Shown piece by piece: positions 1 to 64,000 of a stretch of DNA of 64,000 nucleotides. The position numbers and the translations under genes were made by a program. The notes beneath the pieces are model-generated. The model did not search any database. It saw only the letters and a list, made by a program, of their open reading frames with translations, and had not been told where the DNA came from. This stretch comes from Noviherbaspirillum pedocola (GTDB taxonomy: Bacteria; Pseudomonadota; Gammaproteobacteria; Burkholderiales; Burkholderiaceae_D), in the NCBI RefSeq assembly GCF_016632335.1, contig NZ_JAEPBG010000011.1, positions 62,001 to 126,000 of the forward strand. Direction: 5' to 3'. The number at the start of each line of letters is the position of its first letter. Within the stretch, counting starts at the first letter, position 1.

Positions 1-860
1 TCAAACAGCAGCCGAGCCGCTGGCGAGATCTTTTTGTGTTCCGGATAGACGACGCAGTACTGCTTCAACCCCCGAATGGAGAAATCGATTGGTATCACCA
101 AAGTTCCGTCCCTCAGTTCGTCTTGCACATAGAGACGTGGCACCAAAGCGATACCGATCCCGCAGCAGGCTCCCTGGATAATCATGGAAAACAGGTCGTA
201 GCGCGGTCCTGCCATTGGCGCAAGCTCCTCGTGACCAGCGGCTGCGAACCAGCGCGTCCACGCATCTTCGCGCGTGTTTTTATGCAACATGGGAAAGCTC
301 GCCAGATCTACTGCCGAACGCAACTGACGCCCTGCCAATAACTTGGGACTAACAACCGGGACCAGTTCTTCGTCAAACAAGTCTTCCTGTATGCATCCTG
401 CCCAGGCAGGATGTCGGTAATGGATTGCAGCAGCGAAGCTCGAATCGCCAAACAGGAAAGGCAGTGCCCTTTCGCTGAGGTTGACCGTAATATCCGGGTG
501 CCGCTCACAAAAAGATGCAACTTTGGGAATTAGCCACTTAGAGGTAAATGTCGGGATTACAGCTAGCTCGAGAAACTGCTGACCGTTCTGATAGGCCATT
601 GCGCCAAGGGTGTCTCGCTCGAGACGAGCAAGATCTTCCCTGACTCTGAGATAATACGCTCTGCCGATATCGGACAAGCTCACCCGCTTCTTTACTCGAT
701 GAAATAGTTGCAAGCCTAAGTACTCTTCGAGAACACCAATCTGGCGACTGATAGCACCTTCGGTGAGCGAAAGTTCTTCAGCCGCACGGGAAAAGCTTTG
801 ATAGCGTGCAGCCGCCTCGAAAGTGATGAGCGCCCCGGTGCTGGGTATTTTTCTGCGCAT
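1..860 (-). CDS. LysR-family transcriptional regulator, C-terminus cut by window edge
   Basis: The minus strand reads without interruption from an ATG at 860 to the left edge, about 286 residues with no stop. The first 60 residues are a classic LysR winged helix-turn-helix (ALITFEAAARYQSFSRAAEE, then LTEGAISRQIGVLEEYLG), and the rest fits the periplasmic-binding-like effector domain (a WLIPKVASFCERHPDI segment, a CCGIGIALVP segment). The start is supported by GGAGGAGA eight bases upstream. LysR proteins are usually about 300 residues, so only the last few are missing. It resembles the GcvA/AmpR branch by its sequence style, but the target and effector cannot be read. No divergent gene follows within 400 bases, so the regulated partner is not obvious. 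The family call is secure. Confidence 0.9.
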   Translation of the reverse strand, partial: MRRKIPSTGALITFEAAARYQSFSRAAEELSLTEGAISRQIGVLEEYLGLQLFHRVKKRVSLSDIGRAYYLRVREDLARLERDTLGAMAYQNGQQFLELAVIPTFTSKWLIPKVASFCERHPDITVNLSERALPFLFGDSSFAAAIHYRHPAWAGCIQEDLFDEELVPVVSPKLLAGRQLRSAVDLASFPMLHKNTREDAWTRWFAAAGHEELAPMAGPRYDLFSMIIQGACCGIGIALVPRLYVQDELRDGTLVIPIDFSIRGLKQYCVVYPEHKKISPAARLLF

Positions 861-1262
861 CGTCTTGTCTCCTCCTTCGGCTGGCATGCAGCCATGGTGT
901 GTCTGTTTGTTGCTATGCGAACCAAGCGAATAAGCCGTGTTTCGCCCCGGTCGGCTATTATAGGGTGCCACACACTCGCCTCGTCGCTTGGCCGCCGACC
1001 GAAAGGACGGCAAGGTATTGCGGCAAAGCGCACTTAAAAGTTTGGTATTGATGCCAGTGTGCGAAAACTGTCAGTTCCGGTGCTCTTCGCGGTCTTTCAC
1101 CGATGTTCGCCGATTAGCGCCAGCTCGTACCTGCAAACTCACGTGCCCCTTGTAACTTCTGTCGCTGCCCTGATGAGCTCTGGTCCACCCACCGCACCGG
1201 CCTTGTCGGCCGCAGCAAATCGCTGCTTGGCCTGGTGTACCGCACCGAGCATGCCTGCTTAC
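861..1262. other. Intergenic, nothing recognised
   Basis: About 400 bases between the LysR start and the IS3 relic. Short open frames exist on both strands but none shows a ribosome site or a recognisable protein. Part of it must hold the LysR promoter. Confidence 0.5.
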
Positions 1263-1327
1263 TGACCCTGCCCTGATTTCACATACAGCAGGAAGTTTGT
1301 TAACTTTTTGGTTGTATGGAGGAATGC

Positions 1328-1462
1328 ATGGGTGAGAAATTGGTGCCGAAACGGCAGTACACGGAAGAATTCAAGGCGGAAGCGGTCAGGCTGGCGCAGT
1401 CGGTCGGGCAGCACGAAGCCGCCCGCCGGCTCGGCGTGCCGGTGGCGACACTGGGTAATTAG
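1328..1462 (+). pseudogene. IS3-family transposase OrfA, N-terminal fragment
   Basis: The frame from ATG 1328 gives about 44 residues beginning MGEKLVPKRQYTEEFKAEAV and ending PVATLGN followed by TAG. This is the start of an IS3-type OrfA, whose N-terminal helix-turn-helix (EFKAEAVRLAQ, then HEAARRLGVPVATLGN) binds the element ends; a full OrfA has about 90 to 100 residues and is followed by OrfB. GGAGG lies about nine bases before the codon. The possible left end of the element starts near 1263 (TGACCCTG). Everything after the helix-turn-helix is gone, and the break coincides with the 3' end of the regulator gene at 1464, so the element inserted or was deleted against that gene. It cannot make an active transposase. 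Confidence 0.8.
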
Positions 1463-1463
1463 T

Positions 1464-2213
1464 TCAGGCAGTCGCCGCGTTTGCGAGCCTGTTTATTGGG
1501 GACCCAACCGTGGGGCTCTCCCTTCGATCCGTCGTAAGTTCCTCCAGCCGGTATCCGTAACCATAGACTGGTGCTAGCCGAAAGCCATGCTTAGGGTTCA
1601 AGCCGAGCTTGTTGCGTACACGGGATACATGGGTGTCCATGGTGCGCGACATTTCCGGATGATCCGCTCCCCAAACTGTCTCGACAATCAGTGCCCGGGA
1701 AAGCGGCCGGCCAAGGTTACGGAAAAACAGAAGTCCCAGATCGAATTCTTTCCTTGTCAAGTCCAAGAGCTTGCCATCTCTTTCGGCGCGCTCACGTGCC
1801 GGCTCGAAAACATAAGCGCCGAACTGGAGTCGTTCTCCGTAGACCCGCATTGGATATGCCCGACGCAGCAATACTGTGACCCGTACCGATAGTTCCTGAT
1901 GTCGTATCGGCGTGGCGATGTAATCGGTGGCGCCGGCATCCAAACTCTCGAGGATTACTTCTTGATCGGCCAATCTAGCAACGCAAAGAATAGGCACCGG
2001 TGTCGGAATATGCCGGCGTACTTCCTGCACCAGATTCGTTTCCTTCTCCCGATGGTGCAAATCAAGCACCAACAAATCAAACGGTTCCTTGGCATACCGT
2101 CGCACCACTTCCGCACAGGAGGAATAGGATTCGCATTGGTACCTTCTGCTTGCCAGCAGCTCACATACTGTATCTGTTTGGAGGAGACCGAAATTGAGTA
2201 AGGCGATCTTCAT
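1464..2213 (-). CDS. OmpR-type response regulator with degenerate receiver
   Basis: A 249-residue protein with an N-terminal receiver-like domain (residues 1-115) and a C-terminal winged helix of the OmpR/PhoB type (about 130-225: LTRKEFDL, then MDTHVSRVRNKL and YGYGYRLEEL). The possible phosphoacceptor is Asp51 in LLVLDLHH. The usual acidic pair near residue 8 is absent (MKIALLNFGL), and the conserved Lys position reads Thr101 (YIATPI), so normal phosphorylation is doubtful. The frame stays open upstream to 2354, but MKIALL at 2213 starts where the receiver fold should; neither start has a good ribosome site. The last 24 residues lie beyond the domain and run up to the IS3 junction, so the tail may be acquired. 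No sensor kinase is adjacent. Confidence 0.82.
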   Translation of the reverse strand: MKIALLNFGLLQTDTVCELLASRRYQCESYSSCAEVVRRYAKEPFDLLVLDLHHREKETNLVQEVRRHIPTPVPILCVARLADQEVILESLDAGATDYIATPIRHQELSVRVTVLLRRAYPMRVYGERLQFGAYVFEPARERAERDGKLLDLTRKEFDLGLLFFRNLGRPLSRALIVETVWGADHPEMSRTMDTHVSRVRNKLGLNPKHGFRLAPVYGYGYRLEELTTDRRESPTVGSPINRLANAATA

Positions 2214-2934
2214 GGCGGGCGGTAAAGGTGGGGATTGTTTGTTTGAGTTTGAGAGATTGTTGACATTTCTCGGAGGAAAGTAAATTACTCCCGCTAAATT
2301 AGTCGTCATTAATGGCATAAACGTGGCGGCGAGAACACATCTCTTGCATTCCAAGTACTAAAACGATGAAAAAAGTCGGACTGGAAATGCCCAAGATAGA
2401 GTCTTTTGCAGATAAAGATAAGCTGGGCCGTGATCTGTATCCGTCAAATCGTTAGTGTTGTCGCATGAGATAAATCGCCATAGGAAAAGGCGGTGTGTTC
2501 CGTCACAATGACCGGCATGAGGAACAGCAAGCCGTTTGGGTAAGCTACTGCAGTTCGAACACGGGAAGAAATATGGAGACCGAACAGCATTCAGTGCACG
2601 GGAAGCGCAAATGCGCTCTGGGTAGCCTGCGCGCGGTTGAAATCAAGCCAGTCGTGGAGCAGTCTGCGCCCGCGACACACATAGCCGCCATGATGGCGCA
2701 GTCGTCAGCCTTAATGATGGGTATGATGCTCCTGCCGCTGCAATGCTTTATTCATGCCACTGCCACTGCCAGTGCCAGTGCCAGTGCCAGTGCGGGGGTG
2801 GTCAATCGGTATTGGCAAGTAAAGCAGCACTTATACGAATCTCAGGTTTGAAAAACGTGTAGATGGGTCAGCGGTCTGAGCGGGACTTTATTCTCCAAGG
2901 AGGCTGCCGTGCTGACGCTGGAAAAAATTTACAC
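2214..2934. other. Intergenic, with one doubtful short frame
   Basis: An open frame at 2495-2851 on the plus strand (118 codons) spans this gap, but it has no ribosome site, no domain, and a stretch created by a hexanucleotide repeat. No other gene was recognised. Confidence 0.4.
2756..2793 (+). repeat. Hexanucleotide tandem repeat
   Basis: Six and one third copies of GCCAST: two GCCACT units followed by four GCCAGT units. In the doubtful frame covering it this reads as alternating Ala-Thr then Ala-Ser. Such repeats can change length by slippage in multiples of two codons. Confidence 0.85.
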
Positions 2935-3582
2935 CTAGAACTCGCGATTTCGTTTGAACGCAACAGTCAAGAGGTTCACCCAGGCAAGAGAAACTAACCA
3001 CCCGCCTAAAATATCTGACGGATAGTGAACTCCAAGATATAAACGTGACATTGCAACAAACAGGACATAGCACGCGCCAAAAATTGCTATCAGAGTCCGC
3101 CATTGTTTATTGCGACAAATAAAAATGATCGCGGCCACCATGGTAATGGAATTTATCGCATGTCCGCTTGGAAAGCTGTATGTCAGCTCAGGCGCAATTG
3201 AGTCCCATAAATGCGGTCGGATACGAGCAAATACGTGCTTGGCGATAAAATCGAGAAGCGCCGCCCCTAATACAGCCGCTACTAAAAATGGCGCCGCTGA
3301 TTTGCGATTTTGTCGTAACAAAAATACAACAATCAATAAAGCATCCAGGGGGAAAAGAATGTATCGTGATCCAAGCCATGTAACAACGAGCATCACTACA
3401 TCAAGTTGTCGGGATGCATGAGAATGTACAAATAAAAGGGTAGGACGGTCGAAGGTAAGCATTCCGTTACTACCCAGATTTGCGCCTAGAATTATGAACA
3501 AACACAGCGGTGTAAAGACACCGAGAAATAATACAAGCAGAACGTGACGATGCCTGCGTATCCATGAAATCAGTCGGCGCAA
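2935..3582 (-). CDS. PAP2-family membrane phosphatase
   Basis: A 215-residue polytopic inner-membrane protein. All three signature motifs of type 2 phosphatidic acid phosphatases are visible: KHVFARIRP (K-x6-RP), SFPSGHA (PSGH) and SRLYLGVHYPSD (SR-x5-H-x3-D). Catalytic residues of this family act at the outer membrane face on lipid phosphates such as undecaprenyl diphosphate, phosphatidic acid or phosphatidylglycerol phosphate; which one cannot be told. At least five hydrophobic segments are present, the first at residues 13-33. The start must be a TTG at 3582, since the frame is closed just upstream; GAGGT lies seven bases before it. It stands alone with no partner gene. Family certain, substrate unknown. 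Confidence 0.9.
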   Translation of the reverse strand: MRRLISWIRRHRHVLLVLFLGVFTPLCLFIILGANLGSNGMLTFDRPTLLFVHSHASRQLDVVMLVVTWLGSRYILFPLDALLIVVFLLRQNRKSAAPFLVAAVLGAALLDFIAKHVFARIRPHLWDSIAPELTYSFPSGHAINSITMVAAIIFICRNKQWRTLIAIFGACYVLFVAMSRLYLGVHYPSDILGGWLVSLAWVNLLTVAFKRNREF

Positions 3583-4054
3583 TCTGCGACCTCAGTTGTG
3601 AAGATTTACGGGGCCGGTTATGAATATTCTGCGCTTAATAAATATGGCGACAGAATGTTACGAGGGTTCCGCGGCGCAACGTCCTGCGTCTATGGCGGTA
3701 GTCTTTACCAACTCTGAGGTTAAACCAACCGAAGCGTGAGCAGAGCGCTAGAGTATTTGCCCCGCTGCAGCAGCTTGCTACAGCAGAACGGAACTGGCCA
3801 CCATCCGGATGGCGTGCGCCATGTGGCCCTTCAGGCGCCAAATGGTACCAGCGAACGTGTTCGGCTGTTGCGGCCCAAGAAGGCGGAAGTATTGGCCGCA
3901 AAGGCTAGCGTCCCATTTGAAACGGCGGCCGGCGCTAATCCCGGCCTTGGGAAAGTTGAGGGACGCGCATGGAAACCCCCGTTGTAACGCCTATAGCTAG
4001 CGTGCCGTAACTGTGATGACGCTGATGGACATCTCCGGTAGAGCTGAGGGCTTA
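3583..4054. other. Intergenic, possible old insertion-element debris
   Basis: No gene was recognised. The stretch near 3925-3975 reads AAGANPGLGK in one plus-strand frame and resembles a segment near 50580 that reads AAGANPALGR, hinting at two remnants of the same lost element; the element was not identified. Confidence 0.3.
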
Positions 4055-4090
4055 CAAAAACGCCGCGGTGCATATGATCACCGCGGCGTT
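4055..4090 (-). terminator. Intrinsic terminator of the PepA-like gene
   Basis: A perfect 12-bp GC-rich stem (AACGCCGCGGTG paired with CACCGCGGCGTT, 8-base loop), followed on the minus strand by a short T run. It lies about 30 bases past the stop codon at 4121. Confidence 0.9.
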
Positions 4091-4120
4091 CGAGACTGGC
4101 ACTCTTTAAGCCGTATGGGT

Positions 4121-4954
4121 TCAGGCGCGCTTCTTGCGGCGCGACATACCCAGACCCAACAGGCCCAGGCCGATCAGCGCAACGCTGGCCGGTTCCGGAA
4201 CAGCGGTACCGCCGAAGATCACGTCCATCGACCCATTGACGGTCTGCGTGCCGGTCAGCGGAATGTTGTTGAACTGGCCGGACTGGAACGACACGTTGTA
4301 GAACGGGTTCGGCGAAGTAAAGAACTGACTGCCTTGCGACGTCAGCGCGAAGCTGGTCGACGAGCCGAAGCTGCCGCAGTTGATGCCGTTGGTGCTGCCG
4401 CAGGTCGACAGCGACGGATCCAGCGTGCCCTGGCCGGAGGTCGGCATGCCGGTGCCGATCAGGTAGTCGTCGCCGCTGTTGGCGCGGGTCCATGCGGTCG
4501 AGCCATTGGCCGGCTGGCCGAACGTCGTGTTCGTATTTGGATCGATGTACACCGACAGGGCACCGCCCGGGGTGAAGTTAAAGGTGGTCTTGCCGCCGGA
4601 AGTGCTGAAGGTGCCGCTGCCGGTGTACAGCGCATACAGGCCGTATTGCTGCGACACGACCGAGCCGGACTGGCCTAGCTGCGAGGCGACAGGGGACGAG
4701 CCGTTGTTGGCCACGAACTGGCCGGCATTCCACAGCAGCGAGACGTTGAAGGTATTGTTCGCGCCGAAGGAAATCACCTCGGTGTAGTTGCCGGTGACTT
4801 TGTCGGCGGTAAAGGTATTCGCAGTGGCGCCGGCGACCGAGCCTTCGTTGACCGTGAAGTCAGGGAAGGTCTGTGCCATTGCGGCCGAGCTCGCCAGCGC
4901 CAGTGCGCCCGTTACAGCGGCGGACATCAGGGTTTTTTGGATCAGCTTCTTCAT
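4121..4954 (-). CDS. PEP-CTERM exported protein, flocculation-associated PepA type
   Basis: A 277-residue protein with a Sec signal peptide (MKKLIQKTLMSAAVTGALAL, cleavage likely after AMA) and a C-terminal sorting tail: VPEP, a hydrophobic helix, and the basic end SRRKKRA. That tail is recognised by the EpsH/XrtA exosortase, which places the protein in the envelope or matrix. The body is low in Cys and rich in Ser, Thr, Gly and Asn. It resembles the PepA proteins tied to floc formation in Zoogloea and other betaproteobacteria, which is recognition from memory and not an alignment. The start at 4954 has GGAGGT five bases upstream. It is monocistronic, with a sigma-54 type promoter at 5060-5075 and a strong terminator, so it is an independently regulated extracellular-matrix gene. 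Confidence 0.88.
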   Translation of the reverse strand: MKKLIQKTLMSAAVTGALALASSAAMAQTFPDFTVNEGSVAGATANTFTADKVTGNYTEVISFGANNTFNVSLLWNAGQFVANNGSSPVASQLGQSGSVVSQQYGLYALYTGSGTFSTSGGKTTFNFTPGGALSVYIDPNTNTTFGQPANGSTAWTRANSGDDYLIGTGMPTSGQGTLDPSLSTCGSTNGINCGSFGSSTSFALTSQGSQFFTSPNPFYNVSFQSGQFNNIPLTGTQTVNGSMDVIFGGTAVPEPASVALIGLGLLGLGMSRRKKRA

Positions 4955-5059
4955 ACTACCTCCAGGATTTGGGTTGCTTTGCATGCACAGTTGTCGGGGT
5001 TCGCCGGCGTATCAGCAGCACGTTGCACAAATGCAAAATGTTACGCGATGCAAAAATTA

Positions 5060-5075
5060 TGCAAACGCTATGCCA
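5060..5075 (-). promoter_or_regulatory. Sigma-54 promoter of the PEP-CTERM gene
   Basis: On the minus strand the site reads TGGCAT-AGCGT-TTGCA, matching the RpoN consensus TGGCAC-N5-TTGCA at all but one base, with the GG and GC dinucleotides ten bases apart. It lies about 105 bases upstream of the ATG at 4954. In related bacteria PEP-CTERM and exopolysaccharide genes are driven by RpoN with the PrsK/PrsR two-component system; no such activator is in this window. Confidence 0.75.
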
Positions 5076-6230
5076 TGGGAAAAAACGTGATGCAAACCAA
5101 GCCACTAGCAATTAAGAAACAATGCAGAAAGTAAACTCTGTAAATTGCTCCGACACACATTTAATGCCTTAACTTAACAGTTTGGCATTTTCTTAGGCTG
5201 CGCAATTATTTAAAAGTGTGCGCTTACGTCGCGCCAATCGAATGAGTACTTCGGAAAGGGGCTTCCTTGTAGTCGTGTGGCGGAACCAGGCGGGCCTGCA
5301 TTCGACCAACGTCATGGTGACTGCCGCGGAAAATGTGAAGCAAGTCGTTGATTCACTATTTCGTAGTGCACAAAGCGTTGCATCGCAATAAGTTGCAGCG
5401 GGTACTTTCAATTCGCGCCGAAGCCTGCTGTTATCCATAGCGGAAGTTAATAGGCCGCGATAGCCAACGCGGTGCATCTACTCGCGAACTGTTCGCTTGC
5501 CCGCGTGAAGACGCCATTACAAAGGTGTATGTACCGCCAAGGGCCTATCGAATGCTTGTTGCGGCGAATGCGTGGGGCAACTGGCAGGGCTGCGCGCGAC
5601 GATACAGAGACAAAAGCGGGCTGCCTCACGGGGAATTCTTCCACGATGTGACTGCGACAGTCCTGCAATATAGCGATTCATCAGCATCAGTACCGCAGCG
5701 CACCGATGCATTCTCTGTGGCGCATACAGTGGTCTTTGCGGCACCAGCTCGATCAAGCGCGCCCGCCAACACAAGAGAGACCACGGGCTGATGGCGGCAG
5801 CACGAGGCGACAACTTCGCTGAATTTCTATCGATGAATAATCCGGCACTTCTTTTAAGGTGAGGTGATACGGAAACACTCACCTTCTTCGTCGCGGTTTG
5901 CCTAACAGGTTTTCGTGGACATTTAAACTTCGGCCGCACCATTTCCCAGATTTGATTTCAGCGTGGCAGGGAAAGTAACAGGAGCTGGCACATCGGTATG
6001 ATCACTCGCCTGAACGCCAAGACCTGTCCCATCCTCTGTGATGGCGAGCAATGGCGAGTCTCACCCGCGCTACTGCGTAAGATCATCGACCTCTCGCCAT
6101 TAACGAAATTACCGCGGCGGCAGGTGGGTAGTGCCGGAAAAGTCGATGACCGTCTTGCCTTCACGTTTACGCTTGAAATAAGTTGCAGGAAGCATTTTGC
6201 TCTTGGATTTCCCGCTAACCTGTCTGAAAA
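5076..6230. other. Gene-poor stretch
   Basis: Over 1.1 kb without a convincing gene. Several frames of 60-140 codons are open on either strand but lack ribosome sites and recognisable domains. The part next to 5076 should hold activator sites for the sigma-54 promoter, none of which could be identified by eye. Confidence 0.4.
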
Positions 6231-6234
6231 GTAA

Positions 6235-6334
6235 GGTTGTGGGGAAAATCGCGGAGCGTAAAATTTTTCCCACAACCCGTCACCGGCAGCGAGTTGTGGG
6301 AAAATTTAGATATATGCGTCTTTTTCCCACAACC
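6235..6334. repeat. Four alternating copies of GTTGTGGGRAAAA ahead of the nucleotidyltransferase gene
   Basis: The motif occurs at 6235-6248 (plus), 6265-6277 (inverted), 6293-6304 (plus) and 6322-6334 (inverted), making two nested inverted pairs. The last copy ends on the base before the ATG at 6335, where a Shine-Dalgarno should be. Possible roles are operator, mRNA hairpin blocking translation, or remnants of a repeat element. Confidence 0.8.
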
Positions 6335-7609
6335 ATGGATGAGCAACTTTGCGACGATCTCACGGATGACCAACGGCGACAATTTATTGATGCTCAACAG
6401 ATTAGGTCGAGCTGGTTAGCTGCTGAGCACCGCGTTGCGAACTACCGTGGCAGTATGTATTGGCAAAGCTCCAAGGGGCATGCGTACTTGTTCCGGGAAT
6501 ACAGCAAGGAAAATCGCAAGTACATGGGGCCACGTACGGCCGAAACTGAAAAAATTTACGCTGAGTTCAAAGCTGGTAAGGCTTCGGCAGAGGAGCGCTA
6601 CAAGGCACTCAGCGAGGCTCTTGCAAGGCACGAGCGTCTTAATGCCGCCCAGCGCGTCGGTCGCACGCCGATCGTAGTGGTCAAACTGTTAGAAGAACTC
6701 CGTAAGGCTGGGCTGCAAAACCATTTGATGGTTATTGGTACTAATGCGCTCTTCGCTTATGAAGCGCATGCCGGCGTTCGCTTTCACGGAAACGTGACTG
6801 CAACACATGATGTCGACTTGTTATGGGATTCGCGCAAGAAACTGACTTTGCTGGCCCATGCCGACGACAACTTCAGCAGGACTGGCCTCATCGGAGTGCT
6901 TCAAAAAGTAGACAAATCGTTTGAGTTGGAAGAGGGAAAAAACAGCGCTGCTAACAGCCAAGGTTATATGGTTGATCTAATCAAGCGCCGTCCTTTGTCG
7001 TTATATGATGACCAAGAGCAACAACCATTGATAACGCGTCCGCACGACTTTTGGGCGAGCAAAATCCGCAACATGGACTGGCTACTCTGTTCGCCAAAAT
7101 TCAAACAAGTTGTCGCCGCCAGTAACGGGAAGATGGCTGAGATGATTACGGTGGATCCTCGCGCCTTTGTTTTGTTTAAGGTGTATCTAGGCGAAAAGGA
7201 CGACCGTAATCCTTTGAAGGCGCCACGCGATATCGCGCAGGCCAAAGCAGTCTACAAACTTGTTCAGGAACGAATGCCTCAACTAGGCTTCGATCGTATC
7301 CATGTATTACCCGAAAAACCGCGAGATGAAAGGGTCTTTGACATTCTTGACCCGCACAGTAACGAGCAGCGATCCCTTGCTAAACAGCTAGGAGCAGTTG
7401 CACCCTTCGGAGAACATGTCGGAACAATCACAGCAGTAACGGCAACTGAGGTGATCCAGCATATCGGTCAAGGCAGGCACGTAGCTTGGGAACGTTCGAA
7501 ACTGAGCGGCGCATCCTTTGGACCTGGTGATGGTGTGACCATCTCTAAGGATGGGGTTCTACGTCCAACACGACAACAGGGGAGAACGGGGGCTCACAAA
7601 CACCGCTAA
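6335..7609 (+). CDS. GSU2403-type nucleotidyltransferase-fold protein
   Basis: A 424-residue protein beginning MDEQLCDDLTDDQRRQFIDA. Residues about 115-160 carry the fold signature: LMVIGTNALFAYEAHAG followed by VTATHDVDLLWD, where the DVD acidic pair would bind metal and nucleotide. This matches the GSU2403 family of nucleotidyltransferase-like proteins, whose substrates are not established; relatives by fold include AbiEii and MenT toxins. A middle segment (ITRPHDFWASKIRNMDW, then VDPRAFVLFK and HVLPEKPRDERVFDIL) continues the family architecture. The open frame extends upstream to 6197, but those residues are translated repeats, so I take ATG 6335. No Shine-Dalgarno is visible because a repeat copy occupies it. 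The next gene (7937) is an RNase-like protein in the same direction, 330 bases away. Confidence 0.75.
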   Translation: MDEQLCDDLTDDQRRQFIDAQQIRSSWLAAEHRVANYRGSMYWQSSKGHAYLFREYSKENRKYMGPRTAETEKIYAEFKAGKASAEERYKALSEALARHERLNAAQRVGRTPIVVVKLLEELRKAGLQNHLMVIGTNALFAYEAHAGVRFHGNVTATHDVDLLWDSRKKLTLLAHADDNFSRTGLIGVLQKVDKSFELEEGKNSAANSQGYMVDLIKRRPLSLYDDQEQQPLITRPHDFWASKIRNMDWLLCSPKFKQVVAASNGKMAEMITVDPRAFVLFKVYLGEKDDRNPLKAPRDIAQAKAVYKLVQERMPQLGFDRIHVLPEKPRDERVFDILDPHSNEQRSLAKQLGAVAPFGEHVGTITAVTATEVIQHIGQGRHVAWERSKLSGASFGPGDGVTISKDGVLRPTRQQGRTGAHKHR

Positions 7610-7610
7610 A

Positions 7611-7629
7611 ATCTTTTGCAGCAAAAGAT
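7611..7629. repeat. Odd palindrome with TTTTGCAGCAAAA core
   Basis: A 19-bp palindrome just after the nucleotidyltransferase stop codon. The same 13-bp core recurs four times at 10431-10818. It resembles the KorB operator TTTAGCSGCTAAA in length, odd centre and central GCNGC. Confidence 0.85.
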
Positions 7630-7936
7630 CGTATGCCAATACTTGTGTTGCGCGCGGAGTAAAAATGAGCCACTGGGAGTGCGGACGAAATCTTGGACTA
7701 CCTGGAGGTAGTTCATGTATTCGTACGAAGATCGCATGCGGGCGGTTTAGATTTACTTCGCGTTTGACACTTGTCTTAGTCGTGGATCTCGCCAGTGCGC
7801 TGCTCCGTGATCGAACACCCAGCGCGATAGACGGAGACCGGCCAGCAGACCGACTAATCGCTTTAATGCTAAAGTGATAGATCGCCACGGTGCGCTGTTT
7901 GCATAGCCTGGGGCTGCTTGATCGTTGGATGGGACA
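7630..7936. other. Intergenic, nothing recognised
   Basis: About 300 bases between the palindrome and the exonuclease gene. The open frames here on both strands are unsupported. Confidence 0.5.
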
Positions 7937-8395
7937 ATGCGTGTTTTTATCGATACGGAATTTACCGACCTTGCGAAACCAGAACTTATCAGCTTGGGCT
8001 TAGCCGCAGAGACGGGCGAGGAATGCTATATCGAAGTTCTATTTGAGGCCCGCCGGTGTACCGACTTCGTGCGCAATGTCGTCATTCCCTTGCTCGGTAA
8101 AGACCCTGATGCTTTCTGTCCGCGGAACGACTTGCGACTACGGATTCTGGAATGGCTGGGGATCGTGAAGGGAAGTGATCCAATCCAGATTTGTTACGAC
8201 TCGCCTCATGACTGGGACTTGTTCAACCGGGCGCTCGACGGCCAAGTGCCCGGTTGGATCGAGCCGATGCCGCTCAAAAGCTCTGACATCAACGAACTGC
8301 TGCTCTATTCGTACTTCCGCCGCCATCCCGATGAGAGCGAGCACCACGCGCTTTCCGATGCCAAGGCAAATTTGTACGCCTACAGGCCGCGATGA
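7937..8395 (+). CDS. DEDDh-type 3'-5' exoribonuclease-like protein
   Basis: A 152-residue protein of the RNase H/DnaQ fold. Motif I is FIDTEFT (Asp and Glu), motif II is probably YDSPHDWDLF, and motif III is HHALSDAKAN, giving H-x-A-x-x-D. These are the four acidic residues and histidine expected for metal-dependent 3'-5' exonucleases, and the compact size resembles the Rv2179c-type exoribonucleases. ATG 7937 has GGATGGG just upstream; the frame opens four codons earlier at 7925. The protein is soluble and has no signal peptide. It is alone in the strand with no operon partner closer than 330 bases. The enzymatic class is well supported; the substrate is inferred from the family. Confidence 0.78.
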   Translation: MRVFIDTEFTDLAKPELISLGLAAETGEECYIEVLFEARRCTDFVRNVVIPLLGKDPDAFCPRNDLRLRILEWLGIVKGSDPIQICYDSPHDWDLFNRALDGQVPGWIEPMPLKSSDINELLLYSYFRRHPDESEHHALSDAKANLYAYRPR

Positions 8396-8604
8396 ATTTT
8401 TGAGGGAGTAGGGACTCTGCTGGGACTTGCACCCGTTGCCCTGCCTTTACCTTCCGTCGCCCTCGCGAAGCCGTTGGCCTTCGGCATTGAGCTACAGTTT
8501 GTCGTGCGCCGCTTTAGCGGCGACCTAGCTGCGTGTAGCTGGAAACGAAATGACCCAGGCACGCATAGTGGCCTGGAACCTTCAACTACAGCTGGATAAG
8601 ACCA

Positions 8605-9651
8605 TTATCTTTTCGGGAATAGGCTCATGTCCATCTTTACAAACGAGTGTGCGGTTCTCGAGGGAGTCATCGGGACTGGCTTTTGCCAGAAAACACGAAA
8701 ACGTTTTTCGCTCAGCGTTTCGATGCTGCGTTCGTCACTATCGAGATCGATGTACTCTAGGGAGGCACTACTGAGACGCTGTTCTAAATTGAGTATGAGA
8801 CCCGGTATGGCCGGATGCTCCATGTCGCCAGGTTGATAAACCTCATCGGGAAGCTCTTCCTTTTTCTTTATGAGCTTGACGGTAGAAGCTAACGGGACAC
8901 AACGCAAATTCCTGCCGGGATTAGAACATTTGAGCTGCGGCGTAGCCAAATGATTCTTTCTCAATTCTGTGGTGACAGGCGAAGAAGAATCAGTTTCGCA
9001 TATTTGAGACGTGGCTGATCCAATTTCTGGAACGACCGGCTCATCCTGCAGTATCGGACTATTGAGTAGTTTGTGACCGGGCTTTTCGCGAGAAGGCTTT
9101 GCCGGCTCGTGCGCCGCCGTGGTTTTTTGGTCTTCCCGGACGCCAAAAATGCTCTCAGTTTTTGAAGCAACAAGCGAGCGGCTTCGTTCGTCAATCTCTG
9201 CAAGCTTGTTATGAACGAGACTAGGGTCAACCGCAGCAATCTCCTTACGTACTTCAGCCATCAAGAGGATTTGTTCATTCATGCGCCGCTGGCATTCGTC
9301 CAGACGGTCGGCAAGCATCTCGCTATAGTATTGCCGCACAGTAGCGGGATGAAGATTAAAACCACATTGCTTCAACAATGCTGCTATTTGTGAAAAAGAA
9401 CAGCCTTTGTTCCTCAATACGTAAAGATCGGGCATATATGAGGAAAAAAGCTGTCGCTGTGTGGCGTCGTTCGGAACCAAGTAACGCGTTGCAGCATCCA
9501 GCACTCCACGAATAACCGTGGCATCCTCAGCGCTAAATCGCTGTCGTGGACCTCTTGGCTTCGTTTGCGGGCTATTCATATCCAACTCTTTCACTTTTTG
9601 TCCTGGCATTTTGGTAATTACATCGCGTCCTTCGCGTAGTAACCCGACCAT
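8605..9651 (-). CDS. Plasmid-type protein with helix-turn-helix and coiled region, function unknown
   Basis: Up to 348 residues. The N-terminal part is ordered: a segment at about 35-95, then SFSQIAALLKQCGFNLHPAT followed by VRQYYSEML, which has the spacing of a helix-turn-helix. A helical, probably coiled stretch follows (DRLDECQRRMNEQILLMAEVRKEIAAVD). The remaining 200 residues are polar, low complexity and look disordered. I do not recognise a named family; such proteins occur on plasmids and integrated elements. The start is uncertain: 9651 is the longest frame, while ATG 9579 gives 324 residues; neither has a strong ribosome site. It is divergent from the hairpin module at 9760, and its likely job is DNA binding linked to that module, which is inference. 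Confidence 0.6.
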   Translation of the reverse strand: MVGLLREGRDVITKMPGQKVKELDMNSPQTKPRGPRQRFSAEDATVIRGVLDAATRYLVPNDATQRQLFSSYMPDLYVLRNKGCSFSQIAALLKQCGFNLHPATVRQYYSEMLADRLDECQRRMNEQILLMAEVRKEIAAVDPSLVHNKLAEIDERSRSLVASKTESIFGVREDQKTTAAHEPAKPSREKPGHKLLNSPILQDEPVVPEIGSATSQICETDSSSPVTTELRKNHLATPQLKCSNPGRNLRCVPLASTVKLIKKKEELPDEVYQPGDMEHPAIPGLILNLEQRLSSASLEYIDLDSDERSIETLSEKRFRVFWQKPVPMTPSRTAHSFVKMDMSLFPKR

Positions 9652-9759
9652 AGCGTATGTAGCCCATTTTAATAAATTTGCAGTTAGGAAACAAGAATTT
9701 TTCCTACCTTTTGATGCAGATTTATAGCAAATTTCCCTAGCACTCGTATTTTTTTACTT

Positions 9760-10025
9760 TGAATTTGACTGAAACCTTCCTTGAGTTTTCTTCTTGTTTG
9801 CCTCGTAGACACTGTGGATTACCTTGATATTCAATCTAAAGTCGCAATGCTCTAGCTGAGAACTTGCTTTAGATTTGTCTCGAATTTGCCGGATATTTAC
9901 CGCACACGCTAGGGAATAGTGACGGGCAGGATGCCGGATGTATATCTCACGATATACATCCGGGTTTCAGCAGTTAGGTCGCTTCGCGCCCGTCGCAGCC
10001 GACTCAGGGCTTCGCCCCGAGACCC
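9760..10025 (+). other. Module A: oriT-like site with phased repeats and hairpin
   Basis: Three parts in order. First, TTG(C) elements at 11-bp spacing, clearest at 9870-9915 (TTGCTTTAGAT, TTGTCTCGAAT, TTGCCGGATAT, TTACCGCACAC). Second, a block GGGCAGGATGC and a perfect 13-bp stem with a TCAC loop at 9934-9963. Third, a conserved GC-rich block at 9964-10025 ending GGGCTTCGCCCCGAGACCC. The MobC-like gene starts 44 bases later. The whole arrangement recurs inverted at 12932-13184. The position next to mobC and the resemblance of the GC-rich block to the bom/oriT surroundings of small mobilizable plasmids suggest an origin of transfer; no nic site was proven. Confidence 0.65.
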
Positions 10026-10068
10026 ATCAAATAATGCTGTACGTTGAAAATCGTGAAAGCATCTAACG

Positions 10069-10389
10069 ATGCGATTCCAATGCAATCCTGAAGAAGAGCT
10101 CCGCGTGATTCAGCTGCAAATAAGACTTACTCAAAAGGAAAGTGAGGAGATAAAGAAATCTTCTGAAATAAGAAATCCCGATTTTACAGAGTTTGGTCGG
10201 CGTGCTGCTCTTAACCGCAAGGCTGAAGTCAGAACTGAGAACAAAATCGTTTTGGAGATCCGTGCATTAACGCATAGAATGCACGAAACTCATCGGGAGC
10301 TCGTTTCACGTAACCTAGAGCCGTTTAAAGACGATTTCAGGAGCTTGCTGCCGGAAGCAACCGAAGCAATGAAGCGAATTTCTAAGTGA
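10069..10389 (+). CDS. MobC-like ribbon-helix-helix relaxosome accessory protein
   Basis: A 106-residue protein. Residues 13-50 (VIQLQIRLTQKESEEIKKSS, then DFTEFGRRAALNRK) fit the ribbon-helix-helix pattern of MobC-type accessory proteins: a beta strand, a helix with QKESEEI, and a second helix ending in RRAAL. MobC proteins bind the origin of transfer and help the relaxase open the strands. The C-terminal half is helical (VLEIRALTHRMHETHRELVS). No relaxase gene is in the window, so this would need help in trans. It lies directly downstream of hairpin module A, and a decayed copy lies next to module B, which supports a link between protein and site. No clear ribosome site precedes ATG 10069. 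Confidence 0.65.
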   Translation: MRFQCNPEEELRVIQLQIRLTQKESEEIKKSSEIRNPDFTEFGRRAALNRKAEVRTENKIVLEIRALTHRMHETHRELVSRNLEPFKDDFRSLLPEATEAMKRISK

Positions 10390-10430
10390 AGGCGAAAGCA
10401 AAAAAGCGGAAATACACCGGCGCCACTTTC

Positions 10431-10818
10431 TTTTGCTGCAAAACTTTTCAACGATGAGTGCTCACCTGCTTTGCAGGACAGGAAGCCAACAGAGGATTGG
10501 CATATCAAGATTCGATTACCACTTCAGTTTTATAGAGTGTCCATGATCAGGAGGTGAAGTAGCCCCCGGCGGAGAAGTCGTGCAGATTTCGGCAACTGAC
10601 TTTTGCTGCAAAAGTTCTTAGTCAGTGAATGATTCCACATACTCGACATCAACGGCTTGCCAAGCGCGTCTCGAGACCGTTTAACGGGCTTAGGCATTGG
10701 ACGGGTACACTGCTTCTCTGAACTTGTCATTTTGACAGCATAACCACCAAGTAAACTTTTGCTGCAAAAGATTTTCAGAATTCAAACTTTTTTGGACGAT
10801 CTTTTGCAGCAAAAGATC
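10431..10818. repeat. Four KorB-operator-like palindromes
   Basis: The core TTTTGCWGCAAAA occurs at 10431-10443, 10601-10613, 10757-10769 and 10802-10814; the last is the centre of a 21-bp perfect palindrome (10798-10818). The region between 10390 and 11033 otherwise holds no convincing gene. The shape matches operators of KorB/ParB-type plasmid proteins. Confidence 0.85.
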
Positions 10819-11033
10819 TCGAAGCCTTACTGAAGTAAATCGCCGCATAGGAAGCAATTCGTTTCGCCGAGACGGATACATATCCCTCACGCCACTATCT
10901 GGAGCAGTTGGTAATCCGCATAGAAGATTTTCGTCTCTCAATTCTGTGAAATAGGGGGAATTACATCACAGGCTTTATCTCGGTGAATCCCGCATGCCGT
11001 CATTTTACCGAACTAATAATTATTGTCAGGCCG

Positions 11034-11285
11034 TCAAAATGCACCGCCAGACTGATTAGTAAGCTCTTTCTCGACCAAGTCCAAAAGCATCCCAGGCTTG
11101 ATGTTAAGCGCACTTCCGAGCTTGAAAATCGATGTTAAAGATGGCTGTTTTTCTCCAAGCTCAATGGACGAAACGTAGTTGCGCTGTAAATCGGCCTTCA
11201 TACCGAGCGCCTCTTGCGTAAGTTGCGCATCCTTGCGCAGCTTACGCAGGACACGTCCAAAACAGACTGGAATCGATTTTTCCAA
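11034..11285 (-). CDS. Small Xre-family transcriptional regulator
   Basis: An 83-residue single-domain helix-turn-helix protein: VLRKLRKDAQLTQEALGMKA then RNYVSSIELGEKQPSLTSIF, with the typical helix 2-turn-helix 3 and the ExG(x)xxPS(l) end. Start is TTG 11285 with GGGAGA eight bases upstream. It is divergent from the 150-residue gene at 11414, and two near-identical palindromes lie between them, one overlapping its own ribosome site; that is the arrangement of an autoregulated repressor or activator. The size and layout also fit controller proteins of restriction-modification systems, but no methyltransferase or endonuclease is adjacent, so this stays a possibility. Confidence 0.85.
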   Translation of the reverse strand: MEKSIPVCFGRVLRKLRKDAQLTQEALGMKADLQRNYVSSIELGEKQPSLTSIFKLGSALNIKPGMLLDLVEKELTNQSGGAF

Positions 11286-11292
11286 AGTTTTC

Positions 11293-11355
11293 TCCCTCTA
11301 TAGCGGGAGAAACGGTGGCGGATCTGCTAGAATCTGTCTTCCCTCTATAGTGGGA
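11293..11355. promoter_or_regulatory. Twin operators between the Xre gene and its divergent neighbour
   Basis: Two 16-bp near-palindromes, 11293-11308 (TCCCTCTATAGCGGGA) and 11340-11355 (TCCCTCTATAGTGGGA), centred on CTATAG and 47 bases apart. One covers the ribosome-site region of the Xre gene, the other lies in the promoter region of the gene at 11414. Confidence 0.75.
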
Positions 11356-11413
11356 ATTCGGCTCGTTCTCAGCTGAGTTCGATACTTTCTTTTTCAGGAA
11401 TAACTTAATAAAA

Positions 11414-11866
11414 ATGGTAACTAAATCCGAACGACATGCGATGCAAAATGCAATCGAAACGCTCGTCACTTCGCATCCAAAAATCTTTAAAGGAAAATCG
11501 CCCAAAGTATCTCCACTAGTTCCAGTGGGATGGTCCAAACTATTAAAGATACTCTGTAAGGTATTGGAAGAAGAATGTACCGCCAGCACCCTCGCCAAGC
11601 TTGAAATTATCAATATAACAAGACGACTCCGGTGTTTCTTGAAGGTGGAATATAAGTTAAAAGGTAAAGTCAGTCCGCAGCAGGCATGGACCGTCCGGGA
11701 TAAAGTTTTTTCAGTGTCGCATCTTTGCACTTACAGCTGTGTTGTCTGTGGTGAGTATATTGGCGATTCTCCCAAAAGTATTTCGATGATTCTTTGTGAA
11801 AAACATATTCATTCCGCCCTTCCGGCTTCATTAAAGATGTTTCGGCGTCGGGTCGCCAGCGCGTAA
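11414..11866 (+). CDS. Hypothetical protein with C-terminal Cys/His cluster
   Basis: A 150-residue basic protein I do not recognise. The C-terminal third contains CVVCGE and, 22 residues on, CEKH, a spacing that could bind zinc (CxxC...CxxH). The rest is helical with many Lys. Start ATG 11414; the nearest purine-rich run (AGGAATAA) is about 16 bases away, so translation initiation may be weak. It is divergent from the Xre gene and shares the twin-operator region, so it is probably the regulated target. Base composition is lower in GC than the flanking chromosome, in keeping with a plasmid-like origin. Function unknown. Confidence 0.6.
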   Translation: MVTKSERHAMQNAIETLVTSHPKIFKGKSPKVSPLVPVGWSKLLKILCKVLEEECTASTLAKLEIINITRRLRCFLKVEYKLKGKVSPQQAWTVRDKVFSVSHLCTYSCVVCGEYIGDSPKSISMILCEKHIHSALPASLKMFRRRVASA

Positions 11867-12249
11867 TTGGTGAGGGGATACGCTAGATTTTTGCCAAGTA
11901 AAACGCATTCTACCGAATACAAACCGTATTAACAGCATAAGACGTTGCAGTTTTAGTAACCTGCTCACGGACGTGTTGCAGGAGTTGTAGTTGTTTGAAG
12001 GTTTTACATGGTATAAACGACGCATGATGTTAATTCGAAAATTCGTTTAGTACTGGACCTTTTGTTTTAGTCATCGAAAGCGAGGCACTTGAAAAATGCA
12101 CGGATCACGGGTTCAGGTTTGACGATTTAGCGAACTTTAGGTGAGGAGCAGGAAAGCTCGGGCCCGCCGCAAACTGTCGGCGATATGACTGCACCCGACG
12201 GTATAGCAGTTAGCGACGACGCCCGTGTCGCCTCTGAGGATAGGCCGCT
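11867..12249. other. Intergenic, nothing recognised
   Basis: Short unsupported frames only, between the Cys-rich protein gene and the IS5 relic. Confidence 0.5.
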
Positions 12250-12618
12250 TTACCGATTCTTATTGTTGGCATCGTAGCCGCGCTCTCCTGGTGCTAGCGC
12301 CTTGACTGTCTCAGCGTTCGGCTGGGTGGGCGCTGTGACCGCCGGATCGATACTCCCCCGTGGATTACACGGAAAAACAAACGACATACGAAGCGCCGGA
12401 ACCACCAGTACACCGTCTGCCAGGACGGAAAGTCGCGTGGCAGCATGCGCTACTCGCACTATGAGCGCATCAGGTACCGAATCGCATTGATGACTTCGCG
12501 GAGGTCCACGCCGCGCGGCCGACCGGTGCGCGCTGCTGCCGGCGTCAACGGTGCAATAACCGACTTCATCGTCGATTAGATCACTTGGATAACGCTTGAG
12601 CTCTTTGGTCCGAGCCAC
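12250..12618 (-). pseudogene. IS5-family transposase, N-terminal half, decayed
   Basis: The minus strand begins ARTKELKRYPSDLIDDE, the typical start of IS5-type transposases. A second frame then gives GRPRGVDLREVINAIRYLMR followed by stops where RSGCGWRMLP should be, then RMLPRDFPSWQTVYWWFRRF. The first frame ends ETVKALAPGERGYDANNKNR, recalling the SVKAPAPGERGYDA motif of the family. So at least two frameshifts and two nonsense changes are present, and the DDE catalytic half is missing. It lies inside the mobilizable relic, between the Cys-rich gene and the decayed mobC copy. It is non-functional. Confidence 0.8.
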
Positions 12619-12699
12619 CGCTTTTGCCCGGTGTTCCTTGGTCTACATCGCTTTGCCTCCTGCGCTAGCGGCGCATTAGGCAGTCAGATTAATGGCTTC

Positions 12700-12835
12700 C
12701 AATGCGTTTTCAAACAGCCTTTTACGGCAGCCGATTTTTTTATTTCCTCACTCTCCTTTTGAGTGAGTCGTATTGGCAGCCGAATCGCGCTGCGCTCGTC
12801 TTCAGATTTGGGGCAAATGTCACTGCCGGATGAAT
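12700..12835 (-). pseudogene. Decayed second copy of the MobC-like gene
   Basis: The minus strand reads DERSAIRLPIRLTQKESEEI then KKSAAVKG, closely matching residues 9-31 of the gene at 10069 (EELRVIQLQIRLTQKESEEIKKSS). DNA similarity starts in the segment AATC-TGAAGA(C)GAGC shared by both copies and stops after about 100 bases. It stands in the same order and orientation relative to module B as the intact gene does to module A, so the module and the gene were duplicated or acquired together and this copy has since been truncated. Confidence 0.75.
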
Positions 12836-12931
12836 ACTACCCTTTGAGGAAATCAAGGCCGGCATTGACAGCAAAATCGCCTAACTAAATTTTTCTAGTT
12901 TATTCCGTACAGCAACAGATAATTGATTTAA

Positions 12932-13184
12932 GGGTCTCGGGGCGAAGCCCTGAGTCGTCTGCGACGGGTGCGAAGCGACCTAGTGGTCGAAACCTAGATG
13001 TGCTGTGGGCACATCTAGCATCCTGCCCATCACTATCCCCTAGTGAGGGCGGCAAATATGCAGCAAATTCGCGGCAAGTTTTCTACAGGTTCTTCGTAAG
13101 ATTGGGAGCAAGTTCTAAGCAAAAGTATGGCAACTTTTAAGTGAGTCTGAGGGAGAAATACAGCGATTTCGAGGCAAACATGAC
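12932..13184 (-). other. Module B: inverted, diverged copy of the oriT-like module
   Basis: Read on the minus strand it repeats module A: TTGC elements at 11-bp steps (TTGCCGCGAAT, TTGCTGCATAT, TTGCCGCCC and further copies upstream to about 13135), GGGCAGGATGC, a perfect 10-bp stem with a 5-base loop (12994-13018), then the GC-rich block ending GGGCTTCGCCCCGAGACCC at 12932. Flanking blocks are nearly identical to A, while the stem sequence differs but still pairs completely. Module similarity runs to about 13184, where the IS30 relic begins. Confidence 0.7.
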
Positions 13185-13714
13185 ATCAGCATTCACGTGC
13201 GTCCGCCGGAGGTCGGTGACCGCATCATGCCGGGCCACTGGAAAGGCGACTTCATCAAGGGGGCAGGCAACACGTCTTCGGTCGGCGTGCTGGTCGAGCG
13301 CACCAGCCGCCTGGTGTTGCTGGCGCGCATGGAAGATGCGACGGCAGCCTCGGCGCTGGCGGGCTTTACGGCCAAGCTCAATGCCATCAGTGCGCCGCTG
13401 CGCCAGAGCCTGACCATGACCAAGGCAAGGAAATGACCCGCCATGCCGAGCTGGCTGCCAACACTGGCGTGTGCGTGTATTTTTGCGCCCCGCATAGTCC
13501 CTGGCAGCGCGGCACCTGTGAAAACACCATCGGTCTGCTGCGCCAGTATCTGCCCAAGGGAACCGACCTGTCGATCTACTCCCAGGAACAGCTCGATGCC
13601 ATTGCTGACAGCCTCAACACGCGGCCCCGCGCGACGCATAACTGGCTCACGCCATTGCAGGTCTATGCCGCCGCTTTGGCGAGTGCCCATCAACCTGAAA
13701 CGTCAGTTCATTAA
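13185..13714 (+). pseudogene. IS30-family transposase, catalytic half, frameshifted
   Basis: Starts mid-gene with SIHVRPPEVGDRIMPGHWKG, includes the first catalytic Asp (GDFIKGAGN), and after a shift continues MTRHAELAANTGVCVYFCAP, then PWQRGTCENTIGLLRQYLP with the catalytic Glu, and NTRPRATHNWLTPLQVYAAA to a normal end at 13714. At about 13415 one T is missing from what should read LTYDQGKEMTR, which shifts the frame and destroys the second catalytic Asp. The N-terminal DNA-binding third is absent because the relic begins at the edge of module B. Inactive remnant. Confidence 0.88.
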
Positions 13715-14335
13715 CAGCCGTTGCACTACACACTTGAAACCGCCCATTTTTCTTAGAATCGCAATGACGTTGCAAAGAGAATGTGTCAGATTTGCACAAA
13801 TAGGCACGTCACAAATGCGGCCTAATGGATGCGCCAATGGTAAGAATAAAAACGGGCGTCGGGAGCAAGGTGCCAATCTGATGATGTTCCCGTTTTCTAT
13901 AAATTATGTAAAGATAACCTGTCTTATCAGTCGCTGCACTTGAGAGCGATCAAGACATTGCAGCGTTGTGGACGAGTTCCGCGCCCGATTACAAGACTCC
14001 CTCTGTACGCACGATAGTCAAGAAGGTCTTTGTTTAACTTTTGGATTGACTTTCAAAATAAGGGGGCAGTCTGGCCTGATGTCAGGCTTCAAAAACTGGC
14101 TCAAAAAGACAAGAGCTACAGCTTCTACAGTAAGCTGATTCGCGATCATGGCTCTCTGCGCGTCTGGTATGCATCTCTGCCCGAGATCAAGTGCTGCTGC
14201 CGTTTCCCAGGAAAGGATCCAGCAATCATGGCGAGGCAATGGGAAAATGCACTAACCCGAGGTTACAGGAGTATCCACGGCTATCGCCTGCTGAAAAGTC
14301 GATGTGACTTAGACGGGCGGTGATTTGGGGCCAGC
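13715..14335. other. Gene-poor stretch after the IS30 relic
   Basis: A 97-codon plus-strand frame at 14030-14323 starts at TTG without a ribosome site and has no recognisable domain; the rest holds only short frames. I see no supported gene. Confidence 0.4.
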
Positions 14336-14839
14336 ATGGTTTTTCCTCGGACAATGCACTGCTTCCCGGTCAAGAAACTACGCATTTTCGACGTGGCGCA
14401 CTTCGAGGATCGTGGGCGCAAGAGGAGTACTCTCCTCAGCATGGATATTGATGGAGTCCGCGTGTATTCAATTTCCTTGCCGCGCGTAGTCACCCCGATC
14501 TCCTGCGAAAACACGGTGGCCATGTTCAAGACCGAGGATCGTCAGTCAATCTGCGCTTGGTTTGATCCGGCCTCCAAAGAATACTTCGTCGTATCGGAAA
14601 TCAACCCCGGAGCGGCGTTTTCCTTGTGCTATATGGCAGCACTCGTGACCGGCTTGCTTGCCGCCAACCTTATGCATGACAAGCGGGCAGGGCTGGTTTT
14701 CGGAGTGACCGCTGCAGCTGTGTCCGGCGCCGTCTCTCTATGGAATTTCAGAAAGGTCGCCGACATCAAGGCCGCACTGCAGGCTCGGTATAAATCAGAA
14801 TATGGTTCATCTGCTCTGCGCTTTCTGTATGACGCTTGA
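14336..14839 (+). CDS. Hypothetical membrane protein
   Basis: A 167-residue protein I cannot assign. Residues 1-95 look soluble (FDVAHFEDRGRKR, VYSISLPRVVTPI). Two adjacent hydrophobic segments follow at about 99-115 (AAFSLCYMAALVTGLLAANL) and 120-137 (GLVFGVTAAAVSGAVSLW), separated by a short basic loop (HDKRAG), forming a hairpin in the inner membrane. The C-terminal tail (FRKVADIKAALQARYKSEYG) is helical. The ATG at 14336 has only a weak purine run upstream. Amino-acid composition and the membrane hairpin make it a credible gene. No operon partner is seen. Confidence 0.6.
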   Translation: MVFPRTMHCFPVKKLRIFDVAHFEDRGRKRSTLLSMDIDGVRVYSISLPRVVTPISCENTVAMFKTEDRQSICAWFDPASKEYFVVSEINPGAAFSLCYMAALVTGLLAANLMHDKRAGLVFGVTAAAVSGAVSLWNFRKVADIKAALQARYKSEYGSSALRFLYDA

Positions 14840-14935
14840 GCGGTGCACTGGCTTCGTGACAATATTTAACTTGCCATCTCAACAATAACGGGGCATGTTA
14901 CCGGACAAGCGCGAAGATGCTCACCGGGGAATGCG

Positions 14936-15169
14936 ATGGGCTCGTCATTACAAGATGGTGGGCGTAGCGTGTATGTGAAGCGTACCTTGCAAGAGCGCCG
15001 AATCTATGCCGGGCGTCGCGCACTCGCGGCGATCGACAGGGCCAGTGCCCTCACGAACAAGGGTGAAGACCAGGCGAGGGAGAATGCGTTCCGCTGGATG
15101 AGACTATGGCTGGCTTTCGCCACCAGTGAACATGCATCGAGAATCAAATCGACACGGCGTAGCGCCTGA
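14936..15169 (+). CDS. Small hypothetical basic protein
   Basis: A 77-residue, Arg/Ala-rich, mainly helical protein (VKRTLQERRIYAGRRALAAI, then ENAFRWMRLWLAFATSEHAS). No domain is recognised. A GGGGAA run lies about seven bases before ATG 14936. It follows the membrane protein at 14336 by 96 bases in the same direction and might share its transcript. The antisense frame here is open too, so the call is tentative. Confidence 0.35.
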   Translation: MGSSLQDGGRSVYVKRTLQERRIYAGRRALAAIDRASALTNKGEDQARENAFRWMRLWLAFATSEHASRIKSTRRSA

Positions 15170-15572
15170 TGTACTGGACTCGGCATAGGAGCTGGCTGCA
15201 ACTACGACGAAGTCGTGGGTCAGAAATTTCTATCGATGCACGCTACTGAATCTAACCGACGGTCAATGAAGGGCGCTACTGAATACCTGTAAAAGCTCAC
15301 CTAACCTTCAGGTTAAGACTGAAAGCGGACGTTTTTGAACATTTCGGCCGTTACAATGGATCAGGCAAATAACCGCTTGATTAGTCCGTAAATTTATCGA
15401 CTGCTATTGCAAAAGCCATTCCTGTGCTTGGGGTGCTGGAGGCAATGCACCCCCTCGCACTAATGAGAAAGCGATGCCACCTTCGCTTAATTGGAAGATT
15501 AAAGTCAGCGTGATCGCAGCGAAGGTATAGTAGAGGCCCGTGAACGATACATCAATAATTTCGGAGATATTC
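15170..15572. other. Intergenic upstream of the amidohydrolase gene
   Basis: About 400 bases that should contain the promoter of the M20 gene. One copy of GACTGAWAGCRGAC lies at 15317-15330. No gene was recognised. Confidence 0.4.
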
Positions 15573-16916
15573 ATGCAGTTTTCCCCTTTGCGGCTCAGTC
15601 TTATCGCAACTCTCCTGTGTAGTGCCAATTTCGCTCAAGCTCAGGCTATTTCGCAGGCAGAGGCCGCACGCAATGAAATCGCCGCGCAGGCCAAGCAGAT
15701 CGAAACCCAGCTTATCGCGTGGCGACGTGACATTCACGCGCATCCGGAAATTGGCAACAATGAAAAGCGCACTGCGCAGCTGGTGGCTGATCACTTACGC
15801 AGTCTCGGTATGGATGTGAAAACAGGGGTTGCCCGCACCGGCGTCGTCGCAGTGCTCAAAGGGACTTTGCCAGGCCCAACCGTGGCTTTGCGTGCCGACA
15901 TGGATGCGCTGCCAGTCAAGGAGACATCCGACCTGCCTTTTGCCTCCAAGGTCAAAGGGCAGTACCTTGGCAAGGAAGTTGACCTCATGCATGCCTGTGG
16001 CCACGACACTCACACTGCGATCTTGATGGCGACTGCCAAGATCCTGGCATCAATGCGCGAGCGACTTCCCGGCACTGTCGTGTTCTACTTTCAGCCAGCT
16101 GAAGAGGGCCCAGGCGATTTCGTGCCAGACGGTAAGAATGTGTGGGGCGCCAAGATGATGGTCCAGGAAGGAGCAATGAAGTCGCCCAAGCCCGATGCAG
16201 TGTTTGGTCTGCATGCCTGGGCAGGCATACCGGCCGGGCGAATCGCTTATCGTGCCGGCCCGACTCTGGCCAGTTCAGACGATCTGCGCATTAAGATAAT
16301 CGGCAAGCAAACTCATGCTGGTGCGCCGTGGAACGGTATTGACCCGATCACCGTCAGTGGCGAAACACTGGTCGGTCTGCAGACCATCATTAGCCGCCGC
16401 ACCAATATTTCGTCCACCCCATCTGTCGTAAGTATCGGCACGATTAACGGTGGTACCCGCTACAATATCATTCCTGAATCGGTCGAGATGACTGGCACCA
16501 TACGTACCTACGACTACGATATCCGCAAAAAGCTGCATGCGGACGTGCGACAGAAAGTGGAGAAGATTGCCGAGAGCGGTAATGCTAAGGCGGAGGTCAC
16601 GATTCTGGAAAAATACGACCCAACCATCAATGATCCGGCACTGACTGAGAAAATGCTGCCGACATTGCGCTGGGCCGCTAATGATGACATCGTACAGACG
16701 CCGCTGGTTGGTGGCGCCGAAGACTTCTCGTTCTTCGCCAAGGAAGTGCCGGGGCTGTTCGTATTCTTGGGTGTAACGCCCCGTTCACAGGATATGGCTC
16801 AGGCAGCACCCAACCATAACGCAGGTTTCTTCGTTGACGAGTCAGCAATGATGACGGGGGTCAAGACCATGGCGGCATTGGCCAGCGATTACCTGCACGC
16901 AGGTACTGCCCACTGA
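15573..16916 (+). CDS. Exported M20-family amidohydrolase (N-acyl amino acid/hippurate hydrolase type)
   Basis: A 447-residue protein with a Sec signal peptide (residues 1-24, ending FAQAQA). Zinc ligands of the M20D family are visible: HACGHDTHT (Cys and His), PAEEGPG (Glu-Glu), GLHAW (His) and a late NHN (His). The middle region holds the dimerisation domain (KQTHAGAPWNGIDP, GTINGGTRYNIIPE). Such enzymes hydrolyse amide bonds of N-acylated amino acids, hippurate, or indole-3-acetyl conjugates; the secretion signal points to a periplasmic role on scavenged substrates. Start ATG 15573 has CGGAG eight bases upstream; the frame opens earlier at 15540 but without a signal start. It is monocistronic. 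Family certain, substrate undetermined. Confidence 0.92.
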   Translation: MQFSPLRLSLIATLLCSANFAQAQAISQAEAARNEIAAQAKQIETQLIAWRRDIHAHPEIGNNEKRTAQLVADHLRSLGMDVKTGVARTGVVAVLKGTLPGPTVALRADMDALPVKETSDLPFASKVKGQYLGKEVDLMHACGHDTHTAILMATAKILASMRERLPGTVVFYFQPAEEGPGDFVPDGKNVWGAKMMVQEGAMKSPKPDAVFGLHAWAGIPAGRIAYRAGPTLASSDDLRIKIIGKQTHAGAPWNGIDPITVSGETLVGLQTIISRRTNISSTPSVVSIGTINGGTRYNIIPESVEMTGTIRTYDYDIRKKLHADVRQKVEKIAESGNAKAEVTILEKYDPTINDPALTEKMLPTLRWAANDDIVQTPLVGGAEDFSFFAKEVPGLFVFLGVTPRSQDMAQAAPNHNAGFFVDESAMMTGVKTMAALASDYLHAGTAH

Positions 16917-17008
16917 TCTCGGCGCACCGCATTCGTTGCCTGTATATCTCAAAGGCGACGAATATATGCAGCGGCCGATCACAATTCCTGTGTTCGGTCG
17001 CTTCTACG

Positions 17009-17422
17009 TTGGCGCAAGAATCACGCTTTATAAGCAATTGTCATTGGTATCACGCTACAGGCCATAGGATTTGGATTCGATTTCCATTCGTATGGTGGAG
17101 CGGCTCTGTTCAAGTCGGAAGTTCCAATTACCCATCGGACTGGTTGCGGCTGAAAGCGGAAGGCAGAGATACGCTCGACGTCTGGTATGGATCGGTCTGG
17201 TACTCCACGGAGTACGAGTTCAACGACCGGGGCAGGGTGCTTGGCATCAACCCGGACTACTTGTTTGCACAGGATGCAGTCGCAAGATTTTTCGAGACCG
17301 TTCAGAAGCTCCATGCAGAGAAGGTTACTGACGAGGTCGTGGACGGCATTACAGAAGTCGCGAAAGCGGCTATAAGGCGTGACTCGTCCGTGGCGCATTA
17401 CAAGAAGCTGCTTGCCAAGTAG
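17009..17422 (+). CDS. Hypothetical protein
   Basis: A 137-residue frame starting at TTG 17009, mostly soluble and rich in aromatic residues (WLRLKAEGRDTLDVWYGSVW, then EYEFNDRGRVLGINPDYLF), ending in a helical tail. No family is recognised. The composition is protein-like, better than the antisense frame over the same bases. A second short frame (MQRPITIPVFGRFYVGARI, starting at 16966) overlaps the start in another phase, so the true N-terminus may be frameshifted or lie there. Confidence 0.5.
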   Translation: MAQESRFISNCHWYHATGHRIWIRFPFVWWSGSVQVGSSNYPSDWLRLKAEGRDTLDVWYGSVWYSTEYEFNDRGRVLGINPDYLFAQDAVARFFETVQKLHAEKVTDEVVDGITEVAKAAIRRDSSVAHYKKLLAK

Positions 17423-17459
17423 AGGCTTACGCACCTCGGCTGGGCTGTACTATCCCTTC

Positions 17460-17639
17460 ATGAAGGCACTAAAAAGCAAACTGGCGAAACAGATCCTTGC
17501 CGACCCCAAGGGGCGAGAGCAGATGCGTTCCTATTTGGGGAATCGCGGCGGGCCGCGCGTCCATATTGACGTTCCTCCCAGTGCCAGCCACCGCCCGATT
17601 TGCCGCGTCCCTCCCCTCATCGTCCCCAAAGCGACCTGA
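17460..17639 (+). CDS. Small hypothetical protein
   Basis: A 59-residue frame (MKALKSKLAKQILADPKGRE, then MRSYLGNRGGPRVHIDVPPS) that starts 38 bases after the preceding hypothetical gene. The N-terminus is basic and helical, the C-terminus Pro-rich. No domain is recognised and the ribosome site is poor. It may be the start of a longer, now interrupted gene. Confidence 0.35.
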   Translation: MKALKSKLAKQILADPKGREQMRSYLGNRGGPRVHIDVPPSASHRPICRVPPLIVPKAT

Positions 17640-17895
17640 CCAGCATTTACCTAGACGCCCAAGAGGCGTCCTTCAACAAGGTGGCGAAGGACAGGGCCTG
17701 AGGTGCGGCGTCGACGATATCTGCTGAGGAGAGCACCTCGCTTCGCAAGACCAGAACTGGTCGCGACCGTAGCTACGCGACAAGGCCGTATGGCAATAGA
17801 TGCCGATATAAATCATAATAAGAATGCAACAGAAGCGGGCCGCCGGGGACGGACGGCACGTATATAAAAGTAGAGAGAAATAGGGGGTTGTCGCG

Positions 17896-18842
17896 TTGAG
17901 CTCAAAGAGCAAAGCCATAAGTTGGCCTTTTCCGAGGCATAAGCTGTTTTCGGAGAAGTCCCGAGCCGCTTCAGCGATATGGTTCGCCGAGAAGGGCTTC
18001 CAAACTTTGGATCGCAAAGGCTATTGTCTGGCAGACCGGGGTGGCTGGCGCCAGAACATCATTCTGGTAGAGGTTGCTGCATATATAGACAAAGAGGCGG
18101 ATCGAGCCCAGAGGGACAAGGTTCCTTATCCACTGCATAAATACCTACACCACGGGATGAGTAGTCAGGCGATGACTTTCAACCTCATAGGCCCGCTAAT
18201 CACGAGGAATGACTAGGCGCCGCTGACAGAGATACTGAAAGCTAAGGGTGTAGCGCAGTGCGAGTCTGTCGCGGAGGCTGTCTTCGAATACGGAGACCGG
18301 GAGGTGTTCAACGAAGACCAAGGGCAACCGACCTCTGTGGATGTCGCGCTCTGCGACAAGGAAGAGACGCCTCTTATTTTCATTGAGTCGAAGTTCGAGG
18401 AGAAGGAGTTTGGCGGCTGCTAAGTCTACAGCGGGGAGACTGTGCGGGAATCAATCCAGTCGGAAGAGAGGAATCCTGCTACCTACACTTCATCGGCCGC
18501 AAGTACTGGGATCTGATGCGAAAGCATGGCATTACGGACGGGCTGGAAAATGAGCGCCTCTGCATATTCACTCTGCACTACCAGTTCTTCCGAGAGGTCA
18601 TTTTCTCAGTAGAGAAGAATGGCACCTTCGTTGTTCTGTTCGATAAACGAAGCCCGGTGTTTCGGTGTCGCGCCGGCGAGAAAGAGGGCGGTTTGCTCCC
18701 TTTCCTACTGAGCTACCTCCCGGATAGCATCAAGGCAAAAGTGGTTTCGCTAAGCATGCAGGAGCTGGTAGCGCAGATTGAGACCCGCCCTGCGCATCAC
18801 GACTGGATTTTCGAGTTCAAGCGTAAATACGGGATGGATTGA
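17896..18842 (+). pseudogene. PGN_0703-family putative restriction endonuclease, broken
   Basis: Read through its lesions this is a complete, roughly 315-residue gene. The first part (HKYLHHGMSSQAMTFNLIGP) ends at an in-frame TAG at 18214. The same frame continues VDVALCDKEETPLIFIESKF, which carries the D...E-x-K signature of PD-(D/E)XK nucleases, to a TAA at 18421. A frameshift then leads to DCAGINP, CYLHFIGRKYWDLMRKHG, HYQFFREVIFSVEKNGTFVV and the family-typical end HDWIFEFKRKYGMD at 18842. Members of this family are predicted restriction-type nucleases. Two nonsense changes and one frameshift make the product inactive. The next gene starts on the following base, so the two were probably an operon. 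Confidence 0.8.
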
Positions 18843-19412
18843 ATGCGCTACGGTATGGGACGGAAGCGGATTGTAGGGGCATCGCTCAGCGCTAAACTCG
18901 AGGCATCAATAGTGATGTGCGTTTTCTATGGCGCGATCCTAATTGTGCTTGCCAAAGTGCTTTTTCCGTGGGACCGGATGTTCTTCGCCAAAGGCCAGCG
19001 ATGCATGAACTACTGGAACCCGAGCGGCCTTGTAACGGCAAGCTACACCCCGAACGACTACTCCGGTCAAACGTACATTCAGTATCAGATCGAGCAGAAA
19101 GGCTCCGGGTATCGCAGGCCCGCGAATTTCTATCACGCTTGTGTGTTCAACGGATGGTCCGTAGACGCGCAGGCTACCGACGCCTTCATCAAAGACAAGG
19201 TGCAAGACTACATCCGGCGATGCGATCTTGTATCCGAGCAGTTGAGATTTAGGGAGTCCGGGGTCAATAGTCGATTGGCGAGACGGTACGATGCGACACC
19301 CGCACAGAAGGCGGCTTGGCGCGCGGAACACTGCACTGCGTCAAAAGGTGCAGAGAGAGCGGAATTGCGTCCGCAGATTCTTGACTTCCGGGACAAGAGT
19401 GACGAGTTCTGA
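18843..19412 (+). CDS. Hypothetical single-pass membrane protein
   Basis: A 189-residue protein starting on the base after the stop of the broken nuclease gene. One hydrophobic segment at residues 21-42 (ASIVMCVFYGAILIVLAKVL) precedes a soluble domain with four Cys (GQRCMNYW, HACVFNG, RRCDLVSE, EHCTAS), so the soluble part is probably periplasmic and disulfide-bonded. The N-terminus is basic (GRKRIVG), compatible with an N-in orientation. No family is recognised. The zero-base spacing suggests translational coupling with the former nuclease, but a functional link is only inference. Confidence 0.6.
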   Translation: MRYGMGRKRIVGASLSAKLEASIVMCVFYGAILIVLAKVLFPWDRMFFAKGQRCMNYWNPSGLVTASYTPNDYSGQTYIQYQIEQKGSGYRRPANFYHACVFNGWSVDAQATDAFIKDKVQDYIRRCDLVSEQLRFRESGVNSRLARRYDATPAQKAAWRAEHCTASKGAERAELRPQILDFRDKSDEF

Positions 19413-19523
19413 CCGAAGTGGGTCGCTCAATCTTCGGTAATCCAATGAATTGTGGATGACCAAAGAGCGAACGACCCGTGATGGCAGCCAAACTCAGCGT
19501 GGCCCTGATGCTTCCTGTGGCGG

Positions 19524-20084
19524 CTAGTTCTTTCCTGCTTTGCGGGTGAGCGCTAAGCCTGCCAGAGCTGCGCCAAACAACAAGACAATGTGTGGCTCGG
19601 GAACTTCGCCGTTCGCAGTGCCGCCTGTGCTTCTGGCGACGATGGAGAAGTTGCTGTTATTGTCTGGCCTATCAAATACGACAACTGAGCCGTTGATGCC
19701 AAGGTGGCTGGCGGGACCACCGGGTCCGGGTTCTCCATAATCAAAGAAAGCCGGCAACGGACCAACATTCACATCCGGGCTCGATGTAAAGGCGAAACTG
19801 TTCAGGGATGGAATCAATGACACGAACGCGCCGCCCTGCGAATAACCCGCTTCATCTGGAGTGAAGCCGTGCAGATAAAACGTCCCGCCCCAGATGCTCG
19901 CCCCATTCTCAAGCACTGATATGTTTGAAAGATTGTAGATAGAGGTGCCGTTCAGATCTCCAGTGAACGAGCCGGACACCTTTGTTCCGTCATGATAGGT
20001 GTACGAGTAATCAAAAACCGCCGCCTTGGCCGACGAGGCAAGGGTCAAACCAGCGACCGCCAATGCGCATAACATCTTCTTCAT
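19524..20084 (-). CDS. PEP-CTERM exported protein
   Basis: A 186-residue protein with a Sec signal peptide (MKKMLCALAVAGLTLASSAK, cleavage near AKA) and a C-terminal PEP-CTERM tail: VPEP, a hydrophobic helix (HIVLLFGAALAGLALT) and a basic end RKAGKN. The body is rich in Gly, Ser, Asn and Phe and without Cys, like many matrix proteins processed by exosortase. GGAG lies eight bases before ATG 20084. No sigma-54 site as clear as that of the gene at 4954 was found upstream. This is the second PEP-CTERM substrate in the window; no exosortase or polysaccharide gene is adjacent. Confidence 0.88.
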   Translation of the reverse strand: MKKMLCALAVAGLTLASSAKAAVFDYSYTYHDGTKVSGSFTGDLNGTSIYNLSNISVLENGASIWGGTFYLHGFTPDEAGYSQGGAFVSLIPSLNSFAFTSSPDVNVGPLPAFFDYGEPGPGGPASHLGINGSVVVFDRPDNNSNFSIVARSTGGTANGEVPEPHIVLLFGAALAGLALTRKAGKN

Positions 20085-20320
20085 TATCGAGCTCCAACAA
20101 TGTCTTATCTAGGTTCTTGGGAATGCTGCCTGAGCAGATAAGCATGTGGTGTGCCACCAATACAATGGTATTTATATTCAAATACCTAATGTGCAGACCA
20201 CATACGCGAACATCGAATTTGTAAAATGTCCCGACAAGAATAGCGTTACAGTTTTAACAATATGAGCGGAGGATGTTTATCGAGTGCCTCGGAGCCCAAG
20301 GACAGCGCTCTATACGACAT

Positions 20321-20641
20321 TCAATCTAAGCTCAGCTGGACAACCGTGTGGCGTCGCGTATCGAAGGTGCACACCACTGTTTTGCCATTGGGATGGGTAG
20401 TCTTGTCCAGTGCTGAGGACGTGTAACGCGGCCATACTATGGTGATCTCGGTGCCTTCGCGTCGTTCATTCGGCGGGCCTTGCGTGGTCGCTTGATATTG
20501 GGCCATCAATGCCTTTTCGCACGCCTGTCGGGCTTCATTTTCTGTATTGGTGCGGGAACGCGGCGGCAATACCATGACGGCATATACAATCGCGGCGCAC
20601 ACTATAGCTATTGGAAAGAAAATTATTGGACGCCCGCGCAT
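20321..20641 (-). CDS. Hypothetical membrane-anchored protein
   Basis: A 106-residue protein with a basic start (MRGR) and a single hydrophobic anchor at residues 5-26 (PIIFFPIAIVCAAIVYAVMV), then a soluble domain of about 80 residues (TENEARQACEKALMAQYQAT, later GKTVVCTFDTRRHTVVQLSL) with two Cys that could pair. No family is recognised. The pattern of a short anchor plus a small periplasmic domain is common for envelope proteins of unknown function. Confidence 0.6.
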   Translation of the reverse strand: MRGRPIIFFPIAIVCAAIVYAVMVLPPRSRTNTENEARQACEKALMAQYQATTQGPPNERREGTEITIVWPRYTSSALDKTTHPNGKTVVCTFDTRRHTVVQLSLD

Positions 20642-20878
20642 TGTTATAGTATTTATGACGTTGAGTTGTCTAAATTATAAGCTCAGCCGGCGTCGTATGG
20701 CATGCTTGATGGCGTTTATGTGCCACTGATCGCTGGCAAGGGCTAAAGGCGAAGGTTTAAAGCCGTCGGAAGGCTCCGTTTTTTGCTTCTCCATAAGTTC
20801 GCAATCTATGTAGACGCTTCCCGACTAGCAACTTCCCTATAATGCCGGCAATGACAACCGGCAACAAATAGGGTGTCA

Positions 20879-21193
20879 ATGGCCAACGTTCTCACCGCCT
20901 GCGGAGCGATATTGTTTTGGGGTGCACTGATTTCGCTATGGGTCCTCAATGGACGCCTGTTCAGGGAACTACGCGAGAACCATCCCGTGATTTGGGAAGA
21001 AATGGGTGCGCCAGAAAGTGTCTTCACCCGAAATGGGGCGTATTGGCGGCTGGAGAAGTTCTGTCTCAGTGGTGACTACTTGCTTCTTGATTCAGCGCGC
21101 GTTACGCAGTTATGCAACCGCCTGTTTGTCTGTAAGGGAATTCTGTTGGCTGGCTTGTTCTATGCCATGTATGCCGGGCGGCACCACGTTTAA
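20879..21193 (+). CDS. Hypothetical two-helix membrane protein
   Basis: A 104-residue protein with hydrophobic helices at about 5-23 (LTACGAILFWGALISLWVLN) and 86-101 (GILLAGLFYAMYAG), and a soluble loop between (RELRENHPVIWEEMGAPESV, FTRNGAYWRLEKFCLSGDYL). The layout, with a G..x(n)FT..G motif in the loop, is vaguely like universal stress protein B, but I would not name it. ATG 20879 has AGGGTG just upstream; a GTG two codons earlier is the alternative. No partner gene. Confidence 0.6.
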   Translation: MANVLTACGAILFWGALISLWVLNGRLFRELRENHPVIWEEMGAPESVFTRNGAYWRLEKFCLSGDYLLLDSARVTQLCNRLFVCKGILLAGLFYAMYAGRHHV

Positions 21194-21360
21194 CGCTGCG
21201 GTCATTTCGGAGCGCAGCGTTGGGTAAATCGCGCGCAGGTCCCGTCTCCGATCAGTACTGGAGGGAGCTCAGCTGACCGCCTATAGTAGTCGCTGCAGTT
21301 GTCGCCCCATGTCGAAGGGCCAGACAATTTTCCCGGTTTCGCGTCGGATTAGGACACCTA

Positions 21361-22155
21361 CTATTTTGTGATGGTGACGGAGTCGTAGTGAGCCGCGCCG
21401 TTGGGTGTCGAGGCAGGGTTAAAGGTGCCGGTCCAACCTGCGATCGTGTTATCGCCGATCCACACATTCATCATCGCCGGCATTTTCGCTGTGATGTTGA
21501 CAGGTACATTGCGCAGTAGAGTCCAGCCACCCGAAGCGTTTTGCGCATACCAAGTGATGCCGCTCGGCTTCCAATCAAACCTGTAGCCATGAATGCCGTC
21601 GTCCGGGTCGATTCCAGAATACCGGGGATCGGGCAAATAGAAATCTTGCGGATTTGGCTTGCCTTGAACCCAGTAGTTTGTGTGCAGCGTTTTAGTGCCG
21701 GCGACGAATTCGATATCGATCTCGAAGTGCGATCTGGTGCCAGAGCGCCCTGTGTAGAGAAAGAAGGAGCTAACCGTACCTGTCGAAGGCCCTGATGTTG
21801 ACGGCGCTGCCGGCGACGGATCAGTCCATGCAGGTTTCATATAGACGACGAAGCTTCCATACTGAAATGTCTGCGTGGTTTTGACCTCGGAGCAGGTATC
21901 CTGACTCGCGCTCGACTGCGCGAGAAATGCTAAGTTAAGTGTGCCATTCCCCTTTGTAACGTTTCCCGCTGCGAATGTGCAGGCGAAAGGGGATCCGTTT
22001 GCCCATGTTGAAGCCTGCCACGCAGGTCCCAAATCACTGCCGTCAAAATTGTCTGCGAATGCTACTGTTTGAGCATGTGAGAGAGTTCCGGCGCCAAGGG
22101 AAAAAGTCGCTAGACAGAGCGCCTTACGGATTATTTTCGAATACTTCATGCTCAT
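21361..22155 (-). CDS. Exported glycoside hydrolase family 16 beta-glucanase
   Basis: A 264-residue protein with a signal peptide (MSMKYSKIIRKALCLATFSL, cleavage near HAQ). The catalytic signature HFEIDIEFVA has the E-x-D-x-E arrangement of family 16, first Glu nucleophile and last Glu acid/base, in the form used by lichenases (EIDIEF). Further family segments are YGSFVVYMKPAW, GYRFDWKPSGITWY and MMNVWIGDN. The predicted activity is cleavage of beta-1,3-1,4- or beta-1,3-glucans outside the inner membrane, for nutrition or matrix turnover. ATG 22155 is chosen because GGAG lies seven bases before it; the frame opens at 22176. Monocistronic. Confidence 0.88.
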   Translation of the reverse strand: MSMKYSKIIRKALCLATFSLGAGTLSHAQTVAFADNFDGSDLGPAWQASTWANGSPFACTFAAGNVTKGNGTLNLAFLAQSSASQDTCSEVKTTQTFQYGSFVVYMKPAWTDPSPAAPSTSGPSTGTVSSFFLYTGRSGTRSHFEIDIEFVAGTKTLHTNYWVQGKPNPQDFYLPDPRYSGIDPDDGIHGYRFDWKPSGITWYAQNASGGWTLLRNVPVNITAKMPAMMNVWIGDNTIAGWTGTFNPASTPNGAAHYDSVTITK

Positions 22156-22625
22156 GACGCTCTCCACCTGTCGCATTGTTGTGAAACGACGAATCGTCGT
22201 CTCAAGCTATTCCGAAGCGCTATTGTAATATTGATAGGTGTCAATGCTCATCGAGCTTAGCCCCAATTGCATCGCTTGCTGCGATTGGCCTACTGGTGGG
22301 CGAGCGGGCGCATACGTTGGTGCGCCAAAGAACCTAGTCGTAGCTGTCCAATATTCTTGGGAAGCAAAAGGGGCGGACTGCGATCGTCTGGCTGCTGGTC
22401 GGGTTTTGGACTGCTGCCTCAGCACCCAGAATCCCGTTGTCTGTCCCAGATGCCCATGTTTTTACTGGGTAACAGCCACCCCATGTCAGACAGAAGAGCC
22501 CGGAATGTTTGCCGACGCGTGTAGCCGCCTCATCGAACTCGCTTTCGCTAACGATCTCGAATCGTGCCGCGCGCTGATTACAGAGCACCATCTATCAGCG
22601 TGCTAGTCGGAGTCGTGGCCGCGCG
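22156..22625. other. Intergenic between the glucanase and a membrane protein gene
   Basis: A 122-codon plus-strand frame (22238-22606) is open here but shows no domain and no ribosome site. I see no supported gene. Confidence 0.4.
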
Positions 22626-23126
22626 TTAGATTCTCATGGTATTAATGGCATGCGGCCTACGTGACCACGCGGACTGCAACGTTGCGGCGACGAAGAGCCC
22701 CAAGACGGCTATGAGGCTCCACGAGATCCACCGGATGTACGGCGCAGGCACAATCTCAATCTTGATAGTGTCAGGATCTGTGTCGCGGAAAAACCGATTG
22801 AGTCGTTCAGAAGCGGCGTTCGCATCGGTGAACGCCTCATTGCTCTCAAACTGGGCCGCGAAGATCTCTTTGTCAGCGGAGCGCAAGTAGAGGTACACGC
22901 TGTTGCTGCTTCGACGCCTCGGGACAATGCGCACGAAGGAAGTGGCGTCGGGCGCAAGCTGAAACGCCCAGCTCTGGGGGCTCGAGGCTTTGACCTGTTC
23001 GACCGCGCAGGTTACGGCCGAGGCGCGTTCGCATTTGATCACGTATTTCTTGATCGGGCCCCAGTGCAAAACAGCGGCGCCAGCTGCCATGAGAACCGCA
23101 AGAACCGGTAACAACACTCTTTCCAA
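22626..23126 (-). CDS. Hypothetical two-helix membrane protein
   Basis: A 166-residue protein with hydrophobic segments at residues 5-22 (LLPVLAVLMAAGAAVLHWGP) and about 131-150 (WISWSLIAVLGLFVAATLQS). The intervening 110-residue domain has two Cys (IKCERASAVTCAVEQ) and lies outside the cytoplasm if the usual topology holds. Start is TTG 23126, with GGAG nine bases upstream from a nearby out-of-frame ATG. No family is recognised. It may share a strand unit with the lytic transglycosylase gene, about 100 bases upstream. Confidence 0.6.
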   Translation of the reverse strand: MERVLLPVLAVLMAAGAAVLHWGPIKKYVIKCERASAVTCAVEQVKASSPQSWAFQLAPDATSFVRIVPRRRSSNSVYLYLRSADKEIFAAQFESNEAFTDANAASERLNRFFRDTDPDTIKIEIVPAPYIRWISWSLIAVLGLFVAATLQSAWSRRPHAINTMRI

Positions 23127-23222
23127 GACTGCTCCATGTCATTGTTTCAGACTAGGTTAGCAGTTTCCGAAAATCACGTGATACGTTGAAACAAGGGGCG
23201 CGCGAGGCTCGATTATGAGAGG

Positions 23223-24083
23223 CTAAGCGCAGGCGTTTGAGGTAGAAGAAACTCGCCGAAGCTGATCGCGCATCGCCAATACCTTATTCGCATATGCAAA
23301 CGAGGCATCGGACTTTGCGCCGTTATATGCTTGCAGTGCCTTGGTCGGCGAGCCATATTGCTTTTCATAGGTTTTATAGATGCGGATGCCGGCCGCGACA
23401 TTCAGATGCACCTGCTCGGTGAGCATTTTCTGCACCAACTTCGGATTTTTCGACCGGATACCAAGGTCCTCTAATACATTCTTGTGGACGGGGCCGTAGA
23501 CCTGCATTAATCCTGTCGCGCCATATCCGCTTCTTGCTTTGTGATTGAAGCTGGATTCACTGGCGATAATTCCGAGGGCCAAAAACGGGTCCATACCGTT
23601 CTTTCTGCTCAAAGAGAAAGTCGCAGAAACGATCTGCTTTGCTATGGGTGCGGAGACTTTGTAATGCGATTCAACGTAAGAAGCGAGCTTTCTGCCGGTT
23701 TGTGCATCCAGATCAGCAAGACTGTTTGCAATCCTGCCGACTGGCTTTTCGCAACTCGCGCTGGACTCAGATTGCTGGAAGTGGCTTTGACTTCTCTTGG
23801 GCGATACCTCTGCCTCCCGAGTCGTGGGCGCATGCGTATTCGGCAGCGTCTTATGGGCCTCGCTATGAGGTGAGGCCGCATATGTCGGCGATTCACTTTG
23901 CTGAGCTTCCACACGCGACTCATAAGACTGCAACAGTCTTGCAGTCACTACGTGCGTGAGTTGAGTACTCATCAGGAACAATCCAAGAGATCCAGCAACG
24001 AAATAAGCAAGCCGGTTTCCTTGAGGGCCATTTGCGGAAATGGATTTAAACTTTTGGCTGACCGGAGTGAAATTATTTCGCAT
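23223..24083 (-). CDS. Membrane-anchored lytic transglycosylase (SLT domain)
   Basis: A 286-residue protein with a cytoplasmic basic start, one anchor at about residues 25-41 (LAYFVAGSLGLFLMSTQLTH), a Ser/Pro-rich linker, and a C-terminal SLT lysozyme-like domain from about 135. The domain shows ALGIIASESSFNHKA with the catalytic Glu in the ES pair, SGYGATGLMQVYGPVH (the GLMQ motif), NVAAGIRIYKTYEKQYGSP and ALQAYNG. These enzymes cleave the N-acetylmuramic acid to N-acetylglucosamine bond in peptidoglycan with formation of 1,6-anhydro ends. The anchored form could open the wall for growth or for a secretion apparatus; no such apparatus is nearby, so housekeeping is as likely. Confidence 0.88.
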   Translation of the reverse strand: MRNNFTPVSQKFKSISANGPQGNRLAYFVAGSLGLFLMSTQLTHVVTARLLQSYESRVEAQQSESPTYAASPHSEAHKTLPNTHAPTTREAEVSPKRSQSHFQQSESSASCEKPVGRIANSLADLDAQTGRKLASYVESHYKVSAPIAKQIVSATFSLSRKNGMDPFLALGIIASESSFNHKARSGYGATGLMQVYGPVHKNVLEDLGIRSKNPKLVQKMLTEQVHLNVAAGIRIYKTYEKQYGSPTKALQAYNGAKSDASFAYANKVLAMRDQLRRVSSTSNACA

Positions 24084-24715
24084 TATTAATCTCCTAGCGA
24101 TTTTTGGGCGTAAAAGGTCCTTGGATTGCCCAATAATTTTGAAAACTATAAGTATCTTTCAGTCCGAAAGCTCAGCATTAATGCTGCGGACGTTTTTGTA
24201 CCGGCAATGCAGAATGGAAAGGCTGACCCATCCATTCACTATGTACTGAGATAAGCGGGCGGCCGATAGTTCTCGCCGAAAATTAGATGCTTGATTGTTT
24301 TCGAACTGGTCTCTAACAGCGCGGAACCAATTCTATCTGTCTCGCCGATAGCCGCAATGAATTGTCACTAAGATGTTGATAGTTGCACACAGGAATTTAT
24401 TCCTATTAGAATCTATTGCGGCCGGTTATCTTATTCCATCTGGAATTAGTGTCGTTATTCATTGACCAGTATTGAAGAGAAAACTTTCGCGTTATGGTTT
24501 GCAATGATTTCCAATTCGGATTTATATCGCAACCTGTAAGCCGAAATAAAAAGCAGGCATTGAGTTCGTAATGGAAGCAAATAGAAGAGGGCGAACAACA
24601 GGGCAAGGCTCAAAAAGGGGAAACTGCATTCCCTTTCCTGTGGATTCAAATGTGGCAAACGGCCCTGCAGAGAGCCACAGTGGTATGATCGGCCACGCGA
24701 CTTCCTCTTCCGAGC
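24084..24715. other. AT-rich intergenic stretch
   Basis: Over 600 bases, lower in GC than the flanks. The minus-strand frames at 24406-24751 have no ribosome site or domain. Nothing is recognised before the recombinase stump. Confidence 0.45.
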
Positions 24716-24976
24716 TGCATAGTAGAAGATGACCACATCACGACACGGCAATATGCTCGTATCGTCGCATCCTGGGTCGAGTCGATCGGGCTAAACCGTG
24801 CTGCCTATGGCATCCACACGATGCGTCGGACGAAAGTAACGCTGATCTACAGACAAACGAAGAATCTGCGCGCTGTACAGCTCTTGCTTGGTCATACAAA
24901 GTTAGAGAGCACTGTTCGATACCTCGGCATCGAAGTCGACGATGCGTTGGAAATCTCTGAGAACATCGAAATCTGA
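24716..24976 (+). pseudogene. Tyrosine recombinase, C-terminal stump
   Basis: One frame reads DDHITTRQYARIVASWVESI, then YGIHTMRRTKVTLIYRQTKN, LLLGHTKLESTVRYLGIEVD and ends DALEISENIEI at 24976. The HTMRR (H-x-x-R), LLGH and Y of VRYLG are the last catalytic residues of phage-type integrases; the box I Arg and the DNA-binding N-terminus are missing and there is no start codon. Integrases of this subtype normally have about 300 residues. It marks a lost integrated element or island edge next to the AT-rich stretch. Confidence 0.85.
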
Positions 24977-25423
24977 CAGGTCGCATTTGGCGTAGAAAAA
25001 GCAAGCGCTCTTTGCAATTACAGGGAAGGGCGCTTGCGATTTCAGACTGATAGCGGACCTTTCAGAATGTCTTGATTAAGGCACGAGGCAATCGAGGTTG
25101 TACAAAACCAAAAAAGGCCAACGAATTTATGCTTGGGAAGAGTAGCGGGCCGCATGCAGATTCGATCTTTGTTACTTTGATGAACCCACATAGGACGAAC
25201 CTTGCAGAGCGTTCGCATTCTACTCAACCTCGGTCGTCTGCCAGCGTGCCATGAGAGGTCCGATTTTCTCTGACGTGGCAATAAAGAGTCCCACTTAGCT
25301 CAATCAACGGTTCCCGAGCAGCGACATAAAATCGGAGATTTTCCTAGAATAATAGATTGGAAGCGCACGGCCATAGGGAAGTACAAGCGGAGAAATAGCG
25401 GAAAGTCGCCTCCTTCAGCAGAT
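24977..25423. other. Intergenic after the recombinase stump
   Basis: Contains an inverted repeat at 25001-25037 (GCAAGCGC paired with GCGCTTGC) 25 bases past the stump and a copy of GACTGAWAGCRGAC at 25045-25058. No gene was recognised. Confidence 0.4.
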
Positions 25424-28400
25424 TCATTCGACATTGTGATGTTTGAGTACAAATTCTTTTAGGCTTGAGAAAGGCATAGGCTTCGATAAGTAATATCCCT
25501 GACCTTCATCGCAGGCACATTCTTGCACCAAGCGGAGAAGATCTTTATTTTCGATTCCTTCCGCAACCACAGAAAGCTTCAGGGCATGGGCCATGTCCAC
25601 CAACGCCTTGATGAACTCGTGGCCTGTAATGCCTTCAGGTTGCTGGGTAATGAACGATCGATCGAGTTTCAATATGTCCATCGGAAAGCGCTTCAGATAG
25701 GACAGTCCCGAATAACCGGTTCCGAAGTCGTCTACCGACAACAGGACGCCAAGACTCTTTAGCTTCTTCAGCACATCAGCAGATCGGTCCATATCCTTCA
25801 CGAGCGCCGTTTCGGTCAGTTCCAGCTCGAGCAGCTCTGCGGGCAATTGCCATTTTTCCAGCACCTCGGCTACCTGTGTGACTACTTCTGCATCCCTCAG
25901 CTGCTGAGCCGACAAGTTTACAGATACACTCAAACGGCAATCCGTCGTTTCGTTCAGGTGCCGGGTATGCCGACAAGCTTCGTCGAGCACCCAGTGACCG
26001 ATGGCGCCGATCAACCCAGAGTCCTCTGCTATCGGGATGAACTCGGCAGGAGAAATCATTCCCAGGTCGGGATGGTCCCACCGGATCAGCGCTTCCATGC
26101 CGCAAATCGACATGGTTTTCAGCGTGACGCGCGGCTGATAGTGCAACACGAACTCATTACGGTCTAAGGCCCGGCGCAGCGCACTCTTGATGAGCATGTG
26201 GCGCGTCGCCTGTTCGTTCATCAGTCGCTCGAAAAACATGTACCGATTCGTATCGGTTGCCTTGGCGTGGTACATCGCAGTATCGGCGTTCTGAAACAAT
26301 CGTTCCTCGGTGAGCGCGTCGTCCGGATACATGCTGATACCAATAGATGCGCCGATGACAATTTCATTTCCATCGATATAAAATTGAACAGTCAGCGCGT
26401 CAATGAGCCGACTTGCGATGTCGCAGGCAGAATCCCGTCCACTGGAACAATGCGCGACAACAATAAACTCATCCCCACCCAAGCGGGCAATGATGTCGCT
26501 TGGTCGCATTGCCGACTTCAGACGAGTGGCTACCTGCTGCAGCAAACGGTCGCCCAGCGAATGTCCCATGGAATCGTTCACTTCCTTGAACCGGTCCAGG
26601 TCAATGAACATCACTGCGACCGGCTCGCCTTTTGAATTGCCGAGCATCTGTTCAAGGCGCTGTCGCAACAAGGTTCGGTTGGGAAGGCCAGTTAGCGCGT
26701 CATGGTTGGCAATTTTCTCGAGCTCAGTTTCGAAATCCTTCCGCTCGGTGATATCGGTCAGGAATGCGGTAAGGGTGAGGGGATTGCCCTCAGCGTCGCG
26801 CTTGATCGTGAGGTTACCTAGCATATGGATTTGCCGACCATCCTTATGTTGCATAACGATTTCATGCCGTTCGGCAGACATGGCACCGCCTTTCTGTCGG
26901 TAGCCGCCGCCAAGCGGGCAGGATGGCATGAGATCCAGTACGAAACGGCCAATCAAGTCTTCCGCTGAGTAACCCGACATTGCGCACAGCGCCGGGTTGA
27001 CCTCCACTACATTTCCTGCGGAATCCAGAGCAATGTAGCCGGCAGGCGTTAAGTCAATCATTTCACGAAAACGACTTTCGCTTTCCTTTATGGCGTCGGC
27101 CGCACGCTTTTTTTCTGTGATGTCTTGAAAGAATATCGATAAGCCGTCATCGTAAGGATACAAGCGTGCTTCAATCCACCAGCCGACCGGCTCGTAATAG
27201 ACTTCGAAAAAGGTGTTTTCTCTTGCGCGCATCGCGCTATCAATGTATGAGAATGTCGATGAACCGGACAAGCCAGGAATGACTTCAAGAATCGACCTTC
27301 CAAGCAAGTTTTCTCGTCCAATACCGAGCAATGATGCCGTCTTTTTATTGGCATAGGTAATGTGCCAATCGTTATCGATCGATACAAACGCATCCCCAAT
27401 ACTTTCCAATGTTCTGTTGAGGTGATCATTCGTGCGCTGTAAATCGGCTTTTGCCTTGTAGACCTCCGTCACATCGCGGGCGATCACGTACATTTGTTTC
27501 TTCACCGCATCCCACCGTACGGATGAAGAAAGAAGCGCAATTTGGCCGTTCTTGCGTATATAACGGGCTTCTATGTTCCGTAGTGGCTGACCGTCGCTAA
27601 GTAATTTAGCTTTGTTCAGTTTCGAGTTCTCAAGATCGTCACTATGAAGAAATTCGAAATAATTTCTCCCCAAGATTTCATTCAGCTCATAACCGTGGAT
27701 TTCTCTTGCGGCCGGATTGACGCTGAGGACTACCCCGTCCTGATCTAAGACGGCAATGATATCGAGCGAATTTTCAATTATGCTTTTATTTTCTGCTGAA
27801 AGTCTTTCAGTTTCAATACGGGCATCCCTCTCTTTTGTGATATCCCGCGATATTGTGACCGCTCCGACCACTGTCTTTTTATCGTGGCCAAAAATCAATT
27901 TTATTTTGCTGCCAACCCAGACGTATTTTCCACTCCAATGACGCTTACGGACCTCGACGACTTGCCCCTCTACGCCGCTTTCGATCTGGCGTCGTAATTC
28001 CTTGCGCAACCTTTCCATATCATCGGGGTGCATCGATTCAAAGACATTGTGTTTCTCGCACGATTCCACGTCGATGCCGGTGAACGCTGCATAAGAGGGA
28101 GAGACATATAAATACTGACCCTTATCATCACAATGGCAAATTAGATCCGAAGCGTTTTCCGCGAGAAGACGATACTTCTGCTCGCTCTTTTCTAAATCGT
28201 CCAAGGCCTTGTGTTGTGCAGTGACATCAAGCAGCGTGCCGTTGTATCCGAGAAAATCGCCTTGCTCATCGAACCTCGGGGCCGCGGAGTCAAGAACCCA
28301 ACGTACCGAGCCGTCACTGCGAACGACGCGGTATTCCGACTGGTACTGGGTTTGAGTCAGATAGGCTTGGCTGAATTGCGACCGTACAAATTGCGCGTCA

Positions 28401-28609
28401 TCAGGGTGGACAAACCGCATCCAGTCTGCCTGATACAGCACTTCCGAGGCAGGAAGCAACGAACGCGCTTGTGGATTAAGGTAAATGCATGCGCCATGTG
28501 CGTTCGTCATCCAGACAATCATATTGGCGGAGTCAGCGAGACGTTGAAGTGCTGCCTGTACTGCGGGAGAAAGCGGACGGTTGTATGTGCCGGGCGGTGC
28601 GTGACGCAT
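25424..28609 (-). CDS. Five-PAS GGDEF-EAL protein, dual cyclic di-GMP enzyme
   Basis: A 1061-residue soluble protein. Five PAS-type domains occupy roughly residues 20-130, 145-265, 278-390, 395-505 and 515-640, each ending in a DxT linker (DVTAQHK, DITKERD, DVTEVYK, DITEKKR, DITERKD). A GGDEF domain follows (650-800; RLGGDEF intact, preceded by RPSDIIA so an RxxD-like I-site may exist) and an EAL domain (815-1055; MEALIRW, DDFGTGYSG, LKLDRSF and VVAEGIE intact). It could therefore make and degrade cyclic di-GMP, with the PAS array sensing small ligands or redox. No membrane segment is seen. ATG 28609 lacks a strong ribosome site. Monocistronic; which activity dominates cannot be told. Confidence 0.9.
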   Translation of the reverse strand: MRHAPPGTYNRPLSPAVQAALQRLADSANMIVWMTNAHGACIYLNPQARSLLPASEVLYQADWMRFVHPDDAQFVRSQFSQAYLTQTQYQSEYRVVRSDGSVRWVLDSAAPRFDEQGDFLGYNGTLLDVTAQHKALDDLEKSEQKYRLLAENASDLICHCDDKGQYLYVSPSYAAFTGIDVESCEKHNVFESMHPDDMERLRKELRRQIESGVEGQVVEVRKRHWSGKYVWVGSKIKLIFGHDKKTVVGAVTISRDITKERDARIETERLSAENKSIIENSLDIIAVLDQDGVVLSVNPAAREIHGYELNEILGRNYFEFLHSDDLENSKLNKAKLLSDGQPLRNIEARYIRKNGQIALLSSSVRWDAVKKQMYVIARDVTEVYKAKADLQRTNDHLNRTLESIGDAFVSIDNDWHITYANKKTASLLGIGRENLLGRSILEVIPGLSGSSTFSYIDSAMRARENTFFEVYYEPVGWWIEARLYPYDDGLSIFFQDITEKKRAADAIKESESRFREMIDLTPAGYIALDSAGNVVEVNPALCAMSGYSAEDLIGRFVLDLMPSCPLGGGYRQKGGAMSAERHEIVMQHKDGRQIHMLGNLTIKRDAEGNPLTLTAFLTDITERKDFETELEKIANHDALTGLPNRTLLRQRLEQMLGNSKGEPVAVMFIDLDRFKEVNDSMGHSLGDRLLQQVATRLKSAMRPSDIIARLGGDEFIVVAHCSSGRDSACDIASRLIDALTVQFYIDGNEIVIGASIGISMYPDDALTEERLFQNADTAMYHAKATDTNRYMFFERLMNEQATRHMLIKSALRRALDRNEFVLHYQPRVTLKTMSICGMEALIRWDHPDLGMISPAEFIPIAEDSGLIGAIGHWVLDEACRHTRHLNETTDCRLSVSVNLSAQQLRDAEVVTQVAEVLEKWQLPAELLELELTETALVKDMDRSADVLKKLKSLGVLLSVDDFGTGYSGLSYLKRFPMDILKLDRSFITQQPEGITGHEFIKALVDMAHALKLSVVAEGIENKDLLRLVQECACDEGQGYYLSKPMPFSSLKEFVLKHHNVE

Positions 28610-28722
28610 AGATTTGGTAGATAGAAAGCGTGACTTTTACGGTAGCGTCTATTCTAGGGTGCGCTACGGCTTTCTTATATAAAGTTACCAAATTAACAAC
28701 ATGAACTTCGACGCGATGGTGT

Positions 28723-29376
28723 CTACTCATCCTTTGAATTGCGCAGTCTCTCCAGTGCGGTCGCGATCGCCGCCCTTGCTTTAGGCGTCGAGATGCCGGT
28801 GCTGCTATTGACGTGCACGAGCTGAGACGTACCGGCCGTGAAAGCACCGCGCTCGTTGTCGATGATCACGTAAGCGTCCGCGGCGATGCCGTGCTGGGCA
28901 ACGTATGCCTGGATCGATTCCTCGCGGCCGACGTACAGATCCGTCACGCCAATTAGACGCTCGGCCAGCTCGGGCGGAAGGATCGCGCGCAAGCCGCGGA
29001 AACCGAGCCGGTGCCGCCAAGTTGAATGACATACAAGAACGACGTCCGGGTGCGGCTCAAGCAGCTCGGCGAGAATGGCAGCCCAAATGAACCGCTGATC
29101 ATCCGGATCGCAGTAGATGCCGCCGGCTTCATCTTCGTAAGCGATGCCAGTTGGATGCAGGACCCCATCGATGTCGAAGAAGAGAGCACGAAGTCCGCAC
29201 CGCGTCGCTTCTTCTGACTTCAGCGCGCCAGCGATGACCTTCTGCTGATCGGCGGACGCTTCTTCATCAAGCGTGCTGCCTGTAATCTCAGACTCGTCCG
29301 TCGCTTCGAAATCAAAGGCGAGCTGCTCCGGAGGCGCCTTCGAGGGTTTTTTCGCTGATCTTGTAGTGTTGCTCAT
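28723..29376 (-). CDS. HAD-fold protein of the Swiss Army Knife RNA repair type
   Basis: A 217-residue protein. After a Lys/Glu-rich 70-residue leader it has ALFFDIDGVLHPTG, the HAD motif I with both Asp, then VVLVCHSTWRHRLGFRGLRA and ADAYVIIDNERGAFTAGTSQ, the features of the HAD_SAK_2 family. HAD proteins of this group are phosphatase-like and are linked to RNA end repair by their occurrence in fusion proteins; the activity of this stand-alone form is unproven. The frame opens at 29445, but MSNTTRSAKKPSK at 29376 is the more natural start. A relic of a second, similar gene lies upstream on the other strand at 29507. Confidence 0.72.
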   Translation of the reverse strand: MSNTTRSAKKPSKAPPEQLAFDFEATDESEITGSTLDEEASADQQKVIAGALKSEEATRCGLRALFFDIDGVLHPTGIAYEDEAGGIYCDPDDQRFIWAAILAELLEPHPDVVLVCHSTWRHRLGFRGLRAILPPELAERLIGVTDLYVGREESIQAYVAQHGIAADAYVIIDNERGAFTAGTSQLVHVNSSTGISTPKARAAIATALERLRNSKDE

Positions 29377-29506
29377 GCGTTGAGTGTAACGAGTATCTCG
29401 CCCTGCCGCACCGGTGCAGCGTGCCGAGGTTTCAAAACGTTTCACGCGTTTTGAATCCCCGGTATGGGAACTGACATGCAGCCACTTCGTATGGCGCGCT
29501 GTCGTC

Positions 29507-29690
29507 GGCAGGCATCAATCGATCTTAGACTGCGTTTCGCGCAAGGACACTGAAACGGACGCTTACGTGATCGTCGATGACGAGGCCAATGCATTGGCGC
29601 CAAGAACGCCGCGGCTAATTTCCATGAACGGACGCACCGGGATCTCGACATCAATTGCGGGGGGTGGCATTTGCCGCAGCACTGGAAAGG
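29507..29690 (+). pseudogene. Relic of a second HAD_SAK-type gene
   Basis: The plus-strand frame reads HQSILDCVSRKDTETDAYVI, then VDDEANALAPRTPRLISMNG and RTGIST, matching EESIQAYVAQHGIAADAYVI, IDNERGAFTAGTSQLVHVNS and STGIST of the gene at 28723. Only this C-terminal part is left; the HAD motif I is missing. The open frame from 29414 to 29971 that contains it is otherwise unrelated sequence and not a believable gene. It implies an earlier inverted pair of paralogues. Confidence 0.7.
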
Positions 29691-30007
29691 ATATGTGCGA
29701 GGGAGATTTAAGTGTAGGTGTCACTTTCGACGCGCTTCAAATATTCCCAGAACAGTCGGCGGCCCGCGCAGGTCTGCGCAAGCTTGGATCGGGTTTGGTG
29801 GTTCAGCCACACCGACAGCGCATCCCACTAGGACTCATGCTTTGCACCGAGTATGTGTTCAGCCAACGCATCAGCATGCGTGCATTGCGGAAGCTTTCCT
29901 TGAGATATCGTTATTTCACGCGCCGTGGCCGGTTTTTAGATATCTTCCTGTGGCGTGTTGACACCGCTTAGAATGGTTGAATCAACTTCAATCAAAAAGG
30001 AACCTTC

Positions 30008-30226
30008 GTGGCAAAAGACGATGTAATTCAAATGGAGGGACGCGTACTTGAAAGCTTGCCCAATACAATGTTCAAGATCCAACTCGAAAACGGTCATGTC
30101 GTGCTCGGTCATATTTCAGGGAGAATGCGCAAAAACTATATTCGCATTTTGGCTGGCGACAAAGTAACGGTGGAAATGTCGCCTTATGACATCAGTAAAG
30201 CCCGGATTACTTTCCGAACAAAATAG
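30008..30226 (+). CDS. infA: Translation initiation factor IF-1
   Basis: A 72-residue protein with the single S1-type OB fold of IF-1: [60 protein letters not shown], ending [10 protein letters not shown]-1 occupies the ribosomal A site during initiation and aids IF-2 and IF-3. Length and sequence are standard. The start is GTG 30008 with AAGGA nine bases upstream. It is not inside a ribosomal protein operon, so this is probably the second infA copy that many betaproteobacteria carry. Its isolated setting between a relic and small mobile-type genes is worth noting. Confidence 0.95.
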
Positions 30227-30311
30227 CATGAACCCTCTGCCCCCGAAATTATTCATACATTGTGCAATCGCTTGTACAAGCCTATGTAATGCAAAGAGAA
30301 AGTACAGTTGA

Positions 30312-30340
30312 GAATACTATGAACAGGTTTCATAGTATTC
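30312..30340. repeat. Perfect 12-bp inverted repeat
   Basis: GAATACTATGAA paired with TTCATAGTATTC across a 5-base loop, about 90 bases after infA. It is AT-rich without a T run, so an operator is more likely than a terminator. Confidence 0.8.
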
Positions 30341-30443
30341 ATAATTGTCCAAGACTCTTCGCCAACCTCGTCTTCAGAACAGGCCGTAGAACGCTTGAAT
30401 CGCTTATTGCAGAGGTCGGCGCAGCATCTGTTGAGGAAGCCTG

Positions 30444-30596
30444 TTGAGGCTAGTCAGGTCGCGCAGAGCGTATGTATCAAACGTCGCAAAAGTTCTCGGG
30501 CTAACGCGTCCTGAAGCGTTCCAGGCGACTACGCCAGAGGAAGCTAGAAAGCGTCTAGCAGTTCTCAAAACGCTGTTGAAACCTAAAGCCAGCTAA
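30444..30596 (+). CDS. Small hypothetical protein
   Basis: A 50-residue frame from TTG 30444: RRAYVSNVAKVLGLTRPEAF, then TTPEEARKRLAVLKTLLKPK. The regular helical pattern and basic end are protein-like. Its start overlaps the stop of a short upstream frame (TTGA), which would allow coupling, but neither has a known relative. Tentative. Confidence 0.3.
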   Translation: MRLVRSRRAYVSNVAKVLGLTRPEAFQATTPEEARKRLAVLKTLLKPKAS

Positions 30597-30630
30597 CCTT
30601 ACAACTTCTCCCTCTAACGAAGTAACTGCT

Positions 30631-30822
30631 TCACGGAGAGCTTCGCCTTTCATCGAGCCAGATTTGGACTTCCACAGCTCGCCACCGGAGCATCCTTGTG
30701 CCTGGTATGTGCATGTTGGGCGGGACTGCCCAAGGGCGGCGCTTAAGGTTTGTGCGGATAGTTTCGGCCTTACAGCCCAGCACTCCGGCGAGCTCATCGA
30801 TATCTAGGTACTTCGTCGTCAT
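30631..30822 (-). CDS. AlpA/excisionase-like helix-turn-helix protein
   Basis: A 63-residue protein: YLDIDELAGVLGCKAETIRT, then MHIPGTRMLRWRAVEVQIWL and DERRSSP. This is the small winged helix-turn-helix fold of AlpA and excisionase-like proteins (the first helix pair, then the R-W wing and a C-terminal helix), which regulate or assist integrases of genomic elements. GGAGA lies seven bases before ATG 30822. No integrase is adjacent; the only recombinase in the window is the stump at 24716. The antisense strand is also open here, but the domain match decides the strand. Confidence 0.72.
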   Translation of the reverse strand: MTTKYLDIDELAGVLGCKAETIRTNLKRRPWAVPPNMHIPGTRMLRWRAVEVQIWLDERRSSP

Positions 30823-31003
30823 ACGCGCGTCTCCAGTAGCAGTAGATGCACATCCACTTAGAGAAAAGGGATGCGCAGCCCCGTGTACGGACGTATAGCG
30901 GCGGTTATTATTTTCGACGGCCTAAATCTTGTCGGCGGAAGACATCAGTGTGAGGAGATAGACATCTCTGTCAGGGAATACTGCAACGAGTCCTAACCGC
31001 ATC

Positions 31004-31243
31004 CTAGAGAGACCGGTCGTCTCCAGCTAGCGTTTCGGCACGAGCAACCAATTCAGCTGCAGTCGTCCCTAGGGCGTCTGCGATTGCGAACAGTGAGTCG
31101 ACTGCGAGCTTAGTCAGATTCCGTTCAACCAAGCCGACAGAGTTCCTATGGAGTTTGGCTAGCTCGGCGAGTTTCTCCTGCGAGAGCTGCTTCTTGGCCC
31201 GTGCCTCCTTGATTGCTACACCAAGCGCCTCTACCCGATTCAT
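31004..31243 (-). CDS. Xre-family regulator
   Basis: A 79-residue single-domain helix-turn-helix protein: ALGVAIKEARAKKQLSQEKL, AELAKLHRNSVGLVERNLTK, then DSLFAIADALGTTAAELVAR. ATG 31243 (MNRVEALG) is preferred to the TTG at 31258, since it matches the domain start, though the ribosome site is weak. Two palindromes occupy the region to its upstream side (31252-31269 and 31300-31328), and the gene at 31466 is transcribed away from them. This is the layout of an autoregulated divergent control unit. Confidence 0.85.
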   Translation of the reverse strand: MNRVEALGVAIKEARAKKQLSQEKLAELAKLHRNSVGLVERNLTKLAVDSLFAIADALGTTAAELVARAETLAGDDRSL

Positions 31244-31251
31244 TAAAAAGT

Positions 31252-31328
31252 CCGACAAATTTTTGTCGGCAGTCTGCCGGTGTCAGCTTGGCAAATCTAC
31301 ACAATATTTTGTGCCACAAAATATTGTG
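31252..31328. promoter_or_regulatory. Two palindromic operators upstream of the Xre gene
   Basis: The first is CCGACAAA-TT-TTTGTCGG at 31252-31269, over the start region of the gene. The second is a perfect 13-bp inverted repeat around GCC at 31300-31328 (CACAATATTTTGT and its complement). They are different sequences, so two proteins, or a repressor and a promoter element, may use them. Confidence 0.75.
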
Positions 31329-31465
31329 CGATAAAATGGTCAACCCACGGTCGACAGAGACTACTGAGTCCATCCTCAACTAACCAGTTTTTAGCAACGC
31401 CCGGGCGTTTATGTTGAGAGCAGTATTTTTTGTATAGCGATTAGGCACTTCTTGTAAGAATTTTT

Positions 31466-32143
31466 ATGCCGTCCCTTCAACTCCTTAAATACTACGCATT
31501 CTTCTCGACTGGAGCGACTGCCTACCGCACCAGTACGCCGGAAGTGCGTACAAAACCAGACACAAAGATGAGTAAGGATGCGTTCAATATGGCAACCGCA
31601 GGAATGAGTAAAAGCCAGCAAGCCAACCTTATCAAATTCATGTTGAGTTTGACCCGCGGCGTCGCAGATTCTCATGAGATTGGGCGAAAGGAATCCACCT
31701 ATGGAAAATCAAGCAACGAGGGTGTAATCACATATCACTCGCGAGTTGCCGGAGATTTCGAAACCGTAAACACAGAAGAATTTCTAGCACGCTCAGGCAT
31801 TACTCGAGATGAGCTTCAGGAAAAGCTTCGCTCCGGTCGCATATTCGAAATACCGAAAATTCTGCATCAAAAGCGCCATGAGAATTATTACCCGGATTTT
31901 TTCGTTGACCCGCATTTTGATACAGCTTCCGTCGAAGCAGTGTCTCAGGCATTAAACGGGGTCGGGGATGGGAAATTCTGGTTTTTCCTCAAAAGATTGC
32001 ATTCATGCGGCTATAAAACACCGCTTGCTGCCTTGGCTCGCGGCGAATTGGAAAAAGTAATCGCTGAGGCTAGGTCTTACCGAAATTTCCCGTGGGCGCA
32101 ATTTCGGGAGGATGTGGCAATAAGGACATACGAGGATTCATAG
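31466..32143 (+). CDS. Hypothetical protein with MbcA/ParS-like C-terminal region
   Basis: A 225-residue protein. The C-terminal part (about 125-215) runs RIFEIPKILHQKRHENYYPD, FFVDPHFDTASVEAVSQALN, GVGDGKFWFFLKRLHSCGYK, TPLAALARGELEKVIAEARS, the order P-F-x-P, W-F-F-L, G-x-TPL-x-A-L seen in the toxin-binding domain of Xre/MbcA/ParS antitoxins. That is a resemblance, not a proven match. The N-terminal 120 residues lack a clear DNA-binding fold. Start 31466 has TAAGAA eight bases upstream; ATG 31568 (MSKDAFN) is an alternative. No RES-type toxin follows. Its promoter region probably includes the palindromes at 31252-31328. Confidence 0.55.
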   Translation: MPSLQLLKYYAFFSTGATAYRTSTPEVRTKPDTKMSKDAFNMATAGMSKSQQANLIKFMLSLTRGVADSHEIGRKESTYGKSSNEGVITYHSRVAGDFETVNTEEFLARSGITRDELQEKLRSGRIFEIPKILHQKRHENYYPDFFVDPHFDTASVEAVSQALNGVGDGKFWFFLKRLHSCGYKTPLAALARGELEKVIAEARSYRNFPWAQFREDVAIRTYEDS

Positions 32144-32208
32144 GAAGCCGCCTTATCTCTAAGTAGCATAGTACGTTGCGGCATCCCTAAAAAGCTTAAC
32201 AACATAGT

Positions 32209-32580
32209 ATGACTACTGCAAATGAAAGAACACAGGCTGTCCTCGATACGAGAGAATTTTTGATAGCACTAGCCCACCCGCGGTCTGAGTCTGACGTGCC
32301 AAAAGAAATTCGAGGGCGAGCAGAAATACTGCTGCGACATTATCCAAGCACCGGCGATATGCAGATTGTTGGACTTGCATGCCCCATCTGGTATGGAATG
32401 CCAAATACGGGTATCAAGTTCGATACGAAAAATATGGTCTATGCAATTGACGAAAGGAGAGGCAACACCGTCTTTGATTGGCTCGTTAATAATGCCTCTT
32501 GGATTCTCTACGCCATTGCTGCCGTCACGGCGCTGGCAGGTGCAGCCCTAGTCTTTATCTTACTAAAGAACATTCACTAA
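32209..32580 (+). CDS. BPSL0761-type protein with C-terminal membrane anchor
   Basis: A 123-residue protein. The N-terminal half (MTTANERTQAVLDTREFLIA, ALAHPRSESDVPKEIRGRAE, ILLRHYPSTGD) matches the BPSL0761 family known in Burkholderia and relatives, whose function is not established. An added C-terminal segment (FDWLVNNASWILYAIAAVTA, then GAALVFILLKN) forms one membrane helix, unusual for the family as I know it. It lies 65 bases after the gene at 31466 and may be cotranscribed. The same tail type appears in the small protein at 32968. Confidence 0.7.
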   Translation: MTTANERTQAVLDTREFLIALAHPRSESDVPKEIRGRAEILLRHYPSTGDMQIVGLACPIWYGMPNTGIKFDTKNMVYAIDERRGNTVFDWLVNNASWILYAIAAVTALAGAALVFILLKNIH

Positions 32581-32740
32581 ACTCTGGGTCAGACTTATAA
32601 AAGGAAAATGCGGCCTGGTCCCTCTGTAAAAATCTGGCGTCACAACTGCTCTTTTAGCTCGCAAAAATTTGGCAGTAAAAAGTGGCAATACCGGTATTCA
32701 CCTCAATTTCTGTGGCCTAATTCTTTGGAGGCATGTGCAG

Positions 32741-32878
32741 ATGAGAAAACGGAGGATAAGGAAACTGACTTTAGTCGAGGTTAGTGAATTGCCGGAAAAA
32801 GGTCGCCTTGGCGAAGTGCTAGACGCGATGGGCGTACCACCTTTACCACCACTTTCACCTGCGCGCGAGGAGATGTAG
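32741..32878 (+). CDS. Small hypothetical basic protein
   Basis: A 45-residue protein (MRKRRIRKLTLVEVSELPEK, then LDAMGVPPLPPLSPAREEM) with a strongly basic N-terminus and a Pro-rich end. GGAGG lies ten bases before ATG 32741. The family is not recognised. It sits between two genes that share a membrane tail and might be part of their unit. Confidence 0.45.
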   Translation: MRKRRIRKLTLVEVSELPEKGRLGEVLDAMGVPPLPPLSPAREEM

Positions 32879-32967
32879 GATGAAGGCATGGAATTCGACT
32901 CCGCGAACTTCGACGAAGCTGCTCACAGGAAGTACATGGCAGAGTTTTCACAAAGTGAAGGTCGAAC

Positions 32968-33192
32968 ATGCCTAAAAATGAACGGGAAGAAGACGAGTCA
33001 AATTCTACGAATGATGATGGCTTCATCTTCAACTGGATTGTCGAACACTCATCGTGGATTTTTTACGGACTTGGGCTTGTTTCTGCAGTAGCAGGTCTGA
33101 CGTTCATTGTCGCCGTCATTCGTGGAGCCCCACTCGTAGCGCCTTGTAGTCACGACAGTAAGAGGTCGTGCTCGCCGTGTGTGAAAAAGTGA
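32968..33192 (+). CDS. Small membrane protein, tail paralogous to the gene at 32209
   Basis: A 74-residue protein with an acidic, Asn/Asp/Glu-rich start (MPKNEREEDESNSTNDDG), a membrane helix at about 22-48 (FNWIVEHSSWIFYGLGLVSA, then AGLTFIVAVIRG) and a Cys/Lys-rich end. The membrane segment aligns with FDWLVNNASWILYAIAAVTA and AGAALVFILL of the protein at 32209 (shared W-x-V-x-x-SW-I-Y and AGL). It therefore looks like a fragment or variant of the same tail, now fused to a different start. AAGG lies about 13 bases upstream. Function unknown. Confidence 0.5.
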   Translation: MPKNEREEDESNSTNDDGFIFNWIVEHSSWIFYGLGLVSAVAGLTFIVAVIRGAPLVAPCSHDSKRSCSPCVKK

Positions 33193-33686
33193 TTTGTCGC
33201 TAATGTCCGTTTGTCCTCATGATAAGAGGTGGCAGGACGCTGTTTGTTCTTGGAATTCTGGGCGCTGCTGCAAGGTTGCGCAAATCAGCAAGAAAAAACA
33301 AGGCGTAATCTGTCTACGCTCGAAAAGTGCCCGCTACATGCGGGCATTTCTATTAAGAGCGTGAGTTATCGCAACCATGAGAAGGCGAGAAACTTCAATG
33401 GGCGGAAGGTCAGAACCACCTACGCGCTATATGTATCGGGCGTAGTTCCCCTTTCCAGCCTTTGACTACCTCGGTTAGGGCGACCTACCTGGTTTTGGAC
33501 GCCCCAGTTGGGTCACTACGGCGGTCATCGTATGGATGTTGGCTGTGCCTAACACCCAGCAGATGTGAATTTCCTTCAGATAGGGCGTAAGCACAAAGAG
33601 CACTGAAAAATCGCTCCATTATTTAGAGCGATTTAAAACGTTGGTCAGCGATTTATAGAAGCTACACAAGCTTTCACATATTGCTG
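33193..33686. other. Intergenic with hairpins
   Basis: No gene was recognised. A 9-bp inverted repeat AAATCGCTC/GAGCGATTT lies at 33608-33634. A 78-codon frame at 33229 is unsupported. Confidence 0.4.
33328..33350 (+). terminator. Likely intrinsic terminator
   Basis: TGCCCGC paired with GCGGGCA around a 5-base loop, followed by TTTCTATT. It lies 136 bases past the small membrane protein gene. Confidence 0.55.
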
Positions 33687-33789
33687 ATTGGCGCACTTGT
33701 CATAAATCCATTACACTTCCTCTCCGTTTCATCGGCTTGCGTGGTGCCCAAGAAATTAAAAAGCCAAGGCGACCGCAAGTAAATCATAG

Positions 33790-33818
33790 AAAAGGCAATG
33801 CTTATTGATGCCTTTTTT
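33790..33818 (+). terminator. Terminator in the leader of the hns gene
   Basis: AAAAGGCA paired with TGCCTTTT across an 11-base loop, with six T at 33813-33818, ending only 16 bases before ATG 33835. A promoter-like pair (TTGGCG and TACACT, 18-base gap) sits at 33687-33716, which would give a short transcript of about 95 bases unless read-through occurs. Confidence 0.65.
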
Positions 33819-33834
33819 CAACATGGAGAAAATA

Positions 33835-34134
33835 ATGGCAACGTATAAAGACATCCAAAATCAAATCGCTGAACTGCAACGCGCAGCGGAAGAAGCCCGC
33901 GCTAAAGAAGTGCAAGGTGCAGTTGAGCAAATCCGCACGTTGATGGCTGATTACGACCTGTCGATTGAAGACATCCAGGGCGCATCGAAAGGCAAGAAGA
34001 GCGGTAAGGGCGCAAAATCGAAGGCGCAAGGAAAGGTGCAATACCGTGACAATGATGGCAATACCTGGTCTGGCCGTGGCCGCATGCCAGGCTGGCTGCA
34101 TGGAAAAGACAAAGAGCAGTTCCGCGTAGCGTAA
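33835..34134 (+). CDS. H-NS family nucleoid-associated protein
   Basis: A 99-residue protein of the short H-NS type of betaproteobacteria. The N-terminus (MATYKDIQNQIAELQRAAEE to about residue 45) is a coiled dimerisation helix, followed by a Lys/Gly-rich linker (KGKKSGKGAKSKAQGKVQ) and the DNA-binding core YRDNDGNTWSGRGRMPGWL with the signature TWSGRGR. Such proteins bind AT-rich and horizontally acquired DNA and silence it. ATG 33835 has GGAGA eight bases upstream; the frame opens earlier at 33805, inside the leader terminator. The context, near small mobile-type genes, may mean it came with them. Confidence 0.9.
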   Translation: MATYKDIQNQIAELQRAAEEARAKEVQGAVEQIRTLMADYDLSIEDIQGASKGKKSGKGAKSKAQGKVQYRDNDGNTWSGRGRMPGWLHGKDKEQFRVA

Positions 34135-34167
34135 CGGTACGCTCGCAACATAGGTTACAAGCAAGAA

Positions 34168-34201
34168 AGGGAAAGACAAATCTAAAGCTTCGTCTTTCCC
34201 T
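34168..34201 (+). terminator. Hairpin after the hns gene
   Basis: AGGGAAAGAC paired with GTCTTTCCCT, a 10-bp stem with a 14-base loop, about 30 bases after the stop codon. The T run after it is poor, so it may terminate weakly or stabilise the mRNA end. Confidence 0.5.
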
Positions 34202-34275
34202 CCACCATCCAGTTCATCCGCATACAGCAAGCCAGCCAAGTAATTGGATGCATCGTTTTACTGACACACGCGTGC

Positions 34276-34683
34276 TCAACGTCTTTCGCTTGCAAGCGGG
34301 GGATATATTGTTGAGTCGTCGGCAAAATCTATCTGCATCAAAGCTTTCCCGCAAAAGGATACTTTGATTTGCTCTCGCAGCCTCTTCTCTTCTAGCTCAT
34401 GATACGGCCCTGAACAATAGTATTTACCGCACCTTGCTAACGCGGTGAGGCGGTTGTGCTCGTCCTTAACGACGAATATGCCAGATGTAAGTTCAAGCGT
34501 TCCAATAACTTGCTTTGATGCGATTCTTTCCCCGGTCTCACTCAACTGACAGTTCGCAATTTCTGAGTAAGGGTTTTCATATTTCGCTCTGGCTAAAACC
34601 AACATTAGAATACCAAAAGCAAAGGGGACAATTATCAATATTATCCCCATCATAGGAAAAGCCGGATGTTCAGAATCTTCCAT
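34276..34683 (-). CDS. Hypothetical membrane-anchored protein
   Basis: A 135-residue protein with one hydrophobic segment at residues 12-30 (MGIILIIVPFAFGILMLVLA) near the start and a soluble domain after it (SEIANCQLSETGERIASKQV, FVVKDEHNRLTALARCGKYY) with several Cys that could form disulfides. ATG 34683 has no strong ribosome site. No family is recognised. Confidence 0.5.
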   Translation of the reverse strand: MEDSEHPAFPMMGIILIIVPFAFGILMLVLARAKYENPYSEIANCQLSETGERIASKQVIGTLELTSGIFVVKDEHNRLTALARCGKYYCSGPYHELEEKRLREQIKVSFCGKALMQIDFADDSTIYPPLASERR

Positions 34684-34860
34684 GTTGCTTATATAAAATC
34701 AACGGCGAATAACTAACAAATGTCGTTATGCCCTGTGGATTTAAGGACTACGCTGATACGGTGTACCGTAGTGGCAGGCATTCCTAGTGTGATTCCGCTA
34801 AATTCGACGCTGACCTTCGAGGTTGAGGTTTTGTCGGTGCGGTGACAGCGGTCTACTCGG

Positions 34861-35140
34861 GGCAAGGTGATAGGAATTGTTCCGCGTCGCCCCCAGAAGT
34901 ATGCTATCCGGAGTCTATAGGTAACAACATGGCCCGGATTGGTAGGCAAGGTGATAGTAATTGTCCCAAAGGGACCCAAAACTTGGGTTTACCGCACGGC
35001 GAGAGAACAAAAACTATCACCTTGCTCCTCGACGGGCTTCGATAGTCGTCTACTGGTGGGTCGTCTGAACAAAAACTGTCACCTTGCTCGTGAAGAAGTG
35101 CGGTCTCCGACCAAGACCGGAACAAACACTATCACTTTGC
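34861..35140. repeat. Cluster of five inverted and direct 19-bp repeats, IS21-end-like
   Basis: Units at 34861-34880 and 34945-34964 (GGCAAGGTGATAG, then WATTGT) and inverted units at 35007-35025, 35069-35087 and 35122-35140 (ACAAAAACTATCACCTTGC type). Spacings are 84, 62, 62 and 53 bases. A weaker copy may lie near 34840. Multiple inverted copies at both ends are typical of IS21-type elements, where the transposase binds, but no IstA or IstB gene is present; a miniature element or a decayed one are both possible. The remainder of 34684-35224 holds no gene. Confidence 0.7.
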
Positions 35141-35224
35141 CTATGGTGTTCCTTCGCGGTCTCGCCCCTATATCCCCGTACCACTCTACAAACCACGATA
35201 AATTCTTACCAGTCACCCAAGCCG

Positions 35225-36724
35225 CTACTCTGATGCGTCCGAGGAAGACAACCGCGCAGCGGACACTTGATTTCTACCCGCGGCCTTCGCTGCATAGAGC
35301 GCCTTGTCCGCCAAGACAACGAGCTCCTCTGCGTCATGCAACCGCGCGTTTTCGGTGCTGGCGACGCCGAAGCTAGCTGTAACAAACGGGCCGTTCCCCG
35401 AACGAACATGTGGGATTTCCAACGCCTCGACCCGGCGCCGCATCCGTTCCGCCATAAGAAGTGCGCCCTCGCGTCCGCAGTCGAGCACCGCAACAAATTC
35501 TTCGCCGCCGTAGCGGGCGACCATGTCACCCTCCCGTTGGAGGCTGCGAGCCAGCGTCTGGGCAACTCGGCGAAGACAGGCGTCGCCTGCCTGATGGCCG
35601 TAATGGTCGTTGAAGGGTTTGAAGAAGTCGACGTCAATGAGTACGACTGATAGCGGCGCCCCGCTGCGGCAGTGCTTGCCCCAGTCTCGCTTGAGCGTCC
35701 TCTCAAACAGTCGCCGGTTGCCGATGCCGGTCAGAGGGTCATGTGTCGCCAAGTCATCGAGTTGGTCGTTCTCTTGGCGCAGCTGAGATTGCGCCACAAG
35801 GGCACGGTACGCAATAGAGAGGACTCCGCCTATTAGGGCCAACGTCACTAACATAATTGTCACTCGGCGCAGGGAGCGCACTTTCCACGCGGCGAACGCT
35901 ACCGGCCTTTCAATGCCGGAGAAGATGACGAGGTCCAAGTCCGGAAGGAACCGGTAAGCCGCGAGCCGCCGCTTGCCGTCAATGGGTGACAATGAGTCAT
36001 AAGTGCCGGACGGCGCCTTCGGTAAAAGCGTTGTGAACATCATGCTTTTAGCGTCGCTCTTGCCAACATGCTGGGACATCCCAGGGTTGCGCGCCACGAG
36101 GTCACCGTCCCTTTTGTAAATCGAAATCGTCGGAGCTAAGGCAAAGCCAAAAAGCGAATAGAACGAAGTGAGCTGGCTTGTCTCCATACCGATGGCGACC
36201 ACAGCAATCAGGTCGCCTTGTGAGTCGTACACGGGCTTAGAAACAGTGAACAGAATGGGGGAGCCGGGCAGACGTGACACGATGGCCTTGTCGATATAAA
36301 GCTTGCGAGTTTCCACCGCCCGCCGAAAGTAGGCACGGTCGGACACGTCGCCGACGTTGATATCGACTTTGCGCGTTTGTATATGAGGCTTGCCGTCCGG
36401 GGTAATCACTCCTATAGCACCACAGCCAATGAGTGTGACGCAGTATGAGCGGACGATTTCCCAGTTGGCTGGCCGGCGAACACCCTCCACGCCGCCCGTA
36501 TTTCGAAGCACGGTTGCGACTGCATCCAGCGTCTGCTGGACATAGGTAACAGTATCCCGCGTTTGCCGTTCGACGACACGAGCGATGTCTGTCGCCGTCT
36601 CGTAGCTGCGTTGTTCGGTAGCGCGGTAGTCCAGCAGGATTTCCAGCGATGTTGAGCCTATCAGCAGGACAGCAATGAGTAGGGAAAGCAGGACCGCTTT
36701 AAGCTTCAGAGGGCGTCTCGTCAT
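35225..36724 (-). CDS. Membrane sensor diguanylate cyclase
   Basis: A 499-residue protein. A membrane helix (about 9-29, VLLSLLIAVLLIGSTSLEIL) is followed by a large periplasmic sensor of the Cache kind (ANWEIVRSYCVTLIGCGAIG, YFRRAVETRKLYIDKAIVSR, LFTVSKPVYDSQGDLIAVVA), a second helix near 290-312 (VTIMLVTLALIGGVLSIAYR), and a C-terminal GGDEF domain (about 335-490: LTGIGNRRLFE, DVDFFKPFNDHYGH, RYGGEEF). The GGEEF active site is intact and an RxxD inhibitory site (REGD) lies five residues before it, so it should make cyclic di-GMP under product control. It is expected to respond to an extracytoplasmic ligand. Monocistronic. Confidence 0.9.
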   Translation of the reverse strand: MTRRPLKLKAVLLSLLIAVLLIGSTSLEILLDYRATEQRSYETATDIARVVERQTRDTVTYVQQTLDAVATVLRNTGGVEGVRRPANWEIVRSYCVTLIGCGAIGVITPDGKPHIQTRKVDINVGDVSDRAYFRRAVETRKLYIDKAIVSRLPGSPILFTVSKPVYDSQGDLIAVVAIGMETSQLTSFYSLFGFALAPTISIYKRDGDLVARNPGMSQHVGKSDAKSMMFTTLLPKAPSGTYDSLSPIDGKRRLAAYRFLPDLDLVIFSGIERPVAFAAWKVRSLRRVTIMLVTLALIGGVLSIAYRALVAQSQLRQENDQLDDLATHDPLTGIGNRRLFERTLKRDWGKHCRSGAPLSVVLIDVDFFKPFNDHYGHQAGDACLRRVAQTLARSLQREGDMVARYGGEEFVAVLDCGREGALLMAERMRRRVEALEIPHVRSGNGPFVTASFGVASTENARLHDAEELVVLADKALYAAKAAGRNQVSAARLSSSDASE

Positions 36725-37069
36725 GGGATTTCTTGTCGTGTGCGGTCTGCCAGGACCGCGCGGTGAACCTCTGATTTTACCCTCCTACACGTCCTGTATC
36801 CTCTGATGCAATATTCCGGCGCTAAGGGGTAGAGCGCAATTCGAACCGGTCATGTAGCGCTGCTACCGGCAACGAAAATGCGCAAATAGCTGTGCCGTAC
36901 ACAAGGGCTGTTATGGACATCGTTCAGTGTTCCTAAGCTAACCACAACGGCGCATAGCAGGCGCGCACTGGCTGAATCTAGGCGACGCATGGTCAATCTT
37001 CCCTGATGACCCGCTGTCACTGTTGGCCTAAAATACGTGCCTAACTGCAGCGACTTCTGAGAGGACGCA
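36725..37069. other. Divergent intergenic region
   Basis: Between the diguanylate cyclase and the histidine kinase, transcribed away from each other. It should hold both promoters; no motif was clear. Confidence 0.4.
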
Positions 37070-38218
37070 GTGACCTTGTCTCGCTTCATTCGTGAGCACA
37101 TTCAAGACATTGTTGTAGAGTGGGAATCATTCGCCCGTACGCAACTTCCGGCGGCGACATCCATGTCGAACTTGGCATTGCGCGACGACGCAGTCGAAAT
37201 CCTGTCCGCTATCGCCGACAATATCGACAGTGAGCAGACACCTTCGGAACAATATGCAAAGTCCCGCGGTGCTGGCTTGCAGGATGCCTTCGAGAGCGCC
37301 GCTTCGACACACGGTTCGTTGCGGCACTGGAGTGGTTTTACCTATTTGCAGTTGACGGCGGAGTACCGTGCTCTTCGGGCTACTGTCCTGCGCCTCTGGC
37401 TGCCGGGCAATGCCGCTGGCAGTGAAGAAGTCACCGAGGATGTCATCCGTTTCAGTGAAGCGATTGACCAGGCGCTGGCTGAATCGGTAGTAGCGTATTC
37501 GGAGCAGATGGCTCGCACCCGCGACCTGTTCCTGGCGATTCTCGGGCACGATTTACGCGCACCATTGGCGACGATGGTTTCGGCCGGCGAATTGCTCAAA
37601 CGACGCGACTTGTCGGAAGACCAGCATCTCGACATTGGGGCTATGGTCGACCGTAGCGCGAGGATGATGGGCGAGATTATCAAAGACCTGCTCGAATTTG
37701 CACGAACCCAGCTCGGCTCGAGCATTCCCATCAATCCCGAGGAAGGCGACCTGCGCAACGTGTGCGATACCGCTTTGGAAGGCGCCCGCGCCGTCTACCC
37801 CGGTTGTCCGTTTCATCTTCATGCGGAAGACGACCTGACGGGTTCGTTCGATAGCGTGCGCCTGCATCAGCTAGTCACCAACCTGCTGTTGAACGCGGCA
37901 CAATACCGTAGCGAAGGCAGTGCTGTGGTCATGTCGGCGCAGAGCCACGCCGACACGCTGAGCATACAAGTACAGAATTTCGGTGCCGTCATCCCAGAAG
38001 AGTCGCTTCAGGCAATCTTCGACCCGCTAGTCCAGTTAGCCAGGCGCTCCGACAGCGCTGCCAGGCCGAAGACAAGCCTCGGCCTTGGACTCTTCGTCGC
38101 GCGAGAGATTGCGACCGCGCACGGCGGCACTATCACAGCAGCATCAAGTGAGGCTGAAGGAACAAGGTTCACGGTGCGCCTGCCACGCATGGCTCCTCGA
38201 CGGGCAGAAAGCGCGTGA
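37070..38218 (+). CDS. Soluble sensor histidine kinase
   Basis: A 382-residue protein. The N-terminal 130 residues (TLSRFIREHIQDIVVEWESF, TYLQLTAEYRALRATVLRLW) resemble the four-helix RsbRD-type sensor. HisKA follows at about 150-210 (FLAILGHDLRAPLATMVSAG, with the phosphorylated His), then the ATPase domain: NLLLNAAQYRSEG (N-box), ALGLGL-type lid read as TSLGLGLFVAREIATAHGG, and GTRFTVRLP. The N-box sequence is unusual (AAQYR instead of A-x-K-x-T). Start is GTG 37070 with GAGAGG seven bases upstream. It converges with the hybrid kinase gene, ending 6 bases from it. No partner regulator is adjacent. Confidence 0.88.
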   Translation: MTLSRFIREHIQDIVVEWESFARTQLPAATSMSNLALRDDAVEILSAIADNIDSEQTPSEQYAKSRGAGLQDAFESAASTHGSLRHWSGFTYLQLTAEYRALRATVLRLWLPGNAAGSEEVTEDVIRFSEAIDQALAESVVAYSEQMARTRDLFLAILGHDLRAPLATMVSAGELLKRRDLSEDQHLDIGAMVDRSARMMGEIIKDLLEFARTQLGSSIPINPEEGDLRNVCDTALEGARAVYPGCPFHLHAEDDLTGSFDSVRLHQLVTNLLLNAAQYRSEGSAVVMSAQSHADTLSIQVQNFGAVIPEESLQAIFDPLVQLARRSDSAARPKTSLGLGLFVAREIATAHGGTITAASSEAEGTRFTVRLPRMAPRRAESA

Positions 38219-38224
38219 GACAAA

Positions 38225-40639
38225 CTACGCTGTGGTGCCGCCTGTAGGGGCACCGTGGTACTCGTTCTCCGTGAGCACATTCAGAACATCAGACATTTTC
38301 ACGGGTTTGACCAAGTGGTAGTTGAATCCTGCTTGCAGCGCGCGGTCCCTGTCTTCAGGCTGGCCATACCCGGTTACCGCAACTAGCAACGAGCGCGAGA
38401 ATTCAGGAAGGCTGCGCAACTTTCGCGCAAGCGCATAGCCATCCATGTCCGGCAAACCAATATCAAGGAACAGAATGGAAGGAGAGTCACGCTGTGCGGC
38501 CGACAGCGCATCGTGAGCGCTGTAAGCCACGGTAATTGCATAGCCTGCCGCCTCCAACAGTAAGGAAAGCATCTCGGCCGCGTCTTTGTTGTCATCAACG
38601 ACCAGTATCCGCTTTTCGCCACCAAGGCGCGGAATCCCGCTCTTTCGGTCGCTCTGTGCAAGGGGCGTCTGTTCTGCGTTTGCCTGCGGCAGACATACGG
38701 TGAACACGCTTCCTTTGCCTGCGCCCTCACTGTGCGCCGCCACCTGGCCACCATGCAGTTCGACCAAGCTTTTCACCAACGCTAAGCCAAGCCCTAGACC
38801 GCCTTGGGAGCGGTCCGGCGACCTTTCTGCCTGGGTGAACAGCTCAAAGATGTAGGGCAGTAGAGCAGGCCGTATCCCGACGCCGTCGTCACTCACAGTG
38901 ATTACAACTTGGTCATGGGCTGTATTGGCGTTTAGGGCAATGTGTCCCCCTTCGGGAGTGTACTTCGCCGCATTGTGCAAAAGATTGGAAAAGACTTGAA
39001 TAAGCCGCGTTCTGTCGCCTTGCACGAAAAGCGGGTCGGCAGGTAACTCCAGCTCGAAGTGATGATGTCTTGCTTCGACGTGAGGCCGGACTTGTTCAGC
39101 AGTCTCCGTAAGTACACTGTTGAGGCTTACCCCCCTTTTGTCTAGCGTAACAAGGCCGCGTGTTACCCTCGAAACATCAAGCAGGTCATCTATCAGGGCG
39201 GCCATATGTTCGGCCTGTCGCGAGATGATTTGGCTCGTTTTGCGTACCAGAACCTCATTAAGCGTTGCCGCCTTCAACAGGTTAGCTGCCGAAGTAATAG
39301 GGGCGAGTGGGTTACGTAATTCGTGCGCGAGCATCGCAAGAAATTCATCTTTGCGGTGGTTGGCCTCACGTAGTTCATGTTGGGCCTGCTCGATAGGAGT
39401 CACGTCCGTATTTGCGCCGAACCACTGGACGATGTTGCCGGCGGTATCGCGCAACGGCGCTGCGCGGGTCATGAAGGTTCGGTACTCTCCGTTAGCGGCG
39501 CGCAAAGGGAACGACGCTTCGAAAATCTCTCCGCTTGCGATGGCTGTTTTCCACTGTTCCATAACGGCGGGCAGAGTGTTCGGATGGTGGACCTTTTGCC
39601 ATCCCCATCCTGCCATTTCTTCGGGAGATGTGCCGGTGTATTCATACCAACGGTCGTTGTACCAGTGAATCCAGCCGTCGGGATTCGCCATCCATGCAAG
39701 CTGTGGAATCGTATTGGCGAGTTGGCGGAGCCGCTGCTCGCTCTCTCGTAGGGCCTGGTGTGCCCTGACGGTTTCGGTGACATCGCTACCTTCGACGAAG
39801 ATGCCAGAAACGTTGCCCCGATGGTCAATAGTGGGCTGGTAGACGAAGCTGACAAATCGCTGTTCCAAGCGGCCCTCAGGTTGCCGCTGCAACATCGCAG
39901 GCAGCTCGCGTCCGATAAAGGGTTCCCCAGTGGCATACACACGGTCAAGGATTTCGAAGAAGCCTTGACCTTCCAGTTCTGGCAATGCCTCTTGCACCGG
40001 TTTGCCAATGATGTCGCGGTGCCCTATAAGCTGCAGATAGGCGTCGTTTGCAATCTCAAAGACATGAGACGGCTCACGTAAAACGGCTATGAAACCAGGT
40101 GCCTTTTGAACCAGTTGACGTAGGCGTACGAGCTCCTCAACGCGATGGCGCTCGCCGAGTACCTGGTCAGTGGTTTCCACGACCGCACAAAACATACCGG
40201 CTACTTTTCCACTCTCATCATGAACCGGAGAATACGAAAAGGTGAACCATGCCTGCTCCGGGGCACCTCTTCGTAGAACCGTCAACGGCAGGTTCTCGTG
40301 GTAAGTGGCGTTTCCCTGCATTGCCTGAACGACGATTGGATGAATGTCATCCCATATTTCAGCCCAGATGTCTTGGAGACGCAGGCCAAGCGCTGCCGGA
40401 TGTTTAGTTCCGAGAATTTCCGTATGTGGGTCGTTGTACAGGCAGCTCAGTTCCGGTCCCCAAGCAACGAACATAGGAAACTTGGAATGAAGCAATAGTC
40501 CGACGACAGTGCGTAGCGATTGCGGCCATGACGCAGGAGACCCTAACGGCGACTGCACCCAATTGTGCTTCCGCATTAACTCGCCCATCCCGCCGCCGTC
40601 GGAGAGAAATGCAAATTCCGGAGCTTCGCTTGAATTCAT
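38225..40639 (-). CDS. PAS-containing hybrid histidine kinase with C-terminal receiver
   Basis: An 804-residue soluble protein. Three PAS-type regions come first (about 20-150, 170-300 and 305-430, ending DVTETVR and DVTPIEQ), then HisKA (FLAMLAHELRNPLAPITSAA), the ATPase domain (NLLHNAAKYTPEGG, DDGVGI, GGLGLGLALVKSLVELHGG) and a receiver at about 680-800 (ILVVDDNKDAAEMLSLLL, LFLDIGLPDMDG, HLVKPV). All key residues of kinase and receiver are intact. The second PAS (APGFIAVLREPSHVFEIAND) is close to those of the GGDEF-EAL proteins at 45252 and 55491, so the sensor was shared by duplication. MNSSEAPEF at 40639 is preferred to the frame opening at 40723. Confidence 0.9.
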   Translation of the reverse strand: MNSSEAPEFAFLSDGGGMGELMRKHNWVQSPLGSPASWPQSLRTVVGLLLHSKFPMFVAWGPELSCLYNDPHTEILGTKHPAALGLRLQDIWAEIWDDIHPIVVQAMQGNATYHENLPLTVLRRGAPEQAWFTFSYSPVHDESGKVAGMFCAVVETTDQVLGERHRVEELVRLRQLVQKAPGFIAVLREPSHVFEIANDAYLQLIGHRDIIGKPVQEALPELEGQGFFEILDRVYATGEPFIGRELPAMLQRQPEGRLEQRFVSFVYQPTIDHRGNVSGIFVEGSDVTETVRAHQALRESEQRLRQLANTIPQLAWMANPDGWIHWYNDRWYEYTGTSPEEMAGWGWQKVHHPNTLPAVMEQWKTAIASGEIFEASFPLRAANGEYRTFMTRAAPLRDTAGNIVQWFGANTDVTPIEQAQHELREANHRKDEFLAMLAHELRNPLAPITSAANLLKAATLNEVLVRKTSQIISRQAEHMAALIDDLLDVSRVTRGLVTLDKRGVSLNSVLTETAEQVRPHVEARHHHFELELPADPLFVQGDRTRLIQVFSNLLHNAAKYTPEGGHIALNANTAHDQVVITVSDDGVGIRPALLPYIFELFTQAERSPDRSQGGLGLGLALVKSLVELHGGQVAAHSEGAGKGSVFTVCLPQANAEQTPLAQSDRKSGIPRLGGEKRILVVDDNKDAAEMLSLLLEAAGYAITVAYSAHDALSAAQRDSPSILFLDIGLPDMDGYALARKLRSLPEFSRSLLVAVTGYGQPEDRDRALQAGFNYHLVKPVKMSDVLNVLTENEYHGAPTGGTTA

Positions 40640-41012
40640 AATCAGCCAATTGGCGCCGGTTGCAATAAAAATCTGGAAAGTATATCGGGCGCTTCCAGAT
40701 TTGACGCTTCCGCCAAGCTGCACATTAGAGTCTGCGCATATCCGACCATGGCGTCACTACGGGATTAGGCTTGCGGCGGGTTTTTGGTACCAAGCCCTGG
40801 CTTGACGCCTCAGCGTGTGTTTCAAACCGGCTTTGAATTTGGTTCGGGGTCTTTGTGGTTCTTGACGTTTCGCAGGCGGCCTCAGTGCTAATTTCACGAA
40901 GCGTAGATATGGAGCGGAAACGACATTGATGTCGTGCTTTATCAATGTTAGTCAATATGATGCAACAAAGACAGCTATAGCATTACCGTGTGCCCCTTTC
41001 AGAGAACCAAGC
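40640..41012. other. Divergent intergenic region
   Basis: Between the hybrid kinase and the hypothetical gene at 41013; the frame of the latter is open from 40926. No signal was recognised. Confidence 0.4.
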
Positions 41013-41627
41013 ATGCAGATTGACAAAGACTTCTTGATGCCTCTTAACAATGTGCTGCGTGGGTTAAATGGCGTCTCCCCACAGCGTGTGCTTCCCCAAA
41101 TACGCATACTATTCGAAACCTTCAGACCTACCGGTTTCATCGTGCCAAATGCTTTCTTTGCTACAGCGCAGCAATTTCGCGAGGCACTGTCATGGGACAA
41201 AAATACGTATCAGATATTAGTCACTCCTTTCGGCGCTAGCGTATTCGTCGACCTGTATAAGGAAGAAATTTTACCCCTGCGTTATCCGGGTAAAACTGAA
41301 ATTCAAGTCTCGCCGGAAATACTTCTCTATATCGGTTCCGAATCAGAATTACGAGAAAAGACAAGGGAAAAGGCTCTGCGGATAAGAAGAATGCAAGAGC
41401 TGCTTCAGGACTATTCTGACATCATTGAGAATGACCTTTCTCACGAGCTCTTATGCGGAATTTTTGCAAAACAAGCAGAGAAGAATGCGTCTGTTCTCCA
41501 GATTGGTGGCCTAAGGGTCACTCGCTATGTATCTACAATAATGAAAAAGGGCAAAATGCAAACTGCACCCTCTGTTACGTTCCGCTGGACGAGCAGTGAC
41601 GGCTCACCTCGTGAACTCTCTGAGTAA
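41013..41627 (+). CDS. Hypothetical protein
   Basis: A 204-residue protein starting MQIDKDFLMPLNNVLRGLNG (ATG 41013, AGAGAA nine bases upstream). It appears globular with no membrane segment: IRILFETFRPTGFIVPNAFF, QILVTPFGASVFVDLYKEEI, ILLYIGSESELREKTREKAL, and a late basic segment. No family is recognised. The frame opens at 40926 but those residues look non-coding. It is alone in its strand before the signalling cluster. Confidence 0.6.
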   Translation: MQIDKDFLMPLNNVLRGLNGVSPQRVLPQIRILFETFRPTGFIVPNAFFATAQQFREALSWDKNTYQILVTPFGASVFVDLYKEEILPLRYPGKTEIQVSPEILLYIGSESELREKTREKALRIRRMQELLQDYSDIIENDLSHELLCGIFAKQAEKNASVLQIGGLRVTRYVSTIMKKGKMQTAPSVTFRWTSSDGSPRELSE

Positions 41628-41932
41628 AACCGCCATACCAGTTGCCTTATACCGCTTTCCTAGTTTGCAGGCCCGGCACAGGCTGCAGAAGCAGTAACCA
41701 TAGGGCTCAGTACATGCTCCAGACCGCTCAACAGCACTCGCTCTGAACGTCGCGTACTCCCATCGCCTCCCTTCAGGCGTGATCTGCAACGCACTTTCCC
41801 AATGTTGCATTCCTCCTTATTTGGCGGCGACTTCTGTCCGCGACGCCGGCTATGTTGCTCTTTCTGCTGAATCACATTACTAAGTAGGAAGGACGCTCGC
41901 AAAAGTCAGGGCACCCATCGTTCTTACGGCGC
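41628..41932. other. Intergenic, nothing recognised
   Basis: About 300 bases between convergent genes; small minus-strand frames are unsupported and no terminator was clear. Confidence 0.4.
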
Positions 41933-42130
41933 TTAATGCTGGACAATTTTTTTAACAAGAAACGTCTTGCCCAACCCGAGCCTTGTACACCCCTCATTCG
42001 TCGCCATTGCATATGTTTCAAATATCCCCACAATTATGGGGCCATGGATTAGGACAAATTTCCCTTCGTCCTTGAGCAAGTTGGGCAAGTTTCCGTAATA
42101 GGTCTTGAGTTCTAAGGAAAGCAAATCCAT
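41933..42130 (-). CDS. DUF5678-like small protein
   Basis: A 65-residue protein: MDLLSLELKTYYGNLPNLLK, DEGKFVLIHGPIIVGIFETY, AMATNEGCTRLGLGKTFLVK, KIVQH. The pattern L-x-x-x-EGKFVLIHG-x-x-VG-x-F-x-TY-x-x-A, ending in FLVKxI, fits the DUF5678 family, which is of unknown function and often genomically mobile. AGGAGT lies seven bases before ATG 42130; the longer frame opening at 42301 adds no domain. Nothing in the neighbourhood suggests a job. Confidence 0.7.
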   Translation of the reverse strand: MDLLSLELKTYYGNLPNLLKDEGKFVLIHGPIIVGIFETYAMATNEGCTRLGLGKTFLVKKIVQH

Positions 42131-42653
42131 AACGAACTCCTGTCTTCGCGTTGTAAGGATGACTAACGCGGACAGTAATAGGTTCCCACAAACCCAGTTG
42201 TAAAGGGCAGTCGGACTTTTACTGTTTCCGAATTGGTAAAGTGTTTTTTGAACGAACTGATGCGGTACTGGAACCAGAGTGTTGGTGCTGGCCCTGCGCA
42301 CGAAATAGGGGACATCGACGTTTGAGGTCAGCGGCTACCTTGGACGTCCTGGCATACGCCCACGCGCACGGAGTCCTTTAAAGGGCCAGCGAATCAGGAG
42401 GGGCTACCAGTTCAAGGTAAAAGCTGCGGGCGTGGCCAAGCCCTCATCCCCTTGTCACATGCGTCCTCCACCGTCCCTAACGCGTTCAGAACGCATCGAG
42501 ACGGCGGCGTAAGGAGTTACCCGTCATCACGCCACTGGACCCACCCGGTTATTACCTTGCTTGGATTGAGCAAAATAGGACAATGCATGCCCTTGTTCGG
42601 CTTACGACAGCCCCAAGCTAAGATGCGCAAACCATATTGGACCAAAAGGATTC
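42131..42653. other. Intergenic, nothing recognised
   Basis: About 520 bases upstream of the PAS hybrid kinase gene, without a supported gene; it must hold its promoter. Confidence 0.4.
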
Positions 42654-44582
42654 ATGTCTGAACGCTTTCCTACTGCAAGTTTTGGCACCGCAACTCTTGA
42701 GCACTTCCGCCATTTCCTAACCAGTGTTGCCGACTACGCAATTTACATGCTGTCCCCGGATGGCGTCGTTAGCAGCTGGAACGCTGGTGCTCAGCGTTTT
42801 ATGGGCTATGCACCTGAAGAAATCGTCGGGCAGCACTTTTCCCGTTTTTATACGGAAGAAGACCGCACGAATGGCAAACCTGCTAGGGCGCTCAGGATTG
42901 CCCTCGAGGAGGGCAAGTACGAGGAGGAAAACTGGCGAGTGCGGAAGGACGGCACTCCGTTTTGGGCCAGCGTCGTCATCGACCCTGTTCGGGATGCTCA
43001 CGGCAATCTCCTCGGCTTCGCGAAAATCACCCGGGACATCACCGAGCGGCGCCAGGCGCAGGAGGCTCTCCGCGCCAGTGAAGAACAGTTCCGCTTGCTG
43101 GTCCAGGGCGTTACCGACTACGCGATTTACATGCTGTCGCCGGCTGGCGAGGTGACGAATTGGAATGCCGGCGCCGCGCGTATCAAGGGATATGCGAAAG
43201 AGGAGGTCGTTGGTACCCACTTCCGGCGCTTCTATACCGAAGAGGACCAAGCTAACGGGCTACCCGAGAAGGCGCTGGAAAAGGCTGCCCAAGACGGGCG
43301 CATCGAGATGGAAGGCTGGCGAGTCCGCAAAGACGGCAGCAGGTTCTGGGCGAACGTAGTCATCGACGCCATCTACGGCGAATCAGGGACACTTGTTGGT
43401 TTTGCCAAGATTACCCGTGACATTACTGAGCGCAAGAAGGCGGCCGAGGAACTTGAACGGGCCAGAGAGGCGCTGTTCCAGTCCCAGAAACTGGAAGCCA
43501 TCGGCATGCTTACCGGTGGCATCGCGCACGATTTCAACAATCTGTTGGCCATCTTGGTAAGCGGCCTCGAACGCCTCTCAGCTCATCCTGGTAGTCCTCC
43601 AAACCCAAAGGTCTTGGATAGCATGCAGCGCGCTGCGGACAGGGCGACCGCCTTGACGCAACAATTGTTGGCGTTCGCGCGCCAGCAACCTATGAAACAC
43701 GAGCGGCACGACCTTAATCGCGTCATCGAAGGCTTTGAGCCGGTATTGCGCCGTGTCGGCGACAGCAGTATCGCTTTCAATCTACAGCTTGCCGCTGAGC
43801 TGAGTCCGGTGATGGTCGATGCAACGCAGTTTGAGGCGGCATTACTAAATCTGACGACAAACGCGCGGCATGCCATGCCGGCGGGCGGCGCTATGACATT
43901 GACTACTGAAAATGTCGAGCTGTTGGACCATCAAATCGAAGAGCTCCCAGCAGGGCGCTACGTCAAAATTGCGCTTCACGACACCGGCAGCGGAATGCAC
44001 CCAGAGGTCGTTGCGCGGGCACGGGACCCGTTTTTCACTACCAAGCCCGTTGGCCAGGGAACCGGTCTGGGGCTCAGCCAAGTTCATGGCTTTGTGCAGC
44101 AATCTAATGGCGGGATGACACTAACCAGTACGGTCGGGGCAGGCACCACCATTTCTTTGTACCTCCCTGCACTCGAGGGGCCAGAGGAAAGCGATGCCGT
44201 TTCCAACGTTACTGAGTCGGCTAGGGGGAAAGTTCTTGTTGTTGACGGCGACCAGGATACGCTCGGCGCCGCGGTGTCGCTGTTCGAGGGAGTGGGCTAC
44301 GAAGCGCTGGAGGCTAACGGCGGTGCCGAAGCGCTCGCGATTCTGAAGAGCGCGCCGAACATCTCCATTCTGCTTACCGATGTAGCCCCGCCAGGCATGA
44401 CCGGCGTCGAGTTGGCTCGGGAAGCCCGGCGGCTCCTTCCGGAGGTGCGCGTGCTTCTGGCTTACAGTGACCCTAAAGACGCCCCAACCCGCTCCGATAG
44501 CCAAGGGGGAGGCGACTTTCTTCTTGTTCGCAAGCCCTATCGGATAGCCGAAATAGTTAAGCAACTTCGCACGCTTGGATAA
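42654..44582 (+). CDS. Two-PAS hybrid histidine kinase with C-terminal receiver
   Basis: A 642-residue soluble protein. Two very similar PAS domains (about 15-135 and 140-260; both with VADYAIYMLSPDG or VTDYAIYMLSPAG and FAKITRDITER) come from an internal duplication. A HisKA segment follows (IGMLTGGIAHDFNNLLAILV, with the phosphorylated His), then the ATPase domain (NLTTNARHAMP, DTGSGM, GTGLGLSQVHGF) and a receiver at about 520-640 (VLVVDGDQDTLG, LLTDVAPPGMTG with Asp, VRKPYR with Lys). In the receiver the first acidic position reads GDQD instead of DD. AAGGA lies five bases before ATG 42654. The single-domain regulator at 44663 follows in the same direction and is a likely partner. Confidence 0.9.
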   Translation: MSERFPTASFGTATLEHFRHFLTSVADYAIYMLSPDGVVSSWNAGAQRFMGYAPEEIVGQHFSRFYTEEDRTNGKPARALRIALEEGKYEEENWRVRKDGTPFWASVVIDPVRDAHGNLLGFAKITRDITERRQAQEALRASEEQFRLLVQGVTDYAIYMLSPAGEVTNWNAGAARIKGYAKEEVVGTHFRRFYTEEDQANGLPEKALEKAAQDGRIEMEGWRVRKDGSRFWANVVIDAIYGESGTLVGFAKITRDITERKKAAEELERAREALFQSQKLEAIGMLTGGIAHDFNNLLAILVSGLERLSAHPGSPPNPKVLDSMQRAADRATALTQQLLAFARQQPMKHERHDLNRVIEGFEPVLRRVGDSSIAFNLQLAAELSPVMVDATQFEAALLNLTTNARHAMPAGGAMTLTTENVELLDHQIEELPAGRYVKIALHDTGSGMHPEVVARARDPFFTTKPVGQGTGLGLSQVHGFVQQSNGGMTLTSTVGAGTTISLYLPALEGPEESDAVSNVTESARGKVLVVDGDQDTLGAAVSLFEGVGYEALEANGGAEALAILKSAPNISILLTDVAPPGMTGVELAREARRLLPEVRVLLAYSDPKDAPTRSDSQGGGDFLLVRKPYRIAEIVKQLRTLG

Positions 44583-44662
44583 GTCTTACATGTACGGCTT
44601 CTCTTACCGTTTCATCGTTAGAAACGCCCCGTGCTCGTACCGGGTCGTCTAAAGGTGTTCAA

Positions 44663-45217
44663 ATGCTGTCTCAATTTTGCACGGCAATAAAGTTGCGAAG
44701 AGGTAACTCTGTTACAGTTAGGTTGTTACTCTCAGCCCCGCGCGAAATGCCCTCTCAAATATCGCCTCTACCTCTTCCCAATGCTGCTTCCGAGCGGACG
44801 CCGCCGGTGGAGGGCCGGTTAAGCGATGAGCAGGACTTCGCAGAAACCGACAAAGATGCAGAGTCCTTCAAACTCTTGCTCGTTGACGATAACGCCGACC
44901 TCTTAGAGATGACTTCAGAGTTATTGTGGGAATCCGGTTTCGAAGCTTTCATAGCTGCAAGCGGGAAAGAAGCGTTGCAAATGTTGGAGCAAAATCCGAA
45001 TATTGACGCAGTACTGACCGACGTCGTTATGCCAGATATGAACGGCCTTGAACTCGGCCATGAAGTCCGCAAACGGTATCCTTCCATTACCGTCATACTG
45101 GCTTCGGGCTACCCCAATCCGGCTACGGTGGGGCACGGCAACGTGCACGATTTCCCCTTTCTTAAGAAACCATACCGCATTGACCAAGTCATTCGCCTGT
45201 TGCTGAAGCCGAATTAG
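44663..45217 (+). CDS. Single-domain response regulator
   Basis: A 184-residue protein: a 65-residue disordered leader rich in Ser, Pro and Glu, then one receiver domain (LLLVDDNADLLEMTSELLWE, AVLTDVVMPDMNGLELGHEV with Asp, VILASGYPNP, FLKKPYRIDQVIRLL with Lys). The active site is complete and no output domain follows, so it works by phosphorylation-dependent binding or as a phosphate shuttle. AAGGTG lies seven bases before ATG 44663; a start at 44747 would drop the leader. It is 80 bases downstream of the hybrid kinase at 42654, with the same C-terminal KPYRI pattern as that kinase's receiver, suggesting a phosphorelay pair. Confidence 0.85.
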   Translation: MLSQFCTAIKLRRGNSVTVRLLLSAPREMPSQISPLPLPNAASERTPPVEGRLSDEQDFAETDKDAESFKLLLVDDNADLLEMTSELLWESGFEAFIAASGKEALQMLEQNPNIDAVLTDVVMPDMNGLELGHEVRKRYPSITVILASGYPNPATVGHGNVHDFPFLKKPYRIDQVIRLLLKPN

Positions 45218-45251
45218 GCTCGCAGCTCTAATCAAAATAGAGTCTCCTTAA

Positions 45252-47477
45252 CTAACTCATCCTGTTTTCCAGAAGGGCCTCAAACTCAATTGGCGGCACC
45301 GCTTTTGAGAAAATGAATCCTTGCCCATAATCACATCCGGCTAGGCGCAATATATCTAACTGATTCTGCTCCTCAATACCTTCAGCAATGACCCTGATTC
45401 CCAGCCGATGCGCCATGGCAATAATAGACTCTGCGATTGCACGACTGCTTTCATTCACACTAATGTCACGAATGAAGCTTTGGTCGATTTTCAGGCAGTC
45501 AATATGAAATCTTTTTAGATATGCGAGGGATGAATATCCAGTGCCGAAGTCGTCAAGAGCAACACGAATCCCGGTATCCTTGTATTTATCCAGTGTTGTG
45601 GCAACCTGTGTAGAGGCGTTAAGCAGAACGCCTTCGGTAATCTCAACTGTCACGCATCCTGCCGGGAGACCTCTCTCAGCAAGGTAGGCTGGCCAGTCAA
45701 TAGATGCCCCTCGTGTAAACTGTATTGGTGATTTATTTATGCTTATTTCGAATGTATTTTTGCTCTTTGCACTCCATTGCATGGCCCAAGAAACGGCTTC
45801 GCTGAATACAAAATCACCGATTTCGTGAATTAATCCTGATTCTTCGGCAATTGGGATGAACCTTGCCGGCGAAATGTCACCTAATGCGTCATGGTTCCAC
45901 CGCAATAGCGCTTCCGCTTTTGAAATCTCGCCACTGCTCAAGTCTACAATTGGCTGGAAATAGACTTTCAACCTCTTTGAAGTCAATGCGCTGCGCAAGT
46001 CTTGAGCGAGACGGACACGGTTTTGCGCCTCGCTGTGCATTGATTTAGTAAAAAAGCGGAAGTGATTGCGCCCACCCGCCTTGGCGGCATACATTGCCTG
46101 GTCAGCATTACGTATCAAGTCAGCCGTGTTGTCCGCGTCTGCGGGATAGAGTGTGATTCCAACACTGGCTGAAATGTGCGCTATTCCCTCATTCAAAACA
46201 AAGGGCATTGCTAATTTTTGGGTAATCTTTTGAGCCATGAGTTCGATATGCGGCTCATGCAGTTCGGTCAGGATAATGGTGAATTCGTCGCCGCCGAGAC
46301 GGGCAACCGTATCTGATTCCCTGATGCAACTACTCAAGCGCGATGCGACATGGTTTAACAACTGGTCGCCCACATCGTGGCCATGAAGGTCATTGACTTC
46401 CTTGAAGTGGTCGAGGTCGATGAATAGCAGGGCAATCTCGTCTCCGGTGCGGTGCGCCTTGCGAATCTCTTGCTCGAGTCGGTCGCGGAACAATCTGCGG
46501 TTGGGAAGTCCCGTCAGAATATCGAAATTCGCGTGCTGCCAAATCATTTCCTCTGACTTCTTCTTGTCGCTAATGTCGGTCATGGTGCCGCTCATGCGTG
46601 CCGGCCGCCCGCGCTCGTCTCGTGCGACAACAACGCCTCGAGAAATTACCCATTTGTAGGTACCGTCTTTGCACTGCAGGCGATACTCGATATTCAATGG
46701 CGCCTGCTCCTTCATTGTCGCCTGAATGTCCTCCAACGCGGCTTGTCGGTCGTCTGGATGAATTCGCCGCACCCATTCTTGGTACCGGTTTGGAATGTCG
46801 CCTTCTCCATATCCTAAGATTTCCTTCCAACGCTTCGAGTACACGACTTCGTTGTCATGGAACGTCCAATCCCAAATGCCGGCGCGGGCTCCTTCCAGGG
46901 CAAAGTTCAAGCGTTGATTACTCTCGTTCAGCGCTTCAATGGCATCCCTTTGCTTCGTTACATCGTGACCCTGAATAAAAATCCTTGTCGTATTCCCTTC
47001 ATCGTCAATAAGCGGTTGGAATAAGAGGTCGACATAGATAGTTGTAGTAGGGCCGTCAAATGTTCGCTGTAACGTCACAGGCAAGAGTGCGCCTGAGAAC
47101 GGTCTTCCAGTACAGAAAACATTCTTAAGTATCTCGAGGTAACCTTGACCGCCAAGCTCTGGTAGAGCTTCTTGAATCGGCCTGCCAATCAGCTCTCTGT
47201 GGCCAACAAGCTGGTAGTAGGCTTCGTTGACTACTTCATATACGAGGGAAGGACCGCGGAGGACGGCAATGAAGCCGGGCGCTTGGGCAAACATACGATG
47301 CAACTGCTGCACCTCTGCCATAAGCGCCTTGATGAGATTGGCAGTTTCTTCGCGGCCGCCAGTTTCGTTTCGTGGTCCATTTCCATCATCTTCGGCATAG
47401 TCCATGGGAGTAACCGTGTATTTGAGGAAGGTTTCTGGTTGCCAATCGGTAACCGTCGGCTTTACAGCAACCGCCAT
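45252..47477 (-). CDS. PAS-GGDEF-EAL cyclic di-GMP enzyme
   Basis: A 741-residue soluble protein. PAS-type regions at about 60-175 (MFAQAPGFIAVLRGPSLVYE, FIQGHDVTKQRD) and 185-305 (LEGARAGIWDWTFHDNEVVY, TDISDKK), a GGDEF domain at about 310-470 (TGLPNRRLFRDRL, RLGGDEF) and an EAL domain at about 485-735 (KAEALLRW, SINKSPIQF, VEITEGVLL, DDFGTGYSSLAYLKRF, LKIDQSFI, VIAEGIE). The catalytic motifs of both domains are intact, so it can probably make and break cyclic di-GMP. It is closely related to the broken gene at 55491. GAGAGA lies five bases before ATG 47477. Convergent with the response regulator gene at 44663. Confidence 0.92.
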   Translation of the reverse strand: MAVAVKPTVTDWQPETFLKYTVTPMDYAEDDGNGPRNETGGREETANLIKALMAEVQQLHRMFAQAPGFIAVLRGPSLVYEVVNEAYYQLVGHRELIGRPIQEALPELGGQGYLEILKNVFCTGRPFSGALLPVTLQRTFDGPTTTIYVDLLFQPLIDDEGNTTRIFIQGHDVTKQRDAIEALNESNQRLNFALEGARAGIWDWTFHDNEVVYSKRWKEILGYGEGDIPNRYQEWVRRIHPDDRQAALEDIQATMKEQAPLNIEYRLQCKDGTYKWVISRGVVVARDERGRPARMSGTMTDISDKKKSEEMIWQHANFDILTGLPNRRLFRDRLEQEIRKAHRTGDEIALLFIDLDHFKEVNDLHGHDVGDQLLNHVASRLSSCIRESDTVARLGGDEFTIILTELHEPHIELMAQKITQKLAMPFVLNEGIAHISASVGITLYPADADNTADLIRNADQAMYAAKAGGRNHFRFFTKSMHSEAQNRVRLAQDLRSALTSKRLKVYFQPIVDLSSGEISKAEALLRWNHDALGDISPARFIPIAEESGLIHEIGDFVFSEAVSWAMQWSAKSKNTFEISINKSPIQFTRGASIDWPAYLAERGLPAGCVTVEITEGVLLNASTQVATTLDKYKDTGIRVALDDFGTGYSSLAYLKRFHIDCLKIDQSFIRDISVNESSRAIAESIIAMAHRLGIRVIAEGIEEQNQLDILRLAGCDYGQGFIFSKAVPPIEFEALLENRMS

Positions 47478-47838
47478 GGTTCTCTCGGATATTTCTAAGG
47501 CCGGTTAGTATTAACTTACTCTACGGCTTGAGTTGTTGACAAGAACGTACCTTATTCCCGAATTCGTGCCATAACCGCTACGGTTTCGGGTTCCTGGACT
47601 TTGCAGTTCTGAAGGCGCCCACGAGAACTAAAAAGCAGTCGAGTCTCCTACCAATGTCGCAGTGACGCTTCAGGGGAGGCCTCCGGTTCTGGTTCGGCTC
47701 GCGACCATGGTCGAGTTGTAGCGAAGAGCTGTAGAATGCCGAGCTAACCGCACGGGTAGGGGATTGTTTTATCCACCGTATGTGGTTGCGGCGCTCTGAC
47801 GGAGGTTGCAAGAAGGCTAGCTGGGGAGAGGACGAGTA
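47478..47838. other. Divergent intergenic region
   Basis: Between the GGDEF-EAL gene and the single-domain regulator. No signal beyond the ribosome site of the latter was recognised. Confidence 0.4.
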
Positions 47839-48237
47839 ATGCACCATCAGACACCGAAAGCCCTACGTATCCTTCTCGTTGATGACAACGTAGACGCAGC
47901 AGAAATGCTGAAGCTCTTGCTAGAGTTTTCTGGCCATGACGTTACTGTTGTCCATGACCCCAATGTCGCCTTAAAACATGCCATTGTAGAGCCGCCTCAC
48001 GTCGCGATTCTTGATATCGGACTGCCCATTATGGACGGTCATGAACTTGCAAGGCGGCTGAAAGCAGATACGAAAACCGCCAAAATCCACCTTATTGCAG
48101 TCAGCGGATACGCGCAGCGGGAAGACCTAAACAAATCCAAGGCGGCAGGATTTGACCACCATTTCGTCAAGCCGGTGAACATCGAGATTCTGACAGGTTT
48201 GCTGAACGAAATTGAAGCCGGTTCCCGGATATCGTGA
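47839..48237 (+). CDS. Single-domain response regulator (CheY-like)
   Basis: A 132-residue protein that is one receiver domain: ILLVDDNVDAAEMLKLLLEF, VAILDIGLPIMDGHELARRL (phosphoacceptor Asp), LIAVSGYAQREDLNKSKAAG, HHFVKPVNIEILTGLL (Lys). The active site is complete. The sequence is close to the C-terminal receiver of the hybrid kinase at 38225 (VDDNKDAAEMLSLLLEAAGY, LDIGLPDMDG, HLVKPV), so it may share that phosphorelay or have arisen from it. GGGAGAGG lies nine bases before ATG 47839. It precedes the chemotaxis receptor gene by 430 bases. Confidence 0.88.
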   Translation: MHHQTPKALRILLVDDNVDAAEMLKLLLEFSGHDVTVVHDPNVALKHAIVEPPHVAILDIGLPIMDGHELARRLKADTKTAKIHLIAVSGYAQREDLNKSKAAGFDHHFVKPVNIEILTGLLNEIEAGSRIS

Positions 48238-48526
48238 CCTTCTCCCTATGAGGGAGCCAACCTGCTTCTAGCAAAGTTTGTCAAACAACCCTAGCGTAGC
48301 GGGAGCGGCAAACACTGCGCTATGTACGTCAGTGAATTCCGCAGGTACAGGATATTTCAGTGACTGTGCGACCGCGCATCGTTATAGTCGTGACCTAACA
48401 GCACATCTTCTAACGACCGCCCCTTCCCGCGCACTAGGGAGTCACCATTCGGACAACGTTTCTCGACGTTGTGTTTTTGCTTGCCCCGTAAGTGGATTGC
48501 CGCACTTAACTAAGTTTCATGTTAGT
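48238..48526. other. Intergenic, nothing recognised
   Basis: Short unsupported frames only; the chemotaxis receptor promoter is probably here or in the hairpin region after it. Confidence 0.4.
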
Positions 48527-48585
48527 ATTTCCTATAGGAAATGAAGATGGATATCTTCATGCAAAATAACGGCTATTTGCATGAA
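48527..48585. repeat. Three adjoining palindromes upstream of the chemotaxis receptor gene
   Basis: A perfect 16-bp palindrome ATTTCCTATAGGAAAT (48527-48542), an ATGAAGAT/ATCTTCAT hairpin (48541-48560), and a TTCATGCAAA/TTTGCATGAA hairpin (48556-48585), partly overlapping so that alternative pairings compete. They end about 80 bases before the start codon, possibly as operators or leader RNA structures. Confidence 0.7.
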
Positions 48586-48665
48586 TTTCGCCCATTATCG
48601 GTGCGTACCGTGCGCGAATTTGGTGCGATTCTTTAGTGTGCTCACAATTTTCAGTAATACATAAT

Positions 48666-50396
48666 ATGAAACTTCGATACAAACTTCCGATTGCGTTCGT
48701 TGTTATTTCCTTTGTTGTTGCGGCTGCTGGCTCCGTTGGGCTTTATAAATTGCATGACGCCGCAAATGACTATGCAGAAGTCATCCGCGTTGACTACGGC
48801 AATGAGCAGCAAATCAGTTCAATGCTGTTCGAATTTAAAACGCAGGTACAGGAGTGGAAAGACACTCTGCTGCGCGGTAAGGACCCGCAGCAATTGGAAA
48901 AGTACTGGGGAGCTTTCCAAACGCATGAGAAAGCCGTCGACGACGCTGCACGCAAACTGCAGTCCTCGTTGCTCCAAGGAGAAGTGCGTACGCTGGTGAC
49001 TGAATTCGCCGATGCCCATCGCAAAATGGGTGAGGACTACCGCAAGGGATTTGAACAGTTCAAGGCAGCCAATTTTGACCACGCTGTTGGTGACGCCGCA
49101 GTAAAGGGAAAAGACCGTGCGCCTGCTGAGCTTCTCAACAAAGCCCGTGCAAAGATTGTCGAGGCGACCCAGGCGCGCGTCGCCCATGCCAAGGAGGCCA
49201 GTGATGCCGCCAGCCTGCTCAGTATCGTCCTGATGCTTGCGGGCCTATTCGCGGCGGCCATTAGCGGCGTCGTGCTGTCCCGGGCTATCACCCGACCGCT
49301 GAACAAGGCAGTCGAGATTGCCGACAAGGTCGCCAACGGTGACCTCACGAGCGATATCGTACCTGCCGGCGATGAAGAAATTCGGCACTTACTGGCCTCG
49401 TTGAAGCAGATGAACGGTAACCTTGTCGAGATAGTTGGACGTATCCGCGGCGGTACAGAAACCATCGCCACCGGTTCCCGCGAGATTGCCATGGGCAATC
49501 AGGACCTGTCATCGCGTACGGAATCTCAAGCCTCCTCACTTGAAGAGACGGCGTCGTCGATGGAAGAACTTACCGCGACGGTCAAGCAGAACGTCGATAG
49601 CGCAGCGCAAGCTAACCACTTGGCAACCGCGGCCTCTGAGGTCGCCGTGAAGGGCGGCGCGGCTGTCGCCCAAGTGGTCGACACCATGAACGCTATTGAA
49701 GCCGACGCCAAGAGGATTGCGGATATCACTAGCGTCATCGACGGCATCGCATTCCAGACGAACATACTTGCATTGAACGCGGCTGTAGAAGCCGCGCGCG
49801 CCGGCGAGCAAGGACGTGGGTTCGCAGTCGTGGCCTCAGAGGTTCGAAGCCTGGCTCAGCGTTCTGCAGCGGCCGCGAAAGAAATCAAAACGGTAATTGG
49901 CGGTTCCGTCGAGAGGGTAGGCCAAGGCAGCAAACTTGTTGGCGAGGCTGGGGCGACCATCAATGAGGTCGTCGAAAGCGTGCATAGGGTGAACGACATC
50001 ATGTCCGAGATACTCGCTGCCAGCCGCGAGCAGAGCGGCGGAATCGAGCAAATCAACCAGGCAGTCGCACAGATGGATGAGGTGACACAGCAGAACGCGG
50101 CACTCGTGGAAGAAGCCGCAGCCGCCGCCGAGTCCATGCATGAGCAGGCGGCGTCTCTTGCTCAAACCGTCGCAGTATTCCAAGTGAAATCTCGCACTAC
50201 TGAGGTTGCGCAGGTTCGGTCAACGCAGCCCTATCAGCCGAAAGGCAACGCGTCATTTTCCACTAGCGTAAACGGGAATGGTACTTCAGATACACTTGCT
50301 TCTACGTCGCAAAAAGCGACGACAAGCTTAAGCAGAACACCTATTCCAACTGTCAGGCCGACTCTGACTGACGCCGGTGAATGGGAAGAATTCTAG
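48666..50396 (+). CDS. Methyl-accepting chemotaxis protein
   Basis: A 576-residue receptor. A first membrane helix (8-28: [20 protein letters not shown]), a periplasmic helical sensor (about 30-190, four-helix-bundle type), a second membrane helix (191-213: [20 protein letters not shown]), HAMP, and the cytoplasmic coiled-coil with the tip [20 protein letters not shown]. The end GEWEEF fits the xWxxF pentapeptide that tethers CheR and CheB methylation enzymes, after a Ser/Thr-rich linker. The ligand is unknown. ATG 48666 is chosen from the membrane helix; the frame opens earlier at 48636. It follows a CheY-like gene, but no other chemotaxis gene is in the window. Confidence 0.93.
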
Positions 50397-50913
50397 GCCG
50401 GCTGTAACTCTGTCCAATTCCGCCGGGAGGCGATGTGGTCTAGGGGAAAATAATAATCGTATTGGAACAAGGTTACGCCACTGGAGCTGTTGCTGCGTGG
50501 TTAAAGGCAGCTGTACTGGACGCCAAGGTATTCGATGGTCCGAATGCATCCCCCTCCTACTCATGCGCGGGGAAGGCGGCGGCCGGAGCTAACCCGGCCC
50601 TTGGCAGGATGAGCGTACATGGCTGATAAAGCCCGCCATTTTCAGCGCTAAAGCGCGCGCACCGCTTTTCACATCGTATTCAATCCTACGGTGCGCCGTT
50701 CATGATGCTGCAATCAGACGCAGGAGTCCCAATCTGTAGGTCAGTAGGTACGGTGACCGGCGCTGATGCGGTCTTCTACACGAGGCTGAGCGACATGTGT
50801 GCAATCACGTAAATACGTCTCCCGTCCCATGCTGCTTCCAATTGCTTGATGCGCTTCATAGCGTCGTCCACAAGGGCTTCCGACACTAGAGCGTTTATCG
50901 TTCAACTCATGTT
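50397..50913. other. Intergenic, possible element debris
   Basis: A stretch near 50570-50620 (AAGANPALGR in one frame) resembles one near 3930 and may be from the same lost element. Nothing else was recognised. Confidence 0.4.
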
Positions 50914-53349
50914 TTAACTGAGTTCACTGCGTGCAAAGTCGAGAAATTCTTGCGGCGGCAAAGCCTCGGAATAGAAGTAACCTTGCCCATAATCGCAACC
51001 GGCTTGAATAAGATAGTCTAATTGGTGTTGCGTTTCGATACCTTCAGCGATGACCTTTTTGTTCAGTTTATGCGCCATTGCGATAATCGTTTCTGTGATT
51101 GCACGACTGCCTTGGTTGGAAGCAAGATTTTGTACAAACGATTTGTCAATTTTTATGTAATCAATGTCGAATTTATGAAGATAAGACATTGAAGAGTAGC
51201 CAGTCCCGAAATCATCCAGAGCCAATTGAATTTTCGCTTTTTTTAGTTCGTCGAAGCGCTCCTGCACTTTAGGCGAAGCGTTCAACAGGACGCCTTCGGT
51301 GATTTCAACGACAATTCGCTCCCCCGAAAGTCCGTGTTCGGCAAGATGACGTACAAGGTCGCACTCCTCGTCGTCTGCCATGGACTGTATAGGCGACATA
51401 TTCACTCCGACTTGAAATTCCGAGTCGAACAAAGATATGGCTTGTTAACAAAATGCGATAGCCTGCCTGCACATCCAGCCTCCAATAGGTATGATAATTC
51501 CTAATTCTTCTGCAAGCGGGATAAATGTGGCAGGGGGGATTCTGCCTAGTGTTGGATGGCTCCATCTCAACAGAGCTTCGGCTTTAACGACTCGTTTTGT
51601 TCTTAAATCTAAAATTGGTTGGTAGTACACTTCAAACTGGTGAAGTGATAATGCGACACGAATGTCGTTTATTATTTTTAATCGTTCGCGTGCTCCCTCA
51701 TCCAGTTCCGGAGTAAAGTAGGAAAACCGATTCTTTCCGTTTTTGGCAACGTGCATAGCCTGTTCCGCCTTGCGGACAAGCTCATCCATTTCGGTGGCAT
51801 CTAGCGGATATAGACTTATCCCGATACTGGCCGATACATAACTTTTAGTCCTTCCTAGGCTGAATGGCAGCGATAAACTACGCAAGATGCTTTGGCACAG
51901 CAATTCGATTTCTTCCATACGAGAAAAACTGGAGAGAATCACGACGAACTCGTCCGGTCCAACGCGAGCGACCGTGTTCAAATTATTGACGCAGCCTTGA
52001 AGCCGTTTGGCTGCCTCCATTAGCAAAATATCACCTGAATCATGCCCATACAAATCATTAACCGCTTTAAAGCCATCCAAGTCGACAAACAAAAGTGCCA
52101 GTCTCTTATCAACATGACGACTCTTCTGTATCTCATATTCAAGATACTGTCTGAAAAGGCGACGGTTAGGAAGCGATGTGAGAATATCCAGATGAGCATG
52201 TTTCCAATTTAGCTCGTCGGATTCTTTTCGAACGGTAATATCGACCAGTGTGCCAGCCATGACGAGCGGCTGTCCGCTTTTGTCTTCCTCAACAATTACC
52301 CCACGCACCCGCACCCATTTCCACGTGCCATCGTCAGCTTTAATCCTAAATTCACAGGTAGAAAGAGGGATTTTCTTTTTCAAGCATTCTTGAAAGCTTA
52401 GTTGGACGTTAGGCACGTCATCTTTATGGATAATGCTGTACCACTCTTCCGCAGAAGTGATATGTTCACTTTCTTGTCGCCCGATTATTTTGCTAAATCC
52501 ACCTGAGAAGATAAAGGTCTTACTTGGAACGTCCAGTTCCCATATTCCTTCGCCAGTCCCATCAATTATAAGAGACAGCCTGTTACTCAAATGCTGCACC
52601 TGATGCTGGGTCTTCTTAATTGCGGTGATGTCTCGCATCACGATTTGGGTCGCTGGCTGGCCGTCCCAGAAAAGAAAACCAAAGACTGCCTGCACGTCGA
52701 TGAAAGTGGCGTGTCCTCGCTTTAATCTTATGTCATGAAGACCTGATGCCGGATTTTCTTCGTTTATGGATTTGAATCCACAAACAACAGTTCCGTACGA
52801 ATCATTGCTTATAAATTCCAAAATAGAGTGATTAGGCCATTGAAGCGGGTCCTTGATTCCTAGTAGGTGTACTGCGCTAGGATTGGCGTACACAATACAA
52901 TGGTTAACTTCCACTACAACAGCGTCAGGGTTGTACTCAGTTAATAGACGGAATCTCTCTGCCGCCTGTTTTTTGTCAGTAATGTCAAACATAACCCCTA
53001 TAACTTCCCTAGGGTTACCAGTTTCATCTTTAATACTTTTGCCACGTATGGCTATCCAGCGTAACTTCCCGTCAGGGCGCCATACGCGAAACTCCAAGTC
53101 GAACGGTTCACCGCTTTGGATTAGTGGCTCAAGCGGTTCACGGAATTTTTCCAAATCGTCTTTGTGCGTGTACGTAAAGAGATACTCGAAAGGGATAATT
53201 GTTTCCGTCTCGCCATGACCAAGAATTTGTGAGGTAACTGCGCTTTGGTAGATTAGGCCAGTAGAGAGGTCTCTCCTCCATGTACCTATTTTCCCGGCCT
53301 CAATAGCGAGCGCAAAGTTAATCTCATTAGTGGCGGCATGGTTATCCAT
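50914..53349 (-). pseudogene. PAS-GGDEF-EAL protein split by a nonsense codon
   Basis: Without the stop this would be about 810 residues: PAS domains at about 10-130, 135-255 and 260-380, a GGDEF domain (about 390-545) and an EAL domain (from 560). The GGDEF motif reads VGPDEF, so diguanylate cyclase activity is probably lost already. An in-frame TAA at 51445 (CAA in related genes by inference) interrupts the EAL domain after GGWMCRQAIAFC; the same frame resumes QAISLFDSEFQVGVNMSPIQ and holds VEITEGVLLN, DDFGTGYSSMSYLHKF and VIAEGIE to the normal end at 50914. The first 634 residues could be made as a truncated sensor; the downstream part has a TTG start at 51432 but no convincing ribosome site. 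Confidence 0.82.
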
Positions 53350-53697
53350 CGTAATGTTTCCCGCTATTGAACCCTACGTATTCGAAACAACATCTCCATT
53401 CCGATTCGCGGATAACCTTCTAATGCCTTCAGCGCTTTGGGAAATGAAGTTGCTTCTTATAAACTTGATTTTTAACAAATTTTTGATGGGAATGGCGACT
53501 TGCATATTGGTGTGCAAAACATCTTAATATTTATTTTGCTCATCAAGAGGTCCATCTGAATTTTCCCCGCTTCTACAAGACGTGGCGTCATGATAAGTGT
53601 TGTGGATAAACCCTACGCTAGAACTCCTGTAGTGAACGATACTCCAGCGCGCTATGGAGATGCTGCTCGTTGTCATGTTCGAACGCGATGCCCAGTA
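53350..53697. other. Intergenic, nothing recognised
   Basis: AT-rich 350 bases upstream of the split GGDEF-EAL gene, with only doubtful frames. Confidence 0.4.
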
Positions 53698-54024
53698 CTA
53701 ATCAAGCAAGTACAATTCCCATGTCTGGCGGTAGTAGTGCACCGTACCGACCAGTTCGTTGATGACAAGCTCATATCCTTCGAGAAGCGCCTTATTACGG
53801 GATATCTGCTCGAAGTAGCAGTTGGATATTGCGGGCACGCAATCCACTTCGGTAGGCGCGTTTACCGGATGGAGTAGTCTCGCTATGGGGACAAAGCACT
53901 CAGTCCCATGTGTTTGCCAGTGATAGCGTATCTGCAGGCGGCCGATATGGCTCAATTCTCCATTGAGCTCCTCAGCAGTCATCAGCGTCCCCCGTCGACG
54001 CAAACGTGTAAGCAGTAATCGCAT
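53698..54024 (-). CDS. Hypothetical protein, paralogue of the gene at 55074
   Basis: A 108-residue protein: MRLLLTRLRRRGTLMTAEEL, IGRLQIRYHWQTHGTECFVP, IARLLHPVNAPTEVDCVPAI, LLEGYELVINELVGTVHYYR. It shares with the protein at 55074 the order MR-LL-x-L-x-x-RG-x-L, IG-x-L, ARLL-x-V, C-x-x-P and L-x-GYEL, plus a C-terminal segment with YRQTWE or YKQSWE. No known family is recognised. ATG 54024 (MRLLL) matches the start of the paralogue; a GTG two codons earlier is an alternative. Both genes lie between the broken GGDEF-EAL genes, on the same strand. Confidence 0.65.
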   Translation of the reverse strand: MRLLLTRLRRRGTLMTAEELNGELSHIGRLQIRYHWQTHGTECFVPIARLLHPVNAPTEVDCVPAISNCYFEQISRNKALLEGYELVINELVGTVHYYRQTWELYLLD

Positions 54025-54258
54025 GTTCACTAAGGTTCTGCGATTCAGGCGTCTTTACCCATGCTCTGGAACAAAATGCCGCTCATAGACACGGTCAGAC
54101 AGTAACTAGCAGTCGCACCCAGAAACCAGAACTTTGCACCATCGGAGGGCTGCTTCTTTGACCTAGCTATATACGTGCTGAGTTTCGATATGGAAAAATT
54201 GGTAATCCAAAAAAACAACTATTAAGGAAAAAGAGCAAAAGGCCGGTGCCAACTCGTC

Positions 54259-54960
54259 ATGCGAATTGGATTTTGTCAAAAGTGTTTATATAAACGGTCT
54301 TTTAGGGAATCGTCTTTGGAACGCGATTTGTCGTGCAGCTGGCGCGCCCGGCGGGAGGCAGGTGGCCATGCCAAAGGAGGTAAAGTAACCTCCAGCGACG
54401 TCATCATGGTGCCGCAGATAATTCCCACAGATAGTGTGTCAGTCGGCCGTGCGGCGACATTGGCGCTTCGATGCACGATGTGTCACGGCGCCCGCGGGAT
54501 GAGTGAAGCATATACGCCGAATCTTGCTGGCCAGAATGCGGAGGTGGTGTACAAGCAACTGCGTGACCTGCAGTTAGGCCACCGCAAGAGCGCCATCATG
54601 GGGCTTCATGCGCGCAACCTTAGTGACCAGGATATGCGCGGCCTGGCAGCGTATTACTCTTACTTGCTGCGTGAGACTCCGCCATCGTCTCTGCTGGGGC
54701 AGAGGAAGGCTCCGCGAATCATCCAAGTAGGCTCACCGATGTTTAATATCGCCCCATGCGCATCCTGCCATGGTGGCAGTGCCCGGAAGACAGCGAGTTC
54801 GACGCTGGAAGGTGAACCTGAGAACTACATCAGAGCCCAGCTATCAGCTTTCAAAGACGGCACGCGGCATAACGACATCAATGGGCAGATGCGGAGTGTG
54901 GCTCGTCAGATGACTCCTGAAAAAGTAGAAACTTTAGCGAAGTACTACTCGCAACGCTAG
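54259..54960 (+). CDS. Diheme c-type cytochrome (c4-like), N-terminus unusual
   Basis: A 233-residue protein with two heme-binding sites, CTMCHGARG at about residue 72 and CASCHGGSA at about 167, each followed by helices typical of cytochrome c4-like domains (NLAGQNAEVVYKQLRDLQLG, LEGEPENYIRAQLSAFKDGT), with Met ligands possibly in IMGLHARN and MRSVARQM. Such proteins carry electrons in the periplasm. But the first 55 residues (MRIGFCQKCLYKRSFRESSL) are basic and Cys-containing, with no signal peptide, so heme attachment by the Ccm system would fail unless the true start lies elsewhere. No upstream frame offers a signal. The gene lies in the opposite direction to its neighbours. Confidence 0.75.
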   Translation: MRIGFCQKCLYKRSFRESSLERDLSCSWRARREAGGHAKGGKVTSSDVIMVPQIIPTDSVSVGRAATLALRCTMCHGARGMSEAYTPNLAGQNAEVVYKQLRDLQLGHRKSAIMGLHARNLSDQDMRGLAAYYSYLLRETPPSSLLGQRKAPRIIQVGSPMFNIAPCASCHGGSARKTASSTLEGEPENYIRAQLSAFKDGTRHNDINGQMRSVARQMTPEKVETLAKYYSQR

Positions 54961-55073
54961 CGGCCTCGCATGACTACGTTAAGAGTCTTTCATCGTACGG
55001 GCCAAGTCGGAAAGTGAAGAGTGCTGCAAGATTACGTCGAACGCATGAAAGCGGTTTCAATCTTGGCTGTGCC

Positions 55074-55409
55074 TCACCATTTTCCTCTAATAGGGAAGCG
55101 TTCCCAAGATTGCTTATATCGACACTGTGTTCGATATGGTGATGCAATGCTCAATTCGTATCCACCTAAAAGAATCACGTTTGGTTCTAGTTTTAGAACG
55201 CGTGGGGCAAGCAATTTTGGAACGATGTCACATGGAGCATAAGAATGATTAACTTCGAGAAGTCTTGCTTGTGAAATAAAGTGGTTTGGATAGTCGCTAA
55301 AAGGGCAGCACTCGAAGACAAGATATCCAATATAACGCGGTTCTCTACAAAGTACATCTGGAGCCAACAAAACACCACGCTTCTGTAGGCATGTAAGTAG
55401 GAAGCGCAT
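55074..55409 (-). CDS. Hypothetical protein, paralogue of the gene at 53698
   Basis: A 111-residue protein: MRFLLTCLQKRGVLLAPDVL, YIGYLVFECCPFSDYPNHFI, SQARLLEVNHSYAPCDIVPK, VILLGGYELSIASPYRTQCR, YKQSWERFPIRGKW. The shared landmarks with the protein at 53698 are listed under that entry. GGAGAG lies eight bases before ATG 55409, the clearest ribosome site of the pair. No membrane segment, signal or known domain is visible. It sits 80 bases downstream of the broken GGDEF-EAL gene at 55491 on the same strand and may have been its operon partner. Confidence 0.68.
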   Translation of the reverse strand: MRFLLTCLQKRGVLLAPDVLCREPRYIGYLVFECCPFSDYPNHFISQARLLEVNHSYAPCDIVPKLLAPRVLKLEPNVILLGGYELSIASPYRTQCRYKQSWERFPIRGKW

Positions 55410-55490
55410 TTTGTGCTCTCCATCAACTTGGCAGGCTACAGTAAATTAACTAGCTTTTTTGGGAAAAGCCACAACGCATGCTTTCTACTT

Positions 55491-57574
55491 TTAATGTGCA
55501 TTTCTTTGGCTTATCAACAGCTGCTCAAATGCCTGCGCTGGTATCGCTTGCGAAAAGAGGAAGCCTTGCCCATAGTCACACCCTGCTGAACGAAGAATGG
55601 CTTCTTGCTCTGGCTTCTCGATTCATTCAGCAATGACTTTCAATCCAAGCCTGTGAGCCATTGCAATCGTGGAGTCGGCGATTGCCCGGCTTCCCTCGTT
55701 CTTCTCGATGTCACGAACAAAGCTCTGGTCAATCTTGAGATAGTCAATGTCAAATCGCTTGAGATACGCTAGAGAGGAATACCCGGTACCAAAGTCGTCT
55801 AAGGCTACTTGGATACCTGCATCACGGTAGCGATAGAGCATCTCAGCCACATTAGGCGAGGTGTTGAGCAGCAAACCCTCGGTGATTTCCACTGCAATGC
55901 TATGTGGAGGAAGCCCTTTGCTTTTCAGAACGCCGGTCCAATCTACGGACGCCTTAACTAAGAATTGCACCGGTGAACGATTGACGCTAATTTGGAAGGG
56001 GATGCCGGAATTCTCTCCCCATCGCTCGGAACAGGAAGCAGCTTGCGTGAACACCCAATCGCCAATTTCATGAATCAGTCCCGATTCTTCTGCTAAAGGG
56101 ATGAACTGTGTTGGTTCCACAAGACCATAGGTAGGGTGATTCCATCGTAGCAGTGCTTCCGCTTTGGTAATCCGGCGTGAATCCAAATCAACGACTGGCT
56201 GATAATGAACAAACAACTCCTCGGCAGCTAGTGCGTTGCGCAAATCTTGAGTGAGCTGTATTCGCCTTTGTGCCTCGTCCTGCATCGACTTGGTAAAGAA
56301 GCGAAACTGGTTGCGGCCCGCATGCTTAGCAGCATACATTGCTTGGTCAGCGTTACGGATTAGCCCTTCAGGCTCAAAGCCGTCTGCTGGATAGAGAGTA
56401 ATCCCTACGCTTGCGGAGATATGGGCGGTATCGCCCTCAAGCCAAAAAGGCTTAGCTAGTTGAGTAATGATTTTCTGAGCAACCTGCTCAAAATGCGGGT
56501 GGCCATGTAAGTCAGTCAGGATAACGGTGAACTCATCGCCGCCAAGGCGGGCCACCGTATCAGAATCGCGCACGCACGATGTCAACCGGCGGCTGACTTG
56601 GGCTAACAGTTTGTCTCCGGCATCATGACCGAGTAAATCGTTGACCTCTTTGAAGCGGTCCAAGTCGATGAACATCAGTACGACTTCATCTCCTTCCCGA
56701 TGGGCTTTTCGGACCTCCTGTTCTAACCGGTCTCGGAAAAGGCGCCGATTCGGTAGTCCAGTCAGGTAATCAAAGCTTGCGTGACGCCAAATAATCTCTT
56801 CTGTCTGTTTCTTTTCTGAGATATCAGTAATGGTTCCTGTCAGACGAGTTGGTCGCCCGTTCTCGTCACGAGCGACCACTACCCCTCGAGACAGCACCCA
56901 CTTGTATTGGCCATCGTTGCAGCGCAGTCGATATTCAATGTGGAATGGAGGGCCGCCCTGTACCGTGTCCTGCAGCGACTCTATAGCTGTATGCCGGTCC
57001 TCAGGATAGATTTTGCTCGCCCAGTCTTCATAGCGTCCCAGCACCTCCTCATCGCCATGTCCTAGGATTTCCTTATAGCGATTCGAGACAACCAGTTCAT
57101 TGGTTAAGACATTCCAGTCCCATACGCCATCACGAGCTCCTTCAATCGCGAACTTCCATCGTTCATTACTTGCCTGCAGCGCTTTCTGTGCGAGCTTCTG
57201 TTCTGTGACGTCGTTGCCCTGAACGAAGACACCAGATACCTTGCCGTCTGCGCCGAAAAGAGGCTGGAAAACAAAGTCGACATATCGGTCGGTCTCGGGC
57301 TCCCCCGCTAGATGAGGGACCTTCACAAGCATTTGATGGCCGATGAACGGCTTGCCGCTGGCAAACACGTTATCCACCAACGCCGCATACCCCTGTGCAG
57401 CTATCCCTGGTACCGCTTCACGGCATGGTCGACCTACCAAGTCATCCCTCCCAACAAGTTGGCGGTAAGCGAGATTGACGACTTGTAGACATGCTCCGGT
57501 CCTTGTAGAACCGCAATGAAGCCGGGAGCCTGTTCAAACATGTCGCGTAGGCGCGCGACTTCGTCTTTGTCCAT
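55491..57574 (-). pseudogene. PAS-GGDEF-EAL gene with a frameshift and a nonsense codon
   Basis: Reading from ATG 57574 gives MDKDEVARLRDMFEQAPGFI, AVLQGPEHVYK, then one lost base near 57480 shifts the frame; the other frame continues VVNLAYRQLVGRDDLVGRPC and stays open through two PAS regions, an intact GGDEF domain (RLGGDEF) and an EAL domain (KAEALLRW, VNRSPVQF, DDFGTGYSSLAYLKRF, LKIDQSFV). It stops at TGA 55623 in VIAE, where related proteins have GIE, and resumes IEKPEQEAILRSAGCDYGQG to a natural end at 55491. The gene at 45252 is its close intact relative. The 605-residue internal frame could be translated from 57440 but would lack the last EAL strand and part of the first PAS. Confidence 0.83.
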
Positions 57575-57679
57575 ATGACCCCACGTACGCCACAACTATG
57601 CACCAAATGAAGTTCGTATGTCGGAATGCTCAAGCGCTGTTATTTTGCAGGTTTAGCATACGGCGTCTATATGCGAAAG

Positions 57680-57845
57680 TCTCGCTCTTTCCCGGTCTGT
57701 ACACGTCAATCCGAGCGGTAGCGCGTGGCGATTTCAGCAGCCTGTAAGATATGGCGAGCACACTGATTTTGCGCCTTCATCTCCGAGGCGCGATGTCAAG
57801 CGACGACGTTGTCCCCGCAAATGTTCGGTTTGCGGGGAATTTTTT
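57680..57845 (+). ncRNA. Candidate small RNA ending at a strong terminator
   Basis: A rho-independent terminator (CCCCGCAAA paired with TTTGCGGGG, T run at 57840-57845) lies at 57813-57845 on the plus strand, although no plus-strand gene ends nearby. A second stem, GCGCCT/AGGCGC, lies at about 57769-57790. A promoter-like pair TTGCAG and TATATG with a 17-base gap is at 57645-57673. Together they outline a transcript of about 165 bases. The 5' end is inferred; the terminator is plainly visible. Confidence 0.4.
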
Positions 57846-57961
57846 CGTTGTATAGGGCAGCGCCGCTGAACTAAACGGGTTTTTGCTTTGCCTGGGAATA
57901 GCGTTGCGTAGCAGCAGGTACGTTTTGCAACTTTTAGCTAAGCAGCTTGGAAGGGAATGCG

Positions 57962-58510
57962 ATGCATTGGATAGACCCAGCTTCTTTGCCGGAGAAGAAA
58001 GGCAAGGTGACTCAATTTCTAGTCAACCCACATGGCGACCTTGACGGCCTTGTACTCGGCCGTTCGACTCTTGTGCACTTTCCTCCCCATTTGAGTCGAC
58101 AGGTAGCTCGACATATCAGCGTTGGCTCAACAGTCCGCGTGCGGGGTGTAAAACCGCGGGGGGCTGATGTGCTAGCAGCAGTTTCACTGACCTCCCAAGA
58201 TAATGTCGTGATTACCGATGACGGACCAGACGCTGCTACGCACGGCATACATTCGGTTGAACGCGCACGGAAGCATGGCGAAGCTACGGGACGCGTAACG
58301 CTATCGCTCTTTGGACCAAAGGGCGAGTTGCGTGGGGCGCTGCTGGAAAGCGGCACTTCATTACGCATGCCTCCGCATGCCGCAAGCGAACTGGCCGACT
58401 ATTTGACCCCGGGTGCTTGTATCCATGCATGGGGTTCAGTGGTAAAGACCCGGCATGGAACGACCCTCGATGTCGAATCAATCGCCTTTGGGGACGAACA
58501 AGATGAATAG
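57962..58510 (+). CDS. Protein with two tandem OB-like domains
   Basis: A 182-residue protein made of two repeats of about 75 residues. Repeat one has GKVTQFLVNPHGDLDGLVLG, STLVHFPPHLSRQVARHISV, GSTVRVRGVKP; repeat two has GRVTLSLFGPKGELRGALLE, TSLRMPPHAASELADYLTPG, ACIHAWGSVVK. The landmarks NPHG(D/E)-x-DG-x-x-L or GPKGELRG, and PPH, are conserved between them. The fold is probably OB-like, and proteins of this shape occur in Burkholderia and relatives, without established function. GGAAGGGA lies eight bases before ATG 57962. It may bind nucleic acid, which is inference. The gene stands alone. Confidence 0.65.
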   Translation: MHWIDPASLPEKKGKVTQFLVNPHGDLDGLVLGRSTLVHFPPHLSRQVARHISVGSTVRVRGVKPRGADVLAAVSLTSQDNVVITDDGPDAATHGIHSVERARKHGEATGRVTLSLFGPKGELRGALLESGTSLRMPPHAASELADYLTPGACIHAWGSVVKTRHGTTLDVESIAFGDEQDE

Positions 58511-58668
58511 AAATACTTGGTTTTGGTGCACCAGCTTCGGCCAAGTATTCGTCTTACGATGATGGATTGCAACACATTGTAATTATGGTCATCGATGCGC
58601 GAGCGAGAACGTTCTTGGAAGGGCAAAGGCACTATTTCCTTTGCCCCAACCATGAAAGTGAATTCAAA

Positions 58669-58971
58669 ATGAAGAAAGCTCTCGTCGTCGCCGCTCTGTT
58701 CGCCGTCGCTGGTATCGCCTCTGCGCAAAACGCTGCAACCGCTCCGGCTGCACCGACCGTTTCGGCCGCGCCGGCTGTTTCTACTGCACCGGCAAACGCT
58801 GCTGAAGCGAATAAGGCAGCTCCGGCTGCGGCGCCGGCCAAGGCGGTGAAGCACAAGAAAGCGCACACCAAGAAGCATGCGAAGTCGGCGAAGAAGGACG
58901 ACCAGGCGAAAGCGGAAACTAACGCCCCGGTGGCGAAGGCCGACGCAGCTGCGACGCCCGCCGCGAAGTAA
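58669..58971 (+). CDS. Exported Ala/Lys-rich low-complexity protein
   Basis: A 100-residue protein with a Sec signal peptide (MKKALVVAALFAVAGIASAQ) followed by Ala/Pro/Thr repeats (APAAPTVSAAPAVSTAPANA) and a Lys/His-rich block (VKHKKAHTKKHAKSAKKDDQ). It has no Cys and no fold; such proteins are histone-H1-like in composition and may act in envelope charge or acid stress. The start at 58669 is set by the signal peptide; the frame opens at 58567. A hairpin GGGCAAAGG/CCTTTGCCC at about 58620-58646 lies in the leader. A perfect 18-bp bidirectional terminator follows. Confidence 0.75.
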   Translation: MKKALVVAALFAVAGIASAQNAATAPAAPTVSAAPAVSTAPANAAEANKAAPAAAPAKAVKHKKAHTKKHAKSAKKDDQAKAETNAPVAKADAAATPAAK

Positions 58972-58996
58972 TTGCTGTTTTCTGTTCGTAGTTTTC

Positions 58997-59035
58997 AAAT
59001 GAGATGAAGCCCGCATTGCGGGCTTCATCTCATTT
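58997..59035. terminator. Bidirectional terminator between convergent genes
   Basis: A perfect 18-bp stem with a 3-base loop, core GAAGCCCGC-ATT-GCGGGCTTC, flanked by AAAT and ATTT. It sits between the Ala/Lys-rich gene and the exonuclease gene. Confidence 0.92.
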
Positions 59036-59058
59036 CATCATGGGGCAATGCTGCCGTC

Positions 59059-59664
59059 CTATTGATGTTGTTGTATGCAGCGGCCTACCTTGTGCTTCGG
59101 AGTGCGTTGAATCTTGCACAGCAAGTCATGCGAGACCTTGCTAACTTCGTATCGGTTACATAACTCCTCTATGAGCTTGGCTAGCAAACTAGCAGCCATC
59201 TCCGCGTCAGCCAGTGCCCGGTGATAGCGTCCCGCCACGGGCAGATTGGCGTATTCGACAAGGGTCCCAAGCTTATGGCTTGGCGCTTGCGGGAACAGGC
59301 GCCGCGACAGCAGCATAGAGCATGCGAATTGCTGAGGCCTCTTTCGGTTGATGCGCTCAAGCTCGGCGTCCCAGAATTTACAATCAAACGACGCATTGTG
59401 GGCAACCAAGGGATAGTCCCCTACAAAATCGGATACCTCGCGCATGACCTCGGCAGCTTTCGGCGCCTTTCGAACCATCGCGTCAGAAATTCCGGTAAGT
59501 CCCTCAATGTACGATGGGATGCGCACTCCCGCATTCATCAGGCTTTGGTAACGGTCTACGACCTTTCCGTCTTCCAGAAGGACCGCGGCAATCTCAGTAG
59601 CGCGGTCGCCTTGTGCTGGCGACAAACCGGTCGTTTCAAAATCAATTACAGCCACAATTTCCAC
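59059..59664 (-). CDS. DnaQ-like 3'-5' exonuclease
   Basis: A 201-residue protein of the DEDDh exonuclease family: VIDFETTGLSPAQGDRATEI (DxE), LVAHNASFDCKFWDAEL (Asp), YHRALADAE (H-x-A-x-x-D). Domain length and motifs fit the epsilon-subunit or ExoX-like group that trims single-stranded DNA 3' ends. GTG 59664 is chosen because GAGGA lies seven bases before it, directly ahead of the first strand; the frame opens at 59775. The C-terminus (KIQRTPKHKVGRCIQQHQ) adds a basic tail. No polymerase gene is near, so a repair or RNA-processing role is possible. Confidence 0.88.
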   Translation of the reverse strand: MEIVAVIDFETTGLSPAQGDRATEIAAVLLEDGKVVDRYQSLMNAGVRIPSYIEGLTGISDAMVRKAPKAAEVMREVSDFVGDYPLVAHNASFDCKFWDAELERINRKRPQQFACSMLLSRRLFPQAPSHKLGTLVEYANLPVAGRYHRALADAEMAASLLAKLIEELCNRYEVSKVSHDLLCKIQRTPKHKVGRCIQQHQ

Positions 59665-59909
59665 AGTGCATTCCTCTGTCGCCAATTCTAAAGACGAGTC
59701 CTCAGTTCGGATTGTCTCATCTAAAGCGATGTCCGCAGTCAGCCCGGGACAGGTTGTCGCAAACCATCTCCCCATGCCGAAAAGGCCGAGGTCGGCGTAG
59801 GCCCGCTCTATTATTGTTTAATGAACAAATCAGCTCGTCCGCGATTCCACTTCGGTTTCGGTGCCAGCATCAGAAGAAGTGAAACCTCTGCGTTAGAAAG
59901 GAAGCGTGA

Positions 59910-60674
59910 ATGATTGCAGCAAAAGCCGTTATTGCAGTAGCACTGGCAAGTATTGTGCTGTTCTCTTGGGCGGCAGACGACACTGGCGTCACACCGTACC
60001 GGCCATCCATATCTAATCCAGCTCAATTGCCGACACCGGGCCAACTTGAGGTGGAATTCGGAGGCTTGCACACGAAAACCGGAAACGCCCGGGATGAAAG
60101 CTTGCCTTACCTTTTGAAGCTTGGATTTTCCAAAGAGTGGGGAATTCTCATCGGTGGCGAGGCATACGTTTGGTCCCGCGACGAGGACGGCTCACGAGAG
60201 CACGGTGTAGGCGACACAAGCTTTATCCTCAAACGAGCATTCATTTTGAATAGCAAGACGGCATTCGGATTGGAACTGGATGCAAAGGTGCCGACAGCAA
60301 AGGAAGCAATTGGCAGCGGAAAGACCGAATACACCTTGAACGGTATCTACAGCCAGGACATTGGCAGCGTCCACTTGGACGCCAACCTCAATACGACTCG
60401 TGTGGGCGTCGTTGAACCCGGTACCGCACGAATGCAAACCGGCCTGTCTGCAGCTTTTTCCATGCCCTTGACCAAGGGATGGCGGGGTGTCACTGAACTC
60501 TCTGGAACAAGGCGTAGCGGTACACCGACCACTGCGCAGCTGCTTGCTGCAGTCGTGTACAACCCCAGTAAATGGTATTCCATCGACGTTGGCATGGCTA
60601 AAGGGCTAACCAGAAAGTCGCAAGACTGGTCTATCTTCAGCGGCTTTGTCGTTCCCATCGCCAAGCTTTGGTAG
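59910..60674 (+). CDS. Outer-membrane transporter-like protein (MetA-pathway type)
   Basis: A 254-residue exported protein with a signal peptide (MIAAKAVIAVALASIVLFSW, cleavage after AAD or nearby). The mature part alternates short hydrophobic strands and turns (GQLEVEFGGLHTKTGNARDE, LGFSKEWGILIGGEAYVWSR, SGKTEYTLNGIYSQDIGSVH, SIDVGMAKGLTRKSQDWSIF), ending in Trp as outer-membrane barrels often end in an aromatic residue. It fits the family annotated as a putative transporter of the phenol MetA pathway, whose real substrates vary. AAGGAAG lies eight bases before ATG 59910. Its partner genes are not present. Confidence 0.72.
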   Translation: MIAAKAVIAVALASIVLFSWAADDTGVTPYRPSISNPAQLPTPGQLEVEFGGLHTKTGNARDESLPYLLKLGFSKEWGILIGGEAYVWSRDEDGSREHGVGDTSFILKRAFILNSKTAFGLELDAKVPTAKEAIGSGKTEYTLNGIYSQDIGSVHLDANLNTTRVGVVEPGTARMQTGLSAAFSMPLTKGWRGVTELSGTRRSGTPTTAQLLAAVVYNPSKWYSIDVGMAKGLTRKSQDWSIFSGFVVPIAKLW

Positions 60675-60988
60675 CACGGGCGATTAGTCGTGCTTCCCTA
60701 GTGCTCGTGTACCCTAGCGGGGAAGGAGGCGACTGCCTGCAAAGCGCCTTCTTTGACGCGAGCATTGGTGTTTCATGTATTGCAACGATTTCCACGTTCA
60801 TACCGGCGTCGACTGTTTGTCTGCCTGGTGCCGTGTTTGCATCTGTGAAGCGAGGCATTTGGGACTTGCACGACGCTGCGAAGCTACTGGGGTTGGCAAA
60901 ATTGATTGCTTTTGGAACCAGAATAGCTAACAACTGCTTGTAAGTTGGAAGCGGACACGCTTTGCAGTAAATGGCAGAGGGCGAGGGT
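60675..60988. other. Intergenic, nothing recognised
   Basis: About 310 bases between convergent genes, with only doubtful frames. Confidence 0.4.
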
Positions 60989-61462
60989 CTATTGATAGAT
61001 GCGGCTGCGACGCAGAATGAAGCAGATGATCCACATCACAATGGCAATCTGCAGTGGCGCACGTATGAGCAGATAGGCCGGCCCCCATGCATGCCCACCC
61101 ATGGGCACATGATGGATGGCGGCATAGATATTGAGCGGGAAAAATCCGATCAACACGGCAACGGCAAGCCAGCCCGTAGTTCGCCGGGTCCGGGTGAACA
61201 GGAATCCGATGGCAATGGCGAACTCAAGCAGGCCGGACGCGTAGACGAGCGCTTCACGCTGCGGCACCCAAGGCGGCAGCATCTGCACCATAGGCATAGT
61301 CTGGACAAAATGCCCGATTCCAGTAAAGACGAACAAGAGGGTCAGGCCGATTACTGCGCTTCGGCTTCCATCCAATGGCTGCCGTCTCGCGCGATACCAA
61401 GCCAGCGTCACTGTCCAGGGCAGCATCATTAATGCCAGCATTATGATAGGGGTCGTCATCAT
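60989..61462 (-). CDS. DoxX-like integral membrane protein
   Basis: A 157-residue protein with four membrane helices (about 5-22, 36-54, 71-88 and 96-115 or 125-150) and the layout of the DoxX family: GLTLLFVFTGIGHFVQTMPM, PQREALVYASGLLEFAIAIG, TGWLAVAVLIGFFPLNIYAA, then GGHAWGPAYLLIRAPLQIAI. Family members are small inner-membrane proteins linked to redox or stress responses, and the role here is not known. GGAGGTAA lies directly before the tandem ATG at 61462. Monocistronic. The longer minus-strand frame overlapping its 5' part (61254-61931) has no domain and is rejected. Confidence 0.8.
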   Translation of the reverse strand: MMTTPIIMLALMMLPWTVTLAWYRARRQPLDGSRSAVIGLTLLFVFTGIGHFVQTMPMVQMLPPWVPQREALVYASGLLEFAIAIGFLFTRTRRTTGWLAVAVLIGFFPLNIYAAIHHVPMGGHAWGPAYLLIRAPLQIAIVMWIICFILRRSRIYQ

Positions 61463-61947
61463 TTACCTCCGATTGGTTGTGCAGTACGGGAGGCAGTGTA
61501 GGAAGCAGGCCGAAACGCGGCCAGTGCGATGCGACGATATGCAGAGAGGACTGTGCCAAACGCAGTTTGGCACGACGACTGGATGCTTGCCGCCGGTTAA
61601 AGAAAATACGTGAACAGGGTGGCTCCTGAGCAGAGCCGCTATTTCCGCCTAGGGGCGAGTCTGGAACCTTTTGCACGGCGAAGAACGGCCATGAGCAGTC
61701 TTTCAAGAAAGATGGCCGCAACCGCTCAAGACTGAAAGCAGACGTTGAAGGAAAACTCCCAGCATCAGAAGCGAAGAAGAAATTACCAAGCGACTCTCGC
61801 TGGAATAAAAGCTCCTTCGTTTTGCGAATACCCTCATACTTCGCCCATAACGAACGTGGACTGTAGACAGTTGCTCTGAATTTAAATGCGAGTGATAGAA
61901 GCCACATACCTCTGCCTATCATTCTACGCAACGAATAATTCAGGCTA
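61463..61947. other. Intergenic, one conserved short motif
   Basis: Contains the third copy of GACTGAWAGCRGAC at 61731-61744. No supported gene. Confidence 0.4.
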
Positions 61948-62592
61948 TTAAGCAGCGGCCGTGTCGTATTGACTTAAATGCTGAATGCGGGACTGGATGC
62001 TTCCCAGTTGCGACGAATAGGTGACATAATCACCACCTAAGATTTCTAGATTTTTTAGAGTAACGGCTGTACCACTCATGCATACCATGAGCATTCCTTT
62101 TTCACCTCCGACCTCTGCATAGTCAATATCCGTAGCAACGATTGCGTGCGCCCCAAGATCAAAGGCTTGCTTCCGCAGTACGCTTTTGCAAAGTTCCTCT
62201 CCATCCTTTAATTTATTATTATATGTTTTCGACTGTGTGCCAAAGAAATCTGTAAATGTAGATGTAATCTCACTAAACGCACCGGTTCCAGTAGTCGTTT
62301 GTGCGGTAATTATCCCAAGGACGTTGTAGTTCCAATTATGCGGCGAATGGATTGTTGTGATAATCAACGAGGGTAAAAATTTCCGCATCTCCTCGGAGAG
62401 TTTATTCTTCTCTTCGAGGAGGGTACCGACCGCACCTCTATAGGCTTCGTCACCACATCGATTGCAACGTATCTCAGCTTTTGTCTTAGCATATTCGTTT
62501 ATGAGGCGCACTTGACGGTCTTGTAAAAGCTCATTGCTTTTACCAAATACCGAGATTTTCAATGCTTCACCACATGTTGGGCATCTATCCAT
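61948..62592 (-). CDS. YbjQ-type heavy-metal-binding-domain protein with N-terminal zinc ribbon
   Basis: A 214-residue protein. The N-terminus has a zinc ribbon (MDRCPTCGEALKI, then IRCNRCGDEAYR, two CxxC pairs), and residues about 85-195 match the YbjQ/UPF0145 fold: GIITAQTTTGTGAFSEITST, FFGTQSKTYNNKLKDGEELC, KQAFDLGAHAIVATDIDYAE, GEKGMLMVCMSGTAV. The YbjQ domain forms pentamers and is often called a putative heavy-metal-binding domain, with no secure function. ATG 62592 has no clear ribosome site. Divergent from the hydrophobic protein at 62823 across 230 bases, so the two may be regulated together, which is inference. Confidence 0.8.
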   Translation of the reverse strand: MDRCPTCGEALKISVFGKSNELLQDRQVRLINEYAKTKAEIRCNRCGDEAYRGAVGTLLEEKNKLSEEMRKFLPSLIITTIHSPHNWNYNVLGIITAQTTTGTGAFSEITSTFTDFFGTQSKTYNNKLKDGEELCKSVLRKQAFDLGAHAIVATDIDYAEVGGEKGMLMVCMSGTAVTLKNLEILGGDYVTYSSQLGSIQSRIQHLSQYDTAAA

Positions 62593-62822
62593 TTGATTTA
62601 TCCATTACGCATAAAAATTTTTTGTGGCAGTATTTTAGAGAGAAGCTCTCTAGCTTTAGAACACGTGCGGACCTTACTCATACAACGGTCGCCTTCTTTG
62701 TACTCCTTAGTTCGAACGGTAAGCAGGATGGCAAGTGCAAAGATAGGCAAAAAGTGTTGGCATAAGTTAATATTATACAAAGATTCGAAAGAACACTATA
62801 TTCTTACTCATAGGGGACAGAT

Positions 62823-63587
62823 ATGACAATACCGGTTGGTGTGATAGCCGCTGGAGGCGAACTCGCATTTTCGGCAATAACTAAGGGTATTATGGTGCTC
62901 TATAATGTCACATCTGAGTTCAATAATTTCGTTGATGAGCACATTGAAAAGATGACGAAATCGGAAAACGTCACGATTGCTCGTACTGGAAAGGTTATAG
63001 AAGGAGCAAAGCTTGGTTTTGGCATCGGGTATATTGTCCCCGTCGCGATCATTGCAGCTGGACAGCTCATACTCGGAAACAAGCTGCAAGCAATCAGCGT
63101 AATCGCGAGTGCCGCTACAATCTCGAACCCTGTTGCGATGACGTGCGCGGCTGTCGGCGCGATTTACTATGGCTGGACAGCTCTATCGACACAAGAGCAG
63201 GGCGAAATACTGAGAGGACTCAGCGTTGGTCTTGAGGTGGGGGTTGAGCTTTTGAAGTCAATTATCAGCTTTGTTATAGGAAAGACCAAAGAGCTACTTA
63301 GCGCGGAAAACATCAAGGAGATGAAGCGTTTTATTAACGACGCGGCTGCCTCATTTGGGAGATCACTTGCTGACGTCACCGGAGCAATCAAGGATCGTGT
63401 TTCGGGGATTGTCGACACAGTTACAAAATCGGCAACGGACGCGGGACAGAAAGTGATCGCTACCGCAGCTGGCGCAAGCCATACAGTAATAGCGACGGCG
63501 ACTGAGGCCGGGCAGGCAATGATTGTGACAGTAGGTAACGTACTCCCGTCCAAGAGGCGTGAGAACAGCACTAACACAGAAAAATAG
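62823..63587 (+). CDS. Hypothetical protein with extensive hydrophobic regions
   Basis: A 254-residue protein with hydrophobic stretches at about 4-24 (VGVIAAGGELAFSAITKGIM), 66-85 (FGIGYIVPVAIIAAGQLILG), 88-112 (AISVIASAATISNPVAMTCA) and 135-150 (LSVGLEVGVELLKSIISFVI), then a helical, Ala/Thr-rich tail (AGQKVIATAAGASHTVIATA). No family is recognised. AGGGGAC lies seven bases before ATG 62823. The composition suggests membrane association, perhaps pore formation or anchoring. It is divergent from the YbjQ-type gene, and no effector gene follows. Confidence 0.6.
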   Translation: MTIPVGVIAAGGELAFSAITKGIMVLYNVTSEFNNFVDEHIEKMTKSENVTIARTGKVIEGAKLGFGIGYIVPVAIIAAGQLILGNKLQAISVIASAATISNPVAMTCAAVGAIYYGWTALSTQEQGEILRGLSVGLEVGVELLKSIISFVIGKTKELLSAENIKEMKRFINDAAASFGRSLADVTGAIKDRVSGIVDTVTKSATDAGQKVIATAAGASHTVIATATEAGQAMIVTVGNVLPSKRRENSTNTEK

Positions 63588-63895
63588 CCGATAGCATCAA
63601 GCTGATGACGGTCAATGCGCTATCTACAAGAGCGCTATTTTGATGCTTAGAGGGCAGCAGTCAAAAAACCGTCATCCGCTTCAACAGGCGTTTCGATATT
63701 AGGATGGCAATTCCCCAACTCCTTGGTAGCATAGATTCCTTTGACACCACTGATTGAAGCAAGATCGAAAAGACAGCGCGTTTAAGGAACGAGGAGTTGT
63801 ATACCGGAAAACGCCGCAGTTCGGTGATATGCGTGTCAGAGTGGCAAGTATGGAATTAGTCCTCACTAACTTTCTGAGACAAAGGATTTAGTAGT
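63588..63895. other. Intergenic, possible weak terminator
   Basis: An AGCATCAA and TTGATGCT pair at about 63599-63650 could form a long hairpin after the hydrophobic protein gene. No gene was recognised. Confidence 0.35.
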
Positions 63896-64000
63896 ATGAA
63901 ATTGTCAGCTGCACTCTGCGTGACCGCGTCCCTTACCGTCTTTGGGTGTGCATCTCACGCGCCGGTCAATCTACCCCCATTTGATGAAGCAGCCTACAGG
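63896..64000 (+). CDS. Lipoprotein, C-terminus cut by window edge
   Basis: The frame from ATG 63896 gives 35 residues: MKLSAALCVTASLTVFGCAS then HAPVNLPPFDEAAYR. The hydrophobic n/h region followed by VFGC-AS is a lipobox, so the Cys at 18 would be lipidated after cleavage by signal peptidase II. AAAGGA lies about nine bases before the start. The body is out of view, so the function cannot be assigned. Confidence 0.75.
   Translation, partial: MKLSAALCVTASLTVFGCASHAPVNLPPFDEAAYR

Follow-up and report, generated by a model that had tools for sequence, protein, structure and literature searches.

Two inverted hairpin modules lie within the window, by which we mean the whole 64,000-nucleotide stretch of Noviherbaspirillum pedocola DNA that was analysed. 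The core of module A occupies 9924-10025 on the plus strand and that of module B 12932-13028 on the minus strand, each with GGGCAGGATG before its hairpin (at 9924-9933 in A and 13028-13019 in B). When the coordinates were rechecked, both stems proved to be perfect, as originally predicted: hairpin A (9934-9963) pairs its arms at 9934-9946 and 9951-9963 over 13/13 bp around the 4-base loop TCAC, and hairpin B (12994-13018) pairs its minus-strand arms at 13018-13009 and 13003-12994 over 10/10 bp around the 5-base loop CCACA. GGGCTTCGCCCCGAGACCC reads the same in the two modules. The flanks that had been quoted for the hairpins are present, although in each stem the outermost pair is in fact formed by the final C of GGGCAGGATGC with the initial G of GGTTTC. 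A conserved GC-rich block follows at 9976-10025 in module A (plus strand), where it ends in CTCAGGGCTTCGCCCCGAGACCC, the same end as is found in pRA2-type plasmids; its counterpart in module B lies at 12932-12981 on the minus strand. Downstream of hairpin A lies an intact NikA/MobA-like accessory gene of 106 aa (10069-10389, plus strand), and a divergent open reading frame of 348 aa (8605-9651, minus strand), a neighbour of this origin of transfer (oriT) in several relatives, lies on the other side. As a separate observation, the palindrome CTTTTGCWGCAAAAG occurs four times within 10430-10815 (at 10430 with 14/15 matches and exactly at 10600, 10756 and 10801) and a fifth time, exactly, at 7613-7627; the exact palindrome has only four copies in the 7.2-Mb genome, all in the window between 7613 and 10815, and its likeness to a KorB operator ties the segment to large plasmids.

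Modules A and B are diverged copies of one module. Four blocks align at 70-84% identity (82% of 83, 84% of 80, 77% of 83 and 70% of 77 nt), bearing out the original prediction of inverted modules with conserved flanks, while the extent given there for module A needs correction: similarity begins near 9792 rather than at 9760 and continues beyond 10025 into the downstream gene. Folded as single-stranded DNA on each of the two strands, hairpin A gave z = -7.0 and -6.4 and hairpin B z = -4.0 and -3.8, and in none of these four folds did any of 200 shuffles do as well, so that both hairpins came through the single-strand folding check that had been proposed for them.

At the foot of the stem, the opposite strand reads CATCCTG|CCC, which is the published MOBP nick core, and CATCCTGC, agreeing with that core, is present in both modules. 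The accessible portion of one source gives the MOBP nick consensus as (C/T)ATCCTG(C/T) and describes the inverted repeat immediately before it as more variable (PMC3772185). In both modules an inverted repeat does adjoin the 5' side of the nick core on the strand that would be cut, an arrangement kept in the relatives. In module A the complement of the core, CAGGATG, is read at 9927-9933 on the plus strand, placing a predicted nic site on the minus strand between 9927 and 9926; in module B the core and predicted nic occupy 13019-13026 on the plus strand, with the putative cut between 13025 and 13026. The nick-core 8-mer by itself is not rare, being found at 16 places in the window on both strands together, and CAGGATG is present in 22/22 of the oriTs collected, though the collecting pattern demanded it. 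Beyond each predicted nic lies a leading-side flank of degenerate 11-bp repeats, phased in A (9792-9923, minus strand) and alignable with that of B (13027-13183, plus strand). Periodicity was highest at 22 in both flanks (0.42 in A and 0.43 in B) and nearly as high at 11 (0.41 and 0.42), with 0/100 shuffles equally high in either case, and TRF reported period 11 with 2.6 copies at 13049-13077 in flank B.

Relatives of the module are found on plasmids. The plasmid database search proposed for both modules was productive with A, blastn placing the module in eight plasmid records, as a single copy in seven and in two places in Rhodoferax; module B alone as the query gave no plasmid match. A DNA pattern search of genome contigs yielded 12 stretches with the module, and the same pattern had no match in viral contigs. 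The exact pattern occurred in 2/399 sampled genomes of the order and 2/392 of the family, this genome included in each, so the exact module is rare. Plasmids pE3SP1, pE5SP1 and pE19SP1 all bear this oriT module. NikA-like open reading frames lie downstream of the oriT in records L005-L008, L019, L024, L026 and L071, and a TraI/MobA(P) relaxase gene lies farther downstream in L005, L007 and L008 (two of these three as tested against NCBIfam). The 348-aa frame, which has no Pfam match up to E 0.1, gave tblastn matches in L005, L007, L008, L019, L024, L026 and L071. From 20 other plasmid records, six were examined as matches and L071 by accession. In five of the six pRA2-type plasmids fetched, 22-67 bp separate the GC-rich block's end from a downstream mobA, or from a small gene that takes its place, and traI comes next; in the sixth, L055, it falls inside the annotated 5' end of the gene in the mobA place, before the NikA domain. 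The block end of L056 carries one mismatch.

These neighbourhoods bear on whether the modules could instead be insertion-sequence (IS) ends, recombination sites or single-strand replication origins. Hairpins are common in all three, and the inverted copies lie 3 kb apart beside an IS remnant, with the A-like similarity stopping at 13183 where that remnant adjoins. Nevertheless, A and B differ by 16-30% across about 320 nt, the module mostly occurs once per plasmid record elsewhere (7/8), and the annotated stretches have no transposase or recombinase gene as a constant neighbour, making this reading extremely improbable. Matches to an IS end had been named in advance as counting against an origin of transfer; no fetched match is one, and in three relatives a NikA-like gene and a relaxase gene lie downstream instead.

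The covariation of the stems, first proposed from the two modules alone, is borne out on the relatives. We placed first an alignment-free arm-swap test, because grouping hairpins by geometry favours structure; it compares the pairing of cognate and swapped arms in 22 oriTs, with permutations that are uncorrected for kinship. Cognate arms scored 8.0 on average against 4.3 for swapped arms, a difference reached in 0/20,000 permutations, and 17 non-redundant oriTs likewise gave 0/20,000. The seven oriTs found by blastn (8.6 against 4.3; 7/20,000) are not stem-blind, since the query contained hairpin A, but the 13 found by a stem-blind pattern gave the same result on their own (7.4 against 4.5; 0/20,000). 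Sub-family II (n = 6) gave 103/20,000. OriT A had the highest stem score of the 22, and oriT B scored 7 at the fixed arm split despite its 10/10 stem. Homologues with stems that are not self-complementary had been named as contrary evidence, and some stems are indeed weak or bulged (L021, L023, L025 and L028+ score 4 to 4.5 against the mean of 8.0), yet cognate pairing is kept across the group. RNAalifold on a MAFFT alignment of the 22 oriTs folded the GC-rich block and did not recover the stem, as bulges and loop lengths shift the arms out of register, and the arms were therefore tested directly and in two groups of equal geometry. With G-T taken as a pair, eight unbulged hairpins had 8/13 pairs changed on both sides and 85.6% of cells paired, against 18-43% when slid, and eight bulged hairpins had 6/12 pairs changed on both sides and 86.5% of cells paired, against 26-40%; six of the 22 (B, L006, L009, L025, L026 and L028+) enter the swap test only. 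The number of further pair types did not exceed that of shuffles in either group (161/500 unbulged and 481/500 bulged shuffles as high). Stem covariation is real, and the hairpin shape is clearly kept while its letters drift in compensated pairs.

As an alternative, the hairpins could act as RNA, terminating or attenuating transcription within the leader of the NikA-like gene. In A, L005 and L006 that gene begins about 90-105 nt past the end of the hairpin, some stems have short T runs (3-5) after them, and an accessory protein can control expression of the gene that encodes it, as the available part of one source describes for MobC of RA3 (PMC4175270). Against this, there was no Rfam match at the gathering score, a terminator scan of 9700-13300 returned three sites (shuffle mean 4.5) that include neither hairpin, the hairpin is kept in L007 and L008 even though other genes separate it there from the NikA-like gene, at distances of about 3.7 and 2.8 kb, and this reading offers no account of the nick core at the base of the stem. 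We consider an RNA element highly unlikely.

The original prediction also placed a MobC-like gene beside both modules, which holds for A, where a ribbon-helix-helix accessory gene of the TraJ/NikA/MobA kind adjoins the oriT, and only in part for B. The intact frame at A matches the Pfam NikA-like family PF21983 (E = 5.3e-7; 30.1 bits against a cut-off of 27), and reaches 31.1 bits against NF041264 MobA, under that model's cut-off of 80. The truncated copy at B (12728-12810, minus strand) keeps about 83 nt, 82% identical to A, with 29 alignable residues at 62% identity. NikA-like frames of related records are 31-40% identical to that of the window and match PF21983 too; the gene of L071, missed by tblastn with the window NikA at E 0.01, has a Pfam match of 67 bits. 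A protein search of genome contigs with NikA found no relative, and Phmmer against the PDB gave weak matches only (best E 0.49). A fold of NikA predicted from four sequences had a mean pLDDT of 60 and was left unused. Across eight pairs, similarity of the NikA strand correlated with that of the hairpin arms (left arm p = 0.049, right arm p = 0.007), whereas that of the rest of NikA did not (p = 0.24 and 0.37). In L024, the NikA strand is that of L008 (10/10), as is the left arm (13/13), with the remainder of the protein closer to L007 (91%) than to L008 (81%). These sequence comparisons hint that the hairpin and the NikA strand may change together.

Taken together, the nick core, the place of the hairpin, the flanking NikA-like and divergent genes, the relaxase genes of plasmid relatives and the pRA2-type block end support the proposed origin of transfer, and we conclude with high confidence that both modules are MOBP-type oriTs of an RP4/pRA2-like kind, their nicking being predicted and their present-day transfer putative. 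This kind of oriT is already known, and A and B are further members. Plasmid pRA2 of Pseudomonas alcaligenes (NC_005909, typed MOBP) resembles the modules in its GGACAGG core, variable hairpin and GC-rich region with CTCAGGGCTTCGCCCCGAGACCC, followed by a NikA/MobA-like gene and, in pRA2, the TraI relaxase; it differs in having the core CTACCCTG rather than CATCCTG, in the sequence of its hairpin and middle block, and in its MobA, to which the window NikA, below the NF041264 cut-off, is 24% identical. In RP4 the order is divergent gene, oriT, accessory gene, relaxase. The module family shares this order, and the 348-aa frame of the window sits where TraK sits in RP4, whose oriT region has TraJ, TraI and TraK, though the divergent gene of the window has no Pfam match. 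The RP4/RK2 (IncP) oriT also has an ATCCTG nick core with an adjoining inverted repeat, according to the accessible portion of PMC3772185; the likeness to RP4 is one of published core and gene order rather than of compared sequence.

By analogy, the closest precedent for the two hairpins is the set of pWBG749 oriT subtypes. Members of this staphylococcal family, as described in the available parts of two sources, have a conserved core, a subtype-dependent hairpin, several subtypes together on one plasmid, a ribbon-helix-helix gene adjoining the oriT and mobilisation in trans; the ribbon-helix-helix protein SmpO binds an IR2 arm, and when SmpO is carried with its oriT another plasmid can mobilise that oriT (PMC4652767; PMC8136818). 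Membership of the family was rejected, as the core here is CATCCTGC and theirs, in another host phylum, is CTTATGCTCTT: the two would work alike, with specificity established by experiment there and predicted here. For RA3, the available part of PMC4175270 states that transfer does not strictly depend on the accessory protein MobC binding close to oriT.

No cognate MOBP relaxase was found in this genome with two queries, one of which lacked a positive control; the second matched in 9/19 genomes or records. The single PF03432 match in the host lies on contig C1, in a different element. A full-length or nearly full-length relaxase is present in the records of L005, L007, L008, L024 and L026. Because a relaxase gene does not define the DNA site, membership among the oriTs stands, and the segment is an incomplete MOB module. 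A PF03432 relaxase, which is not the same as a relaxase of any kind, was not found in 6/8 module plasmids searched, and a ninth, CP026547, has the cognate-type relaxase. MOB-suite types CP054842 as MOBF,MOBP, and in pE5SP1 a relaxase gene related to MOBQ1 ones is disrupted by Tn3 (PMC6015842).

The two sites could accordingly be dead relics, former plasmid oriTs stranded in this host with transfer lost, and we give this reading a little less than an even chance. The lack of a relaxase in both queries, the truncated NikA of B and the transposase remnant adjoining B all favour it, as does a sample of ten genes from other parts of contig C3: nine had NCBIfam matches, all to metabolic, signalling or IS genes. 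On the other side, the stems are perfect and the nick core intact at both A and B, the NikA frame of A is open, the stem score of A is the highest of the 22, and this oriT is seen repeatedly on plasmids in which no PF03432 relaxase was detected. For one flanking gene, the 40-kb surroundings of its closest homologue within the genus have only two matching stretches in common with contig C3, so neither an empty site nor the edges of the element could be placed.

At an active MOBP-type oriT, the relaxase would act where the hairpin meets CATCCTG|CCC, cutting the strand that bears this core, and the released strand would exit with its 5' end leading, leftwards from A towards the 348-aa gene and rightwards from B. 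The flank at 9792-9923 would be the first DNA out after nic A, and the NikA-like gene would be the last part to reach the recipient. If pWBG749 is a guide, one hairpin arm is probably recognised by the NikA-like ribbon-helix-helix protein, in which case different hairpins would mean different specificities and A and B would be two "addresses" in one segment. On this reading the segment is a remnant of a large plasmid that stayed behind in the host, with oriT and NikA present; with no cognate relaxase found, transfer now would require a relaxase, together with a secretion system, in trans.

More tentatively still, we propose that the hairpin may form a fast-changing lock and key with the strand of NikA that reads DNA, the two being swapped jointly from plasmid to plasmid while the nick core and relaxase stay generic. 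An element that has no relaxase would bring its own lock, or two different locks facing each other, as here and in Sideroxydans (L028), for more than one helper plasmid, and the 11-bp phased array beyond nic would be a second part, selected for its spacing and not its letters. The modules define an oriT family that can be searched for in Burkholderiales plasmids without a detected PF03432 relaxase, and provide natural variants for asking whether the relaxosome reads the shape of the hairpin, its letters, or both.

Modules A (core 9924-10025, plus strand) and B (core 12932-13028, minus strand) are convergent, with predicted nick sites ~3.1 kb apart, and each runs, from the outside in, through a weak 11-bp repeat flank, GGGCAGGATG, a perfect hairpin, a GC-rich block that terminates in CTCAGGGCTTCGCCCCGAGACCC, and a NikA-like accessory ribbon-helix-helix (RHH) gene. 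As the original prediction held, both stems pair perfectly despite their different lengths (13 pairs with loop TCAC at A, 10 pairs with a 5-base loop at B), and on either strand 200 of 200 shuffles folded worse as single-stranded DNA than each hairpin. The accessory, MobC-like gene predicted beside both modules is intact at A (10069-10389), but only a truncated gene stands at B. Divergence of 16-30% over four aligned blocks indicates an old relationship between A and B, as opposed to a recent duplication. An IS transposase remnant (rve_3, below cut-off; 13433-13714) adjoins B near the end of the A-B similarity. Other genes nearby include a nucleotidyltransferase (PF12281) with a C-terminal KfrB domain (6197-7609; relative on the L004 plasmid), an RNase AS-like exonuclease below the NCBIfam cut-off (7925-8395; relative on the L071 plasmid), and, at 11034-11355, an HTH (Cro/C1-type) gene divergent from a 150-aa ORF, with two 16-bp copies of TCCCTCTATAGYGGGA between them that are perhaps operators of the HTH gene.

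At the foot of each stem, the opposite strand reads CATCCTG|CCC. MOBP relaxases are reported to share the extended nick consensus (C/T)ATCCTG(C/T), with a more variable inverted repeat directly upstream (PMC3772185). Since the 8-mer alone is common, occurring at 16 places within the window, what counts is its position at the hairpin foot. The module is also present in eight plasmid records found by blastn (seven Burkholderiales, one labelled Shinella), with NikA-like ORFs downstream in L005, L006, L007 and L008 and a relaxase downstream in L005, L007 and L008; the relaxases of L005 and L008 (these two of the three tested) match TraI/MobA(P). The final 23-24 bases of the GC-rich block recur in 20 other plasmid records. 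In six that we fetched, including pRA2, the block adjoins mobA or a small gene occupying that position, and traI comes next (in L054 after two further small genes); each carries another hairpin behind a GGACAGG core. The block lies 22-67 bp upstream of the mobA-place gene in five of the six; in L055 it falls inside the annotated 5' end, and as the NikA domain begins only at residue 52, that gene start may be mis-set. Together, the nick core, the plasmid relatives and the pRA2-type gene context place both window modules as predicted MOBP-type oriTs, in line with the origin of transfer originally proposed. Two related records have features of their own: the Rhodoferax plasmid NZ_CP019242.1 (L005), deposited as linear, has two identical relaxase matches (4568-7519 and 95511-98462) that are perhaps overlapping assembly ends, and a Sideroxydans contig (L028) carries two different oriTs of this family (2525-2618, plus; 2682-2775, minus) that are convergent like A and B, with ~60 bp between them and a phage-type integrase gene (PF00589) at a distance of 2 kb.

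The claim that pairing is conserved while sequence changes also stands. We compared 22 distinct oriTs: two from the window, seven from plasmids by blastn, and 13 by a pattern that fixed the core and far block and ignored the stem. With bulges allowed, the mean score was 8.0 for cognate and 4.3 for swapped arms; 0 of 20,000 permutations, which take no account of kinship, reached the cognate mean. The same held for the 13 pattern-found oriTs alone (7.4 vs 4.5; 0/20,000), with L071 added (23 oriTs; 0/20,000), for 17 with hairpins <80% alike (0/20,000) and for sub-family I (n=17; 0/20,000), with higher counts for the seven blastn-found oriTs (8.6 vs 4.3; 7/20,000) and sub-family II (n=6; 103/20,000). 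Both-side changes occur in 8 of 13 pairs among eight hairpins of one geometry, where 85.6% of cells are paired vs 18-43% with the partner slid 1-3 columns, and in 6 of 12 pairs among eight bulged hairpins (86.5% vs 26-40%). Several stems are weak, RNAalifold did not find the stem on a plain alignment of the oriTs, and one of five pair measures was no higher than in shuffles (161/500 as high for same-geometry and 481/500 for bulged hairpins).

The flank beyond nic is a second part of the oriT that is conserved in shape. Across the 22 oriTs, its mean autocorrelation is 0.43 at spacing 11 and 0.41 at 22, vs 0.22-0.28 at the remaining spacings between 3 and 30; the opposite flank has no peak at 11 (0.25), with peaks at 22 and 21 in L004 and L009, respectively. 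In 18 of the 22 oriTs the strongest period falls at 11 or 22; the exceptions are L005 (12), L008 (23), L026 (28) and one L028 copy (25). The unit varies by plasmid (AAACTCGTTGC in L010, TATAAATCCAC in L028, AAATTCACCGC in L034), and next to both A and B the repeat is degenerate yet present. A cooperative DNA-binding protein is its likely user.

The palindrome CTTTTGCWGCAAAAG lies at 7613-7627, 10430-10443, 10600-10614, 10756-10770 and 10801-10815; exact copies number four in the 7.2-Mb genome (~0.013 expected with equal bases), all within 7613-10815. The palindrome is distributed across two related plasmids, with 13 exact copies in the C. metallidurans plasmid and nine in Acidovorax plasmid pACP4.3; six exact copies occur in the L024 genome and two in the L026 genome, and 8 of 13 genomes or records searched lack it. 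Its 13-bp core, TTTTGCWGCAAAA, has the same build as the IncP KorB operator, given as TTTAGC(C/G)GCTAAA (PMC2680271), and follows the NikA-like gene by ~18-40 bp in L007, L008, L024 and L026. Seven of the nine pACP4.3 sites fall in the annotated stretch fetched, and five of these are intergenic vs 8.2% intergenic sequence there. A text search of the available papers found no mention of TTTTGCAGCAAAA. This distribution and KorB-like build indicate that the segment is probably a piece of a plasmid of the C. metallidurans/Acidovorax kind. A sample of ten genes from other parts of contig C3 gave nine matches to metabolism, signalling or IS families and one gene matching no family, which suggests, but does not establish, that the contig is chromosome.

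No cognate relaxase was found in this genome, and the evidence on mobility points two ways. The decay of B favors reading the window modules as a relic. An oriT and NikA-like gene lacking a PF03432 relaxase recur on two Polaromonas plasmids (pE3SP1 and pE5SP1) and, with a further hairpin variant, on plasmid 2 of Paraburkholderia FT54; this recurrence favors transfer that would use a relaxase from elsewhere. A different small mobile element on contig C1 (L015, ~800-805 kb), dissimilar to the window's module and ~4 kb from a sigma-70-like gene, has its own NikA-like gene and PF03432 relaxase.

Finally, hairpin arms appear to vary with the DNA-reading strand of NikA. Over eight oriT-NikA pairs, a small set in which bulged right arms were compared crudely and B, its gene broken, was left out, arm distance tracks the strand (r=0.37, p=0.049 for left arms; r=0.54, p=0.007 for right arms) and does not track the remainder of the protein (r=0.14, p=0.24 and r=0.10, p=0.37, respectively). 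L024 and L008 share the left arm (13/13) and the strand (10/10), while the rest of the L024 NikA is nearer L007 (91%) than L008 (81%). The truncated B gene retains a run of 14 residues (IRLTQKESEEIKKS) identical to A's, whereas four of the six preceding strand residues differ, and residues further out differ on both sides. For RA3, one account has accessory protein binding as not strictly needed, and changes in one inverted-repeat arm as lowering mobilization 100-fold (PMC4175270). Staphylococcal pWBG749 plasmids are described as having a constant core and an IR2 hairpin that differs by subtype, with the RHH protein SmpO binding both an arm of IR2 and another, upstream site; two or three oriT subtypes reportedly coexist on several such plasmids, and a plasmid of another subtype was mobilized by pWBG749 if it carried the matching smpO (PMC4652767, PMC8136818). 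Our comparisons suggest that a hairpin/NikA pairing like that of hairpin and SmpO in pWBG749 may also exist in MOBP plasmids.
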